64,000 nucleotides of DNA from Microbacterium testaceum (GTDB lineage Bacteria > Actinomycetota > Actinomycetes > Actinomycetales > Microbacteriaceae): contig NZ_JAJGNJ010000007.1 in NCBI RefSeq assembly GCF_020781835.1, forward strand, positions 124,001-188,000, in the 5' to 3' direction. A program made the translations under genes and the position numbers. Shown in pieces: positions 1 through 64,000 of the stretch. Each line of letters begins with the position of its first letter. The first letter of the stretch is position 1. The notes beneath the pieces are model-generated. The model did not search any database. It saw only the letters and a program-made list of their open reading frames with translations, and had not been told where the DNA came from.

Positions 1-1161
1 GGCCACCAGGTATTCCTCGTCGCCGTCGACCCATCCGCCCTTGGCGAGCTTTCGCATGCCGGCGAGCGAGATGTTGCGCTTGATGGTGTCGATGAGGTTG
101 AGCCCGGCGCCCTTGCGGTCCTCCGTGACGTAGGCCAGACCGCTGCGGATCGCCGCGGGCACCGAGGACGTGTCGGCCTTCTGCCCGCGGATGTAGACGT
201 TGCCCGAGATGCGCGAGCCGAAGCTCCGGCCGAACACGCTCATCGCCAGCTCCGTACGGCCCGCACCCATGAGGCCGGCGATGCCGACGACCTCGCCGGC
301 GCGCACGTTCAGGTTCGCCTCGTGGATGACGACGCGGCTTCCATCCGTGGGGTGGTGCACCGTCCAGTCCTCGATGCGCAGCACCTCTTCGCCGATCTCG
401 ACGTCGCGGTCCGGGTACCGGTTCTCGAGCTCGCGGCCGACCATGCCGCGGATGATGCGGTCCTCGCTCGTGCCGCCGGTGGCCACGTCCAGCGTCTCGA
501 TGGTGCGACCGTCGCGGATGATGGTGACCTCATCGGCGATCGCGCGGATCTCGTTGAGCTTGTGGCTGATGATGATCGACGTGATCCCCTGCCCCTTGAG
601 GTGGCGGATCAGGTCGAGCAGGTGTTCGGAGTCGTCGTCGTTGAGCGCGGCCGTGGGCTCGTCGAGGATGAGGAGCTTGACGTCCTTCGACAGCGCCTTG
701 GCGATCTCGACGAGCTGCTGCTTGCCCACGCCGATCTCGTTGACCGGCACGTCGGGGCTGTCGCCCAGACCCACGCGGGCCAGGAGCTTGGATGCCTCGC
801 GGTTGGTGGCATCCCAGTCGATGAGGCCGCGGTGGGTGATCTCGTTGCCGAGGAAGATGTTCTCCGCGATCGAGAGGTAGGGGCTGAGGGCCAGCTCCTG
901 GTGGATGATGACGATGCCGGCCGCTTCGCTGTCGCGGATGTCCTTGAACTCGACGGTCTTGCCGTCGAAGACGATCTCACCGCGGTAGTCGCCCGCGGGA
1001 TAGACGCCGCTGAGCACCTTCATGAGAGTGGACTTCCCGGCGCCGTTCTCGCCGCAGATGGCGTGCACCGTTCCGCGGTCGACGGTCAGCGACACGTCCG
1101 CCAGGGCGATGACGCCGGGGAACTCCTTGGTGATCGAGCGCATCTCGAGGATGGTGCTCAC
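1..1161 (-). CDS. mmsA: Multiple-sugar ABC importer ATPase (MmsA/GguA/XylG type), 3' end outside window
   Basis: The protein energises uptake of a monosaccharide by a carbohydrate type-2 (CUT2) ABC importer at the inner face of the membrane. The visible 387 codons hold two fused nucleotide-binding domains. The first has Walker [10 protein letters not shown] near residue 36, Walker [12 protein letters not shown] and H-loop IIISHKL. The second begins near residue 255 and carries the degenerate P-loop GLMGAGRTE usual in this family. The start is GTG at 1161, with a strong AAGGAGG upstream. It lies downstream of the binding-protein gene and is separated from it by a long hairpin. The C-terminus, and presumably the permease gene, lie beyond position 1. 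The sugar cannot be told from sequence alone. Confidence 0.9.
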
Positions 1162-1215
1162 GAGGTCCTCCTTGCAGGACCGGCTCGCAGGCCGGTTGGG
1201 GATGAGGGAACAGGG

Positions 1216-1253
1216 GCCTCCGCCGCGACCGAGCGGGCGGTCGCGGCGGAGGC
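1216..1253 (-). terminator. Perfect 16-bp intercistronic hairpin between chvE and mmsA
   Basis: Two perfectly complementary 16-nt arms (1216-1231 and 1238-1253) enclose a 6-nt loop, 32 nt after the binding-protein stop codon. No T-tract follows. Hairpins at this place in sugar ABC operons commonly protect the upstream mRNA or stop part of the transcripts, so that binding protein exceeds transporter. That role is inferred here. Confidence 0.6.
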
Positions 1254-1285
1254 GATGCGGGAGGGCCGAGACCCTCCCGCGGGGA

Positions 1286-2404
1286 TCACTTCAGGTCGTC
1301 GGCGCTGTAGTAGCCGCTGTCGACGAGGACCTCTTCGTAGTTGTCCTTCGTGACGATCGTCGACTCGAGCAGGTACGAGGGGACGACCTTCTCGCCGTTG
1401 TCGTACGTCTCGGTGTCGTTGACCTCGGGCTCCTCGCCCTTGCGGATCTCGTCGACCATGGTCACGGCCTGCTTGGCCAGCTCACGCGTGTCCTTGAAGA
1501 TCGTCGAGTACTGCTCACCGGCGATGATCGACTTGATCGAGCCGACCTCGGCGTCCTGACCGGTGATGACCGGCAGCGCGTCGGCCGCGTAGCCGCCCGA
1601 GGTCAGGGCCGAGATGATGCCGATCGACAGGCCGTCGTACGGCGAGAGCACACCGTCGAGCTTGGTGTCGCCGATGACCGTGAGGATGTTCTCCATGCGC
1701 TCCTGCGCGGTCTCGGGCAGCCAGCGCAGGATCGCGGCCTGACCGAAGTCCGTCTGGCCCGACGGGACCGTGATGACGCCCGAGTCGATGTAGGGCTGGA
1801 GGGTCTCCATGGCGCCGTTCCAGAAGAACGTGGCGTTGTTGTCGTCGGGGCTACCGGCGAACAGCTCGACGTTGAACGGACCGGTCGCGCCGGTCTCGTT
1901 GCCCTCGGCATCGAGGATGCCCAGGCCCGTGAGCAGCGACGTCGCCTGCTGCACGCCCACCTGGAAGTTGTCGAACGTGGTGTAGTAGTCGACGTTCTCG
2001 GTGCCGTTGATGAGGCGGTCGTATGCGATGACCGGGATCTCCGCATCGGCGGCCTGCTGCAGCACGTCGGTGAGGGTGGTGCCGTCGATCGAGGCGATGA
2101 TCAGGGCCTTGGCGCCCGAGGTGATCATGTTCTCGATCTGCGAGACCTGGGTGGGGATGTCGTCGTTGGCGTACTGCAGGTCGACCTCGTAGCCGAGCTC
2201 CTCCAGCTGCGACTTGACGTTGTCGCCGTCGGCGATCCACCGCTCCGACTGCTGGGTGGGCATCGCGACGCCGATGATGCCGCCGGCCTCGTCCGAGTCG
2301 CCGCTACCGCCGCCGGTGCGGTCGCCCGAGCAGCCCGCGAGACCGATGCCGAGCGCGAGGACGCCCGCTCCCGCGACCGCCTTGAGCATGCTGTGCTTCT
2401 TCAC
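1286..2404 (-). CDS. chvE: Multiple-monosaccharide ABC transporter substrate-binding lipoprotein (ChvE-like)
   Basis: This 372-residue extracytoplasmic receptor captures a monosaccharide and delivers it to the MmsA-type importer. Residues 1-25 form a lipoprotein signal: positively charged start, hydrophobic core and lipobox LAGC with the lipidated Cys at 25. The mature part has the periplasmic-binding-protein class I pattern, including [12 protein letters not shown], an [10 protein letters not shown] strand and a late ITGQDAEV segment. GTG at 2404 is the chosen start because it places the signal peptide at the N-terminus and follows AAGGGAA. Longer in-frame readings have no signal peptide. 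The gene is first in a leftward operon and has a promoter and LacI-type operator just upstream. Confidence 0.9.
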
Positions 2405-2600
2405 TCTGGTTCCCTTCGTTGGGTTGGATGTCACGGCCTCTCCGCACGGAGCCACCGCTGCAGCGCGGACGGCACGCCGGCACGCGTCCGTCGGGGCGAA
2501 ACGAGGCCGGCCGGGCGAAGCGGGGTAGCGCATCGTTCGAAACGTCTTCGTCTCGACGGAGTCGCTCCGCAGCGAGTCCCGTCGGCGTTGTGTGGCGGTT

Positions 2601-2657
2601 ATGTGACCGTTCACATTGTGTGTGCGATGGTACATCGCTCCGCGCCGCCGCTGTCAA
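2601..2657 (-). promoter_or_regulatory. Promoter and LacI-type operator of the chvE operon
   Basis: On the minus strand a perfect -35 TTGACA (2657-2652) is followed after 17 nt by the weak -10 TGTACC (2634-2629). Just downstream lies the palindrome ATGTGACCGTTCACAT (2601-2616), with perfect 6-bp arms, where a repressor would block initiation. A second inverted repeat, GCGATG-gta-CATCGC (2624-2638), overlaps the -10 box. The TGTGA..TCACA form matches operators of actinobacterial LacI-family sugar regulators, and such a regulator is encoded next door. Confidence 0.65.
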
Positions 2658-2702
2658 GTCCCCCTGCGTTCAGCGACCAGCCGTTGCCAAACCGTGACGT
2701 GA

Positions 2703-3737
2703 TCAGCGACTCGGCGGCGCGGTGGAGGACCGCACGATCAAGCGAAGGTGGTCGGGCTCGGGCATGGGCTCACCGTCGTGCGAGACTCCCAGGTCAGCGA
2801 ACAGATCCCAGACGGCACGCTGACCGATGCCGGTGAAGTCCTGGCGCACCGTCGTCAGCGGCGGCCACAGGTGCGCGGCCTCCGGGACATCGTCGAAGCC
2901 GACCACCGAAATGTCCTCGGGAACCGATCTGCCGATGGCCCGCACCGCGTGCATGAACCCCAGAGCCATGTGATCATTGCCCGCGAAGACCGCCGTCGCA
3001 TCCTCCGTGCGCAGGAGCTCGAGGCCCGCTTCGAACCCGAACTGCGCCGTCCAGTCCCCCAGCACCGGGGGGCGCGGTGCGAGGTCCTGCGCGTCCATCT
3101 CCGCGAGGTAGCCGCGCATGCGGTGGTCGGCTTCGATCCAGTCGCGCGGACCCGCGATGTGCAGGATGCGGGAGTGCCCGAGTTCGACGAGGTGCCGGAC
3201 GGCGGCGCGGGCCCCCGCGACCTGGTCGTTGAATGTCGCGGTCGGGGTCGCCGGTCCCGTCGACGAGACGATGCGCACGGGCACGGGCAGCTTCATCTCG
3301 TCGAGGATGGGCACGACCCGGGTCTGCGGCGCGACGGCGATGAGCCCCTCGATGGACTGCGCGACGAGGTGGTCGATCGATGCCCGCACATCGTCGGGGG
3401 CACTGGTGCCGAGGTTCGTCAGGGTCAGTCGGTAGCCGGCCCGGCGGGCCGCCGACTCCACCGCCTGCACCATCGCGGAGACGCCGTGGGTCGTCGTGCG
3501 CGGCCCCAGCACGCCGATGAGACGGGTACGGCTGGTGGCCAGAGCACGGGCCGCCTGATTCGGCACGAACTTCAGCTCCGCGATCGCTTGGCGCACCCGG
3601 GCCGCCGTCTCGGGGCGCAGCTGAGGACTATTGTTGATGACGCGGGAGACGGTCTGGTACGACACCCCGGCCAGGCGTGCGACGTCGCGAATACTCGGAG
3701 CCCTGGTCGCGGCATCCGGGATGTCGGTCTCGCTCAT
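2703..3737 (-). CDS. LacI-family transcriptional regulator
   Basis: This 344-residue DNA-binding regulator probably controls the adjacent sugar importer. The N-terminal helix-turn-helix IRDVARLAGVSYQTVSRV (residues 16-33) and hinge helix QAARALATSR are canonical LacI/GalR features. They are followed by a periplasmic-binding-like sensor domain with the family hallmark VVGFDDVPEA. The ATG at 3737 puts the HTH at the expected distance from the N-terminus; longer readings only add low-complexity sequence. It is transcribed in the same direction as chvE but upstream of it, with its own promoter. A palindrome at 3770-3781 resembles the chvE operator, which suggests autoregulation. Confidence 0.92.
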   Translation of the reverse strand: MSETDIPDAATRAPSIRDVARLAGVSYQTVSRVINNSPQLRPETAARVRQAIAELKFVPNQAARALATSRTRLIGVLGPRTTTHGVSAMVQAVESAARRAGYRLTLTNLGTSAPDDVRASIDHLVAQSIEGLIAVAPQTRVVPILDEMKLPVPVRIVSSTGPATPTATFNDQVAGARAAVRHLVELGHSRILHIAGPRDWIEADHRMRGYLAEMDAQDLAPRPPVLGDWTAQFGFEAGLELLRTEDATAVFAGNDHMALGFMHAVRAIGRSVPEDISVVGFDDVPEAAHLWPPLTTVRQDFTGIGQRAVWDLFADLGVSHDGEPMPEPDHLRLIVRSSTAPPSR

Positions 3738-3769
3738 GGATCTCGCTTCTTCGCGTCGCCGATCGCGTC

Positions 3770-3790
3770 GTGACCGGTCACAAGAGAATA
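3770..3790 (-). promoter_or_regulatory. Putative autoregulatory operator and -10 box of the lacI-type gene
   Basis: The perfect 12-bp palindrome GTGACCGGTCAC (3770-3781) lies directly after a -10-like TATTCT (3790-3785, minus strand), about 35 nt before the ATG. The minus-strand reading TTGTGACCGGTCAC shares the TGTGACCG half-site and the TCAC arm with the chvE operator. Confidence 0.5.
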
Positions 3791-3923
3791 GCCGAAGCGC
3801 CGTGCCGCCAGCCGCGCACCCGTCCCGAGGCCGCGTCCGCCGTGTGTAGCCGCCGTCCGTCGCCCGCGGCCCGCCGTCCCTCGCCGAGACGGGAACCGGG
3901 GGACGACGTGCCACGTCGGAGGG

Positions 3924-5246
3924 TCAGGATGCCAGCAGGGCGCGGTAGAAGCGGATGCCGCGCAGCCACACCTCCACGCGGATGCGCTCGTCGGGCCCGT
4001 GCAGCGCGTCGCGTTCGGCCCGTGCGAGGTGGAACGGGGTGAACCGGTAGACGTGGTCGGTGAGACCGGTGTAGAACCGACTGTCGCTCGCCCCGAGCTG
4101 CAGGTATGGCAGCGTCACGACGTCGTCGCCGAGCGTCTCTCCGACCGCCGCCGCCAGACGTCGCCACGCCGGTCCCTGCCACGGCGACACCGGCGACGGG
4201 TCGCCCCCGTGGCGCAACTGGATGTCGATGTCCGGATCGGAGACGGCGCGGCGCAGGTGGATCGCGGCATCCGACACCGTGTCGCCCGTGAGCAGCCGCA
4301 CGTTGACCGTCGCGCGGGCGGTCGTCGCCAGGACGTTGTCGCCCGGCGACCCCTCGAGGCGCGTGACCACGGCGGTCGTGCGGACGAGGGCGTTGGTCTC
4401 GGGACCGAGCAGGGCGAACGCGGCGGTGAGCACCGGGGCCGTCACCTCCGCGCGGCGGAACACCGTGCGCAGGGGCTCGGGCGCGTGGCCGGCGGCGGTC
4501 GCGAGCATCGCGTGCACCGGCGGGACGAGGCGACGCCGGAACGGTCTCCGGCGTACGCGTTCGATCGCGCGGGCCAGGCGCGCCGTGGCGGGGAAACGCG
4601 GCGGTGTGGAGGCGTGGCCCCCCGCTTCGCGCGCGATGAGCTCGAAGGTGGCCGTGCCGCGCTCGGCGACGCCGATCATCGCCGTCGGCGCCGCGACGCC
4701 GGGCAGCGCGCCCTCGACGACGGCGCCGCCCTCGTCGAGCACGAGGGCGGGTCGCACGCCGCGCTCGGCGAGGACCGCCGCCATCGCCCGGGCGCCCTCG
4801 CCGAGCGTCTCCTCGTCGTGGCCGAACGCGAGCCACACGTCGGCGCGCGGAACGACCCCCTCGGCCAGAGCCTGCTCGACGGCCTCGAGGATCGCGACGA
4901 GCGCGCCCTTGTCGTCGATCGCGCCGCGGGCGTACAGCGTCGCATCGGCGCCCGTCCCCTCCACGGTGGCGGCGAACGGATCCCGCGTCCAGGGCTGACC
5001 GGTGGTGTCGACGACGTCCTGATGGGCCAGCAGCACCAGGGGCTCGGCGCCGGAACCGCCCCTCCACCGGTACAGCAGCGCGTGCCCTGCGACGATCTCC
5101 CGCTCCAGATGCGTGTGGACGAGCGGGTACAGGCGCTCCAACGCGGCGCGGAAGTCTGCGAAACGCGCCGTGTCGGTACGCGACGGGTCGACGTGCGACA
5201 CGGTCGGGATGGCCAGAAGCTCGCGGAATCGCTCGACGGGCGTCAT
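3924..5246 (-). CDS. M20 family metallopeptidase (carboxypeptidase/deacylase type)
   Basis: A 440-residue zinc-dependent amidohydrolase of the M20/ArgE/DapE/PM20D1 superfamily, predicted cytoplasmic because no signal peptide is seen. The metal-binding motif LLAHQDVVD, the bridging-Asp region YARGAIDDKGALVA and the catalytic Glu pair in GHDEETLGEGA are all present. A dimerisation domain and a late His (DHVYRFTP) follow. Length fits long M20 members such as carboxypeptidase S. The ATG is 6 nt after TAGGCT (5258-5253), a leaderless-type start. The substrate, a peptide or N-acyl amino acid, cannot be told. It is divergent from the oxidoreductase at 5340. Confidence 0.85.
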   Translation of the reverse strand: MTPVERFRELLAIPTVSHVDPSRTDTARFADFRAALERLYPLVHTHLEREIVAGHALLYRWRGGSGAEPLVLLAHQDVVDTTGQPWTRDPFAATVEGTGADATLYARGAIDDKGALVAILEAVEQALAEGVVPRADVWLAFGHDEETLGEGARAMAAVLAERGVRPALVLDEGGAVVEGALPGVAAPTAMIGVAERGTATFELIAREAGGHASTPPRFPATARLARAIERVRRRPFRRRLVPPVHAMLATAAGHAPEPLRTVFRRAEVTAPVLTAAFALLGPETNALVRTTAVVTRLEGSPGDNVLATTARATVNVRLLTGDTVSDAAIHLRRAVSDPDIDIQLRHGGDPSPVSPWQGPAWRRLAAAVGETLGDDVVTLPYLQLGASDSRFYTGLTDHVYRFTPFHLARAERDALHGPDERIRVEVWLRGIRFYRALLAS

Positions 5247-5339
5247 GACGCGAGCCTACGCGGCACAGCATCCGTCCCTTTCGCTTCGCGCGGCGTCCGG
5301 TGTGGCCGCGGACCCCACCCGCGCCGATACGGTGGAGCC

Positions 5340-6323
5340 ATGACCGGACTGCACTGGGGCATCCTCGCAACGGGCGGCATCGCGCACGCCTTCACCTCCG
5401 ACCTGCGCACCGCGGGCCTTGACGTCACCGCGGTCGGGTCGCGCTCGATCGAGAACGCTCGGGCGTTCGCCGACGAGTACGACATCCCGCACGCCCACGG
5501 CTCGTACGAGGACCTGGTGGCCGACCCCGACGTCGACATCGTGTACATCGCCACCCCCCACCCCGGGCACGTGAACAACGCGCTGCTCGCGCTCGATCAC
5601 GGCAAGCACGTCCTCGTCGAGAAGCCGTTCACCCTCAACGCCGACGAGGCCGCGGCCATCCGCGACCGCGCGGCCGAGAAGGGGCTGCTGGCCATGGAGG
5701 CCATGTGGACGCGTTACCTGCCGCACATGGTGCGCATCCGCGAGATCCTCGCCGCCGGCACACTGGGCGAGATCCGCGTGGTCTCGGTCGACCACACCCA
5801 GAGGATCTCCACCGACCCTCGGCACCGGCTCAACGCCCTCGAACTCGGCGGAGGCGCACTGCTCGACCTGGGGATCTACCCCATCTCGTTCGCGGTGGAC
5901 ATCCTCGGCGTGCCGGAGCGCATCACGGCGTTCGCGCGCCTCTCGGATGCCGGCAGCGACGCCGAGGTCGCCACGGTGTTCGCGCACCCCGGCGGCGCCC
6001 TGTCGACCACCGTGTCGTCGTCGCGGGCTGCGGGGGCGAACGTCGCGCAGATCGTCGGCACCGAGGCACGGATCGAGATTGACCGGGTCTGGTACACCCC
6101 GACGACCTTCCGCGTCGTCGGCCCCGACGGCAGCGTCCTCGAAGAGTTCGACGGTGCCGTCGACGGTCGCGGCATGCAGTACCAGGCTCTCGCGGCCGAA
6201 CGTCTGGCGGCCGAGGGCGCGACCTCGAGCGACGTGCTGTCGATCGAGGACACCGTGGCGATCATGGGCGTGCTCGACGAGGTCCGCCGACAGATCGGTG
6301 TCGTCTATCCCTCGGAGCGCTGA
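5340..6323 (+). CDS. Gfo/Idh/MocA family NAD(P)-dependent oxidoreductase
   Basis: A 327-residue dehydrogenase of the glucose-fructose oxidoreductase/inositol dehydrogenase family. It has an N-terminal Rossmann segment with nucleotide-binding start WGILATGGIAHAF, the core motif HVLVEKPFTLN (catalytic Lys in EKP) and the C-terminal substrate domain with GGGALLDLGIYPI. The ATG at 5340 begins 6 nt after TACGGT (5328-5333), which suggests a leaderless mRNA; an open frame continues upstream but that part is opposite the M20 gene. The substrate is probably a sugar or polyol derivative (inference from family). Confidence 0.88.
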   Translation: MTGLHWGILATGGIAHAFTSDLRTAGLDVTAVGSRSIENARAFADEYDIPHAHGSYEDLVADPDVDIVYIATPHPGHVNNALLALDHGKHVLVEKPFTLNADEAAAIRDRAAEKGLLAMEAMWTRYLPHMVRIREILAAGTLGEIRVVSVDHTQRISTDPRHRLNALELGGGALLDLGIYPISFAVDILGVPERITAFARLSDAGSDAEVATVFAHPGGALSTTVSSSRAAGANVAQIVGTEARIEIDRVWYTPTTFRVVGPDGSVLEEFDGAVDGRGMQYQALAAERLAAEGATSSDVLSIEDTVAIMGVLDEVRRQIGVVYPSER

Positions 6324-6364
6324 GCGGGCTACCCGCGGGACGCCCCGCGCGAGAGACTGGAGGC

Positions 6365-7228
6365 ATGCCGGATACCCAGACCGCCCGTGTCGCCGTCTAT
6401 CTCGACTTCGACAACATCGTGATGTCCTGGTACGACCGTGTGCACGGTCGCAACGCCTACTCGCGGGACCGGCAGAAGATCGCCGAGAACCCGATGGACC
6501 CCGAGATCGCCGAGCGACTCACGAAGGCGACGATCGACGTCGGCGCGATCATCGACTACGCGGCCTCGTTCGGCACGCTGGTGCTCACGCGCGCGTATGC
6601 GGACTGGTCGGCGCCCGTTAACTCCGAGTATCGGTCGCAACTCGTGGCCCGCGCCGTCGACCTCGTGCAGCTGTTTCCCGCTGCGGCATACGCCAAGAAC
6701 GGCGCGGACATCCGCCTCGCGGTGGATGCCGTCGAGGACATGTTCCGCCTGCCCGACCTGTCGCATGTGGTGATCGTCGCCGGTGACAGTGACTACGTGC
6801 CGCTGGCTCAGCGGTGCAAGCGCCTGGGTCGCTACGTGGTGGGCGTCGGGGTCGCCGGGTCGACGGCGAAGTCCCTCGCCTCGGCGTGCGACCGTTTCGA
6901 CAACTACGACGCCCTCCCCGGCATCCCGAAGCTCGCCGACACGAAAAAGGAGTCCGCACCCACGCGGCCGCGAGCCCGCAAGCGGTCGCAGGACCCCGCA
7001 GTGAACCTGCTCGAACGAGCTATGCAGCTCGAGGGCGAGCGCGCCGACGGCGAGTGGCTGCACGCGTCGGCGGTCAAAGACCTGATGAAGCGGCTCGACC
7101 CTTCGTTCAGCGAGAAGGCTCTCGGATTCCGCAGTTTCTCCGACTTCCTGAAGGCCCAGACCGAGCAGGTCGAGGTCGACGAGGACTCCAACATCGTGCA
7201 GGTGCGGGCGGTCGCGCGCGCTGCCTGA
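6365..7228 (+). CDS. NYN-domain (PIN-like) protein with C-terminal OST-HTH/LOTUS-like domain
   Basis: A 287-residue putative RNA-directed nuclease. The N-terminal half is a NYN domain: VAVYLDFDNI near residue 9, NGADIRLAVDA and VVIVAGDSDYVPLAQR supply the Asp cluster expected for Mg-dependent RNA cleavage. After a basic linker (RPRARKRSQ), the last ~85 residues resemble an OST-HTH/LOTUS RNA-binding module (GEWLHASAVKDLMKRLDPSF..GFRSFSDFLK). The ATG lies 6 nt after GAGACT and also behind GGAGG-like sequence. The gene stands alone between unrelated neighbours. Its RNA target is unknown. Confidence 0.82.
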   Translation: MPDTQTARVAVYLDFDNIVMSWYDRVHGRNAYSRDRQKIAENPMDPEIAERLTKATIDVGAIIDYAASFGTLVLTRAYADWSAPVNSEYRSQLVARAVDLVQLFPAAAYAKNGADIRLAVDAVEDMFRLPDLSHVVIVAGDSDYVPLAQRCKRLGRYVVGVGVAGSTAKSLASACDRFDNYDALPGIPKLADTKKESAPTRPRARKRSQDPAVNLLERAMQLEGERADGEWLHASAVKDLMKRLDPSFSEKALGFRSFSDFLKAQTEQVEVDEDSNIVQVRAVARAA

Positions 7229-7271
7229 CGGGCCCTCCGCCGATACCCATCCGGTCGGTGGGGGATCCAGG

Positions 7272-7898
7272 TCAGCGGCGCTCGGCGCCGGGAGCAACGT
7301 GCGCGAGGACGCTGCCCCACACCGCCGAAAGCGTCACGTGAGAGTTGATCGTGTCGAGGTCATCGGCGTCGATCACTTCGACCCGAGCGCGCGGAATGCG
7401 CCGGGCGTACCACTCCGCGTCGTGGGCACCGGCCGGGCCGTCGCCGCCGACGACGACGAGCGTGTCGGCGACCACCCCGTCGAGCAGAGGGGTGTGCAGG
7501 TCTCGACTCAGCGGATCTGACGGGCTCTCGACGCCCACGATCGCGAGCCGGTCGACGACCGCACCCATCGCGGCAGCGAGGTGGATCGCGATCGGTCCGG
7601 CCGAGCGTTCGCCGACGAGACCCACCGTCGCGTCGGGCGCTTCGCGCGCGAGCAGGTCGCGCAGCGCGCCGACCGTGAGACCTGCGGGGGTCTGCCCGCC
7701 GAAGGCGGGCGGGTCGTCGAGCTCGGGGGCGTCCAGGCCGACCGCGACAATCCGCACGTCGTAGCCCGACGTCACGCGCACGTCCGGGTCGATCGTCGAG
7801 ACGTCTCCGGTGCGCAGAACGAGCACGGCGCGCGGCGCACCGGGCGTCCCGAAGCTGCGGTACTCCAGCTCTCCGTCCAACCAGGGGACACGGCTCAT
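7272..7898 (-). CDS. Alpha/beta-hydrolase-like protein co-transcribed with the DNA ligase
   Basis: A 208-residue protein that follows the ligase stop by 4 nt behind GGAAGGATGA, so the two are almost certainly one operon. The pattern of alternating strands and small residues (AVLVLRTGDV, VRIVAVGLD, TVGLVGERSAGPIAIHLAA, VADTLVVVGGDGPAGA) resembles an alpha/beta-hydrolase core. The nucleophile elbow reads GERSAG rather than a clean GxSxG, and the C-terminal HVTLSAVWGSVL could hold the His. Whether it is an active hydrolase is doubtful. I do not recognise a named family, and a role beside DNA joining is not evident from the sequence. Confidence 0.6.
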   Translation of the reverse strand: MSRVPWLDGELEYRSFGTPGAPRAVLVLRTGDVSTIDPDVRVTSGYDVRIVAVGLDAPELDDPPAFGGQTPAGLTVGALRDLLAREAPDATVGLVGERSAGPIAIHLAAAMGAVVDRLAIVGVESPSDPLSRDLHTPLLDGVVADTLVVVGGDGPAGAHDAEWYARRIPRARVEVIDADDLDTINSHVTLSAVWGSVLAHVAPGAERR

Positions 7899-7902
7899 CG
7901 GG

Positions 7903-9450
7903 TCATCCTTCCTCGGGCATCACGTCGGCGCCGCGCAGGAGGTCGCGCAGTGTGTCGATCGTGTCGGCCTCGTTCGCCGGTTTGTCGGGGCGGTAGGCCT
8001 TCACGCGGGCGAAGCGCAGGGCGACCCCGCCGGGGTAGCGCGTCGACCGTTGCACGCCGTCGATGGCGATCTCGACCACCGTGTCGGGAGCGACGCGGAT
8101 GCCGCCCGGAATCGCGCCGATGCCGCGCTCCGTGAAGTGCGCCGTCTGCCACCGCAGCAGCTCGTCGGTCAGCCCCTTGAACGTCTTTCCCACCATGACG
8201 AAACCGCCGGGCTCGCCGAAGGTCCCTTCGGGGTCCCGCGCGCCCAGATGGAGGTTCGAGAGCCAGCCCGCGCGGCGTCCGGACCCGCCTTCGACGCCGA
8301 GCACGACGAGATCGAACGTGTGCACGGGCTTGACCTTGAGCCAGCTCTTCCCCCGGCGCCCTGCCGTGTAGGGGGCGTCGACGCCCTTCACCATGACCCC
8401 TTCGTGACCGGCACGAAGGGCGCCCCGAGAGAACTCCTCCGCCTCGAGGGGGTCTTCCGTCACGATCGAGGGGATCCGCAACTCGGGGGCGATGCGGTCC
8501 AACTCTGCGCGGCGCACCGCCAACGGCTCGTCGATCATGTCGCGACCGTCGACGTGCAGGACGTCGAAGAACCACGGACGCAGCGCGATCGCGCGCGCCG
8601 TCTCGGCCCCGAAGCGGGCCATCGTGTCCTGGAACGGCCGCGGCGCCCCGTCGTCGTCGAGCGACAGCGTCTCGCCGTCGAGGATCACGTCGGCCACGGG
8701 CAACGCCCGGACCGCCTCGACGATCTCGGGCACCCGGTGCGTCACATCCGCGAGCGTGCGCGTGAACACCCGCACGTCGTCACCGCGCCGGTGCACCTGG
8801 ACGCGCGCCCCGTCGAGCTTGTACTCGACCGATGCCGGGCCCGCGATCGCGAGCGCGTCCGCGACGGAGGCGGCGGTCGAGGCCAGCATGGGCTGCACTC
8901 CCCTGCCGACGACCAGACCGACGGATGCCAGCTGCTCGGCCGTACCGGTGAGAGCCACCGCCGCGGTCTCGCCCAGATCTCCCGAGAGCATCGCCGCGCG
9001 TCGGACGAGCGTTCCGTCGCGCCCCCCAGCCCGGGCCACGGCGTCCAGCAGCACGCCCTCGAGCGCCCCGGTGCGCAGTTCGCCGGTCATGATGCGCACC
9101 AGAAGGCCCCACTCGTCGGCCGTCGCGCGCGCGGCGAGGTCGTCGAGCACCGCCACGCGCGCCGCCGCCGAGCCGCCTCCGGAGATCTCGATCAGGCGCG
9201 AGAACGCCGCGTCGACGTCGGCGACGCTCAAGGTCATGGAGTCGGCGTGCGTCCCGCCGCGCGCCGCGAGCGTGCGCCAGCCGACGCCGAGACGCCCCTG
9301 GCGCGGCGCGGCCGTCAGCAGCCCCACTGCCGGAACGATCTCGTCGGCGCTCAATCGGCCGAGCACGTCGGCGAGCGCGTCCACCTTCGCCAGGCGCGAG
9401 CGGGTGGCGGCCACCGACGCGAGCGCGACTTGCAGATCACCGAAGAGCAT
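7903..9450 (-). CDS. ATP-dependent DNA ligase (LigB-type)
   Basis: A 515-residue ligase that seals nicks through a lysyl-AMP intermediate. The N-terminal ~190 residues form the DNA-binding domain of archaeal-type ligases. The catalytic core starts at EYKLDGARVQVH, with nucleophile Lys at 211 (KxDG). Later motifs include ILDGETLSL, FFDVLHVDG, EGVMVKGVDAPYTAGRRG and SWLKVKP. An OB-fold region follows. The ATG at 9450 was chosen over a much longer reading because CAGGAT lies exactly 6 nt upstream and the upstream translation is Arg-rich shadow. This is a second ligase beside the essential NAD-dependent LigA of bacteria (family knowledge) and is probably a repair enzyme. Confidence 0.92.
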   Translation of the reverse strand: MLFGDLQVALASVAATRSRLAKVDALADVLGRLSADEIVPAVGLLTAAPRQGRLGVGWRTLAARGGTHADSMTLSVADVDAAFSRLIEISGGGSAAARVAVLDDLAARATADEWGLLVRIMTGELRTGALEGVLLDAVARAGGRDGTLVRRAAMLSGDLGETAAVALTGTAEQLASVGLVVGRGVQPMLASTAASVADALAIAGPASVEYKLDGARVQVHRRGDDVRVFTRTLADVTHRVPEIVEAVRALPVADVILDGETLSLDDDGAPRPFQDTMARFGAETARAIALRPWFFDVLHVDGRDMIDEPLAVRRAELDRIAPELRIPSIVTEDPLEAEEFSRGALRAGHEGVMVKGVDAPYTAGRRGKSWLKVKPVHTFDLVVLGVEGGSGRRAGWLSNLHLGARDPEGTFGEPGGFVMVGKTFKGLTDELLRWQTAHFTERGIGAIPGGIRVAPDTVVEIAIDGVQRSTRYPGGVALRFARVKAYRPDKPANEADTIDTLRDLLRGADVMPEEG

Positions 9451-9626
9451 GTCGGCATCCTGGCATCCCCTTCCGACATCGTCGGCCCGCTTGCGCCCGG
9501 CGATCTCGAATGCCACGGCGCTCCGCCGCGGCACGCCGTGACCACACGGCGCCCCCGCTCCGCAACCCCCGCATGCCGGCGATGACGGTGTCGTGTGCTG
9601 GAAGTCTTCCCCAGGAACGAGGTCCC

Positions 9627-11288
9627 GTGAACGCTCCCGCCACCGCCGAACAGTCCGCCCGCACCGCCCGCGAGGCCTTCGGATGGGACGCCCTGCTCCC
9701 GGGGCAGGCCGAAGCGATCGACGCCGTCGTCGCCGGGCGCGACACCCTCGTCGTCTTCCCCACGGGCGCGGGCAAGTCGGCCGTCTACCAGATCGCCGGG
9801 TACGAACTGGGGGGAGTGACGGTGGTGATCTCACCGCTGTTGGCGTTGCAGCGCGACCAGATCGCGTCGATCGACGCCGCCCCCGACGCTCCCGCGGCGG
9901 TGGCCCTGAACTCGCGCACGGGAGCCCGGGCGCGCGCCGCCGCGTGGGCCGCGATCGAGAGCGGCGAGCCGGTCTACGCCTTCCTCGCCCCCGAACAGCT
10001 CGCCAACCCCGAGGTCTTCGAGCGCGTGAAGAAGGCCGATGTCCGCCTCGTCGTCGTCGACGAGGCCCACTGCGTGTCCGCGTGGGGGTTCGACTTCCGC
10101 CCGGAGTACGCGCGGATCGGCGACGCCGTCGACGCGCTGGGGCACCCTCCCGTGCTGGCGCTGACCGCCACGGCATCCGGTCCCGTCCGTGACGACATCG
10201 TCGCGAGTCTCGGGATGCGCGATCCGCACCTCGAGGTGCGCGGCATGGACCGGCCCGAGATCCACCTGTCCGTCCGTCGCCACGAGCACGACGCCGACAA
10301 GCGCCGAGCCGTGCTCGAGGACGTGGTGGATGCCGACGGCCCGACGCTGCTGTACGTCGCCACGCGCAAGGAGACCGACGCCTACGCCGCGGAACTCGCC
10401 GAGCGCGGGCGTCGCGCCGCCGCGTACCACGGCGGCATGGCGCAGAGGAGGCGAGACGAGGTGCACGCCGCGTGGAGCGCGGGCGAGCTGGACGTCGTCG
10501 TCGCGACATCGGCGTTCGGCATGGGCGTGGACAAGGCGGACGTGCGACGGGTCGTGCACGCGGATGTCACGGAGTCTCTGGATGCCTACGCGCAGGAGAT
10601 CGGCCGAGCCGCTCGGGACGGTCAGCCCGCCCGCGCCGTGTTGCACTATCGCGCTGAGGACTTCTCGCTCCGCTCGTTCTTCGCGGGCGGTCGCAGCAGG
10701 CGCGCGGACGTCGCCGGCGTTTGGGATGCGCTGCTTCGCAGCGACGCGCCGCTGAAGGCGAAGGACCTCGCCGAAACCGGCGGCCGCTCGACCCGTGCGA
10801 TCGGACGGGTGCTCACCCAGCTGGTGGCCTGCGGACTCGCCGTGTCCGGCCCGCACGGGGTCTCGACGTCATCGCGCGCGTCAGCCGGAGACGCCGTCGC
10901 CGCCGTCCGCGAACGCGACGACGCGGAGGAGAGGATCCGCGCCTCGCGCATCGAGATCATGCGCGGCTACGCCGAGACCCTCCAGTGTCGGCGCCGTGCT
11001 CTGCTGGAGTACTTCGGGGTCGAGGCGGCCGAGCACTGCGGCGCCTGCGACCGGTGCGACGCCGCGGCCGCCCCCGGAGCCGGAGATGCCGCCGCCGAGC
11101 GCGCGGCAGGACCCGAGGATGACCGGCTGCGCGTCGACTCCGTCGTGGAGCACCACGAGTGGGGAGCCGGCACGGTCATGGCCGTCGAAGACGACCGCCT
11201 CACCGTGTTCTTCCCGGACCACGGCTACAAAGTGCTGGCGCGCGCGGCATTCGACAGCGGCATCCTCGAGCTCGGAGACGCCGCGTAG
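9627..11288 (+). CDS. recQ: RecQ-family ATP-dependent DNA helicase
   Basis: A 553-residue 3'-5' SF2 helicase. Walker A FPTGAGKSAVYQ (TGAGKS 46-51), DEAH box VVVDEAHCVSAWGFDFR (145-148), motif III LALTATASG and motif VI QEIGRAARDG are intact. The RecQ zinc cluster appears as CRRRALLEYFG..CGACDRCD. Beyond it, the last ~60 residues (VVEHHEWGAGTVMAVEDDRLTVFF) form a small Tudor/CarD-like beta module in place of an HRDC domain. The GTG at 9627 follows AGGAACGAGG. It is divergent from the DNA ligase across 176 bp, which suggests a small repair locus. Confidence 0.92.
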   Translation: MNAPATAEQSARTAREAFGWDALLPGQAEAIDAVVAGRDTLVVFPTGAGKSAVYQIAGYELGGVTVVISPLLALQRDQIASIDAAPDAPAAVALNSRTGARARAAAWAAIESGEPVYAFLAPEQLANPEVFERVKKADVRLVVVDEAHCVSAWGFDFRPEYARIGDAVDALGHPPVLALTATASGPVRDDIVASLGMRDPHLEVRGMDRPEIHLSVRRHEHDADKRRAVLEDVVDADGPTLLYVATRKETDAYAAELAERGRRAAAYHGGMAQRRRDEVHAAWSAGELDVVVATSAFGMGVDKADVRRVVHADVTESLDAYAQEIGRAARDGQPARAVLHYRAEDFSLRSFFAGGRSRRADVAGVWDALLRSDAPLKAKDLAETGGRSTRAIGRVLTQLVACGLAVSGPHGVSTSSRASAGDAVAAVRERDDAEERIRASRIEIMRGYAETLQCRRRALLEYFGVEAAEHCGACDRCDAAAAPGAGDAAAERAAGPEDDRLRVDSVVEHHEWGAGTVMAVEDDRLTVFFPDHGYKVLARAAFDSGILELGDAA

Positions 11289-11324
11289 CGGAGCGGGCAT
11301 CCGGCGACACCCGGCTTCCTCAGG

Positions 11325-11729
11325 TCACTCGCGCGTCGACCACCACGCCCAGGCGACGAGCGGCGCCTGCAGGAACAGCCGACCGAACCTCGCGCGGTCG
11401 GTGCGCAAGCCGGGAGCCGCCCGACCGGTGCGCCACTGGTGCACGTTGCCCGGGAACACCGCGACGAAGAACGCGCCGATCGCAGCCCCGACGCGTCGCC
11501 GCTCCCTCGGCAGCGCGACGAGTGCGAAGCCGAGCAGCACTTCGGCGGCCCCGGACGCCACGACGATGGCGTCCTTGTCGGTGCGCAGCAGCCGCGTCGC
11601 CCAGTCCGGGACGACGATGCGGTACCCGCGGCGGCCCCACGTCACGTGGCTGACGCCGGCGCCGACCAGCAGCAGCGCCAGCACCCCGCGCGCGACGGAA
11701 CGGACGGAGAGACCTCGACGTCGTGGCAT
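11325..11729 (-). CDS. DoxX-family membrane protein
   Basis: A 134-residue integral membrane protein with about four hydrophobic segments (ARGVLALLLVGAGVSHV, AIVVASGAAEVLLGFALVA, VGAAIGAFFVAVFPGNVHQW, LFLQAPLVAWAWW). The AAEVLLGFAL and FPGNVHQW pieces are typical of small DoxX/DoxD-like proteins. The biochemical role of the family is uncertain, with links to redox or thiosulfate metabolism in a few organisms. The ATG is 6 nt after CAGACT (11741-11736), so it probably forms its own leaderless transcript. Confidence 0.75.
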   Translation of the reverse strand: MPRRRGLSVRSVARGVLALLLVGAGVSHVTWGRRGYRIVVPDWATRLLRTDKDAIVVASGAAEVLLGFALVALPRERRRVGAAIGAFFVAVFPGNVHQWRTGRAAPGLRTDRARFGRLFLQAPLVAWAWWSTRE

Positions 11730-11777
11730 CCGGTCAGTCTGCCAGGCGGGCCGACGGCCGGGGGCCGTCGGCCCCCA

Positions 11778-12554
11778 TCACAGCGGTGTCGGACCGGTTC
11801 GTCGCACGAACTCGATGTACGCCGCAGCCGTGTCGTCCGGGACGATCGCGCGCAGGACGACCTCGTCGACGGCCGCCGTGTACGCCTCCAGCGCATCGCC
11901 CAGCTCGGTGACGTCGCGGATCGTCGTGTCGGCGGCATCCACCCCCATCCGCGCGAAGTTCGCGGCGTAGTTCGGGAACGAGGCGTACCGGGCGGTTTCG
12001 GCAGCGAGCCTCTCGCGTGCGGCGTCGACGATCGCCGTGCGCACGTAGACCGCGACGTGGCTGTCGGCGTCGACCCCGTGCAGCGCCTCGGCCTGAGCCG
12101 CTGCCTCCGTCGGCGGCACCCAGTTCAGCAGCACCCCCTCGGCCCGTGCAGCGCCGAGTCGACGCATCTTCGGGCCCAGCGCCCCCACGAGTACCCGCGG
12201 GACGCCCGCGTCGTGCAGCACCGCGATCGCGTCGCGCACGCGCGCGAGCGCCCCCGCTTTCGCCATGCCCGACCCGATGCCGACGGTGAGCCGGTCGAGG
12301 GGCACGGCGAGGGATGCCACCTCCGCGGCGATCTCGCTCGCCGGGCGGCGATCCACAGGGATGACGCCCGTTGCCAGGCGCAGCGTCGACGTCACACCCG
12401 CTGCGGCGGCCAGAGCCGCGAGCGCGTCGCCGTCGGGCGTGTCGTTGATCCACAGCGTATGGAAACCCGCCGCTTCCACGGACGGTGCGATCTGCGCGAC
12501 GGCGTCGGGACCGAGCGACCCCGCGAGGCCGATCGAGACGGTGCCGCGGCTCAT
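11778..12554 (-). CDS. LLM-class flavin-dependent oxidoreductase (second gene of pair)
   Basis: A 258-residue member of the luciferase-like monooxygenase superfamily, F420- or FMN-dependent. Features are SVEAAGFHTLWINDTPDGDALAALA, the conserved RLATGVIPVDRRP strand, DRLTVGIGSGMAKAG and VLVGALGPKMRRLGA. It is shorter than the usual ~300-residue member. Its ATG overlaps the stop of the upstream LLM gene by 4 nt (ATGA), so translation is coupled. The two may form a heteromer or act on the same substrate (inference). No substrate can be assigned. Confidence 0.82.
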   Translation of the reverse strand: MSRGTVSIGLAGSLGPDAVAQIAPSVEAAGFHTLWINDTPDGDALAALAAAAGVTSTLRLATGVIPVDRRPASEIAAEVASLAVPLDRLTVGIGSGMAKAGALARVRDAIAVLHDAGVPRVLVGALGPKMRRLGAARAEGVLLNWVPPTEAAAQAEALHGVDADSHVAVYVRTAIVDAARERLAAETARYASFPNYAANFARMGVDAADTTIRDVTELGDALEAYTAAVDEVVLRAIVPDDTAAAYIEFVRRTGPTPL

Positions 12555-13432
12555 GAGACCCCTCCCCCGGCGGGGATCTCGGCGGCGACCTGGCCGACCG
12601 CCGAGAAGAACGCGTGCAGGTCGACATCGTCCGTGGGCAGGAGCACCACGTCGTCCACTCCGGCGGCCTGGAAACGCGCGACGCCCTCGGCGACCTCGGC
12701 GACCGATCCCGTCAGCGCGCGATCGGCGGCATCCGGCCGGTCCTCCAGCGCCGCGGCGACCCGTTCGGGCCCGCCGGGGCCGAAGGCGGTCAGGACGTAC
12801 GCGACGACGTCGGGGCTGCCCTCTCGTCCGGCAGCGGCCCGACCGGCGCGCACGGTTCGCACGGCCTCGGCGACCTCGTCGACCGTGTGGCGGCTGTCGA
12901 GGATCACACCGTCGGCGACGCCACCCGCCAGGTGCAGCGTCTTCGGACCCTCGGCCGCCGCGTACACCCGAGGCACGACGGCCGGCGGCCAGTCGAGCGA
13001 CACCTCGCGCAGCCGCACGTAGCGCCCCTCGGTGCTCACGGATTCGCCGGCCAGCAGTGCACGCAGGGCCGGCAGCTGCTCCTGCATCAGCGTCAGCGGC
13101 GACGCGGCCTTGGCGCCGACCTGCCGCATCCAGTCCTGCACGCCGTGCCCGAATCCGGGCAGCAGGCGCCCGGGGAACATGCGCGCGAGCGTGGCGACCT
13201 CCATCGCCGACGCGGCCACGTTGCGCAGCGGCAACGGGGCGATGCCGACGCCCACGCGCACGTGGTCGGTCGCAGCGAGCGCCACCGCAGCGGCAGCCCA
13301 CGCCGACGACCGGAAGCAGTCCTCCCACAGCCACAGCTCGGGCACCCCCTCCCCCTCGGCCACGCGCGCGGCCTCGCGCAGTTCCTCGGGCGGGTGCGGA
13401 TACGGGCTGAAGATCGTGCCGACGCGACTCAT
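12551..13432 (-). CDS. LLM-class flavin-dependent oxidoreductase (first gene of pair)
   Basis: A 293-residue luciferase-like oxidoreductase, a TIM-barrel enzyme using F420 or FMN. Visible motifs are AEGEGVPELWLWEDCF, HVRVGVGIAPLPLRN, FPGRLLPGFGHGVQDWM and PRVYAAAEGPKTLHLAGGVADGVIL, the last matching the glycine-rich cofactor phosphate site of F420-dependent members. The ATG is 6 nt after CAGAGT (13444-13439), a leaderless-type start. It overlaps the downstream LLM gene by four bases. Cofactor preference for F420 is an inference from the actinobacterial setting. Confidence 0.85.
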   Translation of the reverse strand: MSRVGTIFSPYPHPPEELREAARVAEGEGVPELWLWEDCFRSSAWAAAAVALAATDHVRVGVGIAPLPLRNVAASAMEVATLARMFPGRLLPGFGHGVQDWMRQVGAKAASPLTLMQEQLPALRALLAGESVSTEGRYVRLREVSLDWPPAVVPRVYAAAEGPKTLHLAGGVADGVILDSRHTVDEVAEAVRTVRAGRAAAGREGSPDVVAYVLTAFGPGGPERVAAALEDRPDAADRALTGSVAEVAEGVARFQAAGVDDVVLLPTDDVDLHAFFSAVGQVAAEIPAGGGVS

Positions 13433-13503
13433 GCCCCTACTCTGCCGTGCCCCGCCGACATCGAGGGCAGCCGCAACGACGCGGGCGCCGATGCACGTGG
13501 TCC

Positions 13504-13599
13504 GGCGCGTGCCGAACTCCGGAGAAGTCGGCGTCGGCAGCCTCTACGTCCTCACCACGGCCGCGAACGGAGGAAACACTCCGGAGTTCGGCACGCGCC
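13504..13599. repeat. Intergenic inverted repeat with 21-bp perfect arms
   Basis: Arms at 13504-13524 and 13579-13599 are perfect reverse complements separated by 54 nt. The arms contain the motif TGCCGAACTCCGGAG. It lies between the Clp terminator and the LLM promoter, outside any gene. Its function is unknown; it may be a palindromic intergenic repeat, part of a structured transcript, or a regulatory cruciform. Confidence 0.75.
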
Positions 13600-13622
13600 G
13601 CACGCCGCCCGGGACAGCAGAA

Positions 13623-13652
13623 CGCCCCCGGGACCCGAAGGTCCCGGGGGCG
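13623..13652 (-). terminator. Terminator hairpin after the Clp ATPase gene
   Basis: A perfect 13-bp GC stem (13623-13635 with 13640-13652) closes on a 4-nt loop, 13 nt after the stop codon of the Clp ATPase gene. No T-tract is present, as is common for actinobacterial terminators. Confidence 0.7.
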
Positions 13653-13665
13653 GCTCCCCGACGTG

Positions 13666-16194
<2,529 letters not shown>

Positions 16195-16211
16195 TTCCGT
16201 CTCCTGTGATA

Positions 16212-16260
16212 CGTGAGTGGAGTCGACTCAAGTTTGCGACTTGAGTGGCTGCGTATCAAG
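16212..16260 (-). promoter_or_regulatory. HAIR-like (HspR-type) operator array in front of the Clp ATPase gene
   Basis: Read on the minus strand, four 7-nt half-sites alternate with exact 7-nt spacers: CTTGATA, ACTCAAG, CTTGAGT, ACTCACG. Taken in pairs they form two tandem copies of the actinobacterial HspR inverted repeat CTTGAGT-N7-ACTCAAG, with 2 and 1 mismatches. A candidate promoter TTGATA-N17-CAAACT is embedded in the array, which ends 17 nt before the TTG start. Confidence 0.75.
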
Positions 16261-16301
16261 TTCAACGACGGGGTTCCGAGGATATTCCCGGCGATCATCC
16301 G

Positions 16302-17135
16302 TCACGCCCGCAGCCGCGGATCCGGCTCGTTCCACAACTCCACGGTCTGCAGGACCCAGAACACCGCGAACAGCACGAGCGCCGCGGACTCACCGAGGAA
16401 GATCCACGGCACGGACCGCGTGACATCCGTTCCCCCGAGGGCCAGCACCAGCATCGCGCCGAGCCCGGCGAGCACGATCAGGATGCCGATCGCCACCGCC
16501 GCGTACGCCGGCCCGAACCGGCGCGGAGTGCGCTGCGGCCGCCACGCCGCGAGCGCCGCCACCGCGCCGACGAGGAGGAAGAACCCCACCGCGGCGGTGT
16601 TGTGCGCGAACGTGAGGAAGCCTGAGGGGACGAGGACGGCCCACCCCGCCAGACCGCCCGCGACGACCGCGACCGCGACGGCGGTGACGACGACCCCGCG
16701 GGTCAGCGTCCCCTGCATGATCGACAGCACTACTGCCGCGACGAGTCCGACGAGGACGACGGATGCCACCGCGATGCCGTTGTTGACCACAATGGGTAAG
16801 ACCGCCGGCGGGACGCATTGTCCCGCCACGCCGCACACGTCCGCCGTGACGGTCGTGGGGATGACGGCGATGACGAGAGCCAGCACCGCAGCGACATCGA
16901 GCAGCACCTGTTCGATGCTGTGCCCGGACAGCGCGACGAACGCCGCCGCGACCACGAAGAGTCCCGCGACGAACATCGGTCCCGCCGGCGTGTAGTACGC
17001 CGCGCTGAGCGAGGGCAGCGGCCCGCCGACGATCGACTGCACCCCGACCGCGACGGCCAGGAGCAGCGTCGCGCCGAGGATCGTCAGCCGGACGTACCGG
17101 TAGGTGCGCTGCGTCGAGGTGGTGCGGATGCGCAT
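16302..17135 (-). CDS. Polytopic membrane protein of unknown function
   Basis: A 277-residue integral membrane protein with seven or eight hydrophobic helices, starting with ILGATLLLAVAVGVQSIV and ending in IFLGESAALVLFAVFWVLQTVELW. One external loop has a Cys pair (DVCGVAGQCVPPAV) that could form a disulfide. I do not recognise a characterised family; a DUF998-like fold is possible. ATG at 17135 is preferred over GTG at 17141 because CAGGAT lies exactly 6 nt upstream. It is divergent from the EI24-type gene across about 60 bp. Confidence 0.75.
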   Translation of the reverse strand: MRIRTTSTQRTYRYVRLTILGATLLLAVAVGVQSIVGGPLPSLSAAYYTPAGPMFVAGLFVVAAAFVALSGHSIEQVLLDVAAVLALVIAVIPTTVTADVCGVAGQCVPPAVLPIVVNNGIAVASVVLVGLVAAVVLSIMQGTLTRGVVVTAVAVAVVAGGLAGWAVLVPSGFLTFAHNTAAVGFFLLVGAVAALAAWRPQRTPRRFGPAYAAVAIGILIVLAGLGAMLVLALGGTDVTRSVPWIFLGESAALVLFAVFWVLQTVELWNEPDPRLRA

Positions 17136-17194
17136 GCGCACATCCTGGCAGCGCCCTCCGACGTTGCCGAGCGCCGCTCTGCGACAATTCCGTG

Positions 17195-17959
17195 ATGCGT
17201 GAGTTCCTGCACGGCGCCCGGATGCTCCTCCGCGGCCTCGGCCAGTGGCGCCGTTCCCCCGGCGCGATGGCGCTCGGGCTGATCCCCGGATTCCTCGTCG
17301 GACTCGTCTTCGGCGCGGCCTTGGTCGGCTGGGCGGTGCTCTTGAGCAACGTCGTCGACGACTGGACCCCGTTCGCGAACGACTGGGATCCGCTGTGGGC
17401 GACGGTCCTGCGCACGGCGATCGGCGTGGCGTCCTTCGGGGCGGTCGCGTTCCTCGCGATCGTCTCCTTCACGGCGGTCACCCTCGCCGTCGGCGAGCCG
17501 TTCTACGACCGCATCTGGCGGGCGACCGAACGGAGCGCCACGGGTCGGATCCCCGAGGCCGACTACGGCTTCTGGCGCGCCGCGGGGGACGCCGTCCGCC
17601 TCATCGCCCGGGGCGCGCTCGCCGCCGTCGCCGCGTGGCTGCTCGGCCTCATCCCGTTCGTCGGCGGCGTGCTCGGCTTCGTCGTGGGCCTGCTGCTGAC
17701 GGGATGGCTGCTCGCCGACGAGCTGACCTCGCGCGCGTTGTCCGCGCGGGGTCTGGACCGCCGCGCCCGCCGCGCCGTGCTGCGCGAGAACCGCGCCCGC
17801 GCTCTCGGCTTCGGCGTCGCGACGCAGCTGTGCTTCCTGATTCCGCTCGGAGCGGTCGCGGTCATGCCCGCCGCGGTGGCCGGGAGCACGTTGTGGACGC
17901 ATTCCGCCCTGCGCGAGACGGACGCCGACGCGGACCGGGCGCCCGGCGCGGCACGCTAA
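17195..17959 (+). CDS. EI24-domain (CysZ-like) membrane protein
   Basis: A 254-residue protein of the EI24/CysZ family. The N-terminus REFLHGARMLLRGLGQWRRSPGAMALGLIPG, then two hydrophobic hairpins and a conserved GEPFYDRIWRATER motif are characteristic. CysZ members carry sulfate, but the actinobacterial branch is not characterised, so transport is only a family-based guess. A GTG directly precedes the ATG at 17195; the ATG is 6 nt after GACAAT (17183-17188). It probably starts an operon with the two genes downstream (24 and 11 nt gaps). Confidence 0.82.
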   Translation: MREFLHGARMLLRGLGQWRRSPGAMALGLIPGFLVGLVFGAALVGWAVLLSNVVDDWTPFANDWDPLWATVLRTAIGVASFGAVAFLAIVSFTAVTLAVGEPFYDRIWRATERSATGRIPEADYGFWRAAGDAVRLIARGALAAVAAWLLGLIPFVGGVLGFVVGLLLTGWLLADELTSRALSARGLDRRARRAVLRENRARALGFGVATQLCFLIPLGAVAVMPAAVAGSTLWTHSALRETDADADRAPGAAR

Positions 17960-17983
17960 CCTGGAGCGACCGAAGGGATCCCC

Positions 17984-18133
17984 ATGTTCATCGTCTCGCT
18001 CATCCTGTTCGTCGGCGGCATGCTGCTCACCGGCCTTTCCTTCTCGCTCGCCGCGCCGGCGCTGTTCTTCGCCCTCGGCATCCTGCTGGTCGCCGCCTCC
18101 CTCGCGTTGCCCTTCCACTTCGGCACCCGCTGA
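17984..18133 (+). CDS. Small 49-residue two-helix membrane protein
   Basis: ATG at 17984 follows GAAGGGA with good spacing and opens a 49-residue frame made almost wholly of two hydrophobic helices: FIVSLILFVGGMLLTGLSF and APALFFALGILLVAASLALP. It ends in FHFGTR and stops 11 nt before the methyltransferase GTG. Ribosome-binding site, composition and operon position support a real gene. The function is unknown. Confidence 0.6.
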   Translation: MFIVSLILFVGGMLLTGLSFSLAAPALFFALGILLVAASLALPFHFGTR

Positions 18134-18144
18134 TCCCCCACTCG

Positions 18145-19245
18145 GTGCCCTTCTCGCTCGACGATCTCCGCCGCTGGCCCGACCTCGAGGGTCCCGACCT
18201 GGTGGCGGCGGATGCCGCCGACCGCCTGATCCTCGACGAGTCCGAGGTCGCCCGGGCTGACGTTCCCGCGGGCGGCCTCGTCGTCATCGACGACGCCTAC
18301 GGAGCATTGACGCTCGGCGCCGCCACGGCTGGGGCACGTGGCATCCGAGTCCACCAGGACTCCCTCACCGGCCAGCGCGCGCTCATCGCCAACGCCGACC
18401 GTGCCGAGCTCGCCGGCACTTTCGTGCCTCACGACCTGGATGCCGACCTCGTCCGCGACGCGCGCGTCGTCCTGCTGCGTCTCCCCCGCGCTCTGCGCGC
18501 ACTCGATGACATCGCCGGGCTCATCGCCGCGCACGCGCACCCCGACGTGGTGGTGTTCGCCGGCGGCCGCATCAAGCACATGACCGTCGCGATGAACGAC
18601 GTCCTTCGCGCACGCTTCGCCCGCGTCGATGTCACGCACGCACGGCAGAAGTCGCGGGTGCTCGTCGCCCGCGGACCCCACGACGGCGCCGACCCGCAGC
18701 CCGAGGCCGCGACGGTCGACGGCCTCGAGGTCCGGGCCTTCGGCGGTGCCTTTGCGGGAGCGTCGATCGACATCGGCACGCGGCTCCTGCTCGCGCACCT
18801 CCCCGACCCGACCGACGGTGCCATCGACTTTGCGTGCGGCACCGGGGTGGTGGCCGCGGCGTGGGCGACGCGGCATCCCTCGGTCCGGATCGTGGCAACC
18901 GACCGGTCCGCCGTCGCAGTGGCGTCCGCGCGCGCAACCGCCCGGGCGAACGGCGTCGCCGACCGGGTCGACGTGATCCGCGACGACCTGCTCTCCTCGC
19001 GACCGGACGCCAGCGCCGCGCTCATCGCCCTGAATCCCCCGTTCCACACGGGCGGCGCGATCACCGAGGGCATGGCGCCGCGCATGTTCGCCGACGCGGC
19101 CCGAGTTCTCGCGCCCGACGGGGAGCTGTGGACCGTGTGGAACTCCGCGCTGCAGTACCGCCCGGCGCTCGAGCGCCTCGTCGGCCCGACGCGTCAGATC
19201 GCCCGCGACCGCAAGTTCACGGTCACCGCGTCGATGCGGCGCTGA
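18145..19245 (+). CDS. Class I SAM-dependent methyltransferase (RsmC/RlmG-like, small domain)
   Basis: A 366-residue protein with the two-domain layout of RsmC/RlmG rRNA guanine-N2 methyltransferases. A degenerate N-terminal domain (about 1-185) precedes the catalytic MTS domain with AIDFACGTGVVAAAWA (SAM motif I), RIVATDRS (motif II) and the NPPFHTGGAI catalytic loop (motif IV, N-P-P-F). GTG at 18145 is chosen because no ATG is available near the preceding stop; there is no clear ribosome-binding site, so coupling to the small membrane protein is likely. The target base is unknown. A 105-bp tandem repeat lies downstream. Confidence 0.85.
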   Translation: MPFSLDDLRRWPDLEGPDLVAADAADRLILDESEVARADVPAGGLVVIDDAYGALTLGAATAGARGIRVHQDSLTGQRALIANADRAELAGTFVPHDLDADLVRDARVVLLRLPRALRALDDIAGLIAAHAHPDVVVFAGGRIKHMTVAMNDVLRARFARVDVTHARQKSRVLVARGPHDGADPQPEAATVDGLEVRAFGGAFAGASIDIGTRLLLAHLPDPTDGAIDFACGTGVVAAAWATRHPSVRIVATDRSAVAVASARATARANGVADRVDVIRDDLLSSRPDASAALIALNPPFHTGGAITEGMAPRMFADAARVLAPDGELWTVWNSALQYRPALERLVGPTRQIARDRKFTVTASMRR

Positions 19246-19317
19246 GCGTCACCCTGATCGGCGGTGCACTGCAGTCGGTCCCGCGCTGCACCCCTCGTCC
19301 CACTTCTGACGCCCCTC

Positions 19318-19704
19318 GTCCCACTTCTGCCGGCGCATGTCCCACAAATGGTCCTCCCGAGCAACCACAGGCAGCCACTTCTGGGACACACCCCTCACCC
19401 CGACACCCACCCACGCACCCCCGTCCCACTTCTGCCGGCGCATGTCCCACAAATGGTGCTCACGGGCAACCACGGGCAGCCACTTCTGGGACATACCCCT
19501 CACCCCGGCACCCACCTGACGCCCCTCGTCCCACTTCTGCCGGCGCATGTCCCACAAATGGTCCTCACGAGCAACCACAGGCAGCCACTTCTGGGACACA
19601 TCCCTCACCCCGACACCCACCCACGCACCCTCGTCTCACTTCTGCCGGCGCATGTCCCACAAATGGTCCTCAGGAGCAACCCCAGGCAGCCACTTCTGGG
19701 ACAT
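19318..19704. repeat. 105-bp tandem repeat, four copies, between convergent genes
   Basis: Units begin at 19318, 19423, 19528 and 19633, with an exact period of 105 bp; the last is cut at 19704. A stray 12-nt unit start also occurs at 19297. Each unit holds GTCCCACTTCTGCCGGCGC, then TGTCCCACAAATGG paired with CCACTTCTGGGACA, which can form a stem of 12 pairs with two mismatches around a 23-nt loop. Because 105 is 35 codons, both strands stay open. The minus-strand frame (19620 to 19249) would encode 35-residue repeats with the core SQKWLPVVARE-HLWDMRRQKWDEG. Copies 1-3 differ there mainly at synonymous positions, but copy 4 has a stop (AAG TGA). No ribosome-binding site is seen. Confidence 0.9.
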
Positions 19705-19716
19705 GCTCCCCGATCG

Positions 19717-20181
19717 TCAGCCCTTGCCACCCGGCGGGCCGACGACCAGCAGCACCACGAAGATGAGCGCGACCGCGAGCAGGATCAGGATGCCGAGCAC
19801 CCACGGCCGCCGCAGGAAGAACCGCAGCGCGCGGTCGAGGGGCCGCTGATCGCGCGGGTCGTCGCCGGCGTCGAGCCGCCATGCGCCGCGCAACCGGCCG
19901 GTGCGCTGGAGCCACATCTCGGTCGGGATCGTGGCATACGGGATGACGGCACTGACGACGGCGACGGCCGTGGGACCGAGCCCCCACCGTTGATTCAGCG
20001 CGACGAGCACCGCCGTCGCGCCGTAGGCGAGGAACACGAACCCGTGGATGCCACCCCCGACCGTCACCGCGATCGACAGGTCGGCGGTGGCCCGCAGGAC
20101 GAGTCCGGCAATGAGCAGGGTCCACGAGATCGCCTCGGCGATCGCGAGCGTACGAAACAGGGTCAGGGGCGTGCGGAACAC
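19717..20181 (-). CDS. DUF3817-type small membrane protein
   Basis: A 154-residue membrane protein with about four helices. The N-terminal FRTLAIAEAISWTLLIAGLVLRA, a loop then GGGIHGFVFLAYGATAVLVAL, and the IPTEMWLQRTGRL segment match the DUF3817/YdzA-like family of actinobacteria. A final helix RPWVLGILILLAVALIFVVLLVVG extends beyond the core domain. GTG at 20181 follows AGGAGAGAC. The function of the family is unknown. Confidence 0.8.
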   Translation of the reverse strand: MFRTPLTLFRTLAIAEAISWTLLIAGLVLRATADLSIAVTVGGGIHGFVFLAYGATAVLVALNQRWGLGPTAVAVVSAVIPYATIPTEMWLQRTGRLRGAWRLDAGDDPRDQRPLDRALRFFLRRPWVLGILILLAVALIFVVLLVVGPPGGKG

Positions 20182-20272
20182 GTCTCTCCTCGTTCGGGTG
20201 CGGGGCTTTCCACCCTAGAGAAGCACCGCGCTCCTCACCGGCCGCACTCTTCGATGTCGAGGCAGCCCCGCG

Positions 20273-20392
20273 TCACTCGATGGGCTCGTCGTCGTGGTCG
20301 AGGGACGGGTCGGAGTTCTCCCCCTCCGCCGCGGTCGAGGTGTCGGGCTCGGGGCCGGGTTCGATGGGCGGCTTCGCGCGATCGGCATCCAT
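20273..20392 (-). CDS. Possible 39-residue acidic protein
   Basis: An ATG at 20392, five bases after AGGA, opens a short frame ending in LDHDDEPIE. It is strongly acidic (about ten Asp/Glu) and Pro-rich, with no motif. It lies upstream of the DUF3817 gene on the same strand, 91 bp away. Composition and ribosome-binding site are suggestive only. Confidence 0.35.
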   Translation of the reverse strand: MDADRAKPPIEPGPEPDTSTAAEGENSDPSLDHDDEPIE

Positions 20393-20465
20393 GGTCCTAG
20401 CCCACCACACCTCCTCGACGACAGCGGCGGCATGAACCGGCGAGCACTCGACGTAGGCTGAAGGG

Positions 20466-21488
20466 GTGGCGGAATCCCGGGGACGTGTCTGGACCGGGGT
20501 CATCCGCATCGGCCCGCACGGCGGAGCCCACCGGGTCGCGGCCCGAGCCGCGCTCAGCGTCGGCATCCCGCTGCTCGTGCTTCTGCTGATCGATCGACTG
20601 GACCTCAGCGTGTACGCCTCGTTCGGCGCCTTCGCCGCGCTGTACGGACGCCTCGATCCGCCGCGGACGCGCGTCCGGATGCAGGCGACGGCCGGTGGCA
20701 TCCTCGTGTTGTCGATGCTCTTGGGCACGCTGTTGTCGGCGCTGGCGTCGCCAGCCCTGGCGAGCGTGGTCGTCATCGCCGCGCTCGCCGCCGCGGTGAC
20801 GCTTGCCGCCTACCGTGCGCAATGGCATCCGCCCGGCGCCCTCTTCGCGGTGTTCGCGGCCGGTGCCTGCGCGAGCTTCCCCGCCGCGGCCGCGACGTTC
20901 TCTCTCGCGCTGCTGGTCGGGCTGAGCAGTGTGCTGTGGAGCCTGCTCGTCACGACCGTGTTCGTCCTCGCGCGGCGGGGCTCGTGGCGGATGCCGACGC
21001 GTCAGTCGCCGCCGATCGGAGCCGTCGCGTGGGAGATGACGGCGACCGTCGGCGTCGCCGCGCTCCTCGCGGGCGTCGCGGGGGCACTGCTGGTCGGCAC
21101 CCACTGGTACTGGGCGATGGTCGGTGCGGTCGCGGCGGTCGGCGGAGCCCACGTCACCGCGCGGCTGATCCGCGGTATGCAGCGCCTCGTCGGAACGCTC
21201 GTGGGTGTGCTCATCGCCGCGGGGCTGCTGGCCCTGCAGCTGCCGCCGTGGGCTGTCGTGATCGTCGCAGTCGTGATGCAGGTCGGCGCCGAATTGTTCG
21301 TCGGGCGCAACTACGGCATCGCGATGCTGTTCATCACACCGCTCGCCCTACTGATGATCTCGCTCGCCTCGCCCGCGGCGCCCGACATGCTGCTGCGCGA
21401 TCGCGTCCTCGAGACCGTGATCGGTGTCGCCGTCGGCACGGTCGTGGCGATCGTCTCGGCGGCGTTGCGGCGCCGCTCCCCCGCCTGA
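20466..21488 (+). CDS. FUSC-like aromatic-acid-exporter-type membrane protein
   Basis: A 340-residue polytopic membrane protein arranged as two halves of about five or six helices each. The segments LDLSVYASFGAFAALYGRLDPPRTRVRMQATAGG and HWYWAMVGAVAAVGGAHVTARLIRGMQRLVGTLVG have the family pattern of FUSC/YccS/AaeB-like proteins, which export aromatic acids or support envelope functions. It lacks the large cytoplasmic domain. GTG at 20466 is 6 nt after TAGGCT (20454-20459), a leaderless-type start. It leads an operon with ribokinase (18-nt gap) and nucleoside hydrolase, so export or uptake of a nucleoside-related compound is possible (inference). Confidence 0.78.
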   Translation: MAESRGRVWTGVIRIGPHGGAHRVAARAALSVGIPLLVLLLIDRLDLSVYASFGAFAALYGRLDPPRTRVRMQATAGGILVLSMLLGTLLSALASPALASVVVIAALAAAVTLAAYRAQWHPPGALFAVFAAGACASFPAAAATFSLALLVGLSSVLWSLLVTTVFVLARRGSWRMPTRQSPPIGAVAWEMTATVGVAALLAGVAGALLVGTHWYWAMVGAVAAVGGAHVTARLIRGMQRLVGTLVGVLIAAGLLALQLPPWAVVIVAVVMQVGAELFVGRNYGIAMLFITPLALLMISLASPAAPDMLLRDRVLETVIGVAVGTVVAIVSAALRRRSPA

Positions 21489-21506
21489 ACCCGAAGGAGA
21501 CCCGTG

Positions 21507-22352
21507 ATGCCGGAGCCCACCCGAGTCGCCCTCACCGTCGTCGGCGCGATCAACGTCGATCTGACCGCCCGCGTGCATCGCGCCCCCGGGCCGGGCGAGA
21601 CCGTCGCGGACGGTGTCCTGCAGCGCGGGCCGGGCGGCAAGGGCGCGAATCAGGCCGTTGCGGCCGCGCGTCTCGGGGCCGAGGTGCGCCTGGTGGGCGC
21701 GGTGGGAGACGACCTCGACGGGCGCGGTGTCCGCGAGCAGCTGGCATCCGTCGGCGTCGACGCATCGACGGTGCAGACGTCGGACGCCGCCACCGGTACC
21801 GCCCTCATCGTCGTCGACGCCACCGGCGAGAACTCGATCGTCGTGTGCGCCGGAGCGAACGCCGAGATCGACGCTGACGCCCTCGGGATCACCCCCGGCT
21901 CCGCGGTGCTCGCGCAGTTGGAGGTGTCGGATGCCGTGGTCTCGGCCGCCGCGGAAGCCGCCGGGTTCTTCGCCCTCAACGCCGCCCCCGCGCGTCCGCT
22001 CCCGCCGGGTGTGCTCGAGCGCGCCGACCTCGTCATCGTGAACGAGACGGAGTACGCCCAGCTTCCCGAGGCGCACGACGCTCCCCTGCTCTGCGTGACG
22101 CTCGGGGCAGAGGGCGCCCGCCTGTACCGGCACGGCGAGCTACTCGCCTTCGCCGCGGGCGTCGCCACGACGGTGCGCAACACGGTCGGTGCGGGCGATG
22201 CGTTCTGCGCCGCGCTCGTCGTGGGCCTGCTGCGCGGCGACGCCGAGGACGTCGCGCTCGCACGCGCCTGCGCCGTCGGAGCCGCCGCCGTCGCGGACGA
22301 CGCGTCGCAGCCCGCCCTTCAGCCCCTCGACGCCTACGAGGCTTCGGCATGA
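21507..22352 (+). CDS. rbsK: Ribokinase (PfkB family)
   Basis: A 281-residue PfkB-family sugar kinase that makes ribose 5-phosphate. The N-terminal signature VVGAINVDLTARV, GRGPGGKGANQAVAAARLGA (PfkB signature 1, here QRGPGGKGAN), the anion-hole/base region TVRNTVGAGDAFCAALVVGL (signature 2 with catalytic Asp) and LVIVNETEY are all visible. ATG 21507 is preferred to the adjoining GTG because AAGGAG is 7 nt upstream. The stop overlaps the next start by 4 nt (ATGA). With nucleoside hydrolase it forms a two-step route from nucleoside to ribose 5-phosphate. Confidence 0.9.
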   Translation: MPEPTRVALTVVGAINVDLTARVHRAPGPGETVADGVLQRGPGGKGANQAVAAARLGAEVRLVGAVGDDLDGRGVREQLASVGVDASTVQTSDAATGTALIVVDATGENSIVVCAGANAEIDADALGITPGSAVLAQLEVSDAVVSAAAEAAGFFALNAAPARPLPPGVLERADLVIVNETEYAQLPEAHDAPLLCVTLGAEGARLYRHGELLAFAAGVATTVRNTVGAGDAFCAALVVGLLRGDAEDVALARACAVGAAAVADDASQPALQPLDAYEASA

Positions 22353-23275
22353 CCCGGCGCCCGATCCTCGTCGACTGCGACACCGGCATCGACGACGCCC
22401 TCGCGCTGGCGTACCTCGTCGCCGAGCCCGCGGTCGAGATCGTCGGCGTGACGACGGTCTCCGGGAACACGGATGCCGACCGCGCCGCAGCCAACACGCT
22501 GTCGCTGTTCCAGCTCGCCGGGGTTCACGACATCCCCGTCGCCATCGGTGCGCACCACTTCCGCGGGCGCGACTACGCCGGCGGAGCGCCGCACGTGCAC
22601 GGCGAGGACGGCGTGGGCGGGATCGGGCTGGCCGCCGCGTCGCGCGAGCCCGATACCCGCGCCGCCGTCGAGCTCATCGACCACCTCGCCCGCCGGCATC
22701 CGGATCTCACCGTCCTGGCGCTCGGCCCGCTGACGAACCTCGCCGCCTATGCCGAGGCACCGGGCGTCGCGTCGTTCGACCGGCTCGTCGTCATGGGCGG
22801 GGCCTTCGGTCACTCGGGCAACGTGACCGCCTGGGCCGAGGCGAACATCCACAACGACCCCGAGTCCGCCGCCGTCGTGTTCGCGCAGGACTGGGACGCC
22901 ACCCTCGTCCCCCTCGACGTCACGATGACGCAGACCCTGGATGCCACCGACCTCGTGCGGCTCGAAGCGATCCCGGGAGCCGTCCCCCAGGCGCTGGCCG
23001 CGATGCTGCCGGCGTACCTCGACTTCTACGAGAGCCGTGTCTTCCCCGACCGCCGCTGCGCGCTGCATGACCCTCTCGCCGCGATGGTCGCGGCGGGCGC
23101 CTTGCGCGGCGTGAGCGTCGCCTCCGGGCAAGTCGAGGTGCGGCTCACCGGCGGCGAGCGCGGCCGTACGGTGTCGTCGCGCGCGTCCTCGACGCAGCGG
23201 TGGGTGCGCGGGATGGAGGGTTCGGCCGTCGAGGTGCTGCTCGGGCGGCTCGAGGAGCGGGAGTGGCCGGGCTGA
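22349..23275 (+). CDS. Nucleoside hydrolase (IUNH family)
   Basis: A 308-residue N-ribohydrolase that splits nucleosides to base and ribose. The calcium-binding signature ILVDCDTGIDDALAL (residues 6-20) is intact. GPLTNLA, MGGAF and the substrate-binding NIHNDPESA with late ALHDPLAAM complete the family pattern. It overlaps the ribokinase gene by 4 nt, which indicates tight coupling, and the released ribose is the kinase's substrate. Purine or pyrimidine preference cannot be judged. Confidence 0.92.
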   Translation: MTRRPILVDCDTGIDDALALAYLVAEPAVEIVGVTTVSGNTDADRAAANTLSLFQLAGVHDIPVAIGAHHFRGRDYAGGAPHVHGEDGVGGIGLAAASREPDTRAAVELIDHLARRHPDLTVLALGPLTNLAAYAEAPGVASFDRLVVMGGAFGHSGNVTAWAEANIHNDPESAAVVFAQDWDATLVPLDVTMTQTLDATDLVRLEAIPGAVPQALAAMLPAYLDFYESRVFPDRRCALHDPLAAMVAAGALRGVSVASGQVEVRLTGGERGRTVSSRASSTQRWVRGMEGSAVEVLLGRLEEREWPG

Positions 23276-23297
23276 CGCCAGCATTGCGACCCGCTGC

Positions 23298-23338
23298 CCT
23301 GTGAGGCCATGATGTCCCCGTTCACAGGAACTCCAACG
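23298..23338. promoter_or_regulatory. Inverted repeat upstream of the YegP-like gene
   Basis: CCTGTGA (23298-23304) and TCACAGG (23332-23338) are perfect reverse complements 27 nt apart, ending 11 nt before the YegP-like start. They could be an operator or an mRNA hairpin. Confidence 0.3.
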
Positions 23339-23349
23339 GGGGAGGAACC

Positions 23350-23526
23350 ATGGCAGGCAAGTACGAGCTGTACACCGACAAGGCGGGCAAGTACCGCTTC
23401 CGGCTGAAGGCCCCGAACGGTCAGGTCATCGCGTCCAGCGAGGCCTACGAGTCCAAGGCATCCGCGCAGAACGGCATCGCGTCGGTGAAGGCGAATGCCG
23501 ACTCGGAGACGGTTGACCTAACCTGA
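23350..23526 (+). CDS. YegP-family protein (DUF1508), single repeat
   Basis: A 58-residue protein with one DUF1508 beta-unit: GKYELYTDKAGKYRFRLKAPNGQVIASSEAY followed by SKASAQNGIASVKANA. E. coli YegP has two such units, while single-unit versions are common in actinobacteria. It starts at ATG 23350 after GGAGGAACC and is followed 17 nt later by a strong terminator. The molecular function of the family is unknown. This gene is the left-hand neighbour of the nrdF-end remnant and island. Confidence 0.88.
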   Translation: MAGKYELYTDKAGKYRFRLKAPNGQVIASSEAYESKASAQNGIASVKANADSETVDLT

Positions 23527-23542
23527 GCGGCGGAACGACGAC

Positions 23543-23572
23543 GGGCCCCGCGCGGTCACTCGCGCGGGGCCC
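23543..23572. terminator. Terminator hairpin of the left nrdF-end copy
   Basis: A perfect 12-bp stem (23543-23554 with 23561-23572) and 6-nt loop. It follows the YegP-like gene on the plus strand and the duplicated nrdF tail on the minus strand, so it may act in both directions. A near-identical hairpin is found at 27939-27967. Confidence 0.75.
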
Positions 23573-23653
23573 GTCATCACAACCGGATCAGAAGTCCCAG
23601 TCGTCGTCCTCGGTGGCCTCGGCCTTGCCGATGACGTACGACGAACCCGAGCC
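23543..23653 (-). pseudogene. Remnant copy of the nrdF 3' end plus terminator (left end of island)
   Basis: These 111 bp match 27939-28049 with about 9 differences. They encode the same last ~20 NrdF residues ([19 protein letters not shown]) and stop. The five coding differences (Gly, Ser, Ala, Thr and Asp codons) are all synonymous. Upstream of 23653 the reading runs into unrelated island DNA, so this is a displaced tail and not a gene. It looks like the original nrdF end left behind when DNA carrying its own nrdF end was inserted. Confidence 0.9.
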
Positions 23654-23672
23654 CTCGATGACATTGTGTCCG

Positions 23673-24416
23673 TCAGCTTCTGCCCGGCTTGGCTGCCACC
23701 GGAGCGGCAAGCGTTGTCGCGGCATCAAGGACAGTGAAGAAGCGATCTGCGAAGACCTCTGCTTGCTCCCGCACCCAGCTCTGCCGGGCTACCAACACCC
23801 ACAGTGCAGTCACGAGCACCTGGACGAGCAGAATAGGCACGACCACAAGCCAACTGAGCAAGCCGACACATGCCACGCTCACAGCAATACCCAACGCCAC
23901 GGCAGACACGACCAGCCCAAATGGCTTTAGCGCGAAGAGGTTTCGCCGGAACCCATAGCTCGTGTTTTCGCTCTGCAGCAGGTCCGTTCCAGCTTCCGCC
24001 GCGCTTCGCAGCAGGGCGAGGGCTGTTCGCACAGCCTGGGCAATTGCCTCGTCTGCACCACGCGGGTCAGCCTCCTGCTCGGCGAATCCGGGGAGTTTAC
24101 GCCCGGTGAAGGCCTCCAGCTGAAGTCGGCGACGACGCACCTCAGTGTCGGCGCCCGCCACCGCCCGCAACGCGCGCGTTGTTGGCATCCCGCCCCACTG
24201 CCCCGCGAGCTCGCGCTCGATCTTCCGCCCACGAGACCTCGCGATTTCGCTCGCTACAACGCCAAAGAGCAAAGAAGCTGTCGCCGGCCCCACGGACCCG
24301 AGAAGCGCGCTGAGTTCGATGGTGCTGAGCATAAGCATGAGCACGGGCACGGTGACGAGGGCTGCGGGAAGCCAGCGGGCCTTCAGCGTGTACGAGTCGA
24401 AGTGCCCACCTACCAT
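23673..24416 (-). CDS. Four-helix membrane protein paired with the MBL-fold hydrolase
   Basis: A 247-residue protein with two N-terminal membrane helices (about 15-33 and 38-56), a ~105-residue charged cytoplasmic segment and two more helices (about 163-183 and 186-209). Conserved-looking motifs are FDSYTLKARWLPA at the N-terminus, QWGGMPTTRALR (WGG 74-76) and SENTSYGFRRN (149-159) just before helix 3. I associate this layout with small bacterial membrane proteins of unknown function and cannot name the family. The ATG overlaps the end of the hydrolase gene by 7 nt (ATGGTAG), so the two products are made together. A pore or sensor partner is a guess. Confidence 0.72.
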   Translation of the reverse strand: MVGGHFDSYTLKARWLPAALVTVPVLMLMLSTIELSALLGSVGPATASLLFGVVASEIARSRGRKIERELAGQWGGMPTTRALRAVAGADTEVRRRRLQLEAFTGRKLPGFAEQEADPRGADEAIAQAVRTALALLRSAAEAGTDLLQSENTSYGFRRNLFALKPFGLVVSAVALGIAVSVACVGLLSWLVVVPILLVQVLVTALWVLVARQSWVREQAEVFADRFFTVLDAATTLAAPVAAKPGRS

Positions 24417-25453
24417 TCGCCCTCCTCAAGAGGGGGGACGGGCGTAGCGGGTCCCCAGCCCGCGCGGTTAGTAGCTCCGTAGCAGAGAGTGGTTCCTTCA
24501 GTCACATTTACAGTGGCACCTCGTCGCCCGAGCGCGTTGGTGACCTTGGGCGAAGGGTGTTTCTCGGACAGTTTCGCGCTGCTGATGACGGCCAACGTGC
24601 TGCCGTATGCCTCCCCTTTGCGTCCCAGAATGCGGTTCAGCACGGTAGGCCCCACATTGCGGTGGCTTCCGTGGTGAGGTGCCTGCAACAGGTCAAGCGG
24701 ATAGTCCGAGAAGGTGCCGACGATCCGCTCGTACTCATCTGCTGCGTGATCGAGCGACGGGATACCCGCATCTCCAGTGAACAGGAGCCGCTTCCCGTCC
24801 GCCTGAACGAGGGTGATCACAGACCCCTTGTTGCGGGCAGACGTCTCGTCAGCGTCGGAGAGCGTTTCGACGGGGAACGCGCTGAGCACGCGCTCAAGGA
24901 CCTTCTTTCCTGTGGCGAGCATCTGCGAGCCGAACGAGCCCCGAGCGGACAGTTCGACGGCCCCGGTGACCGCGGACACGTCTCCGGCCAGTTGCTCTTC
25001 GTAGAAGGCCACCGTCGGGCCCAGAACGCGCACGGCTCCATCGAACCGGACGACCCCGGTAAACGGCTCGGTGATAGGAATGCTCTTCCTCACCGCCAGG
25101 TCGTACAACTCCACGATCCTCTCGAAGTTCGAGATTTCCGCCGCCTGACGGTTGTACTTCCACGGCAGGTGCATCATCAGCTCACCGACCTCGCAGTTCT
25201 CGAGGACCTTCACGAGCCCGTTGATGTGGTCACCATCCGGATGGGTCGAGATGACCAGGTCCACTCGCTTGGTGCCGTAGTACTGTTCGATGTGCGCTGC
25301 CAGGTCCTCACCGACCGCGCCGAATCCACCGTCGATCACAACAACGACAGGCTCGTCGCGACTCGGCGTGGTGATCCTCATACAGATGGCGTCACCGCTC
25401 TTGGTAGAGCCACCTTCTTCTGCCTCCACCGGCAGGAAGTCCACTTCGTACAT
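24410..25453 (-). CDS. Metallo-beta-lactamase-fold hydrolase (ComEC/Rec2-like stand-alone domain)
   Basis: A 347-residue soluble protein with the MBL fold. Metal motifs are STHPDGDHINGL (HPDGDH 71-76, the HxHxDH box with its first His replaced by Thr70-His71 spacing typical of ComEC-like members), FTGDAG (225-230) and APHHGSH (258-264). It opens with MYEVDFLPVEAEEG and continues VVVVIDGGFG, as in stand-alone competence-like hydrolases. It lacks the ComEC membrane channel. ATG 25453 follows AGGAGA. Members of this class act on nucleic acid or small phosphodiesters (family knowledge), so DNA or a signal nucleotide is a possible substrate. It is coupled to the downstream membrane protein and divergent from the AAA/RloB pair. 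Confidence 0.82.
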   Translation of the reverse strand: MYEVDFLPVEAEEGGSTKSGDAICMRITTPSRDEPVVVVIDGGFGAVGEDLAAHIEQYYGTKRVDLVISTHPDGDHINGLVKVLENCEVGELMMHLPWKYNRQAAEISNFERIVELYDLAVRKSIPITEPFTGVVRFDGAVRVLGPTVAFYEEQLAGDVSAVTGAVELSARGSFGSQMLATGKKVLERVLSAFPVETLSDADETSARNKGSVITLVQADGKRLLFTGDAGIPSLDHAADEYERIVGTFSDYPLDLLQAPHHGSHRNVGPTVLNRILGRKGEAYGSTLAVISSAKLSEKHPSPKVTNALGRRGATVNVTEGTTLCYGATNRAGWGPATPVPPLEEGEW

Positions 25454-25494
25454 TTTTCTCCTCTAGTTCGGTACGTTCGCTCGCACGTGCGTCC

Positions 25495-25618
25495 TTGAGC
25501 GGGTCGAACCTGGACTCGCCCAGGCACGGGGCACACGTTCCCCGTCTAGAGTTGAGGTGTCCACCAAGACATCAACCCCGATCTACCGAGGTGCTCAACC
25601 GCCGCCGGTAGGTCGGGG
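25495..25618 (+). ncRNA. Candidate structured RNA in the island's divergent intergenic region
   Basis: Three hairpins lie in a row on the plus strand: CCTGG/CCAGG (25509-25524), ACGGGG/CCCCGT (25526-25545) and a 13-bp stem with one mismatch (25576-25588 with 25606-25618). The loop of the last contains GCTCAAC (25593-25599), complementary to TTGAGC at 25495-25500 and to GTTGAG at 25551-25556, so alternative pseudoknots are possible. The region separates the two divergent pairs. It may be a small RNA, an mRNA leader for either pair, or a terminator. No known class is recognised. Confidence 0.4.
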
Positions 25619-25663
25619 TCTCTGCATCTGCGGTCACTCCGCGACTTGTGGTCGGTTTGAGCT

Positions 25664-25683
25664 CGCTAAATGCAATTTTAGCG
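25664..25683. promoter_or_regulatory. AT-rich 7-bp inverted repeat upstream of the AAA ATPase gene
   Basis: CGCTAAA and TTTAGCG flank a 6-nt centre. It is one of the few AT-rich palindromes in the window and lies 107 nt before the ATPase start. It is a possible operator or promoter element for the ATPase/RloB pair. Confidence 0.4.
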
Positions 25684-25789
25684 CGAAAACCGCCTCGAAA
25701 CCGGCTGTTTGTCCGCCGTAGGTAAAGAAATCGCTAGTTTTCTGCAAAGATTGGATCGAGGACACCCCCACGGCCTCCAAGGAGCCATC

Positions 25790-27079
25790 GTGTTGATAGA
25801 TTTCACCGTCGCCAACTTCCGTTCGATCCGTGACCGACAGAGCCTGACCCTTGACAGGTCAGCTCGCGGGACGAGGGAGGCCCGGGAGGCAGGGTGGCGC
25901 CGCCCGGACATACTTCCGGTTAGCGTCATCTACGGCGGCAACGCCGCTGGCAAGACGTCGCTCATCGACGCGGTCGGCTATCTCATCTCAGCCGTGGAGA
26001 ACAGCTACGCCAGCTGGAAGCCCCGGGGGGGGACCGGACGACGCGAGCCCTTCCGACTCGACCGTGCACATTCGAATCAGCCGACCGAGGTCGATGTCGA
26101 GTTCGTGGCCGGAGATGGTCTGGAGTACCGGTATGGCTTCGCGATTGACGACGAAAGAGTGGTGAGCGAGTACCTTCATGTGTTCCGGACTCGCCGCCGA
26201 AGCGTACTCTTCGAACGCGAACTGGATGACTACAAGTTCGGCGACTCGTTCAGAGGCCCAGCCTCCCTGCTGCGCGGCACCACCCGTCCAAATGCGTTGT
26301 TCCTTTCTGCCGCGGCGGCTGCGGGCCTCGACGCAACCGAGGCAGCGCACGCTTGGATCACCGAGACACTTGCGGTTTATGCCGCCACCGACTACAGAGC
26401 AGAGCATCACCATGTGAAGCAGAGGATGAGCGAGGATCCGGGTTATCGTGCGCACATGACCGCTTTGATGGAGTCGGCCGGCCTGGGCGTGGTCGGCCTC
26501 GATGTAAAGCGCCACGAGCTACCCTCTGAAGAACGTGCGCGAATTCGGAAGCTTCTAGAAGCGCAGAATGAGCTCAACAACATCGACGAAATCCTCCGCA
26601 CCATCGAGTCGGAAATAGTCCTCCGCCATCGCGGGGAGGACATGGACGTGGACCTCCCCTTTGACGCCGAATCTGACGGTACACACGCACTTCTATCTTT
26701 CGGCTCGTTGACCTACCGAGCACTCGAGCAAGGCACGGTGTGCGTTGTCGATGAGATAGACACGAGCCTCCATCCACTGCTAGTGCGCGAACTGGTGGCA
26801 GTCTTTACGGACCCGCGAATCAACGTGCATCAAGCTCAACTGATATTCACAACTCACGATGTGTCACTATTGGGCGCCGGTACGCCTATCGACCGGGAGT
26901 CGGTTTGGGTTGCGGAAAAGTCGCATACCGGTGCCACTAGTCTGTACCCACTAACCGAATACGGAACCCCACGCAAGGAAGAAAACCTGGAGCGCGGATA
27001 CATGACGGGCCGATTCGGAGGACTGCCCAACCTGTCCATCGCCAACACCTTCCTCGCCCTCGTCACCTCCGGCGACTAG
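25790..27079 (+). CDS. AAA-family ATPase (RloA/AbiLi-like, AAA_15/AAA_21 type)
   Basis: A 429-residue ABC-type ATPase of the OLD/RloA/AbiLi class. The N-terminus LIDFTVANFRSIRDRQSLTL is the usual opening strand pair. Walker A is GGNAAGKTS (49-57). A central helical insertion separates it from LLSFGSLTYRAL, Walker B VCVVDEIDTSLHP (317-329) and the switch His in IFTTHDVSLL (352-361). GTG 25790 is chosen because AAGGAG lies 5 nt upstream and the family motif then starts at residue 3. It overlaps the next gene by 1 nt (TAGTG). Together they match the two-gene architecture of AbiL/RloAB abortive-infection systems, in which the ATPase senses infection and the partner acts (family knowledge; not shown here). 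Confidence 0.85.
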   Translation: MLIDFTVANFRSIRDRQSLTLDRSARGTREAREAGWRRPDILPVSVIYGGNAAGKTSLIDAVGYLISAVENSYASWKPRGGTGRREPFRLDRAHSNQPTEVDVEFVAGDGLEYRYGFAIDDERVVSEYLHVFRTRRRSVLFERELDDYKFGDSFRGPASLLRGTTRPNALFLSAAAAAGLDATEAAHAWITETLAVYAATDYRAEHHHVKQRMSEDPGYRAHMTALMESAGLGVVGLDVKRHELPSEERARIRKLLEAQNELNNIDEILRTIESEIVLRHRGEDMDVDLPFDAESDGTHALLSFGSLTYRALEQGTVCVVDEIDTSLHPLLVRELVAVFTDPRINVHQAQLIFTTHDVSLLGAGTPIDRESVWVAEKSHTGATSLYPLTEYGTPRKEENLERGYMTGRFGGLPNLSIANTFLALVTSGD

Positions 27080-27753
27080 TGGGAGCCCGCTCGCCGCGTG
27101 GCGGGAGGTCGCATTCGCGATCCGCGCGCCGGCCGCATCGTAGGATCCTCGTGGTCTGTGGCGGACGCGTCCTAGAAGCGGCATATTTAGCCTATGTCGC
27201 GGCGAAACTTCGGACCCCCGGTTTGAGGGTCGAGATTGCGCCGTCTGGAACGGACCCGGTCTCACTGGTCCGCGAAGCAATTCGACTACGCGACAAAGAG
27301 AATCGCGACGCGAGATCCGCGAACGACACCCGCAACGTCTTCGATACCGTTTGGGTAATGTTGGACGTGGACGGGTTCGTCGACCGCATCGCGGCCGCAC
27401 TCCTACTCGCTGAGCGGAACGATATTCGCTGTGCGGTTTCGAATCCCAGTTTCGAGATCTGGCTGCTCTGGCACAAGGTCGATGCTGACTTACATCTCAG
27501 TCGTGTCGAGGCCTTCAGATGGGCGGAAAGATGCGGGATAGTTCAAGCCTCGATCCCCAAGAGCATCCAGACTCACGCATTGACTGGCCAGTTCAACAAG
27601 GCCCGAGATCGAGCCGTGCTCACCGACACGATGCATTCCAGGGAAGGAAGAACGAATCCGCAAAACAATCCCAGCTCCGACGTCCACATCTTGATAGACG
27701 AGATAGTTCGAGGCGCCGCCCTTGCACGAACCGAAGAAGATTTAATGCTCTAA
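27079..27753 (+). CDS. RloB/AbiLii-like protein (TOPRIM-like), with altered first motif
   Basis: A 224-residue protein with RloB-family features: a basic N-terminus, the first strand ILVVCGGRVLEAAYL (23-37), WVMLDVDGF (91-99, the DxD motif) and SNPSFEIWLLWH (120-131), with NPSSDVHILIDEI near the end. RloB proteins usually have CEGxxTE in the first motif; here it reads CGGRVLE, so the first acidic residue is missing while the second is kept. It starts in the TAGTG overlap with the ATPase gene. Low G+C and unusual codons set it apart from chromosomal neighbours. It is the probable effector of an AbiL-type pair, but the motif change raises doubt about catalysis. Confidence 0.75.
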   Translation: MGARSPRGGRSHSRSARRPHRRILVVCGGRVLEAAYLAYVAAKLRTPGLRVEIAPSGTDPVSLVREAIRLRDKENRDARSANDTRNVFDTVWVMLDVDGFVDRIAAALLLAERNDIRCAVSNPSFEIWLLWHKVDADLHLSRVEAFRWAERCGIVQASIPKSIQTHALTGQFNKARDRAVLTDTMHSREGRTNPQNNPSSDVHILIDEIVRGAALARTEEDLML

Positions 27754-27938
27754 ACGAGTGACAACAACTGCAACCGAGGAAAAAGCCGCGCCCGACCCAA
27801 AATGGCTTCGCAATCTGTGACCACACAGCCTTATAGCGACGAGGTCGGTCATTTGCGCGATCGAACCAGGCTGCGATATCTGTTGGAGCCATCGGATGTC
27901 ACGCGAAAATCGATCAGAACGTCCTAGCATAATGCGAA

Positions 27939-28982
<1,044 letters not shown>

Positions 28983-28990
28983 TCAGCGGA

Positions 28991-31147
28991 TCAGAGCATG
29001 CACGAGACGCACTCGGTCATGTCGGTGCCTTCGAGCGCCAGCTGACGGAGGCGGATGTAGTAGATCGTCTTGATGCCCTTCTTCCACGCGTAGATCTGGG
29101 CCTTGTTGATGTCGCGGGTGGTGACGGTGTCCTTGAAGAACAGCGTCAGCGACAGGCCCTGGTCCACGTGCTGCGTGGCAGCGGCGTACGTGTCGATGAC
29201 CTTCTCGTAGCCGATCTCGTACGCGTCCTGGTAGTACTCCAGGTTGTCGTTCGTCATGAACGGCGCCGGGTAGTAGACGCGACCGAGCTTGCCTTCCTTG
29301 CGGATCTCGATCTTCGACGCGATCGGGTGGATCGAGCTCGTCGAGTTGTTGATGTACGAGATCGAGCCGGTGGGCGGGACGGCCTGCAGGTTCTGGTTGT
29401 AGATGCCGTACTGCTGGACGGATGCCTTGAGCTCGCGCCAGTCGTCCTGCGTGGGGATCGGGATGCCGGCGAACAGCTCCTTCACCTTGGCGGTCTGCGG
29501 CTCCCACACCTGGTCGGTGTACTTGTCGAAGAACGCGCCCGACGCGTAGGTCGAGTCGGCGAAGCCGTCGAAGGACGTCCCGCGCTCGATCGAGAGTCGG
29601 TTGGACGCCCGCAGTGCGTGGTAGAGCACCGTGTAGAAGTAGATGTTCGTGAAGTCGATGCCCTCTTCGGAGCCGTAGTGCACGTGCTCGCGAGCGAGGT
29701 AGCCGTGCAGGTTCATCTGGCCGAGGCCGATCGCGTGCGAACGGTCGTTGCCGTCCTCGATCGAGCGGACCGAGGCGATGTGGCTCTGGTCGCTCACCGC
29801 GGTGAGGGCGCGGATCGCGGTCTCGACGGTGAGGCCCAGGTCGCGACCGTCCATCGCCAGCGCGATGTTCATCGACCCGAGGTTGCACGAGATGTCCTTG
29901 CCGATCTCGGCGTAGGAGAGGTCTTCGTTGTAGGTCGTCGGGGTGTTGACCTGCAGGATCTCCGAGCACAGGTTGGACATGTTGATCCGACCCTTGATCG
30001 GGTTGGCCTTGTTCACCGTGTCCTCGAACATGATGTACGGGTAGCCCGACTCGAACTGGATCTCGGCGAGGGTCTGGAAGAACTCGCGCGCGTTGATCTT
30101 CGTCTTCTTGATGCGCGGGTCGTCGACCATCTCGCGGTACTTCTCGGTCACCGAGATGTCGCCGAACGGCTTTCCGTAGACGCGCTCGACGTCGTACGGC
30201 GAGAAGAGGTACATGTCCTCGCCGTTCTTGGCGAGCTCGAACGTGACGTCGGGGATGACGACACCCAGCGACAGCGTCTTGATGCGGATCTTCTCGTCGG
30301 CGTTCTCACGCTTGGTGTCGAGGAAGCGCAGGATGTCGGGGTGGTGCGCGTTGAGGTACACGGCACCGGCGCCCTGGCGGGCTCCGAGCTGGTTGGCGTA
30401 GCTGAAGCTGTCTTCGAGGAGCTTCATCACGGGGATGATGCCCGAGGACTGGTTCTCGATCTGCTTGATCGGGGCGCCGGACTCGCGGATGTTCGACAGC
30501 AGCAGGGCGACGCCGCCGCCGCGCTTGGACAGCTGCAGCGCCGAGTTGATGCCGCGGGCGATGGACTCCATGTTGTCTTCGATGCGGAGCAGGAAGCACG
30601 AGACGAGCTCGCCGCGCTGCGCCTTGCCGGCGTTGAGGAACGTCGGGGTGGCCGGCTGGAACCGGCCGGAGATGATCTCGTCGACGAGCTGGACCGCGAG
30701 GCGCTGGTCGCCGTCGGCGAGCGCGAGGGCGGTCATGACGACACGGTCCTCGAAGCGCTCGAGGTAGCGCTTGCCGTCGAAGGTCTTCAGCGTGTAGCTC
30801 GTGTAGTACTTGAAGGCGCCGAGGAAGGTCTCGAAGCGGAACTTCTTGCCGTAGGCGCGGTCGTTGAGCTCCTGGATGAACTCGAGCGAGTACTTCTCGA
30901 GCACCTTGGGCTCGTAGTACTCCTTCTCGACCAGGTAGTCCAGGCGCTCCTTCAGGGAGTGGAAGAACACCGTGTTCTGGTTGACGTGCTGCAGGAAGTA
31001 CTCCCGCGCGGCGCGCTTGTCGGCGTCGAACTGGATCTTGCCGTCGGCGTCGTACAGGTTCAGCATCGCGTTGAGGGCGTGGTAATCCAGCCCCTCGAAT
31101 CGCGCCTCGGTCTTGAAGTCCACGTCGCTCAGCCCTACTTCCACCAC
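28991..31147 (-). CDS. nrdE: Class Ib ribonucleotide reductase alpha subunit
   Basis: A 718-residue catalytic subunit that reduces ribonucleoside diphosphates. [21 protein letters not shown] is the class Ib N-terminus, without an ATP cone. [13 protein letters not shown] carries an active-site Cys, [12 protein letters not shown] and NNSTSSIHP follow, and the C-terminal redox pair reads ECVSCML. The start is taken as GTG 31147, 8 nt after AAGGA and inside the last codons of nrdI (13-nt overlap); an in-frame GTG follows at once at 31144. Electrons come from NrdH, encoded in the same operon. Confidence 0.95.
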
Positions 31148-31569
31148 TGTTCCAATCCTTCGGTGACGCGCTCGACGTCTTCTGGTGTGCCGAATACTTC
31201 GATGCGATACAAGTGCGGCACGGAACACTTGCGGCTGATGACGTCTCCGGCGAGCCCGAAGGCGTCGCCGAAATTGGTGTTTCCCGCGGAGATCACTCCA
31301 CGGATGTGACGTCGGTTGCGCTCCTCGTTGAGGAAGCGGATGACCTGCTTGGGAACGGCGCCCTTCTCGACGCCACGACCGACGCCCCCGCCGTAGGTGG
31401 GGGTGACCAGGACATAGGGTTCGTCGACGTGGAGCGGCGGATCGGTCGGTCGCAGGGGGATGCGGACGGCCCGCTTGCCGAGCTTCTCGATGAAACGTGC
31501 GGTGTTGCCCGACAAGCTCGAGAAGTAGACAAGCAGCGGAGCCTCGGTCTCCGACATGACAGCGCTCAC
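31135..31569 (-). CDS. nrdI: Ribonucleotide reductase assembly flavodoxin
   Basis: A 144-residue flavodoxin-like protein that supplies oxidant for assembly of the Mn-tyrosyl cofactor of NrdF. The FMN phosphate loop [17 protein letters not shown], the TPTYGGG loop and [14 protein letters not shown] are diagnostic. GTG 31569 follows AGAGGG; ATG 31557 is an alternative start without a clear ribosome-binding site. The end overlaps nrdE by 13 nt, so synthesis is coupled. Confidence 0.93.
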
Positions 31570-31594
31570 GAGAACCCTCTGAGCCCGTCGGGGA

Positions 31595-31828
31595 TCAGGC
31601 CAGGCGCGAGGCCAGCTCGTCGATCTTGTCGGGGCGGAAGCCCGACCAGTGGTCCTCGTCGGTGATGACGACGGGGGCCTGGAGGTACCCGAGCGACTTG
31701 ACCTGCTCGAGGGCCGCGGGGTCCTCGGTCACGTCGAGCACGCTGTACTCGATGCCCTTCGAGTCGAGTGCGCGGTACGTCGCGTTGCACTGGACGCAGG
31801 ACGGCTTGGTGTAGACCGTGATCGCCAT
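31595..31828 (-). CDS. nrdH: Glutaredoxin-like electron donor for ribonucleotide reductase
   Basis: A 77-residue redoxin with the NrdH active site PSCVQC (Cys 11 and 14), YLQAPVVI as the cis-Pro strand and WSGFRPDKI near the C-terminus, a classic NrdH segment. It passes electrons from thioredoxin reductase to NrdE. The ATG at 31828 puts MAITVYTKP at the start; longer in-frame readings lack support. It is the first gene of the leftward operon nrdH-nrdI-nrdE-nrdF. Confidence 0.95.
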
Positions 31829-32214
31829 TTCGTTCTCTCTCTCCCCTGGAAAATCGTCGTCCGACCGCTCGGGGGCGGGCCGGGAGCTCAATACTACATA
31901 TGGGGACGGACATCGGGTGGAACCACAAGGGGTAGTAGTTACATCGATGTGATTTTCCACCGCTCTCCCCATGTACAACACAGGTTGTCCACGATTTCAT
32001 CCACAGGTCGCCGACCTTTTTCGACCGCGTCGAGGCCCGCCGTTCCGCGGAATCTGCGCCTCCTTCCGGCATCCGTCCACAGTTCGGACCGTAGACGGGG
32101 GTTCCGACATCGCACAGGGGGTGGATATCCGGCTTCGGCGTGTCGCGGCGTGTCGCAGCAGGGTGCGACCACGCCCACGCCTCCGGTGTCGGAGGCACCG
32201 GGTAGCGTGGTGCG
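31829..32214. promoter_or_regulatory. nrdH-MFS divergent control region with DnaA-box-like sites
   Basis: No gene is seen in this 386-bp region. It holds three DnaA-box-like sequences on the plus strand: TTGTCCACG (31985-31993), TCATCCACA (31997-32005) and CCGTCCACA (32073-32081), compared with the actinobacterial box TTGTCCACA. Closer to nrdH are the palindrome ACATCGATGT (31941-31950) and CTACATATGG (31894-31903), which might belong to NrdR-type boxes, though spacing and match are imperfect. The MFS gene at the right end has its own -10, TAGCGT (32203-32208). Confidence 0.45.
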
Positions 32215-33420
32215 GTGGCCGGCTACCGCGTACTCCTCAGAACCCCGGGCGTGGGGCGCATCATCGCGGCTCAGCTGACGGCTCGTTTCCCCAACGGCAT
32301 GATCAGCCTCGCCGTTCTGCTCCACATCGAGCACATCACCGGCTCCTACGGCGCCGCCGGTCTGGTCCTGGCCGCCACGAGCGTGGGGCAGGCCATCGCC
32401 GGCCCCGTCACCAGCCGGTGGATGGGCCGCTGGGGCATGCGGCGCGTCCTGACCGTCACGCTGCTGGTGTGCGCGGCCGCCATCGCCGCCATCGCCCTGC
32501 TCGTCGTCCCTCTGCCGGTGTACATGGCGCTCGGACTCGTCGGCGGTCTGTCCACTCCCCCGGTCCAGTCGGCCGTCCGCACGATCTACCCGAAGATGGT
32601 CAACTCCTCGCAGTTGACGCCGCTGTACTCGCTGGATGCCTCCCTGCAGGAGATCATCTGGGTTCTCGCGCCGGTGCTCATCACCCTCGTGGCCACGCAG
32701 GTGGGCACGGTGCCTGCGCTCCTCCTCATCGTGGTGATCCTGCTCGGCGGTGGTGCGTGGTTCATCCTCAGCCCCGAGGTGGGGCGTGTCCGCATCCCGC
32801 GCAGCCGTCGCGCGCTCGGGACGGTCCTGCGCAAGCCGCCGGTCATCCTCGCGACCGCCACGGGGTTCCTCCTCATCGGCGCGTGCGCGGCCGTCGAAGC
32901 CGGCGTGGTGGCCACGTTCGACCACGGCGGCCTCGAGGCCGGCCTCGTGCTGGCGGTCTTCGCCATCGGCAGCCTCAGCGGCGGCCTGGCCTTCGGACAC
33001 ATCCCGATCGGGCCGTGGGCGATGGCGCGACGCCTCGCCATCGTCACCGTCGGCCTGAGCCTCACCATCGTGTCGCTGAACGCCTGGTGGCTCGGCGGGA
33101 CGCTGCTCCTCGCGGGTGCGGGCATCGCTCCGGCGCTGGCCGTGATGTTCGCGATGACGTCGGCGAGCGTGAGGTTCAGCGAAACCGCGGAAGCGTACGG
33201 CTGGATCGGAACCGGTCAGCTCATCGGCGCGGCCGCCGGATCAGCCGTGGCCGGTTTCCTCGTCGACGGCGTCGGCCCGCAGGGCGCCTACGTCGCCGGC
33301 GCGGGGTTCGCCGCGGCGGGGCTGCTCGTGTCGGCGCTGTTCGTCCGCGGCTTCCCCGACCTACGCCACCGCGACGCGAGCCCGATCCCCGACACGGAAC
33401 CGGTGCACACGATCACCTGA
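32215..33420 (+). CDS. Major facilitator superfamily transporter
   Basis: A 401-residue membrane protein with twelve predicted helices and the MFS loop between helices 2 and 3 (SRWMGRWGMRRVL). The central loop after helix 6 is short and basic (RIPRSRRALGTVL). Features such as LTARFPNGMISLAVLLHIEHITGSYGAAGLVLA resemble drug/metabolite exporters of actinobacteria. GTG 32215 is exactly 6 nt after TAGCGT, supporting a leaderless mRNA. Substrate unknown; it is divergent from nrdH. Confidence 0.85.
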   Translation: MAGYRVLLRTPGVGRIIAAQLTARFPNGMISLAVLLHIEHITGSYGAAGLVLAATSVGQAIAGPVTSRWMGRWGMRRVLTVTLLVCAAAIAAIALLVVPLPVYMALGLVGGLSTPPVQSAVRTIYPKMVNSSQLTPLYSLDASLQEIIWVLAPVLITLVATQVGTVPALLLIVVILLGGGAWFILSPEVGRVRIPRSRRALGTVLRKPPVILATATGFLLIGACAAVEAGVVATFDHGGLEAGLVLAVFAIGSLSGGLAFGHIPIGPWAMARRLAIVTVGLSLTIVSLNAWWLGGTLLLAGAGIAPALAVMFAMTSASVRFSETAEAYGWIGTGQLIGAAAGSAVAGFLVDGVGPQGAYVAGAGFAAAGLLVSALFVRGFPDLRHRDASPIPDTEPVHTIT

Positions 33421-33444
33421 CCGCCACGAGCGACGCAGTGCGCC

Positions 33445-33849
33445 TCAGTGCAGCCGGCGCAGCAGTTCCAGCACGGCGAGCGCGTAGGCGTCGGCGGGCT
33501 CGGGGTGATCGAACACGAGCGTCACACCGCCGACCGAGATCTCGACCTCGTGCGTGTCGGACAGTCGGCGCAACGACCGGAACGCCGATCGCAGCATCTC
33601 GCGCAGCTGCGCCTCCGACGGCAGCCACAGCGCGTCCTCGGTGGCGACGGAGTCCAGCGCCCATTCCGTGGTGCCGTTGAACGCGAGGATGCGCCCGGTC
33701 GGATACTCCCGCGGCTCGACGGTCATCTCGCTGACCGTGAAGACGTCGGCCTCGAACTCCGGCTCGTTCAACTGGAACCGGTCACCCGAGCGCGGATGCC
33801 ACACCAGCCCGGCCTCGCGCAACGCAAGGGCCATCTCGGTCGAGATCAT
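33445..33849 (-). CDS. Conserved actinobacterial protein of unknown function
   Basis: A 134-residue soluble protein with an ordered sequence: LREAGLVWHPRSGDRFQLNE, ADVFTVSEMTVEPREYPTG, LAFNGTTEWALDSV, EDALWLPSEAQLREML. Proteins like this are, to my memory, sometimes labelled pilus assembly protein CpaE in actinobacterial genomes. Neither length nor the absence of a P-loop supports that name. ATG 33849 is chosen over the in-frame ATG at 33858 because CAGAAT (33862-33857) is 7 nt upstream and overlaps the earlier ATG. Confidence 0.7.
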   Translation of the reverse strand: MISTEMALALREAGLVWHPRSGDRFQLNEPEFEADVFTVSEMTVEPREYPTGRILAFNGTTEWALDSVATEDALWLPSEAQLREMLRSAFRSLRRLSDTHEVEISVGGVTLVFDHPEPADAYALAVLELLRRLH

Positions 33850-33942
33850 GGCATCCATTCTGCGGTGGGGCGGACGACGCCGGGCCGCCGCACACGCACG
33901 TGACCGGCAGAGGCGCCCGCACGCACCCGACAGAATGGGGGC

Positions 33943-34695
33943 ATGCCCGCTTCCGTGACCCTCCCGCGCCTGGCGTGGGGCGCCCCCGACCGTCCTGCCG
34001 TCCTCCTCGCTCACGGCCTCGGCTCCGACGCGGCGTTGATGTGGCGGTTCGGCTCCGCGCTCGCCGATGCCGGATGGCACGCCGTGGCGGTAGACCTGCG
34101 CGGCCACGGCGACGCGCCGCGCGCACTCGACTACACGCTCGCCGCCTACGCCGCCGATCTGGCCGCGACGCGTCCCCCGCACGGCGAGGCGTGGGGCGCC
34201 GTCGTCGGTCACTCGCTCGGCGGTGCCGCGGTCACCCTCGCCGCCGCCGGCGACCCGGCATGGGCGCGCCGCATCGTCCTCGTCGACCCGGCGATCCAGC
34301 TCGCTGACGGTGACCGCGAGATCGTGCGGGCGAGCCAGGAGCAGGCGTTCGCCGACCCGACGGTCGCCGCTGTTCGCGCTCAGCACCCCGATTGGCATCC
34401 CATCGACGTGGAACTGAAGGCGCGGGCGACCCAGCGCGCGAGCCGCTGGGCCGTCGAGCAGACGAGCCTGCAGAACACGACGTGGGATGTGCGCATCGAG
34501 GCCGTCGCGCTCACTGTGCCGACGCACATCATCGGGGCAGACCCGGCGGTGCACTCGATCTTCACCGGAGCACTCGCCGACGAGGTGCTGCAGAACCCGG
34601 CGGTCACCATGACGGTGGTGACCGGTGCCGGACACTCGCCGCACCGCGATCGTCCCGACGAGACGGTCGCCGCGCTGCTCGCCGCCCTCGACTGA
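33943..34695 (+). CDS. Alpha/beta-fold hydrolase
   Basis: A 250-residue hydrolase. LLAHGLGSDAALM supplies the oxyanion-hole HG, VGHSLGGAAVTLA holds the nucleophile Ser, IGADPAVHSIF the acid region and GAGHSPHRDRP the catalytic His. This is a complete triad layout, as in esterases and lactonases. The ATG is 6 nt after CAGAAT (33931-33936). Substrate unknown. The next gene downstream is an acyl-CoA dehydrogenase with its own promoter. Confidence 0.85.
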   Translation: MPASVTLPRLAWGAPDRPAVLLAHGLGSDAALMWRFGSALADAGWHAVAVDLRGHGDAPRALDYTLAAYAADLAATRPPHGEAWGAVVGHSLGGAAVTLAAAGDPAWARRIVLVDPAIQLADGDREIVRASQEQAFADPTVAAVRAQHPDWHPIDVELKARATQRASRWAVEQTSLQNTTWDVRIEAVALTVPTHIIGADPAVHSIFTGALADEVLQNPAVTMTVVTGAGHSPHRDRPDETVAALLAALD

Positions 34696-34752
34696 GGGCG
34701 GCATCCGAACTCGGCGGCCGCGATGTCGAAGCGGAGGACCAGAATGGATGCC

Positions 34753-35916
34753 ATGCCCTCCGCGTTCGATCCCGATCGGTTCCTCCCCGACGACCTGCTC
34801 GCGCGCCTGCGCGAGCGCGCAGCCGTGCACGACCGCGAGAACACCTTCCCGCAGGACGATCTCGACGATCTGCGCGCAGCGGGATACCTCGGCATCCTGG
34901 CCCCGTCCGAGATGGGTGGTGCGGGGCTGTCGCTCGCCGATGCGGCAGTGCTGCAGCAGCGCCTCGCCGGTGCGGCCCCGGCGACCGCCCTCGCGGTGAA
35001 CATGCACCTGGTATGGACCGGTGTCGCCAAAGTGATGCACGACCGGGGCCTCGATGACCTCGGGTTCGTGCTGCGTGGCGCGGCGGCGGGCGAGGTCTTC
35101 GCCTTCGGCATCAGCGAGGCCGGGAACGATTTGGTGCTGTTCGGCAGCGACACCGAGGCAGCGCCCGACGGCGACGGGGGCTACCGCTTCACCGGGACGA
35201 AGATCTTCACCTCGCTGTCGCCGGTGTGGGACCACCTCGGCGTGCACGGCCTGGACACGACGTCTCCGGATGGGCCGAAGATGGTGTTCGCGTTCCTCGA
35301 CCGCGACGAGCGCGTCGTGTCCCGCGACGACTGGAACACCCTCGGCATGCGCGGCACGCAGAGCCGCACCACCGAGCTTCACGGGGCCCATGCGTCCGCG
35401 GACCGCGTCGTACGGCGGCTCGATCCGGGACCGCAGCCCGATCCGCTCGTCTTCGGCATCTTCGCGGTGTTCGAGATCCTGCTCGCTTCGGTGTACACGG
35501 GCATCGCCCGCCGCGCGCTGGATCTCGCGGTCGACACCGCCCGCGCGCGCCGATCGAAGAAGACAGGCGCGAGCTACGCGGCCGACCCCGACATCCGCTG
35601 GCGCATCGCCGACATGGCGCTCGCCTACGACGCGCTCCCGCCGCAGATCGCCGCTCTCAGCGATGACGTGGACGCGCGCGTCGATCACGGCGCCCGCTGG
35701 TTCTCGCTCCTGGCCGGCCTCAAGCACCGCGCCGTGAGCGCCGCGAAGACCGTGGTCGATGAGGCGATGCTGGTGGGAGGCGGGTCGTCGTACTTCGCCC
35801 ACACCGAGCTCAGCAGGCTCTACCGCGATGTGCTGGCCGGGCAGTTCCACCCGTCCGACCCCGAATCCGCGCACTCGGCTCTGGCCGCGGCGTGGCTCGG
35901 ACCGGTCGACGCCTGA
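34753..35916 (+). CDS. Acyl-CoA dehydrogenase
   Basis: A 387-residue flavoprotein of the acyl-CoA dehydrogenase family. It has the N-terminal helical domain (FPQDDLDDLRAAGYLGILAPSEMGGAGLSLADAA), beta domain with FAFGISEAGNDLV and GYRFTGTKIFTSLSPV, and the GMRGTQSRTTELHGAHASADRVV strand. The C-terminal helical domain has LVGGGSSYFAHTELSRLYRDVLAG. The usual catalytic Glu is not obvious by eye. ATG 34753 is preferred because CAGAAT lies 7 nt upstream; the same 16-mer CAGAATGGATGCCATG precedes the gene at 33849. The stop overlaps the next start (TGATG). Confidence 0.88.
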   Translation: MPSAFDPDRFLPDDLLARLRERAAVHDRENTFPQDDLDDLRAAGYLGILAPSEMGGAGLSLADAAVLQQRLAGAAPATALAVNMHLVWTGVAKVMHDRGLDDLGFVLRGAAAGEVFAFGISEAGNDLVLFGSDTEAAPDGDGGYRFTGTKIFTSLSPVWDHLGVHGLDTTSPDGPKMVFAFLDRDERVVSRDDWNTLGMRGTQSRTTELHGAHASADRVVRRLDPGPQPDPLVFGIFAVFEILLASVYTGIARRALDLAVDTARARRSKKTGASYAADPDIRWRIADMALAYDALPPQIAALSDDVDARVDHGARWFSLLAGLKHRAVSAAKTVVDEAMLVGGGSSYFAHTELSRLYRDVLAGQFHPSDPESAHSALAAAWLGPVDA

Positions 35917-37190
35917 TGGCGCGCACACCGACGGCGCTGCTGAGCCCCGCCGACCAGGAGCGGCGACGCGCGCTGCGCCGGATGAAGGGCGTAGCACTGG
36001 GCGCTCTGCTCGGAATGGCCGTCGTGTTCGGTGTGGCCTTCGCCCTCCAGCGCGAGGTCGAGTGGCTGCAATACGTCCGCGCCGCTGCCGAGGGCGGCAT
36101 GGTGGGCGCCCTTGCGGACTGGTTCGCCGTCACCGCGCTGTTCCGCCACCCCCTCGGGCTGCCCATCCCCCACACCGCGATCATCCCCCGACGTAAAGAC
36201 GAGATCGGCCAGCAGCTCGGGGAGTTCGTCGAGACCAATTTCCTCGAGAGCGACGTCGTCCGCAGGAAGCTCGAGGCGACACCCCTGGCAGCCCGGGCCG
36301 GCGCGTGGCTGGCCGACCCGGCGCACGCCGAACGGCTCGCGGCAGAAGGGGCGACCCTCGCCTCAAGCGTGCTCCGCGCTCTCAGCGACGACGACGTGCA
36401 GGGCCTCATCGAAGACCTCGCCCGCGAGCATCTGCTCGCGCCGGACTGGGGCCCGTCGGTCGGCGGATGGCTGGAACACGTCGTCGACGCCGGCGCTCAC
36501 CACGGCGCGGTCGATCTCGCGCTCGACAACATCTCGGCGTGGCTGGGCAACAATCGCGAGATGTTCCAGGGCCTCGTTTCGCGAAGGCTGCCCTCGTGGG
36601 TACCGGGGCTCGCCCAGCGGCTGGTCGACGACACCGTCTACCGCGAGGCCGTCGGGTTCGTCGACGCCGTCCGCGCCGACCCGCACCACCAGGCCCGTGC
36701 GGCGATCGACGAGTACCTCTCTCGCCTCGCGGACAACCTGCAGCACGATGCCGCGACGCGGATGCGCCTGGAAGAGGCGAAGGCATCCGTCTTCGACAGC
36801 CCCCGCGTCCGAGGGCTCGCCGCCGAAGCGTGGAACACCGCCAAGGCCGGCCTGCTGCGCTCTCTCGCCGACTCCGACAGCGCCCTGCGCCGACGGGCGT
36901 CCGTGGCTCTCGCCGACATCGGTCGGCGGCTGCAGACCGAGGAGTCTCTGCAGCGCCGCGTCGACGGCTGGGTCACCGATGCCGCCGTCTTCCTCGTCGG
37001 GCGGTACCGCCACGACATCGCGTCGATCATCACCGACACGGTGGAGCGATGGGATGCCGAGGAGACCACGGAGAAGATCGAGCTGATGGTCGGACGCGAT
37101 CTGCAGTACATCCGGTTGAACGGGACGATCGTCGGCGCCCTGGCGGGTCTGGCGATCTTCACCGTCGCGCACTTCGCGTGGGGCTCATGA
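35916..37190 (+). CDS. DUF445 family membrane-anchored protein
   Basis: A 424-residue protein of the DUF445/YjiN-like family. A hydrophobic helix near the N-terminus (MKGVALGALLGMAVVFGVAFAL) is followed by the family hallmark AAAEGGMVGALADWFAVTALFRHPLGLPIPHTAIIPRRKDEIG. A long helical domain and a last membrane helix (GTIVGALAGLAIFTVAHFAW) follow. The start ATG overlaps the acyl-CoA dehydrogenase stop by one base. The function is unknown. Confidence 0.9.
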   Translation: MARTPTALLSPADQERRRALRRMKGVALGALLGMAVVFGVAFALQREVEWLQYVRAAAEGGMVGALADWFAVTALFRHPLGLPIPHTAIIPRRKDEIGQQLGEFVETNFLESDVVRRKLEATPLAARAGAWLADPAHAERLAAEGATLASSVLRALSDDDVQGLIEDLAREHLLAPDWGPSVGGWLEHVVDAGAHHGAVDLALDNISAWLGNNREMFQGLVSRRLPSWVPGLAQRLVDDTVYREAVGFVDAVRADPHHQARAAIDEYLSRLADNLQHDAATRMRLEEAKASVFDSPRVRGLAAEAWNTAKAGLLRSLADSDSALRRRASVALADIGRRLQTEESLQRRVDGWVTDAAVFLVGRYRHDIASIITDTVERWDAEETTEKIELMVGRDLQYIRLNGTIVGALAGLAIFTVAHFAWGS

Positions 37191-37250
37191 CGGATCGACT
37201 CTCGGGGACGCACTCGCGCGCGCGGACACGGAGGTCGGTACCCTGAGCGC

Positions 37251-37601
37251 GTGAGCTTCGGTCCGGGGACGGAGTCCCTCTTCGCGTACGGAACACTGCA
37301 GCTGCCGGAAGTGCAACTGGACACCTTCGGTCGCGTCATCCCCGGGCAGGATGACGTGCTCCACGGCTACCGCGTCGAGTGGGCCGAGGTCGATGACGAC
37401 CGGGCGGCGCAGTCATCCGGGTCGGGGGCGCACCGCGTCCTCCGGCGGACCGACGACCCACGGGATCACGTCTTCGGTCGCGTCCTGGCGCTCACCCCGG
37501 AGGAGCTCGACGCGGCCGACGAGTACGAGGTGTCACTGTATCGCCGGGTCTCGGTATCCCTGTCCAGCGGTCGCCGGGCGTGGGTCTACGTCGGCGGGTG
37601 A
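37251..37601 (+). CDS. Gamma-glutamylcyclotransferase-like (AIG2) protein
   Basis: A 116-residue protein with the AIG2/GGCT fold. LFAYGTLQLPEVQ is the signature YGTL substrate loop. FGRVLALTPEELDAADEYEVSLYRRVSVSL contains the conserved Glu region preceding the DxYE-like segment. Members act on gamma-glutamyl or related amides, but many are uncharacterised. GTG 37251 is 6 nt after TACCCT (37239-37244). Confidence 0.85.
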   Translation: MSFGPGTESLFAYGTLQLPEVQLDTFGRVIPGQDDVLHGYRVEWAEVDDDRAAQSSGSGAHRVLRRTDDPRDHVFGRVLALTPEELDAADEYEVSLYRRVSVSLSSGRRAWVYVGG

Positions 37602-37734
37602 TCCCTGGCACAGACACGCCGTCCGCGCCACCCTCCTCCTGCGGGCGTCGGCGTCGATATTCTCGTCTCGGATGCCGGCTCGACCCTCCCGCGCTTCGCG
37701 TCCGATTCCTCGATGGCAGCGAAGCGGAGAGACG

Positions 37735-38199
37735 ATGATCCAACTGATCCTGGCGCGGCACGCCAAATCGGACTGGGCCGCCGAGGGGTTGGACGACCAC
37801 GATCGCCCGCTCAACGATCGCGGCCGTCGCGACGCACCCGCGATGGCGCGGTCGGTCCTGCGACGCGGGGTGCGCCCGGAGGTGCTGCTCTCGAGCACGG
37901 CCCTGCGGGCGAAGACCACAGCGGAGGCATTCGGCGAGGAGTTCGAGGTCGATGTGACCGAGCGCGCCGAGCTCTATCTGGCCGGGGCCGACGCTCTGCT
38001 CGATGCGGCGCGCAGCAGCGCAGCCCGCGAGGTCATGGTGGTCGCACATGACCCCGGAATGAGCGCGCTCGTGTCGCGCCTTGCCGAGCGTGACGTGCGC
38101 ATGGTCACGTCGGCGGTGGCGATCTTCACGTGGCACGACGGCGACTGGACCGATGTGGGGTCCACCCCGCCCGACGAGTTCGAGCTGCTCACGCCCTGA
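37735..38199 (+). CDS. SixA-type histidine phosphatase
   Basis: A 154-residue member of the histidine phosphatase superfamily. LILARHAKSDW is the RH motif with the phosphorylated His, LLSSTALRAKTTAEAF supplies the second Arg region and VVAHDPGMSAL the second His. Short length and the DRPLNDRGRRDAPAMA motif match SixA-like phosphatases. ATG 37735 follows GGAGAGACG. The target is unknown. Confidence 0.88.
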   Translation: MIQLILARHAKSDWAAEGLDDHDRPLNDRGRRDAPAMARSVLRRGVRPEVLLSSTALRAKTTAEAFGEEFEVDVTERAELYLAGADALLDAARSSAAREVMVVAHDPGMSALVSRLAERDVRMVTSAVAIFTWHDGDWTDVGSTPPDEFELLTP

Positions 38200-38251
38200 C
38201 ACCTCCCTCGCCCGCACCCGCGCACCCCCCTCCCGCCCCCATCCCCCCGGT

Positions 38252-38309
38252 CGAGTGTCCAAGACACGCCGTTCCGACGGTCGACTGAACGGCGTGTCGT
38301 GGACACTCG
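38252..38309. repeat. Palindromic repeat, copy A (upstream of adhP)
   Basis: Two 22-nt arms (38252-38273 and 38288-38309) are complementary with one mismatch around a 14-nt loop. The core GTCCAAGACACGCCG recurs in copy B at 39556-39612, on the other side of the alcohol dehydrogenase gene. Each arm also holds an inner palindrome GTGTC-caa-GACAC. Confidence 0.85.
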
Positions 38310-38406
38310 GAACGCACGGGGTTGAGACCGCGGCACACACGGACTGCGTGGCGACGGGGCGCCGCACGCAACCGCGTGCAACCCCCGCCGTCATAGCGTG
38401 CCGTCA

Positions 38407-38424
38407 CCGGGCGGATCCGCCCGG
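38407..38424. promoter_or_regulatory. 18-bp perfect palindrome upstream of adhP
   Basis: CCGGGCGGATCCGCCCGG is self-complementary and ends 57 nt before the alcohol dehydrogenase start. It may be an operator or a terminator element. Confidence 0.4.
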
Positions 38425-38481
38425 CGGATGTCGGAGCCCGCGGCGCGGCATCCGGTCCACGAGACGGAGGATTGACTCGCA

Positions 38482-39543
38482 ATGCATATCCAGACCGCTG
38501 TCCACCCCGCGCACGAGGACGTGCGCACCACCATGCGAGCCGCTGTCGTGGTCGCCCACGACAAGCCGCTCGTCGTCACCGAGGTGCCGGTCCCGACGCC
38601 CGGACCGACGCAAGCCCTGGTGCAGCTGATCACCAGTGGCGTGTGCCACACCGACCTGCACGCGGCCCGCGGTGACTGGCCCGTCGCGCCCAAGAGCGAC
38701 CTCATCCCCGGGCACGAGGGGTACGGCCGGGTCGTCGCCGTCGGCGACCAGGTCACCGAACTGCAGGTCGGCGACCTGGTCGGCAATGCCTGGCTGTGGA
38801 GCGCCTGCGGCACCTGCCAGTACTGCCGCACAGGATGGGAGACGCTGTGCCCCGATCAGGAGAACGGCGGGTACTCCGTCGACGGCAGCTTCGGCGAGTA
38901 CATGCTGGTCGAGGAGCGGTTCGCTGCGCGCATTCCGGACGGTGCCGATCCCCTCGAGGTCGCCCCGATCCTCTGCGCGGGGGTCACGGTCTACAAGGGC
39001 CTGAAGATGACCGACGTCAAACCGGGGCAGTGGGTCACCATCTCGGGGATCGGCGGGCTCGGGCACATCGCCGTGCAGTACGCCCGCGCCATGGGCATGC
39101 GCGTGGCGGCGGTCGACGTCGACCCCGCCAAGCTCGATCTCGCTCGCCGTCACGGTGCCGAGGTGACCGTCGACGCCTCCGTCGACGACCCCGGTGAGGT
39201 CATCCAGCGTGAGACCGGCGGAACGCACGGCGTGCTGGTGACGGCTGTGCACCCGCGCGCCTTCGGTCAGGCGCTCGCCGTGACGCGCCGCGGCGCCACG
39301 ATCGTCTTCAACGGCCTCCCCCCGGGAGACTTCCCCGCGAACATCTTCGACATCGTGCTTCGGGCGATCACGATCCGCGGTTCCATCGTCGGAACCCGGC
39401 AGGACATGGAGGAGGCCCTCGACTTCTACGCACGCGGCGCGATCCACCCCACCGTGTCCCCCGCGACCATCGACGACATCAATGACGTCTTCGAGCGCAT
39501 GGAGCGCGGACAGATCGACGGACGGATCGTGCTGAAGTTCTGA
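38482..39543 (+). CDS. adhP: Zinc-dependent alcohol dehydrogenase (AdhP type)
   Basis: A 353-residue NAD-dependent medium-chain alcohol dehydrogenase. Catalytic zinc ligands appear in TSGVCHTDLHAARGDWP and PGHEGYGRVV. The structural zinc lobe is CGTCQYCRTGWETLC. The Rossmann motif is ISGIGGLGHIAVQYA with VDVDPAKLDLAR. It ends with ERMERGQIDGRIVLKF, typical of AdhP. ATG 38482 is 11 nt after GGAGG; an internal ATG at residue 18 is an alternative start. It lies between two copies of a palindromic repeat. Confidence 0.92.
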   Translation: MHIQTAVHPAHEDVRTTMRAAVVVAHDKPLVVTEVPVPTPGPTQALVQLITSGVCHTDLHAARGDWPVAPKSDLIPGHEGYGRVVAVGDQVTELQVGDLVGNAWLWSACGTCQYCRTGWETLCPDQENGGYSVDGSFGEYMLVEERFAARIPDGADPLEVAPILCAGVTVYKGLKMTDVKPGQWVTISGIGGLGHIAVQYARAMGMRVAAVDVDPAKLDLARRHGAEVTVDASVDDPGEVIQRETGGTHGVLVTAVHPRAFGQALAVTRRGATIVFNGLPPGDFPANIFDIVLRAITIRGSIVGTRQDMEEALDFYARGAIHPTVSPATIDDINDVFERMERGQIDGRIVLKF

Positions 39544-39555
39544 TCTGTTCCACGT

Positions 39556-39612
39556 CGAGCGTCCAAGACACGCCGTCTCGCCGACGAGCGAGCGGCGTGT
39601 CTTGGACACTCG
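39556..39612. repeat. Palindromic repeat, copy B (downstream of adhP)
   Basis: Arms at 39556-39575 and 39593-39612 pair over 20 bp with a single G-T wobble around a 17-nt loop that itself contains CTCG/CGAG. The core GTCCAAGACACGCCG is shared with copy A. It begins 12 nt after the adhP stop codon and could act as its terminator. Confidence 0.85.
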
Positions 39613-39650
39613 CGTCCGAGCGACAGCGCGGACGGATCAGTCAGGGGGGG

Positions 39651-40127
39651 TCAGTCGACCTTGGCGATCGTGCCGGCGGTCAGGCGCACGAGGTCGTCGA
39701 ACGTGAGCGGGAACACGGTGTGCGGCGTTCCTCCGGCCGCCCAGATCCGGGAAAAGTCCGCGAGGTCCTCGTCCACGATCGTCGTCAGGGGCGTTGGATG
39801 CCCGGTCGGCGCGACGCCCCCGATAGGCTGTCCGGTCGCCGCGAGCACCTGATCCGGCGTCGCCCGACGGATGCCACCGCGCCCCAGCCGCTCGGCCAGC
39901 GCCGCCGTGTCGACGCGATGCGCGCCGCTGGTCATCACCAGGAGGGGCTCGTCGTCGCTCCAGAACACGAGGCTGTTCGCGATCGCGCCGACCTCGATGC
40001 CCAGGGCCGCCGCGGCGAGCGCCGCCGTCGAGGCGGCGTCGGGAAGGACGACGATCTCCCCCGCGATCCCGGCGCGCTCCAACGCGGCGGCGACGAGACG
40101 ACTGCGTGCGGGAAGGGGCGCGTTCAT
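39651..40127 (-). CDS. ybaK: YbaK/EbsC-type aminoacyl-tRNA deacylase
   Basis: A 158-residue protein of the YbaK/ProX editing family, which hydrolyses misacylated tRNA. The conserved core is seen in IEVGAIANSLVFWSDDEPLLVMTSGAHRVD (with the catalytic-loop Ser) and QPIGGVAPTGHPTPLTTIVDEDL (GxxPxG loop). The ATG is 6 nt after TATGAT (40139-40134), so it likely has its own leaderless transcript. It is divergent from the amino-acid dehydrogenase gene. Confidence 0.88.
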   Translation of the reverse strand: MNAPLPARSRLVAAALERAGIAGEIVVLPDAASTAALAAAALGIEVGAIANSLVFWSDDEPLLVMTSGAHRVDTAALAERLGRGGIRRATPDQVLAATGQPIGGVAPTGHPTPLTTIVDEDLADFSRIWAAGGTPHTVFPLTFDDLVRLTAGTIAKVD

Positions 40128-40245
40128 CGCGCCATCATAGAGCGCTCGCTCCCGCGGCCACCGCGAGTCAGAATGGGAGTGGATGCCGCAAAGCCGCGGC
40201 GTCTACGACAGTGCCGCCCACAAGGCGACCGACCAAAGGATCGCG

Positions 40246-41319
40246 ATGACCAACGCCCTTCCCCTGCCCGATTTCGCCCACGAGCGCGTGGAGGTGGTGA
40301 CGGGACGCCGCAGCGGCCTGTTCATCGCCGTCGCGTTGCACTCCTCTGCGCTGGGCTCCGCCCTCGGCGGAGCGCGTCTGTGGACCTATCCGCACTGGAG
40401 CGATGCCCTCGGCGACGCTCTGCGGCTCTCGGCCGCGATGACGTTGAAGAACGCCGCGGCCGGACTCGACGCCGGCGGCGGCAAGTCGGTCATCGGCCTC
40501 CCGGAGGGCACGATCCTCGACGCCGAGCGACGCCGCGCGGCCTTCCTCGACCTGGGTGACGCCGTCGAGAGCCTGGGCGGGCTCTACCGCACGGCGGAGG
40601 ACGTCGGCTCCACCACCGAGGACATGCTCGTGGTGAGCGAGCGCACGTCGCACGTCGTCGGGCTTCCCGACGCCGTCGGCGGTTCGGGCGAGCCCGCCGG
40701 GCCCACCAGTCTGGGTGTTTACGCATCGATCATCGCGACCCTGGATCGCGTCGTCGGCTCCGGTGATGTCCGTGATCGCCGTGTGACCGTGGCGGGTCTG
40801 GGGCAGGTGGGCGGTCGCCTCGCGGAGCGTCTCGCCGCGGAGGGCGCCGTGCTGACGGTCACCGATGTGAATCCCGCGAAGCGCGCCCTCGCCGCCGAGC
40901 TGGATGCCGCGTGGGTCGAGCCCAGCGAGGCGCATCTCGTGCCGGCCGACGTGTTCGTCCCCGCGGGGATCGGCGGCGTCCTCACCGACGATGTCATCGA
41001 CGCCCTCGACGCTCGGGCCGTCTGCGGGCCCGCGAACAACCCGCTCGCCGACCGCTCCGGCGCCGACCGCCTGGCCGCGCGCGGCGTGCTCTATGCGCCT
41101 GACTTCGTCGTGAACGCCGGCGGCGTGATCTACCTCGACCTCGAGGCCAAGCATCTGGGTTCGCGCGAGACGATCATGGGTCGCGTGGCCGGCATCGGCG
41201 ACACCCTGCGCCGTGTCTTCGACGAGGCCGACGCGCGCGGCGTCACGCCGCTGGCCGCCGCCGAGGGCCTGGCCGCGGAGCGACTGCGGATGGGCGTCGG
41301 CTCCACCGCTCTGGTCTGA
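40246..41319 (+). CDS. Glu/Leu/Phe/Val dehydrogenase
   Basis: A 357-residue amino-acid dehydrogenase that oxidatively deaminates a branched-chain or aromatic amino acid. SAAMTLKNAAAGLDAGGGKSVI holds the substrate and catalytic Lys residues. The Rossmann segment is VAGLGQVGGRLAERLAAEGA with TVTDVNPAKRALA, and GPANNPLADRSGADRLAARGVLYAPDFVVNAGGVI is the conserved C-terminal stretch. ATG 40246 has AAGGA 5 nt upstream; an ATG 21 codons earlier (40183) lacks this and is less likely. The NAD domain lies C-terminal, as in leucine dehydrogenase. Confidence 0.88.
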   Translation: MTNALPLPDFAHERVEVVTGRRSGLFIAVALHSSALGSALGGARLWTYPHWSDALGDALRLSAAMTLKNAAAGLDAGGGKSVIGLPEGTILDAERRRAAFLDLGDAVESLGGLYRTAEDVGSTTEDMLVVSERTSHVVGLPDAVGGSGEPAGPTSLGVYASIIATLDRVVGSGDVRDRRVTVAGLGQVGGRLAERLAAEGAVLTVTDVNPAKRALAAELDAAWVEPSEAHLVPADVFVPAGIGGVLTDDVIDALDARAVCGPANNPLADRSGADRLAARGVLYAPDFVVNAGGVIYLDLEAKHLGSRETIMGRVAGIGDTLRRVFDEADARGVTPLAAAEGLAAERLRMGVGSTALV

Positions 41320-41331
41320 CCCCGCAGACGC

Positions 41332-41369
41332 GAAGGAGCCCCGGATGCCATGGCATCCGGGGCTCCTTC
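41332..41369. terminator. Bidirectional terminator, 38-bp perfect palindrome
   Basis: A perfect palindrome with 19-nt arms centred at 41350/41351 lies between the convergent dehydrogenase and lsr2 genes, 12 nt after the former and 6 nt after the latter. Its position fits termination from both sides. Confidence 0.8.
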
Positions 41370-41375
41370 CGGGCG

Positions 41376-41714
41376 TCAATGAGCGGCGTCGTATGCTTCG
41401 AGCACCGTCGCGGAAATACGCCCGCGCGAGTTGATGGAATAGCCGTTCGCCTCGGCCCAGGTGCGCACGTCGCCGAGATCGCGGGGAGAGCTGGAACGGG
41501 CTCTGGTCGCTCGACGGGGATTCGCCGAAGCGGATCCCAGAGCCCGGCCGGCCGACACGAAGGGTTCGAACGCCGCGCGAAGCTTCGTCGCATTATCGGC
41601 CGATAGATCGATTTCGTACGCGCGCCCCTCGACCGAAAAGTGAATCGTGGTCCCGTCATCGATGATCGACCCGTCGAGATCGTCGATGAGTTGCGTAATC
41701 TGCTTCTTCGCCAT
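41376..41714 (-). CDS. lsr2: Lsr2-family nucleoid-associated protein (copy 1)
   Basis: A 112-residue DNA-bridging xenogeneic silencer. The N-terminal dimerisation half is KKQITQLIDDLDGSIIDDGTTIHFSVEGRAYEIDLS; a Ser/Arg-rich linker leads to the DNA-binding half DVRTWAEANGYSINSRGRISATVLEAY, with the RGR minor-groove hook. The ATG is 7 nt after TACAAT (41727-41722). It is one of two paralogues flanking the acetolactate decarboxylase gene. Lsr2 binds AT-rich DNA (family knowledge). Confidence 0.93.
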   Translation of the reverse strand: MAKKQITQLIDDLDGSIIDDGTTIHFSVEGRAYEIDLSADNATKLRAAFEPFVSAGRALGSASANPRRATRARSSSPRDLGDVRTWAEANGYSINSRGRISATVLEAYDAAH

Positions 41715-41802
41715 GTCGGCGATTGTACGTCGCCCACATGAGCATATTCCGTGAGAACGAGGGTACTTCACCCGCTTAATAACCTCACTGAGGGGGCCTG
41801 AA

Positions 41803-42558
41803 TCATTCGGCAAAGGAGGGGCGAGCGCGGCCTTCGATCGCCGTGATTCGATGGTCCTCGTCGTGCGTGAGTTCTGTCGACAGAAATTCTTCGTCGAGCG
41901 GAAGCCGTAGCGAGAACTGCGCAAATGCCGCGACGCGGAGAACAGCCTCACCGACCCGGACGTCGAGGACGTGACCGCCGATTGCGCGATCATCACTGAG
42001 GAAATGCAGGTGGAGCGCCGCGACCGTGATGCCCTGGTAGATCCGAGGCATCCAGAAGCCGACGATCACGCCCGCGCGCTCGACGGTCTCCGTCTCGACT
42101 TGTTCGGCCGCCACTTCCGCGAGAGGACGCAAGGGTGGGACCTGACGCGCCGTGACCCTGGTCCGTACCCGTGCCATGACTCCATCGATCCGCACGACGT
42201 GGAAAAGGTTGCGGCTCCGCAGTCTTCGCTCGACCGTCGCCGTCAACGCCTCGAAGTCGGCGTCCACGATCCGCTCTCCCACGCTCGAGCCGAAGAAGCA
42301 GACATCGGCGAACGGCAGAGTCTCCTCATCGCGCATGCGCCGCGGAGCGGCATCGACCGTGCACTCGAACGCCTCCCCGTCGATGAGGAGAACCTCGCCG
42401 CCGAGCCCCTCACAGCACCCGATCCCGGTATCGCCCGACTGACGGAGCTCGGAAACCGATATTCCCGAGGAGTAGACACCGCCCATCAGGGCATCGAGCA
42501 CGGCGAACTGCGTCACCGCACCGGGAAGCAAAGGGGTTCGGCGTTCCCCTGAGGGCAT
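41803..42558 (-). CDS. budA: Alpha-acetolactate decarboxylase
   Basis: A 251-residue enzyme that converts 2-acetolactate to acetoin. QFAVLDALMGGVYSSGISVSEL, GIGCCEGLGGEVLLIDGEAFE, VVRIDGVMARVRTR and the zinc site ALHLHFLSDDRAIGGHVLD (His 183, 185 and 196) match the BudA/AlsD family. The ATG is 10 nt after the stop of the upstream lsr2 paralogue, so the two are probably one transcript. No acetolactate synthase or butanediol dehydrogenase gene lies nearby, which is unusual because budA often clusters with them. Confidence 0.9.
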   Translation of the reverse strand: MPSGERRTPLLPGAVTQFAVLDALMGGVYSSGISVSELRQSGDTGIGCCEGLGGEVLLIDGEAFECTVDAAPRRMRDEETLPFADVCFFGSSVGERIVDADFEALTATVERRLRSRNLFHVVRIDGVMARVRTRVTARQVPPLRPLAEVAAEQVETETVERAGVIVGFWMPRIYQGITVAALHLHFLSDDRAIGGHVLDVRVGEAVLRVAAFAQFSLRLPLDEEFLSTELTHDEDHRITAIEGRARPSFAE

Positions 42559-42568
42559 GACGTCGTCT

Positions 42569-42916
42569 TCAGGAATTGGCGGCGCCGTAGGCCTCGAGCA
42601 CGGAAGCGGGAACCCGACCGCGATCGCTCACCGTGTGCCCATTCGCACGTGCCCATTCGCGCACAGCGGCGAGATCGATGCCGCTCGAGCGACGCGAGGA
42701 ACCCGCACGCCGCGGAGCCGAGTTCGACCGACCGACGGGGCGGGCGGCGTCGACGAACGGCGCGACGGCCGCGTAGAACTTGTCCGCATTGCGATCGGAG
42801 AGATCGATTTCGTAGGAGCGACCCTCGACCGAGAACGTGATGTGCTTTCCGTCGCCCTCTTCGAGGACGGTTGCGTCGAGGTCATCGACGAGATGCGTGA
42901 TGTGTTTAATGGCCAT
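42569..42916 (-). CDS. lsr2: Lsr2-family nucleoid-associated protein (copy 2)
   Basis: A 115-residue Lsr2 paralogue: KHITHLVDDLDATVLEEGDGKHITFSVEGRSYEIDLS is the dimerisation half, and AAVREWARANGHTVSDRGRVPASVLEAY the DNA-binding half with the RGR hook. TACGAT (42930-42925) is 8 nt before the ATG. It precedes budA by only 10 nt. The two Lsr2 copies are clearly diverged, so this is not a recent duplication. Confidence 0.93.
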   Translation of the reverse strand: MAIKHITHLVDDLDATVLEEGDGKHITFSVEGRSYEIDLSDRNADKFYAAVAPFVDAARPVGRSNSAPRRAGSSRRSSGIDLAAVREWARANGHTVSDRGRVPASVLEAYGAANS

Positions 42917-43190
42917 GATGATCAATCGTACACCGCATTCGAATTCGAGCAGAGGCACTTTGAAGATGTGATAAAGCAGTGTGGCAGCGCTCCGCAGCAA
43001 TAGGACGTGCAGACAGATAGCACTTGGCGTTCGTTCCTGGAGCGCCCCGGACGACGAGAGTGTCTCGCGAATCTTTTCCGCGCGAATTCGATGGAGCAAT
43101 GCTCGCCGATACCGACGAACTCCAGTTCCGGCTCGCCAGGTCCCGTCGACGCGCGCGACCGGATCTGCAACGCGACCTCCGTGTGACGCC
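42917..43190. other. Intergenic DNA upstream of lsr2 copy 2, no gene seen
   Basis: This stretch is relatively AT-rich near the lsr2 start, with an ATTCGAATTCGAG palindromic core around 42937-42949. That would suit binding by Lsr2 itself. Short open frames here look like composition artefacts, and no ribosome-binding sites support them. Confidence 0.4.
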
Positions 43191-43222
43191 GGATGCCGCG
43201 CCTCTCCCCGGTCGCGGCATCC
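43191..43222 (-). terminator. Terminator hairpin after the MmyB-type regulator gene
   Basis: GGATGCCGCG (43191-43200) and CGCGGCATCC (43213-43222) form a perfect 10-bp stem with a 12-nt loop, 6 nt after the regulator stop codon. Confidence 0.65.
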
Positions 43223-43228
43223 CTCGTC

Positions 43229-44074
43229 TCACCCCGCGGTGAAGCGCTGGACACCCAGCACGTCGAGCAGACGGATCTTCTCCTCCGCCTCGCTGCGCGG
43301 CTCCGGGGTGAGGACGAGAAGTGCTTGACCGCGATCCTCCGTGAAGAGCACCTGGCAATCGACCTCGATATCGCCCAGTTCGCGATGCACGAGCACCTTG
43401 TGGTCGGCGAAGCGCTGCGCGACCTCCTGACGTTCCCACAGGAGTCGGAACTCGTCGCTGCGTCGCAGGAGTTCGGCGACGAGCTCGCCCGCGGTGGAGG
43501 CCACGCCGAGCTGGCCGTAAGCCGCGCGGAGGCCGGCGACGATCGCGCGCGCCTGGCGTCCGCGATCATGCGCCGGATAGAGCTCGCGGTCCGTGTGCGG
43601 CGGCACGAACCACCGCCACGCCTCGAAGCGCTCCCACCCTCGCGCCCCCACATGGTCGCCGAGCAGCGCGATGCCGAGCGCGTTCTGGGCGAGGGTCTCG
43701 CCCAGGTGCGAGATGACGAGTGCCGGTGTGTCGGACAGGCGAGCGAAGACGCGCTGGAGGGCGGGGCTCACGTGATCGGCACGGCCGAACCGGTCGGGCA
43801 CGGCATGGCCGGCGAGCCGGAAGAGGTAGTCGCGCTCATCGTTGGTCAAGCGCAGCGCCCGCGCCAGGGAGGCGAGCACGGCGGGGCTGGGCTGCGGCCC
43901 CCGCTGCTGTTCCAAACGCGTGTAGTAGTCCACAGACATCGCCGCGGCCGCCGCGACCTCCTCTCGCCGGAGGCCGACCGTCCGGCGCCGCGGCCCGTCG
44001 GTCAACCCGACGTCCGCGGGGCGCAGCGCCTCGCGACGCGCGCGAAGGAACTCCGCCATGCCGCTCCTGTCCAT
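43229..44074 (-). CDS. XRE/MmyB-like helix-turn-helix regulator
   Basis: A 281-residue regulator. The N-terminal HTH (TVGLRREEVAAAAAMSVDYYTRLEQQRG) and the following ALRLTNDERDYLFRLAG are diagnostic for the family with a C-terminal MmyB-like ligand domain, here LGETLAQNALGIALLG and the RWFVPPHTDRELYPAHD stretch. Such genes usually sit beside, and control, a divergent oxidoreductase gene. Here the short-chain dehydrogenase at 44175 fits. ATG 44074 is 6 nt after CAGGAT (44086-44081). The ligand may be a fatty acid-like molecule (family knowledge). Confidence 0.9.
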   Translation of the reverse strand: MDRSGMAEFLRARREALRPADVGLTDGPRRRTVGLRREEVAAAAAMSVDYYTRLEQQRGPQPSPAVLASLARALRLTNDERDYLFRLAGHAVPDRFGRADHVSPALQRVFARLSDTPALVISHLGETLAQNALGIALLGDHVGARGWERFEAWRWFVPPHTDRELYPAHDRGRQARAIVAGLRAAYGQLGVASTAGELVAELLRRSDEFRLLWERQEVAQRFADHKVLVHRELGDIEVDCQVLFTEDRGQALLVLTPEPRSEAEEKIRLLDVLGVQRFTAG

Positions 44075-44100
44075 GACCCCATCCTGCGGCCTTGCCCGAC

Positions 44101-44148
44101 CGGCATCCAGGGACCGCGGATCCCCCGACGACGGGGACCTGGATGCCG
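44101..44148. promoter_or_regulatory. Candidate operator between regulator and short-chain dehydrogenase genes
   Basis: CGGCATCCAGG (44101-44111) and CCTGGATGCCG (44138-44148) are perfect 11-bp reverse complements in the 100-bp divergent intergenic region, close to both -10 boxes. Binding by the MmyB-like regulator is likely but inferred. Confidence 0.55.
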
Positions 44149-44174
44149 ACCGTCCGGCCCCGAAGACTGGCGGC

Positions 44175-44933
44175 ATGAACATCACCGGAAACACCGTCTT
44201 CATCCCCGGCGCCACGAGCGGGATCGGTCTGGCCCTCGCCGAGCGGCTCCACGCCGCGGGCAACACCGTGATCGTCGGCGGACGCCGACAGGCGCTGCTG
44301 GACGAGATCGCCGCGACCCACCCCGGCATCGACACCGTGCGCGTCGACACCGCCGACGCAACCTCCGTCGCCGACGCGGCAGGCGAGGTGCTGGCGCGCC
44401 ATCCCCACCTCAACGTGCTCGTGACGATGGCCGGCATCATGCGTGTCGAGGACTGGACCACCGGAACCGATGTCCTCGCATCGGCCGAGGAGGTCGTGAC
44501 CACCAACGTCCTCGGTCCCCTGCGCCTGATCGCCGCTTTCGTGCCGCACCTGCTGCGGCAGCGGGATGCCACGATCATGACCGTCTCCTCCGGTCTGGCG
44601 TTCGTGCCACTGCGCGTCACCCCCACCTACAACGCGACCAAAGCGGCGATCCACATGTTCAGCGAGACGTTGCGGCTGCAGCTGGAGGGCACGTCCGTGT
44701 CGGTGCTGGAACTCGAGCCGCCGTCGGTGGCCACGGATCTGCTGGAGGGGCAGCGCGAGAGCCCGTTCGCGATGCCGCTGGACGATTTCGCCGACGAGGT
44801 CATGGCGATCCTGCAGGATCAACCGGGCGCGACCGAGATTCAGGTCGAACGGGTCGCCTTCCTGCGCCACGCGGAAGCACGCGGCGATTACGCGGAGACG
44901 GTCCGCGCGCTCAACGCCGCCGATCCGCACTGA
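44175..44933 (+). CDS. Short-chain dehydrogenase/reductase (DltE-like)
   Basis: A 252-residue SDR oxidoreductase. The cofactor loop is FIPGATSGIGLALAERL (TGxxxGIG variant GATSGIG), VTMAGIM replaces NAG, and the catalytic Ser, Tyr and Lys appear in MTVSSGLAFVP and PTYNATKAAIHMF. The ATG is 6 nt after AAGACT (44163-44168). It is divergent from an MmyB-type regulator, the usual arrangement. Substrate unknown. Confidence 0.9.
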   Translation: MNITGNTVFIPGATSGIGLALAERLHAAGNTVIVGGRRQALLDEIAATHPGIDTVRVDTADATSVADAAGEVLARHPHLNVLVTMAGIMRVEDWTTGTDVLASAEEVVTTNVLGPLRLIAAFVPHLLRQRDATIMTVSSGLAFVPLRVTPTYNATKAAIHMFSETLRLQLEGTSVSVLELEPPSVATDLLEGQRESPFAMPLDDFADEVMAILQDQPGATEIQVERVAFLRHAEARGDYAETVRALNAADPH

Positions 44934-45057
44934 CGCGAGGGCGGCGCGCAGGCCGACGTCAGCCGCGAGATCCAGCGGCGACCAGTCCTGACGCCACGCG
45001 TCCCTGGTCCGGCGGTCGGCGCGACCGCATCTCGCGGCGGTCGCGCCCCATCGCTGC

Positions 45058-45099
45058 GCTCCGCGCGGGCGAGCCGCACCGTCGTCGCCCGCGCGGAGC
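45058..45099 (+). terminator. Terminator after the short-chain dehydrogenase gene
   Basis: A perfect 15-bp GC stem (45058-45072 with 45085-45099) is followed by the T-rich GAACCTTTATT. A second 8-bp hairpin GCGACCGC/GCGGTCGC lies at 45021-45044. The rest of the 44934-45252 gap holds a promoter for the next gene (TTGACA at 45193-45198) and no further gene. Confidence 0.75.
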
Positions 45100-45252
45100 G
45101 AACCTTTATTCGCGCGACGGACGGATTCTGCGCGCCCAGTACCGAACTTTTGCTCACCATCCGCGAACTGTTTAGATCTTCGCGCCATGGGGTTGACAAC
45201 AACGCAACGTCGAGATTCTCGCACGTTGTTCTGAGCAGAAGGACGACTGAGG

Positions 45253-46575
45253 GTGAAGATTTCCAAGATCAGCATCGGCGCGGCGGCACGCGTCGCCGTC
45301 GCCGCCACGGTCGCGATCGGAACGATCGCGACAGCCCCCGCCGCGTCCGCGTTGAGCACCGCCGACGTGACGGTGGACGGCGCCGTTCTGGCAGGGACCA
45401 CGCGCGCCAGCGGGGTTTTCGACCTCGCCGTGCGTGCCCCCGCGGGCGTCAAGGTGAAGTTCCGTCTCGACGGGACATATCTCGGTCAGGATTCGACGGC
45501 GCCCTACACCTGGCCGATCCGGACGACGTCCGGCGCGCACACACTCAACGTGCGTTGGGAGGATGAGGCGGGCCGGCACGAGACGAACGCGACTTTCACC
45601 GTCGCGGCGGCGGCCACCGGTGCGAAGCCGGCTGCGCCGAAGCCGACGCCGACCGCCTCGGCCCCCACCGCGCCGGCGGCCGGGTCGGGCACGGCGATCG
45701 TGACGGTCTCGACGTCGGCGCAGCTCGCGTCCGCGCTGAAGTCAGCCAGGCCCGGCCAGACCATCCGTCTGAACGACGGCACGTACACGGGCGAGTTCGC
45801 CGCTGCGGCCTCGGGGACCGCGTCACAGCGAATCACTCTCACCGGCTCGTCACGAGCCGTGCTGACGACCGGGAAGATCTCGTCGGGCTACGCCCTGCAC
45901 ATCACCGGTGATCACTGGAACGTCTCGGGACTGACGGTGACTCGTGCGGCGAAGGGAATCGTCCTCGACGGCTCCAGCTACACCGTCATCGACGGCGTCG
46001 ATGTCGGCGACATCGGGGCCGAGGCGGTGCACCTGCGCACCGGCAGCACGCACGTGACGGTGCGCAACTCGCGCATCCACGACACCGGGCGGGACAAGCC
46101 GTCCTACGGCGAGGGCATCTACATCGGCAGCGCGAAGAGCAACTGGTCGTCCATCATGGGCTCGTCCAGCACGCCGGATCGCTCGGACCACGCGCAGATC
46201 ATCGGCAACACGATCTCCCGCACCTCGGCCGAGGGCATCGACATCAAGGAGGGGACGACCGGCGGCGTCGTCAGCGGTAACACGTTCTCCGACGCCGGCT
46301 ACTCGGGCCAGAACTACGGCGACTCCTGGGTGGACGTGAAGGGCAACGGCTACCAGCTCACTGGCAACCGCGGATCGGGCACCCTCCTGGACGCCTTCCA
46401 GGTGCACGTGGCACTCTCCGGGTGGGGCCAGGGCAACGTGTTCCGCGGCAACAGCGTCACGGGCGGCGTCCCTGGCTACGAGGTCTCCGTCCAGTCCGGC
46501 GCGACCGGGACCGTCGTCGCGTGCGCACCGTCGGGCGCGGCGAAGGGACTGACCAACATCACCTGCACGCGCTGA
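45253..46575 (+). CDS. Secreted right-handed beta-helix protein
   Basis: A 440-residue exported protein. Residues 1-34 are a Sec signal peptide ending ATAPAASA. Residues ~38-115 form an Ig-like/CBM-like domain (VTVDGAVLAGTTRASGVFDLAVRAPAGVKVKF), a Pro/Ala/Thr-rich linker follows to ~150, and the rest is a parallel beta-helix with GTYTGEF, GSSYTVIDGVDVGDIG, YGEGIYIGSAKSNW and GIDIKEGTTGGVVSGNTF. The IKEGTTGG..GNTF segment is shared with the membrane-anchored paralogue at 46700. Such helices are typical of polysaccharide lyases and epimerases. GTG 45253 follows AGAAGGACGACTGAGG. It converges with the exopolysaccharide operon. Confidence 0.83.
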   Translation: MKISKISIGAAARVAVAATVAIGTIATAPAASALSTADVTVDGAVLAGTTRASGVFDLAVRAPAGVKVKFRLDGTYLGQDSTAPYTWPIRTTSGAHTLNVRWEDEAGRHETNATFTVAAAATGAKPAAPKPTPTASAPTAPAAGSGTAIVTVSTSAQLASALKSARPGQTIRLNDGTYTGEFAAAASGTASQRITLTGSSRAVLTTGKISSGYALHITGDHWNVSGLTVTRAAKGIVLDGSSYTVIDGVDVGDIGAEAVHLRTGSTHVTVRNSRIHDTGRDKPSYGEGIYIGSAKSNWSSIMGSSSTPDRSDHAQIIGNTISRTSAEGIDIKEGTTGGVVSGNTFSDAGYSGQNYGDSWVDVKGNGYQLTGNRGSGTLLDAFQVHVALSGWGQGNVFRGNSVTGGVPGYEVSVQSGATGTVVACAPSGAAKGLTNITCTR

Positions 46576-46699
46576 CGCGACGTGCGGTCGAGCGGGGCCG
46601 GGTGCGAACACCGGCTCCGCTCGGCCACCGCGTCTCGGTACGCGGAACCCGCGTACCCGGCGCGTCACGGCACGCGGGGCCCGCGTCCCGCGCGTCCGG

Positions 46700-47782
46700 C
46701 TACGGCGTCCCCGCGGAACAGTCGACGTTGCTCAGGCCTTCACCGACATTCGACGCGGAGTTGCTGCATTCGACGACGTTGCCGAGCCTGGCCGTCACGG
46801 CGTAGCCGAATCCGGGACCACCCACGTCGGCGACGTTGGCACTGAAGACATTGCCTCGCCCCCAGCCGTCGAGGATCTCGTGGGTCTGATACCCGTCCCC
46901 CGGCGAATCGGTGCCGGTGTTGCCGCGGATGACCCAGTCGTTGCCCTTGATGTCGACCCACGAATCCGCATCGTCCTCCACGAGGGCGGCCCCGTCGAAG
47001 GTGTTGCCCTCCACACGCCCGCCCGTGGTCCCCTCCTTGACATCGACGCTTTCGGCTGTCGTTCCGGAGATCCGATTCCCGACGATGGCATTGCGGTCGC
47101 TGCGATCGGGCTCGCAGTCCGTGACATCGCACCAGTTGCTCTCCGCCGTACCGATGTACACGCCCTCACCGAACTTCGCCCGGCGCTTGCCGGTGTCGCG
47201 GATGACGTTGCCGGAGATCAGATTGTCGGTACTGTGCGCGCGCAGGTGCACGGCCTCATCCCCGATGTCGGAAACCGTCAGGCCCTCGACCACCGTGTGG
47301 GTGACTCCGTCGGCCATGAGTCCCTTCTGACCGTTGCGGATGCTGAAGCCTGCGACTCGCCAGTGGGAGACCCCGTCGAGGTGCAGCACGTAGCCGCCGT
47401 CCACCCTTCCGCCGTCGAGCACGGCGTCGGGGGCGCCGCACAGATGGATCGGGGCGTCGGCCGTACCCGTCGCGGTCGCGGTGAACTCGCCCGGATAGAC
47501 GCCGGGCTGCAAGCGGATCGAGGCTCCGGGTTGCGCCTCGTCGAGGGCATCCTGCAACTCTGAGGCCGTCGCGACGACGACCGTGGCCTCGGTGCAGTCG
47601 ACCCCTTCGGCCGTGGGACCGGTCGGTTGCGGTCCCGGGGACGGATCGCTCACCCCGGTCGACGGTTGCGGCTCCGCCTCGGGGGACGCCCCCCGGGTGA
47701 CGAGCACGACCACGATTCCGGCGATCAGGATCACGGGAAGCACGATGGCCAGCACGATCAGCACGGGTCGGCCCTGCCTCAT
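46700..47782 (-). CDS. Membrane-anchored right-handed beta-helix protein
   Basis: A 360-residue protein with an N-terminal membrane anchor (PVLIVLAIVLPVILIAGIVVVLV), a short Pro-rich stalk and a parallel beta-helix. It is a paralogue of the secreted protein at 45253: EAVHLRAHSTDNLI, FGEGVYIGTAESNW, EPDRSDRNAIVGN, SVDVKEGTTGGRVEGNTF and DSWVDIKGNDW have direct counterparts there. It lacks the Ig-like domain. The ATG overlaps the upstream stop by 4 nt (ATGA), making it the third gene of the synthase operon. A role in modifying or trimming the exported polysaccharide is inferred. Confidence 0.83.
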   Translation of the reverse strand: MRQGRPVLIVLAIVLPVILIAGIVVVLVTRGASPEAEPQPSTGVSDPSPGPQPTGPTAEGVDCTEATVVVATASELQDALDEAQPGASIRLQPGVYPGEFTATATGTADAPIHLCGAPDAVLDGGRVDGGYVLHLDGVSHWRVAGFSIRNGQKGLMADGVTHTVVEGLTVSDIGDEAVHLRAHSTDNLISGNVIRDTGKRRAKFGEGVYIGTAESNWCDVTDCEPDRSDRNAIVGNRISGTTAESVDVKEGTTGGRVEGNTFDGAALVEDDADSWVDIKGNDWVIRGNTGTDSPGDGYQTHEILDGWGRGNVFSANVADVGGPGFGYAVTARLGNVVECSNSASNVGEGLSNVDCSAGTP

Positions 47783-49635
47783 GACGGTCCGTCCCGCAGC
47801 GAGTCGGGTGAGACGATCCCGCGGCTCAGAGATGTGAGGGGAACATGCTGCTCATAGGGGTGGCGGAAGGTGCCGAAGTGGCGGTCCTTCCTCGTCGCCG
47901 CCGTGACCAGGAGCAGGACTCCCAGTCCCAGCCAGATGACCGTGAGCGGCTGGAAGATGAACCGCAGCACGGATGTGACGGTCGCCGCCGGATGCCACCG
48001 GTCGGTGTCGTTCTCGCCGATGACCGCGCCGCGAGAGCCTTCCGCACGGAGTGCCGTGCTGCCGTCGCCACCGAGATCGTTGCCGGCGACGGTCGTCCCG
48101 GTCACGTCGCCGACGAGCAGAACGGCGTGGTTCGACACATCATGGACGACGTTGCCGGTGATGTCGGCATCGGCGTTGCGCACGTTCACGCCTGTGTCCG
48201 ATCCCGTGATGGTGTTGCCCTCCACGACGGCATCCGTGACCGATTCCCGGACGGCGATGGACTTCGCCGCCTGATCGACGAACTCGTTCCCCGTGACCCG
48301 GACCCCGGCCGCTCCGCGGTCGAGCACGACACCGTCGGGGTTGCGGACGAACCGCGTCTGAGTCACCTGGATGCCGCTGCCACCCATGATCTCGACCCCG
48401 TAGCGGCCGTTCTCGGCGACATGACCGCCGTCGAGGATGTTGTCGCCGAAGCTCTCCACCGTGGTCCCGGAAGCGCTGGGTCCATCGGCCAGGGACTGGC
48501 CGTCCATGGACACTCCATTGCGACCGTTGCGAGCGGCCATGACGTTCTGCAGCGTGATGCCCGAGGTGGAGCGGCCGATGGTCACCCCGTCCACGGCGTT
48601 GTCCATGGACTGCGAATCCTCGACCAGACTCGCCGATACCGCACGATGGAACGTGATCCCGTCCACCAGACTGCCGCTGACGGTGGTGCGCGTGATCTTC
48701 ACGTTCTGCGCACCGGAGACGAAGATGCCGAAGGCGTTGCCCGTCATCGCCGAGTCCGCGATGGTGGCGGACGCGAGACCTGCGGGCGCCGAGGACGCAG
48801 CGGCGTCGGCAGCATCGGCGTCGTCGATCGCAGCGGCGGCGTCGACGACGGGAGCACCCGGCGGTGCGACGAGTGCCCGCGCGCCAGGCTGCATGGTGCC
48901 GGCGAGCGTCGGATCGTCCAGATCATCGCTCCCGGTGATCGCCAGGCCTCCCGTGCTGCCGCTCCAGAACCCCAACGCCGACAGCGCGGCGTGGCTCAGG
49001 TCGGCGGTCCCACCGATGACGCGAAGGTAAGCGCGACCGTCGCGAGTGTCGGTATCCGGCGCCCCGGCGGCGCTGTCCCAGCTGGTGATGGATGCCGGGG
49101 CCTCCGGAGTGCCGGCGATCTCCAGTCGTCCACCGAACGCGACGATGGAGGTGAAACCGGCCGCCGAGCTCTGCAGCCGCAGAGCGACGGACCCGAGGGC
49201 CAGGGTCGCTCCCTCCATGACGGCGATGTCCTCCGTGAGGAGGTAGGACCCGTCCGCGTTGGAGGTCAGCGACTCCGGTGCGAGGGCGAGCAGATCGTCG
49301 ACGGTGTAGGGCTCGGGTCGCTCGGGCAGCACGAGGGTGTACCGGTCACCGGTCTGGAAGCGGTACGGCTCATCGACGGACAGCGCCCAGTAGGCGGCCG
49401 AGGCGACTTTGCGCACGTAGACCACGCGCTGCCCCTCTTGCTCGACCAACTCCGCCTCGCTCGTCGGATCACCCGGATACAGCACGCCTTGGACGTTGCC
49501 GTTGCGCGCGATCTCGTTCACTCCGTAGGCCTCCGGTTCGCCCGAAGCCTCGATGAACTGGGTGGCCGCCAGGGCCGCCCCACCGCCGACGAGAGCCGCC
49601 ACCGCGACCATGGCCGCGACCGTGCGCCCCCTCAC
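47779..49635 (-). CDS. Large membrane-anchored beta-helix protein of the exopolysaccharide operon
   Basis: A 618-residue protein: an N-terminal signal or anchor (VAAMVAVAALVGGGAALAA), an extracytoplasmic region with many parallel beta-helix rungs (ADSAMTGNAFGIFVSGAQNVKI, VDGITFHRAVSASLVEDS, NGVSMDGQSL, DGVVLDRGAAGVRVTGNEF), then a C-terminal membrane helix (FQPLTVIWLGLGVLLLVTAA) and a short cytoplasmic tail. The layout recalls mannuronan C5-epimerase-like proteins, though I do not see the AlgG DPHD motif. GTG 49635 overlaps the synthase stop (GTGA), and its own stop overlaps the next start. Confidence 0.8.
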   Translation of the reverse strand: MRGRTVAAMVAVAALVGGGAALAATQFIEASGEPEAYGVNEIARNGNVQGVLYPGDPTSEAELVEQEGQRVVYVRKVASAAYWALSVDEPYRFQTGDRYTLVLPERPEPYTVDDLLALAPESLTSNADGSYLLTEDIAVMEGATLALGSVALRLQSSAAGFTSIVAFGGRLEIAGTPEAPASITSWDSAAGAPDTDTRDGRAYLRVIGGTADLSHAALSALGFWSGSTGGLAITGSDDLDDPTLAGTMQPGARALVAPPGAPVVDAAAAIDDADAADAAASSAPAGLASATIADSAMTGNAFGIFVSGAQNVKITRTTVSGSLVDGITFHRAVSASLVEDSQSMDNAVDGVTIGRSTSGITLQNVMAARNGRNGVSMDGQSLADGPSASGTTVESFGDNILDGGHVAENGRYGVEIMGGSGIQVTQTRFVRNPDGVVLDRGAAGVRVTGNEFVDQAAKSIAVRESVTDAVVEGNTITGSDTGVNVRNADADITGNVVHDVSNHAVLLVGDVTGTTVAGNDLGGDGSTALRAEGSRGAVIGENDTDRWHPAATVTSVLRFIFQPLTVIWLGLGVLLLVTAATRKDRHFGTFRHPYEQHVPLTSLSRGIVSPDSLRDGPS

Positions 49636-50942
49636 GACGCCACCGCCGGCTCGAGAGCGGCGACCTGCGGTTCGAGAGTCCGCGCCGTCTGGCCGTCCCC
49701 ACCCATCTGGTTCGCATGGCGGGTCAACCACCCCTGCTTGTTCATCGTGAAGAAGGAGAACGTCTTGACCGGCAGCGCGACGAAGATCACCACGATCGCG
49801 TACAGGGGCAGGATGAGCAGGTCGGCGGGGTTGCGACGCAGGTGCGAGATCCCTCGGATGCCACGTCCCAGGAGCACCCAGCCGACCGCTGCCAGGATGC
49901 CGAGCACCGACAGGTCCAACCGGCTGAAGACGAGATAGAACATCGTCAGCCCCATCGTCACAGGGGTCAGAAGGATCTGCAGTACGGTCACCTTCGTCAC
50001 GAAGGGCACCTTCCACAGCCACCCCTTGGCGACGGCGGTCAGGTAGCAGCGGTAGGAGTTGCGGCTCCAGCGGACGCGCTGCTTCACGAATGCCCGGAAG
50101 GTGTCCGGGAACATGCTCAACGCGCGAGCGGAGGACTGGTGCACCGTCTTGTAGCCGGAGGCGAGGATGAGCCACGTGAGGCGGCCGTCGTCACCGGCGA
50201 TGCAGCGTCGGCCGAGGAAGAACTCGTTCTCCAGGTGGTCGAGCACGGCCAGTACAGCGTCGCGTCGGTACGCGGCTGTGCGGCCGGACAGACACGGAAC
50301 CGCACCCGCGCGGCCCATGGCGGGAACGTAGTCGTAGTAGCGGAGGTCGACCATCCAGTCGGCGATGCGACGCCAGACGCTCGTACGCGCCTGGAAGACG
50401 TTCTGGTGCGTTCCCACACCCCCGACCAGCGGGTCGGCGAAGGGCTTCTGCACGGCGACGAGAAGCCCGTGACGCCACCAGGTGTCGGAGTCGGTGAGCA
50501 CGATGATCTCCCCGACCGCCAGACGGATGCCCGCCCCCAGCGCAGACCGCTTCCCGACGTGGTGGAAGAGGATGGGACGCAGGCGGTCATCGGCCAGTGC
50601 GACGATCCGCCGGTGAGCCTCGAGGTCCTGGACGTCCAGCACGATGATGATCTCGGTGGGGCCCTGTGCTCGCCAGGACTCCAGACACCGCATGAGGATG
50701 TCGGGGTCTTCGTGGTACGACGGCACGATCACCGATGTCGTCGTCCGGTAGTCGGATTCGATCGGCCGCGCGCGGCGCGACAGGATGAAGCGGTAGAGCC
50801 ACAGGCCCCAGACCACGACCCCCGCGATGGCGAGCGGGAAGTACCAGGCCACATCGGCATAGACGTCCTGGACGGCTTGCCACACGACGGGGGGACTCAC
50901 GGCGGTGAGGAGCGGGACAACGGAAAAAGGCACAGGCGTCAT
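49632..50942 (-). CDS. Processive family-2 glycosyltransferase (Alg8/hyaluronan-synthase-like)
   Basis: A 436-residue membrane synthase that should polymerise and export a polysaccharide. A helix (about 34-55) precedes the GT-A domain with VIVPSYHEDPDIL, the metal-binding DSD at 151-153 (LTDSDTWW), the acceptor/base motif GDDGRLTW (250-257) and the QxxRW gate QRVRW (288-292). Four or five membrane helices follow. These are the four processive GT2 hallmarks. It is the first gene of a coupled three-gene operon with two beta-helix proteins. The sugar unit is unknown; alginate- or hyaluronan-like chains are guesses by analogy. Confidence 0.88.
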   Translation of the reverse strand: MTPVPFSVVPLLTAVSPPVVWQAVQDVYADVAWYFPLAIAGVVVWGLWLYRFILSRRARPIESDYRTTTSVIVPSYHEDPDILMRCLESWRAQGPTEIIIVLDVQDLEAHRRIVALADDRLRPILFHHVGKRSALGAGIRLAVGEIIVLTDSDTWWRHGLLVAVQKPFADPLVGGVGTHQNVFQARTSVWRRIADWMVDLRYYDYVPAMGRAGAVPCLSGRTAAYRRDAVLAVLDHLENEFFLGRRCIAGDDGRLTWLILASGYKTVHQSSARALSMFPDTFRAFVKQRVRWSRNSYRCYLTAVAKGWLWKVPFVTKVTVLQILLTPVTMGLTMFYLVFSRLDLSVLGILAAVGWVLLGRGIRGISHLRRNPADLLILPLYAIVVIFVALPVKTFSFFTMNKQGWLTRHANQMGGDGQTARTLEPQVAALEPAVAS

Positions 50943-51317
50943 CGGGGACGTCGTTTCTCGCGAAGGGACAGGGTAATCACACGACGGTCAGCGAGTACCG
51001 GCGCTGGGCGACGGCGACCATCACCCGGGCGAGAGCTGGAACCGTTTCGGGAATCACGTTCGGGATCTGCGATGTGCGGCAAGTGAACGACCCGGCGAGC
51101 CCGATCCGTTCGGGGGTCGACATCTCGAGGGGCGCGTCGTACTCTCGCGGGCGCATGGGGGCGCGCGGCTGCGGTGGCGAGCGCGCGGGCGCGCGGGGGC
51201 GCGAACGCGCGGCGGGCGCGCGCGAGGCCGGCCCGCTGATCGGCGAGTCAGCTGCACACGATCGGGCGTTCGTCAATGGACGATCGCATCCGATTTCATC
51301 GGCGTACGGTCCGGCGC
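50943..51317. other. GC-skewed intergenic region upstream of the synthase operon
   Basis: The segment 51157-51240 is an extreme G/C run rich in GCGCG with few T residues, unlike any neighbour. A 48-codon minus frame (51123-50977) beginning MSTPERIGLAGSF has plausible composition but no ribosome-binding site or -10 box, so I do not call it. The right end holds the -10 TACGGT (51305-51310) of the next gene. Confidence 0.4.
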
Positions 51318-51482
51318 ATGTGGACCGTACTCGTCATCCTGCTCGTCGCGTGGGCGGTGCTATCGATCGTGGGGTTCGCGTTCGAGGGCCTGCTCTGGCT
51401 CGCCATCATCGGGGTCGTCCTTTTCCTCGGAACCCTTGTCTTCGGCGTCGTACGGAGCCGCGCACGCCGCCGGACGACCTGA
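51318..51482 (+). CDS. Small 54-residue membrane protein
   Basis: A 54-residue protein with two hydrophobic helices (WTVLVILLVAWAVLSIVGF and LLWLAIIGVVLFLGTLVFGVV) and a basic tail RSRARRRTT. This topology is frequent among short actinobacterial membrane proteins that accompany stress or envelope genes. ATG 51318 is 7 nt after TACGGT (51305-51310). The function is unknown. Confidence 0.65.
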   Translation: MWTVLVILLVAWAVLSIVGFAFEGLLWLAIIGVVLFLGTLVFGVVRSRARRRTT

Positions 51483-51516
51483 GCGTTTCGCCCCGCGACA
51501 GGGCCGAGAGAACGTC

Positions 51517-52338
51517 TCAGCTCCGCCCGGCACCGTCCGCTTTCGCGGCCACCGCGAACGCAACCATCTCGAAGTAGCGAACGGCGGCCGCTTCGGCTTC
51601 GATCCCCCGTCGGACGGGCAGGGGTAATTGCTCGCGCAGCTGCCGGTAGAGCGCGATCGTCCTCCGCGTCGCCGTCACGCATGCGCACACGTCATAACCG
51701 GGGATCGTTCCTGCCAGGGCGGGAACGACATCGGGCAGCAGGGTTTCGGCACGGCGTACTCCGCGCGGCTCGTGACCTCGAAGATGCGACGCGAGCGGTG
51801 CGAGAGCGTTAGCCCGAAGGAACGACAGGAAGTCGACGGTCTCGAAGATCTCCCCCCGTCCGAGCTTCGTGGCTCCGTAATGCACCCAGACCCAGAACCT
51901 GTCCTCGATCCACTGCGGATCCACGGCGAGAGGTGTCGCGGAGGCCGTTGCCAGCCGGCGGGTGATGACGGTGTCACGCTCCCAGAGGACGAGGGGGTCC
52001 TCGATCCGCTCGTCCAGGTCTGCGACGGTCACGAACTTCAGGTCGACGTGCAACAACGGTTCGTCGAACAGACAGATCAGGAGCCGCGGCTCCCCGACGT
52101 GTTCGCCCGTGAAAGCGGCGAGGAGTCGCCCCCAACCCGCGGCCAGGTCGACGCGGGAATCCATCACGTCACGGTAGTGGGCGTCGGCGACCACCAGCAC
52201 GAGATCGAGGTCGGAGAACTCGTCGGCCGTTCCGTTCAGCAGCGATCCCCCCGCAGCGACACCCTCGAATCGCGGGTCGGTCGAGACGGCAGAGACGATG
52301 CGATCGAGCGCGGCGGAGAGGGGTTCCGGGTACGACAT
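51517..52338 (-). CDS. Nucleotidyltransferase-domain protein
   Basis: A 273-residue protein with a pol-beta-type nucleotidyltransferase domain. The signature GGSLLNGTADEFSDLDLVLV gives the GS and DxD residues, and LLHVDLKFV the third Asp. The C-terminal half is helical. Members of this class add nucleotides to antibiotics or other small molecules; neither substrate nor resistance can be concluded. ATG 52338 follows GAGG; a longer reading to 52389 has no support. Confidence 0.8.
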   Translation of the reverse strand: MSYPEPLSAALDRIVSAVSTDPRFEGVAAGGSLLNGTADEFSDLDLVLVVADAHYRDVMDSRVDLAAGWGRLLAAFTGEHVGEPRLLICLFDEPLLHVDLKFVTVADLDERIEDPLVLWERDTVITRRLATASATPLAVDPQWIEDRFWVWVHYGATKLGRGEIFETVDFLSFLRANALAPLASHLRGHEPRGVRRAETLLPDVVPALAGTIPGYDVCACVTATRRTIALYRQLREQLPLPVRRGIEAEAAAVRYFEMVAFAVAAKADGAGRS

Positions 52339-52513
52339 GGGGGCCTCGCGGGTCGAGTGGACGAAAGTTCTCCAGGATACGGAGCACATCCGTGCCTCGC
52401 CAAGTCATCCGCGACCTCGACCCGTCACGTCGTGCCGGTGCGAAGAACGACGATCGGTCCGACCCGCGGGCCCGGCGAGAGATCCCCCTCACCGCCGGGC
52501 CCCGGGACATCTG

Positions 52514-53167
52514 TCAGTTCGACGCGGCGCGCGACGCGGCCAATTCGCGGCCGTAGGCCACAGCCTCACTCTCGGCCTTGGATTTGAGTTCTGCAGCCGC
52601 ATCCGCGAACGCGTCCATTGCCGGGTTCACCCCGACCAGTGTGAACGGGCGCTCCACAACGCGCAGGTCGAGACCCCAGACGTCGGCGAGCACCCGGCGC
52701 AGCCAGCCGGTGGAGTGGTCCCAGCCCTCCTTCGGCGTTCCCGGTGCGTAGTTGCCGCCCAGCACGGTGACGAGCGTTGCCGGCTTGCCGCGGAGAGCCG
52801 TGCCCTGCGGGTCGATGCGCGGATCGGTGTACGCCAGGTCGAACCAGGTCTTGAAATGCTGCGAGACACCGTAGTTGTACAACGGGACCGCGAAGAGCAA
52901 CGCGTCGGCTCCGATGAGCTCGTCCGCGAACGCCGTCGCCAGTGCCTGGGCCGCTCGCTGGCCCTCCGTACGCTCTTCGGCGGAGACGAACTTCCCGGTC
53001 ACGGCATCCGCCCAGGCCGTCGCCGGGACGGGGTCGGTCGCGAGGTCGCGCCGGGTGACGACCGAATCGGGGTGGGCGGCAGCCCACTCCTGCTCGACGA
53101 GGTCGGCGAGCGACCGGCTCGCGCTCGAAGTGGGCAGGATGCTGGCATCCAGGCGGAAGAGGGACAT
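52514..53167 (-). CDS. azoR: FMN-dependent NADH-azoreductase
   Basis: A 217-residue flavodoxin-fold quinone/azo reductase. LFRLDASILPTSSASRSLADLVEQEW is the N-terminal FMN-phosphate region, LLFAVPLYNYGVSQHFKTWFD the flavin-binding loop and VTVLGGNYAPGT the second loop. ATG 53167 follows GGAG; it is divergent from an HxlR regulator, with an inverted repeat in the shared promoter. This arrangement is typical of quinone- or electrophile-inducible reductases. Confidence 0.88.
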   Translation of the reverse strand: MSLFRLDASILPTSSASRSLADLVEQEWAAAHPDSVVTRRDLATDPVPATAWADAVTGKFVSAEERTEGQRAAQALATAFADELIGADALLFAVPLYNYGVSQHFKTWFDLAYTDPRIDPQGTALRGKPATLVTVLGGNYAPGTPKEGWDHSTGWLRRVLADVWGLDLRVVERPFTLVGVNPAMDAFADAAAELKSKAESEAVAYGRELAASRAASN

Positions 53168-53187
53168 GACGCTCCAATCTGAAATGA

Positions 53188-53214
53188 TAGTCACTGTGTA
53201 AAACGTAGCGACTA
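53188..53214. promoter_or_regulatory. Candidate HxlR operator in the azoR-hxlR intergenic region
   Basis: TAGTCACT (53188-53195) and AGCGACTA (53207-53214) are reverse complements with one mismatch and an 11-nt centre. The repeat overlaps the probable azoR -10 (TATCAT on the minus strand). Confidence 0.55.
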
Positions 53215-53244
53215 GCGCGACTGTAGCACGCGTACGATAGAAGG

Positions 53245-53595
53245 ATGCCGGAGATGCCCGATGCCGAGCACACCGCCTGTGACGCCGCGGTGACGCTCGC
53301 CTTCTCCGTGCTCGGTAAACGGTGGAACGGCATGATCCTGTCGTCGCTCGGCGCCGGGGCGACGTCGTTCGTCGGATTGCGGCGCGCGGTCTCAGGTATC
53401 AGCGACACCGTGCTCTCCGATCGGCTCGCAGAGCTCACCGGCGCGGGGCTCGCGGTTCGCCGGGTCGAGGCCGGTCCGCCCGTGTCGGTGTCGTACGAGC
53501 TGACGGATGCCGGCCGCCGGCTACTGCCCGTGCTGGATCAGCTCGGCGCCTGGGCGCGAGAGAATCTGACGTCGCCGAGGGCCGCCAACCGCTGA
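53245..53595 (+). CDS. HxlR-family transcriptional regulator
   Basis: A 116-residue winged-helix regulator. The Cys in HTACDAAVTLAFSVLGKRW is at the position used for redox or electrophile sensing in HxlR proteins. The core LGKRWNGMILSSLGAG, GLRRAVSGISDTVLSDRLAELTGAGLAVRRV and VSYELTDAGRRLLPVLDQLGAWA is canonical. The ATG is 6 nt after TACGAT (53233-53238). It probably represses the divergent azoreductase gene. Confidence 0.92.
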   Translation: MPEMPDAEHTACDAAVTLAFSVLGKRWNGMILSSLGAGATSFVGLRRAVSGISDTVLSDRLAELTGAGLAVRRVEAGPPVSVSYELTDAGRRLLPVLDQLGAWARENLTSPRAANR

Positions 53596-53861
53596 GGCCG
53601 CCCCTACGGGGTCCCCGCGCGGCTGGCCCACGGAGCGCCCCCACCGCCGGCACCTCGACACGCCCCGACGACCCGAAGCCGTCCCGAGCACTTCAGAACC
53701 TGATCCCATGCCGGCCCCGGCGGCGTGCACCTCGGCCGGGACATTCCGCGAATAGGCGATCGCTCCGCGCGCCCGCCCTGAAGGTATGGGCGTCGCCACG
53801 GTCCGCGCGCGCGGGCGAATCGACGGGGCCGCCCGCTCCGAGGAGGTGACTGAAAACGAGG
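53596..53861. other. Intergenic region between hxlR and tRNA-Ala, no gene supported
   Basis: The region is GC-rich, with several short open frames on both strands but no ribosome-binding site, -10 box or recognisable protein. The GAAAACGAGG at 53852-53861 is the T-run of the tRNA terminator when read on the minus strand. Confidence 0.4.
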
Positions 53862-53893
53862 AACGGCGCCCCTCCCGAAGGAGAGACGCCGTT
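53862..53893 (-). terminator. Terminator of tRNA-Ala
   Basis: On the minus strand AACGGCG pairs with CGCCGTT, and the inner arms continue the stem around a TTCG tetraloop. A TTTT stretch follows within CCTCGTTTTC. It starts 7 nt after the tRNA. Confidence 0.8.
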
Positions 53894-53899
53894 GCGAAT

Positions 53900-53975
53900 T
53901 GGTGGACCTGAGGGGATTCGAACCCCTGACCTCTTCATTGCGAACGAAGCGCGCTACCAACTGCGCCACAGGCCC
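53900..53975 (-). tRNA. tRNA-Ala (anticodon CGC), CCA encoded
   Basis: The 76-nt minus-strand sequence folds as a full cloverleaf: acceptor GGGCCTG/CAGGTCC, D-arm GGCGCAGTTGGTAGCGC region, anticodon stem CTTCG/TGAAG with loop TTCGCAA and anticodon CGC, and T-arm GGGGTTCGAATCCCC. The acceptor contains the G3-U70 wobble that defines alanine identity. The discriminator is A and CCA is encoded. Confidence 0.97.
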
Positions 53976-54052
53976 GGACAACTCGACAACACTATCACGC
54001 CACCCGTGCGTCACCCGACCCGGCTGACCACCGGGCGTGGCGCTGCGTTCGG

Positions 54053-55117
54053 CTACTGCCCCGACGCGCGACGATCCAGGAGCCGGCGCACGTGGTCCTC
54101 GATCTCGGCGTCGTCGACGTATCCCATGCTCGCGTAGGGCGACGGGGCGGGTCGGGATGCCTCGGCCGCCGGACGCGCGACGTCGATCGGCGTGGGCGCC
54201 TGGGCGGCGGCGATGTCACGGGCGACCTGCTCGCGCGCGGCAGCACGGAGCGCTTCGCGGGCGAGCTGCTCATCGACCACGGCGGCGGCGCGCGATCCCG
54301 CGGAGGCGACCAGCGGCCGCGGCAGTTCGCGCGGCGTCCATGTCGGCCGAGGTGCCGGAGCCGCGGCCGCGAAGTCCTGCACCTCGATCGGGGCGCGTTC
54401 GGATGCCGCAGCGATCGGCCGTGCCGTGGCACGGGCGGCGACGCGCGACAACCGCTGCAGCAGGATCAGAGCCAGCACCAGCACCGCTCCCCCGACGGAC
54501 AGCAGCACGGGGGCGGCACCGAAGAATGCCTGGATGCCACCGGTCACGGCGGCGACGAGCCCCAGGCCCGCGAACGAGGTCGTCGCGAGCCGGAAACGAC
54601 GACGCGCGCGCGCCCGACGCAACTCCGGCCGTGCGATGGCGGCGGCACGTTCCGCGCGGGCGCGCTCCACGGCGGCAGCCTGCTCGGCTCGCGTCTTCTC
54701 AAGGGCCGCGGCCCGCTCGGCCTTGGCCACCTCGACGGCGGCCGCCCGCTCAGCCCGGGCGAGCTCGAGCGCAGCAGCGCGCTGCTCCCGAACCAGGTCT
54801 CGGTCACGTGCGGCTTCTTGGCGCGCCACCTCCAGCCGGGCCCTGGCCTCGGCGAGATCGGTCTGGGCCTTCTGCGCCTGCACCTGACGCGCGATCTTCT
54901 GCTGCTGGTGCGCGGTGCGCGCCGTGAGCTCGAGGTGCACTTCGCGGGGAGTCTCGGCGGTCTCGGCCAGAACGCGCAACGCCTGGTTCAGTCGCACGGC
55001 GTTACGCTCGGCCGAGGTGAAGCGGTGACGGCTCTGCCATGACGGGAGCAGGTACACCAACCACAGCGCGACCGCGACGAAGACGATCACCCCGCCGCCG
55101 AGAACCTGTCCGCCCAT
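54053..55117 (-). CDS. Coiled-coil membrane protein of unknown function
   Basis: A 354-residue protein. An N-terminal helix (VIVFVAVALWLVYLLPSW) is followed by a long Ala/Arg/Glu coiled coil (about 45-165) that contains an 11-residue repeat of the form ARAERAAAVEV. Two more membrane helices (FAGLGLVAAVTGGIQAFFG and LLSVGGAVLVLALILLQRL) and a Pro/Ala-rich cytoplasmic tail ending YVDDAEIEDHVRRLLDRRASGQ complete it. The ATG is 6 nt after TACCGT (55129-55124). Such proteins are frequent in Microbacteriaceae (memory). Role unknown, possibly envelope-associated. Confidence 0.72.
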   Translation of the reverse strand: MGGQVLGGGVIVFVAVALWLVYLLPSWQSRHRFTSAERNAVRLNQALRVLAETAETPREVHLELTARTAHQQQKIARQVQAQKAQTDLAEARARLEVARQEAARDRDLVREQRAAALELARAERAAAVEVAKAERAAALEKTRAEQAAAVERARAERAAAIARPELRRARARRRFRLATTSFAGLGLVAAVTGGIQAFFGAAPVLLSVGGAVLVLALILLQRLSRVAARATARPIAAASERAPIEVQDFAAAAPAPRPTWTPRELPRPLVASAGSRAAAVVDEQLAREALRAAAREQVARDIAAAQAPTPIDVARPAAEASRPAPSPYASMGYVDDAEIEDHVRRLLDRRASGQ

Positions 55118-55296
55118 GGCACCACGGTAGGTCACGCCGAGGTCACACCTCGGCATCCTTCCGCGTGTCGCGGCCGCGGATCTCGAGACTGCGTCGCGCC
55201 GACACCCCCGGTGCAGTCGGCAGATGCGACGTCAGCCGGGTGGGGTCTCGCCGGGAGGAGGCGATGGCCGGCTTCTCGCCGCCCGTCGCCCCTGAC

Positions 55297-55920
55297 CTAC
55301 AGGCGGTCCGCCGGCGGCACGCGCGCGGCGTCCGGGGGGACCTGGCCCCGTTCCCACCGGTCGAGCACGCCGTGCGGAACCTCCTCGCGCACGAGCGCGA
55401 ACGCGTAGTGATCGCGCCAGTCGCCGTCGATGTGGATGTACCGACGGCGCAGTCCCTCATAGCGGAACCCGAGCTTCTCCACCACGCGCAGGCTCGCGTG
55501 ATTCTCGGGACGGATGCAGATCTCGACACGGTGCAGGTTCAGCGCGGTGAAACAGACGTCCGTGGCCATCGCGACGCTGATGGTCGTGATGTTGCGTCCG
55601 GCGAACTCCTCCGCGACCCAGTACCCGATCGTCGCCGAGGCGAGGGAGCCGCGTGAGACGCCCCACACGTTCAGCTGACCGGCGACCTCGTCGTCCCACT
55701 CCATGACGAAGGGGACGCCGAGGCCGTCGCGATACTGCTGAAGAAGACGTCGGATGCCGAGCCGCATGTCGAACGAGACGGGCCCGTCCGGACTCGTCGC
55801 CTCCCACGGCCGCAACCACGACCGGTTGTCGATCAGCTGCTGCTGCAGCACGCGCGCGTCGCGGTTGCGAATGAGACGGATCGACACCTCGCCGTGCCGT
55901 CGTGGGACGGAGAGATCCAT
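55297..55920 (-). CDS. GNAT-family N-acetyltransferase (RimJ/RimL type)
   Basis: A 207-residue acetyltransferase of the RimJ/RimL branch. IRLIRNRDARVLQQQLIDNRSWLRPWEATSP is the opening, SATIGYWVAEEFAGRNITTISVAMATD supplies the acetyl-CoA loop region, and IRPENHASLRVVEKLGFRYEGLRRRYIHIDGDWRDHYAFALVREE is the family's C-terminal signature. It follows galU by 14 nt, likely in one transcript. The target protein or metabolite is unknown. Confidence 0.88.
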   Translation of the reverse strand: MDLSVPRRHGEVSIRLIRNRDARVLQQQLIDNRSWLRPWEATSPDGPVSFDMRLGIRRLLQQYRDGLGVPFVMEWDDEVAGQLNVWGVSRGSLASATIGYWVAEEFAGRNITTISVAMATDVCFTALNLHRVEICIRPENHASLRVVEKLGFRYEGLRRRYIHIDGDWRDHYAFALVREEVPHGVLDRWERGQVPPDAARVPPADRL

Positions 55921-55934
55921 GGCATCCCGTCGGG

Positions 55935-56825
55935 TCACAGACCCGCCGCGAACTCCTTGAACCACGGACGCAGAGCAGGTCCCAGGTCTTCGCGGTCGGA
56001 GGCGAGCTGAACGATCGCCTTGATGTAGTCGACACGGTCGCCGGTGTCGTAGCGACGCCCGCGGAAGACGACACCGTAGACACCGCCGCCGTCGCCACCG
56101 CCGTTCGCGAGCTCTTCGAGCGCGTCGGTCAGCTGGATCTCGCCGCCCTTTCCGGGTTCGGTGTGCTCCAGGATGTCGAACACGTCGGGTCCGAGGACAT
56201 ACCGGCCGATGATGGCGAGGTTGGAGGGAGCGTCCTCCGCCTTGGGCTTCTCCACGAGCTGGGTGACCTTGACCACACCGTCGTCGTCAGTCGGCTCGAC
56301 CGCTGCGACACCGTAGAGGTGGATGTGAGCGGGGTCGACCTCCATGAGGGCGATGATCGTGGCGTTGCGCTTGGTGTACTCGGCCAGCATCTGCTCGAGC
56401 AGCGGGTCGCGCTCGTCGATGAGGTCGTCACCGAGGAGGACCGCGAACGGGTGGTCTCCGACGTGGCTGCGGGCGCGGAGCACCGCGTGGCCGAGACCCT
56501 TGGGCTCGCCCTGGCGCACCATGTGGACGTCGGCGAGGTCGGAGGAGTGCTCGACCTTGGCGAGCTTGTCGTGGTCGCCCTTCTCACGCAGCTTCGTCTC
56601 GAGCTCGGGCATCGAGTCGAAGTGGTTGGCGATGTTGTTCTTGTTGCGTCCGATGATGATGAGGACGTCACTGATACCGGCTCCGGTGGCCTCTTCAACG
56701 ACGTACTGGATGGCGGGTTTGTCGACGACCGGGAGCATCTCCTTCGGCATGGCCTTGGTGGCCGGAAGGAAGCGAGTACCGAGTCCTGCGGCCGGGATCA
56801 CGGCCTTGAAGGGCTTGTTAGGCAT
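55935..56825 (-). CDS. galU: UTP-glucose-1-phosphate uridylyltransferase
   Basis: A 296-residue enzyme that makes UDP-glucose for glycans and could supply the exopolysaccharide locus. FKAVIPAAGLGTRFLPATKA is the nucleotide-binding N-terminus, followed by MPKEMLPVVDKPAIQYVVEEA, FAVLLGDDLID and LVEKPKAEDAPSNLAIIGRYVL. ATG 56825 is exactly 6 nt after TAGGGT (56837-56832), favouring it over an ATG two codons upstream. It is divergent from the folate enzyme gene across 66 bp, with both genes of leaderless type. Confidence 0.95.
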   Translation of the reverse strand: MPNKPFKAVIPAAGLGTRFLPATKAMPKEMLPVVDKPAIQYVVEEATGAGISDVLIIIGRNKNNIANHFDSMPELETKLREKGDHDKLAKVEHSSDLADVHMVRQGEPKGLGHAVLRARSHVGDHPFAVLLGDDLIDERDPLLEQMLAEYTKRNATIIALMEVDPAHIHLYGVAAVEPTDDDGVVKVTQLVEKPKAEDAPSNLAIIGRYVLGPDVFDILEHTEPGKGGEIQLTDALEELANGGGDGGGVYGVVFRGRRYDTGDRVDYIKAIVQLASDREDLGPALRPWFKEFAAGL

Positions 56826-56891
56826 GCGCATACCCTACTGGTGCCGCGCGACCGCGCTGTTACCGATTGCGCACCCACGTACACTTGCTGC

Positions 56892-57488
56892 ATGCCCGAC
56901 AGCATCGAGCAGGCCAAGCGCGCTCTCCGCGCCGACCTGCGCGAACGACGCCAGACCGTCTCGGCCCACGGGCGTGAGCTGGCCGAGGCCGGCGTCAAGG
57001 AGCAGCTGGACGCTCTCGTCGACCGTCTGGGCGCCCGCAGCATCTCCTGCTTCCTCTCGACCACGACCGAACCCGGCACGCACTCCTTCGTCGCCGGAGC
57101 GGTCGCTCGTGGCATCCGGGTCCTCCTCCCCATCACGCGCGAGGACGGTCTGCTCGACTGGGCTGTCGCCACACCGGATGCCGAGATCGCCGAGGGTCTG
57201 TTCGGACTGCCCGAACCGGTCGGCGACGTGCTCGGCCCGATCGCCGTCAACGACGTCGATCTGCTCGTGATCCCGGCAGCCGCGGTCGACCAGCGCGGAA
57301 TGCGCCTGGGCTGGGGAGGCGGCTACTTCGACAAGACCATCGGCTCGATGGAGAAGTGCCCGCCGGTGTACGCCGTGATCTTCGACTCCGAGTTCGTCGA
57401 CGACGTGCCGCGCGACGTGCACGATCAGCCCGTCTCCGGCGTCGTCACCCCCACGCGGACGGTCACCATCGACCGCTCCGCCGCCTGA
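56892..57488 (+). CDS. 5-formyltetrahydrofolate cyclo-ligase
   Basis: A 198-residue ATP-dependent enzyme that converts 5-formyl-THF to 5,10-methenyl-THF. EQAKRALRADLRERRQTVS, the folate-binding region TTTEPGTHSF, LLIPAAAVD-like VIPAAAVDQRGMRLGWGGGYFDKTI (the GWGGGYFDK phosphate loop) and the PRDVHDQPV stretch are present. TACACT (56880-56885) is 6 nt before the ATG. It leads a rightward group with the FmdB-like and MscL genes. Confidence 0.92.
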   Translation: MPDSIEQAKRALRADLRERRQTVSAHGRELAEAGVKEQLDALVDRLGARSISCFLSTTTEPGTHSFVAGAVARGIRVLLPITREDGLLDWAVATPDAEIAEGLFGLPEPVGDVLGPIAVNDVDLLVIPAAAVDQRGMRLGWGGGYFDKTIGSMEKCPPVYAVIFDSEFVDDVPRDVHDQPVSGVVTPTRTVTIDRSAA

Positions 57489-57507
57489 ACACCCGAAGGA
57501 ACCCGAG

Positions 57508-57786
57508 ATGCCCACCTACTCCTACGCCTGCAAGCAGTGCGGTCACCGCTTCGACGCGGTGCAGTCCTTCTCCGACGCCGCCCTCACCGAATGCCCCGAA
57601 TGCGGCGGCGAGGTGCGCAAGCAGTACGGCTCGATCGGTGTGACCTTCAACGGCTCCGGCTTCTACCGCACAGACTCGCGCGGGTCCAATGCCGCCGCGT
57701 CCGGCGCGGCATCCGGGAGCACGGGCGGATCTTCGACATCATCGTCCTCGGAATCGACGAAGACCGCGTCCGCCCCGGCATCCTGA
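57508..57786 (+). CDS. FmdB-type zinc ribbon protein
   Basis: A 92-residue protein with a CxxC...CxxC zinc ribbon at the N-terminus (PTYSYACKQCGHRFDAVQSF, then CPECGG; Cys 8, 11, 29 and 32) and a Ser/Gly/Ala-rich disordered tail. It matches the FmdB regulatory-protein family and is commonly found between the folate cyclo-ligase and mscL genes in actinobacteria (memory). ATG 57508 follows GAAGGA. The role is unclear, possibly nucleic acid or protein binding. Confidence 0.9.
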   Translation: MPTYSYACKQCGHRFDAVQSFSDAALTECPECGGEVRKQYGSIGVTFNGSGFYRTDSRGSNAAASGAASGSTGGSSTSSSSESTKTASAPAS

Positions 57787-57820
57787 CTCTCGCGCGACGC
57801 GGCGGAAGGGGAGCCTGGTC

Positions 57821-58237
57821 GTGATCAAGGGATTCAAGGAGTTCATCCTCCGCGGCAACGTCATCGATCTCGCTGTCGCGGTGGTCATCGGAGCCGCGTT
57901 CACCGCCGTCGTGAACGCCATCGTCGGCTCGGTGATCAACCCGCTGATCGCGATCTTCTACGTGCCCAACGACAACGGCGAATTCGGGCCGAGCATCACG
58001 GGCCTGTACGGGCAGACCGTGACGTTCCCGCTCGGCGCCCTTCTCACCGCGATCATCAGCTTCTTCGCCGTCGCGCTCGTCGTCTACTTCGTGTTCGTCT
58101 ACCCCATGAACCAGTGGAAGGCCCGTGCCGCCGCGCACGCCGGCGTTCAGGAGAACACCGAAGAGCCCAAGCTCCCTACCGAGCAGGAGCTGCTCGTGCA
58201 GATCCGCGACCTGCTCGAGCGTCAGCCGCGCGGCTGA
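57821..58237 (+). CDS. mscL: Large-conductance mechanosensitive channel
   Basis: A 138-residue channel that opens under membrane tension during hypo-osmotic shock. IKGFKEFILRGNVIDLAVAVVIGAAFTAVVNAIV is the N-terminal amphipathic helix plus TM1 pore helix. The second membrane helix is LGALLTAIISFFAVALVVYFVFVYPMN, and the C-terminal PTEQELLVQIRDLLERQP forms the cytoplasmic bundle. GTG 57821 follows GGAAGGGG. The length fits the family (about 130-150). Confidence 0.95.
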   Translation: MIKGFKEFILRGNVIDLAVAVVIGAAFTAVVNAIVGSVINPLIAIFYVPNDNGEFGPSITGLYGQTVTFPLGALLTAIISFFAVALVVYFVFVYPMNQWKARAAAHAGVQENTEEPKLPTEQELLVQIRDLLERQPRG

Positions 58238-58342
58238 CAAGCCGCCCCGCGCACCGATCCGCCATATCCCGGCGTCTCGTCGCGGGCAGGCCTTGATCAC
58301 GGCGATCCTGGGCGGTGCCGCGGCGGGCGACGGCCGTGTGCG

Positions 58343-58600
58343 TCAGTAATGCGGCGGCACGTCGCGCAGAAGCTGCGCGTCGTTCGGGCCGGATGCCGCG
58401 GGCGATGCCGGCCGTTCGCGGGTGCGGTCATCGGCGGGCGCCGGTTCCGCGCTCGTGCCCGGCGCCGGAAGGAGCCGCGCACGGCGGGACCCCCTCACCT
58501 TGACGATGGGCTGCCGCGCAGCCGCGCCATCGGGCCGTGCGGCCGAGGCCGGTCGAACGGCGGGTTCGGTGGCATCCGGAGTCTCCCCCACCGCACTCAC
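58343..58600 (-). CDS. Small partner protein coupled to the helicase-like gene
   Basis: An 85-residue, mostly disordered protein rich in Pro, Ala and Arg, with a basic centre (PIVKVRGSRRARLLPAPG) and a conserved-looking end NDAQLLRDVPPHY. GTG 58600 overlaps the stop of the large gene in a GTGA, which argues for translation coupling and a real gene. The C-terminal LRxDxPPHx motif recurs, to my memory, in small proteins next to such helicase-like genes in actinobacteria. The function is unknown. Confidence 0.62.
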   Translation of the reverse strand: MSAVGETPDATEPAVRPASAARPDGAAARQPIVKVRGSRRARLLPAPGTSAEPAPADDRTRERPASPAASGPNDAQLLRDVPPHY

Positions 58601-61600
58601 CCGGGCAGGTCGAGGGGTTCGGTCGTCGTGCCGGGGGCTGTCGTGTCGTCGGGTGCGGCGCCGAGCAGTTCCGCGATACGGGATGCCACGCCCGCGGGGT
58701 CGCTGTAGAGATCGAACGCGTGCACGCGCACGTAGTGCCAGCCCAACCGACGCAGGATCTGCGGTCGGAGCCGCAGCGTCTCGCGGAGGGACTCGCCGAT
58801 GGTCTCGGGGTCGCTCTCGGCCACGACGGCCTTTCCGCGGTAGCGAGCCACGAGAGGCAGCAGACCGCGGTAGTCCAGATCGACCTCGACGCCGAGTCGC
58901 CGCAGCTCGCGCGCGAGCGCGCGGGTCAACGGATCGGCCAGGTCTTCCAGTCGCGACTCGCGTCCACGGCCCGCAACGTTCCCAAGGATGCCCATGAGCG
59001 TGGCCGCGCCGTGCTCGAGACGTCCGTCGTCGAACGCCGAGGGGCGGATCGACGACACGATCACCATGGACCGACGGGCACGGGTCATGCCGACGGTGAG
59101 CAGCCGCTCCCCGTCCGGGGTGGACAGGTCGCCGAAGTCACTGAGCACACGCCCGTGACGGGTCAGGCCGAAACCGAGCGAGAACACCACGCGGTCGCGG
59201 CTCTCGGCCACCGACTCCTCGAGGGTCAGCACGGCGAAGGGCTCGGCGGCATCCCGGGAGATGAACGCCGCGACGTCCGATCGTCCCGCGAGCGCCGCCT
59301 CGACGGCCGCGCGCACGCGCTCCGCATGCTTGCGGCTGGCGGTCACGACCATGAGCGACTCGGAAGCGCGGTTCACCGCGTGCTCCACGACGAGCGTCAC
59401 CACGCGCGCCACCTCGGCGTCCGGGCTCTCGACCGCCCCGGTCACCGGATCCGGTGCGCCGACGCCGTTCTCGACGTAATCGACGCTGAGGCTCCCGCGA
59501 CCGAGGTACGAACCGGCCCAGGGCAGCGAGACGATCTCGCCGCCGTAGAAGGCGTCGTTCACGAGCTGCGCGAGATCCTCGCCGCCGGCGCGGTAGCTGC
59601 GTGTCAGTGTGTCGACCGGGAGGAGCTCGGCGATGCGCTCGAACACCGACACCTCGTCGAAGGGGACGTCGTCGGCGTCGTCGTCCACCCCGGCAGCGAG
59701 CGATGCGCTGACGCGGAAAAGCGTCGGCTTCTGCACCACCGGGTCGCCGAACAGCACGACCTGGCGCGCGCGCAGGAGCGCCGGCGCCGCCTCGGCGAGA
59801 CACAGCGCGGCGGCGTCCGCGACGATGACCATGTCGAAAGCCAGGTCGGTGGGGACATCGGGCACGTCGTAGGGGGAAGCCAGCCAGACCGGCGCGAGGG
59901 TGCGCAGCAGCGTGGGCGCGGCATCCGAGATCTCCTGGGCGGTGTGCAGCCCGTCCTTCAGCGCGCTCTTGAGCGCCGCGGCCTCGTCGGGGTGATCGAC
60001 GATACCGATGCGCCACTGCTTCGCCAGCTCGGCGGCCAGAAGCGGACCCGCCGCTGCGGCGTGGGCCTCGTCCACGAGCCGGAAGTCGCGCTCGAGGCGG
60101 TCCACCACGCTGGTGTTGGCCCCCAGGAGCGCGCGATCGGTGCGCAGCAGGTGCTCGAGGGCCGACTGCCACCACGCGAACTCGAGCTCTTCGCCGACCC
60201 GCTCCTCGGGTACGTGCCGCACCGACAACTCGACGAGGAGTTGTTCGAGTCCGAGCCGCGCGAGTTCGCCGCGCAGCTGCGCGCGCTCGACGAGGTTGTC
60301 GAAGAAGGTCGACTCGGCGGCGAGTCCGGCGAGCGTGCGCACGAGGACCTGGACGGGCAGGGTCGCGAGCCGGTCCGAGCCCTGCCGCTTGAGGATCTGG
60401 TCGAGCTCACCCAGCATCGCATCGACACGCTGCCAGGCGACGTGCACGTCGGCCAGGCCCAGCGGGACCTCGGGCGTGACGCCCGCGTCCACCACACGCT
60501 GCCACTCGGTGCGCTGCTGCTGGATGCGCACGAGAGCCTCGTACATGTCGGGCACGTGAACGCCCGGGCGCACGTACTCCTTCGACAGACGGCGCAGGCG
60601 TCGACGGTTCGGACCGCTCATCGCGGACGAATCCCGTCGCGGCGAATGGGCGTCGATGAGCTCACCCAGCGGACGTTCGAACACGGTCGGGCTAAAACGA
60701 TCGAGCGACTCGCGGATACCCTGCAGCAGCTTCAGGTAGGCCCCGAGCTCCGACACCGTCTGGAACGGGCGCATGCGGGTCTGTGCGATGAGCTCGTAGC
60801 CGCGCTCCAGCAGCCGCGGGACGTCCTGCGAGTGAAGCTTCGCGGCGAGATCGTGAGCGGCGCGGGCGTCCTCCGTGCGCGTGAAGCTCACGCCGTACCA
60901 GGGCGAGTCGTCGGGCCCGAAGCGGAATTCCCCGAGCCGTGCCGCCGTCGCGAGCGCCCTGGCCGCCGCGTCGCGTCGTCCGGCGAGCCGCTCGAGGGTC
61001 GCGAGATCGAAGCGGGCGCTCGTGGAGGGGGCTGGGGAGAGGGACGCCAGGGCCGTCAGCGCGCGGAGGACATCGAGCGCCGAGACGCCCAACGCCAGGT
61101 GCGGCTCGGTGACGGCGGACCGGTAGTCGCGCAGCACCGCGCGCAGGCGGACCAGAGCGTCATCGATCTCGGAGACCTTCGGCTGCTCGGCCTTCTCGTT
61201 GCGGCCGATCGCGCGGATGAGATCGCGTCGGACGTGGGTGGGCGAGACCGCGAGGCCCGTCAGGCCGACACCGGCCAGACGGTGCCGGATGCCATCGAGG
61301 GTGGACCGGCGGGCACTGACCACCAGCACGCGCTTGCCGGCGTGCACGCACTGACCGATCGCGTTGATGATCGTCTGCGTACCGCCCGTGCCGGGCAGCG
61401 TGTGCACGGCGAGGGAATGTCCGGCCGCGATCCGAGCGAGGACGCGCTCCTGCTCGGCATCGGCGTCCAGGAGCAGGGTGTCGGCCGCGGGGGCCCTCTC
61501 GTCGGGGCTGGTCACCACCGGGTCGGCGGGACGGACCGTGATGCGGGCGCGATCGTCGGGGTGCCCGGCGAGGGCGTTGAGCAGCGTGGCGTCGAGGTGC

Positions 61601-62328
61601 TCGGTGTCGCGGGCCATGCCTGAGCCGACGTCTGCGAACGACGAGATGACCAGGCGCGGGTGAACGACGAACGTGGGGACATGCGTCGTGAGCCGACGCA
61701 GGTGGTCGATGACCGGCTGCGGCTTGAACACGCCCTGGTCGTACGCGAGGCCCGCGAGCGCCGTGCTGTCGATCGGGATGCCGAGGTGCGTGCGGAACGC
61801 GCGTGCGAGCTCGGGATTCATCACGAATGCGCCGTGCAGCTTGAGCTCGAAGTCTCCGTTGTGCCGCCGGATCGCGAGCGGGCGAAGCAGCACGGGGGCG
61901 GACCACTCCACGCCCCCGATCTTCCAGGCAGCGAGCCCGACGGCCAGGTGCACGGGCTCGAGTCCGCGCGCCGTACGCAGCTCGACGTTCTTCGCCGTGA
62001 TGCGCTCGGCGGCCATGCGCGCTGTGCGCAAAGCCACCTCGTCTCGGAAGAGGTTGGACAGCAGCGTCGCGCGTCCCGTGATGAACTGCGGAAGCGAACC
62101 CGGATGGGCCTTGGTGATGTCGATACCCGCGTCCTGAGCGTCATCGAATCGCAGAAGCGTCGACCGCCCGCCCAGGGCCGCCGCCTCGGAGCGGATCCGC
62201 TCGCGTTCGGGGTCGGCGACGTGACGAACCACGATGCCGGGCTCCGACAGTCGCAGCTCGCCCGGATCGATCGACGTCGGAACGTCGCCTTCGGCGCCCG
62301 TCACGACGCCGTCCTCAGCTCGCCACAC
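58597..62328 (-). CDS. Large SF1 helicase-like protein with degenerate P-loop and C-terminal nuclease-like domain
   Basis: A 1,243-residue protein with the layout of an SF1 (UPF1-like) helicase fused to a Vsr/PD-(D/E)XK-like end. The Walker A position reads LPGTGGTQT (about 311-319), where the motif Lys is Gly. The Walker B position reads FDMVIVADAAAL, without the DE pair. RQVVLFGDPVVQKP, TLTRSYRAGGEDLAQLVNDAFYGGEIVSLP and TVGMTRARRSMVIVSS retain helicase motif shapes, including the last Arg motif. The end (LLPLVARYRGKAVVAESD..LRRLGWHYVRVHAFDLYSDP) resembles a nuclease domain with lost acidic residues. The GTG at 62328, 7 nt after TAGTCT, is preferred; GTG 62355 is possible. Confidence 0.75.
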   Translation of the reverse strand: MWRAEDGVVTGAEGDVPTSIDPGELRLSEPGIVVRHVADPERERIRSEAAALGGRSTLLRFDDAQDAGIDITKAHPGSLPQFITGRATLLSNLFRDEVALRTARMAAERITAKNVELRTARGLEPVHLAVGLAAWKIGGVEWSAPVLLRPLAIRRHNGDFELKLHGAFVMNPELARAFRTHLGIPIDSTALAGLAYDQGVFKPQPVIDHLRRLTTHVPTFVVHPRLVISSFADVGSGMARDTEHLDATLLNALAGHPDDRARITVRPADPVVTSPDERAPAADTLLLDADAEQERVLARIAAGHSLAVHTLPGTGGTQTIINAIGQCVHAGKRVLVVSARRSTLDGIRHRLAGVGLTGLAVSPTHVRRDLIRAIGRNEKAEQPKVSEIDDALVRLRAVLRDYRSAVTEPHLALGVSALDVLRALTALASLSPAPSTSARFDLATLERLAGRRDAAARALATAARLGEFRFGPDDSPWYGVSFTRTEDARAAHDLAAKLHSQDVPRLLERGYELIAQTRMRPFQTVSELGAYLKLLQGIRESLDRFSPTVFERPLGELIDAHSPRRDSSAMSGPNRRRLRRLSKEYVRPGVHVPDMYEALVRIQQQRTEWQRVVDAGVTPEVPLGLADVHVAWQRVDAMLGELDQILKRQGSDRLATLPVQVLVRTLAGLAAESTFFDNLVERAQLRGELARLGLEQLLVELSVRHVPEERVGEELEFAWWQSALEHLLRTDRALLGANTSVVDRLERDFRLVDEAHAAAAGPLLAAELAKQWRIGIVDHPDEAAALKSALKDGLHTAQEISDAAPTLLRTLAPVWLASPYDVPDVPTDLAFDMVIVADAAALCLAEAAPALLRARQVVLFGDPVVQKPTLFRVSASLAAGVDDDADDVPFDEVSVFERIAELLPVDTLTRSYRAGGEDLAQLVNDAFYGGEIVSLPWAGSYLGRGSLSVDYVENGVGAPDPVTGAVESPDAEVARVVTLVVEHAVNRASESLMVVTASRKHAERVRAAVEAALAGRSDVAAFISRDAAEPFAVLTLEESVAESRDRVVFSLGFGLTRHGRVLSDFGDLSTPDGERLLTVGMTRARRSMVIVSSIRPSAFDDGRLEHGAATLMGILGNVAGRGRESRLEDLADPLTRALARELRRLGVEVDLDYRGLLPLVARYRGKAVVAESDPETIGESLRETLRLRPQILRRLGWHYVRVHAFDLYSDPAGVASRIAELLGAAPDDTTAPGTTTEPLDLPG

Positions 62329-62503
62329 ACCTGCCAGACTAAGCCGGGCACCCACGGATGACGCGCAGCAGGCCCGAGTTTCGCCTGATTGCGCGACACG
62401 CCGGGCGGATCAGCACCTCCTCCCCCGCGGTCGAAACCGCAGAAGCATCCACCGATCGCCCGCCGCCCCCGCGGCGGTCGGGTCGCGTGATGAGGATGAA
62501 GGA

Positions 62504-63031
62504 ATGAGCACAGTCACCAGCGCCGTCTACGACGGCCCGTTCGCCCCGATCCTGCTGACCTTCGTGGATGACGCGCTCGTGCGCCTCGATGTGGCCCACG
62601 ACGGTCTCGAGGTGGCGCGCGCGGCGATCGCGCATCGCCTCGGCGTCGTGCCCGATGCCGACCCGGAGCCCGCGCGAGAGGCGATGACGCAACTCGACGA
62701 ATACTTCGCCGGCCGGCGTCGGAGCTTCGAGATTCCGCTCGACTGGAGACTGATCGACGGGTTCGCACGCGCAGCGCTGCAGGCGACGCGGCGGATCCCC
62801 TACGGTGAGGTCGCCTCGTACGGCGAGGTCGCGATCATGGCCGGCTCTCCGGGCGCGGCGAGGGCGGTCGGGACCGCCTGCGCGCACACCCCCTTCTCGA
62901 TCGTCGTGCCGGTGCATCGCGTCGTGCGCGCCGACGGATCGATCGGCGAGTACGGCGGTCACCCCGAGGTGAAGCACTTCCTGCTCGACCTCGAGAACGG
63001 CGTCGCCGATCGGCTGCGCGCACCGGCGTAG
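62504..63031 (+). CDS. O6-alkylguanine-DNA alkyltransferase homologue with Val at the catalytic Cys
   Basis: A 175-residue two-domain protein of the Ogt/MGMT family. The N-terminal RNase-H-like domain (about 1-80) includes LDEYFAGRRRSFEIPLDW. The C-terminal domain has IPYGEVASYGEVA and SPGAARAVGTACAH (Arg finger), then VVPVHRVVRADGSIGEYGGHPEVKHFLLDLE. The invariant PCHR is PVHR here (Val137, codon GTG), so it cannot accept alkyl groups in the usual way. Shorter alkyltransferase-like proteins carry Trp or Ala there and flag lesions for excision repair. ATG 62504 is 6 nt after GAGGAT. Confidence 0.85.
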   Translation: MSTVTSAVYDGPFAPILLTFVDDALVRLDVAHDGLEVARAAIAHRLGVVPDADPEPAREAMTQLDEYFAGRRRSFEIPLDWRLIDGFARAALQATRRIPYGEVASYGEVAIMAGSPGAARAVGTACAHTPFSIVVPVHRVVRADGSIGEYGGHPEVKHFLLDLENGVADRLRAPA

Positions 63032-63150
63032 ACCCATCCGCGTCGTCGACACCGCAACGCCGGTGGGGCACGGACGCCGAGGCACGGCGCAGGGAAGACC
63101 CGGCCGCCGAGCCTCGGCGACACGACGCGAAACACGCGGGCGACACGACG

Positions 63151-63181
63151 CGCCCGGCCCGGGGCGATGCCGGGCCGGGCG
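63151..63181 (-). terminator. Terminator hairpin after the symporter gene
   Basis: A perfect 12-bp stem (63151-63162 with 63170-63181) and 7-nt loop begins 14 nt after the symporter stop codon. It has no T-tract. The rest of 63032-63150 shows no gene. Confidence 0.7.
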
Positions 63182-63195
63182 ACGTCGGTGGCGGA

Positions 63196-64000
63196 TCAGT
63201 GACTCGAGGCCTTCTCCGCACCGAAGCCGGTGAGGGAGCGCACGTCCATCTCGGCCGCCTTGCGCGCATCCTCCTTCCGGCTCGAGGTGATCGAGCCCAG
63301 CCACCCCAGGAGGAAGCCGAGCGGGATCGACACGATGCCCGGGTTGTTCAGCGGCCAGATCGCCACGCCGGTGTTGACGAACACGCTCGTGGGCGTGCCC
63401 CAGAACACCGGCGAGAGCAGGATCAGCACGAGGGCCGAGCCCAGACCGCCGTACATGCTCCACACGGCGCCGCGCGTGCTGAAACGGCGCCAGAAGAGCG
63501 AGTACAGGATCGTCGGCAGGTTGGCCGAGGCCGCCACGGCGAAGGCCAACGCCACCAGGAACGCCACGTTCTGGCCCTGCACGCCGATGCCGCCGACGAT
63601 GGCCAGGATGCCGATGACGATCACCGTGCGACGAGCGACCTTGACCTCGCCGTCGGGCGGGACGTTGCCCTTCTTGACGACGTTGGCATAGATGTCATGG
63701 GCGAACGACGCCGCCGCCGTGATCGTCAGACCCGCCACGACCGCCAGGATCGTCGCGAAGGCCACCGCCGAGATGAACCCGAGCAGGATCGGCCCACCCA
63801 GCGCAAGGGCGAGCAGCGGCGCCGCGGCGTTCACTCCCCCGGGAGCGGCCAGGATGACCTCGGGTCCGACGAGGGCGCCGGCGCCGTAGCCCAGCACGAG
63901 CGTGAGGAGGTAGAACAGGCCGATCAGCCAGATCGCCCACACCACCGAACGCCGCGCCTCCTTGGCCGTGGGGACGGTGTAGAAGCGCATCAGGACGTGC
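63196..64000 (-). CDS. actP: Sodium:solute symporter, acetate/monocarboxylate type (ActP-like), 5' end outside window
   Basis: The visible 268 C-terminal residues belong to an SSS-family symporter. HVLMRFYTVPTAKEARRSVVWA at the window edge is the hallmark of ActP acetate permeases, followed by long helices GLFYLLTLVLGYGAGALVGPEVIL, GFISAVAFATILAVVAGLTITAAASFAHDIYA (the conserved region after helix 8) and VAFLVALAFAVAASANLPTILYSLFWRRFSTRGAVW. It ends with a short cytoplasmic tail. Acetate or pyruvate uptake driven by sodium is the family role. The start lies beyond 64000. Confidence 0.93.
   Translation of the reverse strand, partial: HVLMRFYTVPTAKEARRSVVWAIWLIGLFYLLTLVLGYGAGALVGPEVILAAPGGVNAAAPLLALALGGPILLGFISAVAFATILAVVAGLTITAAASFAHDIYANVVKKGNVPPDGEVKVARRTVIVIGILAIVGGIGVQGQNVAFLVALAFAVAASANLPTILYSLFWRRFSTRGAVWSMYGGLGSALVLILLSPVFWGTPTSVFVNTGVAIWPLNNPGIVSIPLGFLLGWLGSITSSRKEDARKAAEMDVRSLTGFGAEKASSH

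Follow-up and report, generated by a model that had tools for sequence, protein, structure and literature searches.

A gene for an MBL-fold hydrolase and a gene for a four-helix membrane protein overlap within the window, by which we mean the whole 64,000-nt stretch of Microbacterium testaceum DNA that was analyzed. An earlier note on this DNA had put the two forward as an undescribed defence pair that could be matched to no named system. The locus raises the question of whether this description is correct, and of what the pair may do in the cell.

The gene pair and its island

Both genes of the pair are located on the minus strand and have positions 24410-24416 in common (Table 1). This overlap of 7 nt, which had been noted before, was borne out by the ORF coordinates and probably provides translational coupling. 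A Shine-Dalgarno-like GAGGAGG stretch was read by eye upstream of the ATG of the membrane gene. The motifs named in the earlier note (HPDGDH, as part of THPDGDH, TGDAG, APHHGSH, WGG and ENTSYGFRRN) were all found in the window proteins.

Table 1. Coordinates of the pair and of the other island features in the window.
Feature	Position	Strand	Description or basis
Left boundary repeat, distal copy of nrdF 3' end and terminator	23539..23668		Repeat comparison
Four-helix membrane protein	23673..24416	-	247 aa; two TM helices, ~100-aa helical domain (WGG, ENxxYGFRRNL), two TM helices
MBL/membrane gene overlap, 7 nt	24410..24416	-	ORF calls; close spacing in relatives
MBL-fold (ComEC-type) hydrolase, PDC-M48B-like	24410..25453	-	347 aa; ORF, profile and fold model
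Inverted repeat, 14 nt, between the divergent MBL and AAA genes	25575..25619		Repeat search
AbiLi-like AAA_21 ATPase, island co-traveller	25709..27079	+	Profile matches
AbiLii/RloB-like protein, island co-traveller	27079..27753	+	Profile matches
Right boundary repeat, nrdF-proximal copy	27935..28064		Repeat comparison

The pair belongs to an island of four genes, encoding the MBL, the membrane protein, an AAA protein and RloB, that is enclosed by two boundary repeats of 130 nt each with 87% identity. At the empty site of a genome of the same genus (G053), the left flank runs directly into nrdF and a single copy of the repeat is present; the island is therefore an insertion of ~4.3 kb. In genome G051, nrdF and a second copy of its end are ~46 kb apart, and a gene for a tyrosine integrase (PF00589) lies near the nrdF end. 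From these two observations, the nrdF 3' end looks like an integration site in the genus. No integrase was seen in the island of the window. Other DNA lies between the left flank and nrdF in G009, G027, G006 and G024; at this same site, G009 encodes another MBL-like hydrolase (L124:2840-3925, weak LmuA and RTasMBL hits) and two unknown ORFs. A tRNA was rejected as the insertion site, the sole tRNA in the window being located at 53.9 kb. The search for RNA families gave one sub-threshold match, and the inverted repeat at 25575-25619 is possibly an operator, an attenuator or another regulatory site.

The remaining two island genes matched AAA_21/AbiLi and RloB/AbiLii, in agreement with the AbiL-like pair that had been recognized before. 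The same four-gene, divergent layout recurs at another site in locus L022 of the same genus, where reading by eye showed a purL-like gene next to it and, ~3.5 kb beyond the membrane gene, an ORF resembling an integrase. This recurrence would fit joint action of all four genes, both pairs included, as one system. Against it, strong AAA and RloB matches among loci L001-L093 were confined to the window and L022, with one weaker AAA match in L087, so that the AbiL pair looks like a co-traveller; we consider a joint four-gene system very improbable.

The MBL-fold hydrolase

The window MBL was matched by the PADLOC model PDC-M48B (PDLC04676) at 7.4e-75 over residues 1-342 of 346, and further PADLOC matches were LmuA (2e-20), RTasMBL (1e-15) and Avs1a (5e-11). 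The PDC-M48B match and the 78 relatives of the membrane protein show that both ORFs are genuine and not chance reading frames. Against the M48B profile, which has it among its members, the MBL scored 460 bits, vs 31 bits against that of m2, the other main MBL type described below; a WYL protein (L005:9185-10357) was left out of the MBL profile. Matches were also obtained with phrog_7043, which is labelled as a tail protein (1.7e-55, residues 1-337, in the later part of a long profile), and with phrog_14556, of unknown function.

The description of the MBL as a soluble ComEC-like hydrolase held. ComEC gave the best fold and sequence match: the sequence match was 5.3e-14, and the nearest fold of the model (pLDDT 88.7) was the ComEC nuclease domain (9ic4; Z 26.1, rmsd 2.6, 244 aligned). 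The ComEC-type fold and the metal motifs HxDxDH, D and PHHGS are present in the window MBL, and the metal-site residues H71, D73, D75, H76, D228, H260 and H261 are 97-100% conserved in 34 sequences, on the basis of which the MBL is probably an active enzyme. Compared with ComEC, ~70 extra residues are located between HxDxDH and TSxxN (124 profile columns vs 55 residues). This region is partly of low confidence in the fold model and carries residues P146, Y151 and E196, which are invariant in the 34 sequences.

The nearness to a nuclease domain favors a reading in which the MBL would be a gated DNase effector and the membrane protein a sensor or an anchor that brings it to the envelope or releases its activity there, e.g., during phage DNA entry, a possibility to which we give real weight while doubting it on balance. 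The extra residues would fit such a role, as gating insertions are described for HamM and Avs1a in the accessible text of one report (PMC12799240); the invariant residues, on the other side, make the insert unlike a disposable loop. The same text describes pairs of a ComEC-like MBL and a trypsin-like protease in Hachiman, Avs, Lamassu and DRT (PMC12799240). The window pair, a probable defence pair, resembles these in having a ComEC-like MBL and differs in its partner, which is a membrane protein and not a protease fusion. No trypsin-like protease fusion is encoded directly downstream of the window MBL, where the membrane gene is located, and that the pair codes no protease partner also weighs against a DNase effector role.

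The membrane protein

The AlphaFold2 model of the membrane protein (pLDDT 91.7) is all-helical and consists of two helices, a helical domain of ~100 residues and two further helices, which agrees with the two helix pairs around a domain that had been read from the sequence. Judging from the charges, the middle domain is probably cytosolic.

In PADLOC, no match was found for the window protein at E ≤ 1, nor for any of 77 family members at E ≤ 0.01. Pfam gave no recurrent family, none being present in more than 4 of the 77 members and all being weak; a single member gave a weak match to Pfam Competence (E 0.005), and unrelated membrane families were weakly matched as well. There was no sequence match in the PDB, none among 50,697 annotated phage records, and none in PHROGs for the membrane proteins tried; relatives were present on 6 IMG/VR contigs. 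Foldseek searches of PDB and BFVD returned nothing at E ≤ 0.001, and no pore fold was recognized by structure comparison. The VIA-align rows (helical exporters, stator proteins and a Lamassu chain; best Z 6.6) were discarded as too low for helical bundles. With hhalign, no relationship to the multi-TM partners of B. glumae or Vibrio was found, and the B. glumae partner matched a '2TM effector' model of CBASS too weakly (E 0.001) for the match to be of use. The membrane family is absent from the libraries used here and constitutes the unmodelled part of the pair.

The profile and structure searches that had been suggested for this protein gave no clear transporter or competence match. In this the pair differs from ComEC, as the membrane protein had no clear match to the ComEC channel in the Pfam and PDB sequence searches. 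The likeness of the MBL to the ComEC nuclease domain and the one weak Competence match would be expected of a housekeeping, transport or competence pair. The lack of recurrent Pfam families and of PDB sequence matches, the location on an inserted island and the sporadic presence (membrane gene in 2/198 genomes of the same genus, MBL in 2/396 of the phylum, own genome counted in both) make such a pair highly unlikely.

Pairing across genomes and viral contigs

The membrane-first sample comprised 78 loci, 72 from genomes and 6 from viral contigs. As retrieval of the genome loci relied on the pattern [TSN]YGFRRNL[LYF], the conservation of the YGFRRNL motif is partly due to ascertainment. Eight plasmid loci were partly chosen through the MBL and hence stand outside the 78-locus counts. 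An MBL neighbor was present in 73/78 loci, so that the membrane homologues nearly always stand next to MBL genes, the point on which the earlier note had proposed a check, with most exceptions at contig ends. The contexts were M48B only (31 loci), m2 with an E2-E1-JAB gene (26), M48B with both m2 and E2-E1-JAB (6), m2 with E2-E1-JAB and a third MBL (3), M48B with a third MBL (3), a third MBL only (3), and a third MBL with E2-E1-JAB (1). Contig ends cut four of the five loci without an MBL: L027, with an E2-E1-JAB fragment at the contig end, and L019, L049 and L069, with 62, 252 and 707 nt of upstream DNA, respectively. The fifth, L092, is degenerate.

In 39/40 M48B loci, the MBL gene immediately precedes the membrane gene and has the same orientation, the gap being ≤33 nt in 38/40; the M48B match extends over two separate ORFs in L045, L066, L081, L083 and L088, and is a fragment at the contig end in some loci. 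An E2-E1-JAB gene was found in 37/78 membrane-first loci, directly 5' on the same strand in 27 and within 39 nt in 24. A third MBL directly downstream of the membrane gene was present in L016, L023, L036, L040, L048 and L079; the four that were scanned (L016, L023, L036 and L048) were matched by other PDC-M48B models, so that two or three MBLs are present in some clusters. The third MBLs of L029 and L033 have no Pfam match yet match other third MBLs, and that of L033 also matches PADLOC MBL models. The third-MBL search was seeded from loci that it describes, with the seeds checked by further comparisons. Alignment A3 is alignment A1 without L011 and L014.

Starting from the MBL instead, we scanned viral contigs with the M48B alignment and obtained 58 loci. 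Among the best 37 of these 58, several are near-identical and four are on contigs already in the membrane sample. A multi-TM neighbor, determined by Kyte-Doolittle only as for all such counts in relatives, was present in 32 of the best 37, with partners from the four-helix membrane family (13, one at 28 bits), of the PDC-M48A type (15), of the B. glumae type (3) and of another kind (1). Three of the other five (L158, L160 and L169) are on contigs with an E2-E1-JAB gene, L160 having the four-helix membrane family 4 kb away, and L164 and L165 are both truncated where the contig ends. A single family of MBLs thus has partners from several membrane groups, just as a single membrane family stands beside MBLs of several types. 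As M48B-type MBLs adjoin several multi-TM groups, the window pair can be seen as a PDC-M48-like module with another membrane partner. A constant MBL combined with varying membrane groups would also suit the MBL as a DNase effector.

Comparison with PDC-M48

As judged from its sequence, the pair is a variant of the PDC-M48 candidate with an unmodelled membrane partner and not a wholly unknown system. The claim of an undescribed pair stood for the membrane family, which is new to the libraries used here, and fell for the MBL, which is PDC-M48B; MBL genes beside E2-E1-JAB fusions had, moreover, been described in 2006, according to the accessible text of that report (PMC1779556). Likewise, it is true of the membrane protein, without a PADLOC match, and not of the MBL half, which matches PDC-M48B, that the pair has no counterpart in a named system.

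The likeness to PDC-M48 lies in the MBL and in the small multi-TM nature of the partner: the window membrane protein is of this kind, and PDC-M48A, as encoded by a Citrobacter plasmid, is a protein of 168 aa for which four helices are predicted, the multi-TM reading of PDC-M48A resting on this one protein. With its 247 aa, ~100-aa middle domain and lack of a PADLOC match, the window partner is set apart from PDC-M48A, and no PDC-M48A was found beside the window MBL by PADLOC. It also differs in its location 3' on the same strand, whereas M48A-type partners in the MBL-first viral loci were mostly convergent (13/15). The search of the window's own genome with the PDC-M48A profile (PDLC04670) was empty, as was its control. 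No mention of 'PDC-M48' or 'PDC-M48B' was found in a literature search that took in a minority of subscription papers, and none of the titles among the matches listed concerned this membrane gene, which may be in print elsewhere.

Relation to E2-E1-JAB operons

Operons of an E2-E1-JAB fusion and an MBL were reported as type 6a, with 'usually' two genes (Iyer 2006, PMC1779556), and the accessible part of this description names no membrane gene. The window pair is like type 6a in its membrane protein family and in having an MBL with intact motifs. It is unlike type 6a in having no E2-E1-JAB and an MBL of the M48B type without a glycine tail, the C-terminus being ...LEEGEW. The E2-E1-JAB triple-module protein is absent among the four island genes; a PF14457 search of the own genome was empty, and so was its control.

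The two MBL types differ in their tails, which, like the membrane tree below, were analyzed with plasmid loci included. In m2, a feature recognized through this comparison is [H/A]G within the last nine residues, present in 38/39 proteins; 21 end exactly in G, and the others have a few residues more past the glycine. In M48B, 30/43 end in D/E and 1/43 in G. The near-constant [H/A]G of m2 suggests that m2 may be conjugated through its C-terminal glycine, which the JAB domain would trim or remove. The glycine-bearing tails thereby offer a sharp prediction for the target of the ubiquitin-like enzymes. In a quick membrane-protein tree, with long branches flagged, at least 14 changes of E2-E1-JAB presence were counted, and, when the well-supported (starred) branches alone are considered, each of the two main context labels must have changed 8 times.

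An m2-first scan of viral contigs gave six loci, four of them on contigs already seen. The four-helix membrane family is present in L214 and L215, and other multi-TM ORFs are nearby in L213 and L218. L216 is cut short, and L217 has none in 4.7 kb downstream, the sequence covered upstream being 1 kb. It is conceivable, if rather doubtful, that a single family of membrane effectors is used in two architectures: one with just an MBL, as in the window, and one with an MBL that takes the place of the type II CBASS cyclase and is conjugated by E2-E1-JAB via its C-terminal glycine, PDC-M48 being the conjugation-free form. If this is true, MBL-fold enzymes would be a second kind of conjugation-primed immune switch. 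The comparison links the PADLOC candidate PDC-M48 with the E2-E1-JAB and MBL operons of 2006, which in the sources covered here occur only separately.

Genomic setting and possible function

The neighborhood of 15 MBL-membrane loci (124 ORFs, 1e-15) gave 64 PADLOC families, vs 37 for a control of one arbitrary stretch from each of the same 15 genomes (119 of 135 ORFs); the test counts families and not proteins, and two of the test families listed are MBLs of this kind. Among the matches listed (25 of 64) were ThsB of Thoeris, MkoA and MkoC of Mokosh, the Druantia-type methylase DruM, a type IIG restriction model, mad3, PDC-M34A/B, PDC-M50B and PDC-M55C. The control matches listed (25 of 37) were mostly the kinase group PD-T4-6, along with PycC, mad6, mad3, which is on both lists, a helicase model and a few others. 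We read this as an enrichment of defence genes near such loci, as the earlier note had expected, in a small test at the level of families.

Many MBL loci are on viral contigs, 43 plasmid records match each gene of the pair, and an MBL-family member with another multi-TM partner is located inside a Vibrio tra region. All three would fit a pair that serves a plasmid or prophage in exclusion (entry exclusion) or addiction (toxin-antitoxin) and not in phage immunity. The loci looked at for neighbors stand among phage-defence genes, which speaks against such a pair, and we regard it as improbable. From the indirect evidence of its neighbors, its insertion and its presence on viral contigs and plasmids, the pair is probably an immune module. 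Related cassettes are carried by many bacteria, both on mobile elements and close to genes of phage defence, which makes the pair probably an uncharacterized form of a candidate system against viruses.

In type II CBASS, the gene order with its cyclase and the conjugation of that cyclase offer a comparison: the order enzyme, E2-E1-JAB, membrane protein resembles it. The explanation that we prefer, though with somewhat less than even confidence, is a two-gene immune module on mobile DNA, a PDC-M48 variant made up of a ComEC-type MBL phosphodiesterase and a four-helix inner-membrane protein. Control of the module would lie with the MBL as a cytosolic enzyme, and the membrane protein, by analogy with the gene order of type II CBASS, would be the effector that perturbs the membrane once infection alters the state or the product of the MBL. 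Where E2-E1-JAB is present, conjugation via the C-terminal glycine would prime the MBL, just as conjugation primes the cyclase of type II CBASS; the window MBL, without a glycine tail, would work without this layer.

This module is favored by the near-obligate pairing seen from both sides, the conserved metal site and the close coupling of the genes, by the nrdF repeats, the empty site in a relative and the defence-gene neighbors, and by the reuse of the membrane family with m2 and E2-E1-JAB and the repeated switching. Against it stand the membrane protein, which has neither a recognized pore fold nor a match among the annotated phage records, and locus L069, in which the membrane gene is directly preceded by an ORF that runs off the contig and is no recognized MBL. 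No CBASS CD-NTase was found among the four island genes, and with no nucleotide-making enzyme among them a CBASS-like signal would have no known source. The opposite assignment is favored by the MBLs of Hachiman and Avs as DNA-cutting effectors, and since, in the accessible text of that report (PMC12799240), such MBLs function as DNases in the Hachiman system and as gated effectors in the Avs system, the MBL as a DNase effector is nearly as good an explanation as the module with a membrane effector.

The coupled MBL and four-helix membrane pair constitutes a defined, testable module in several phyla. In an Acinetobacter cluster, the membrane gene has a WYL-domain gene (L004:8065-8967) immediately on its 5' side, and HTH and ImmA/IrrE genes lie in the vicinity; this arrangement is reminiscent of the DNA-damage regulators CapW and CapH+CapP, as these are described in the accessible text of PMC13373217.
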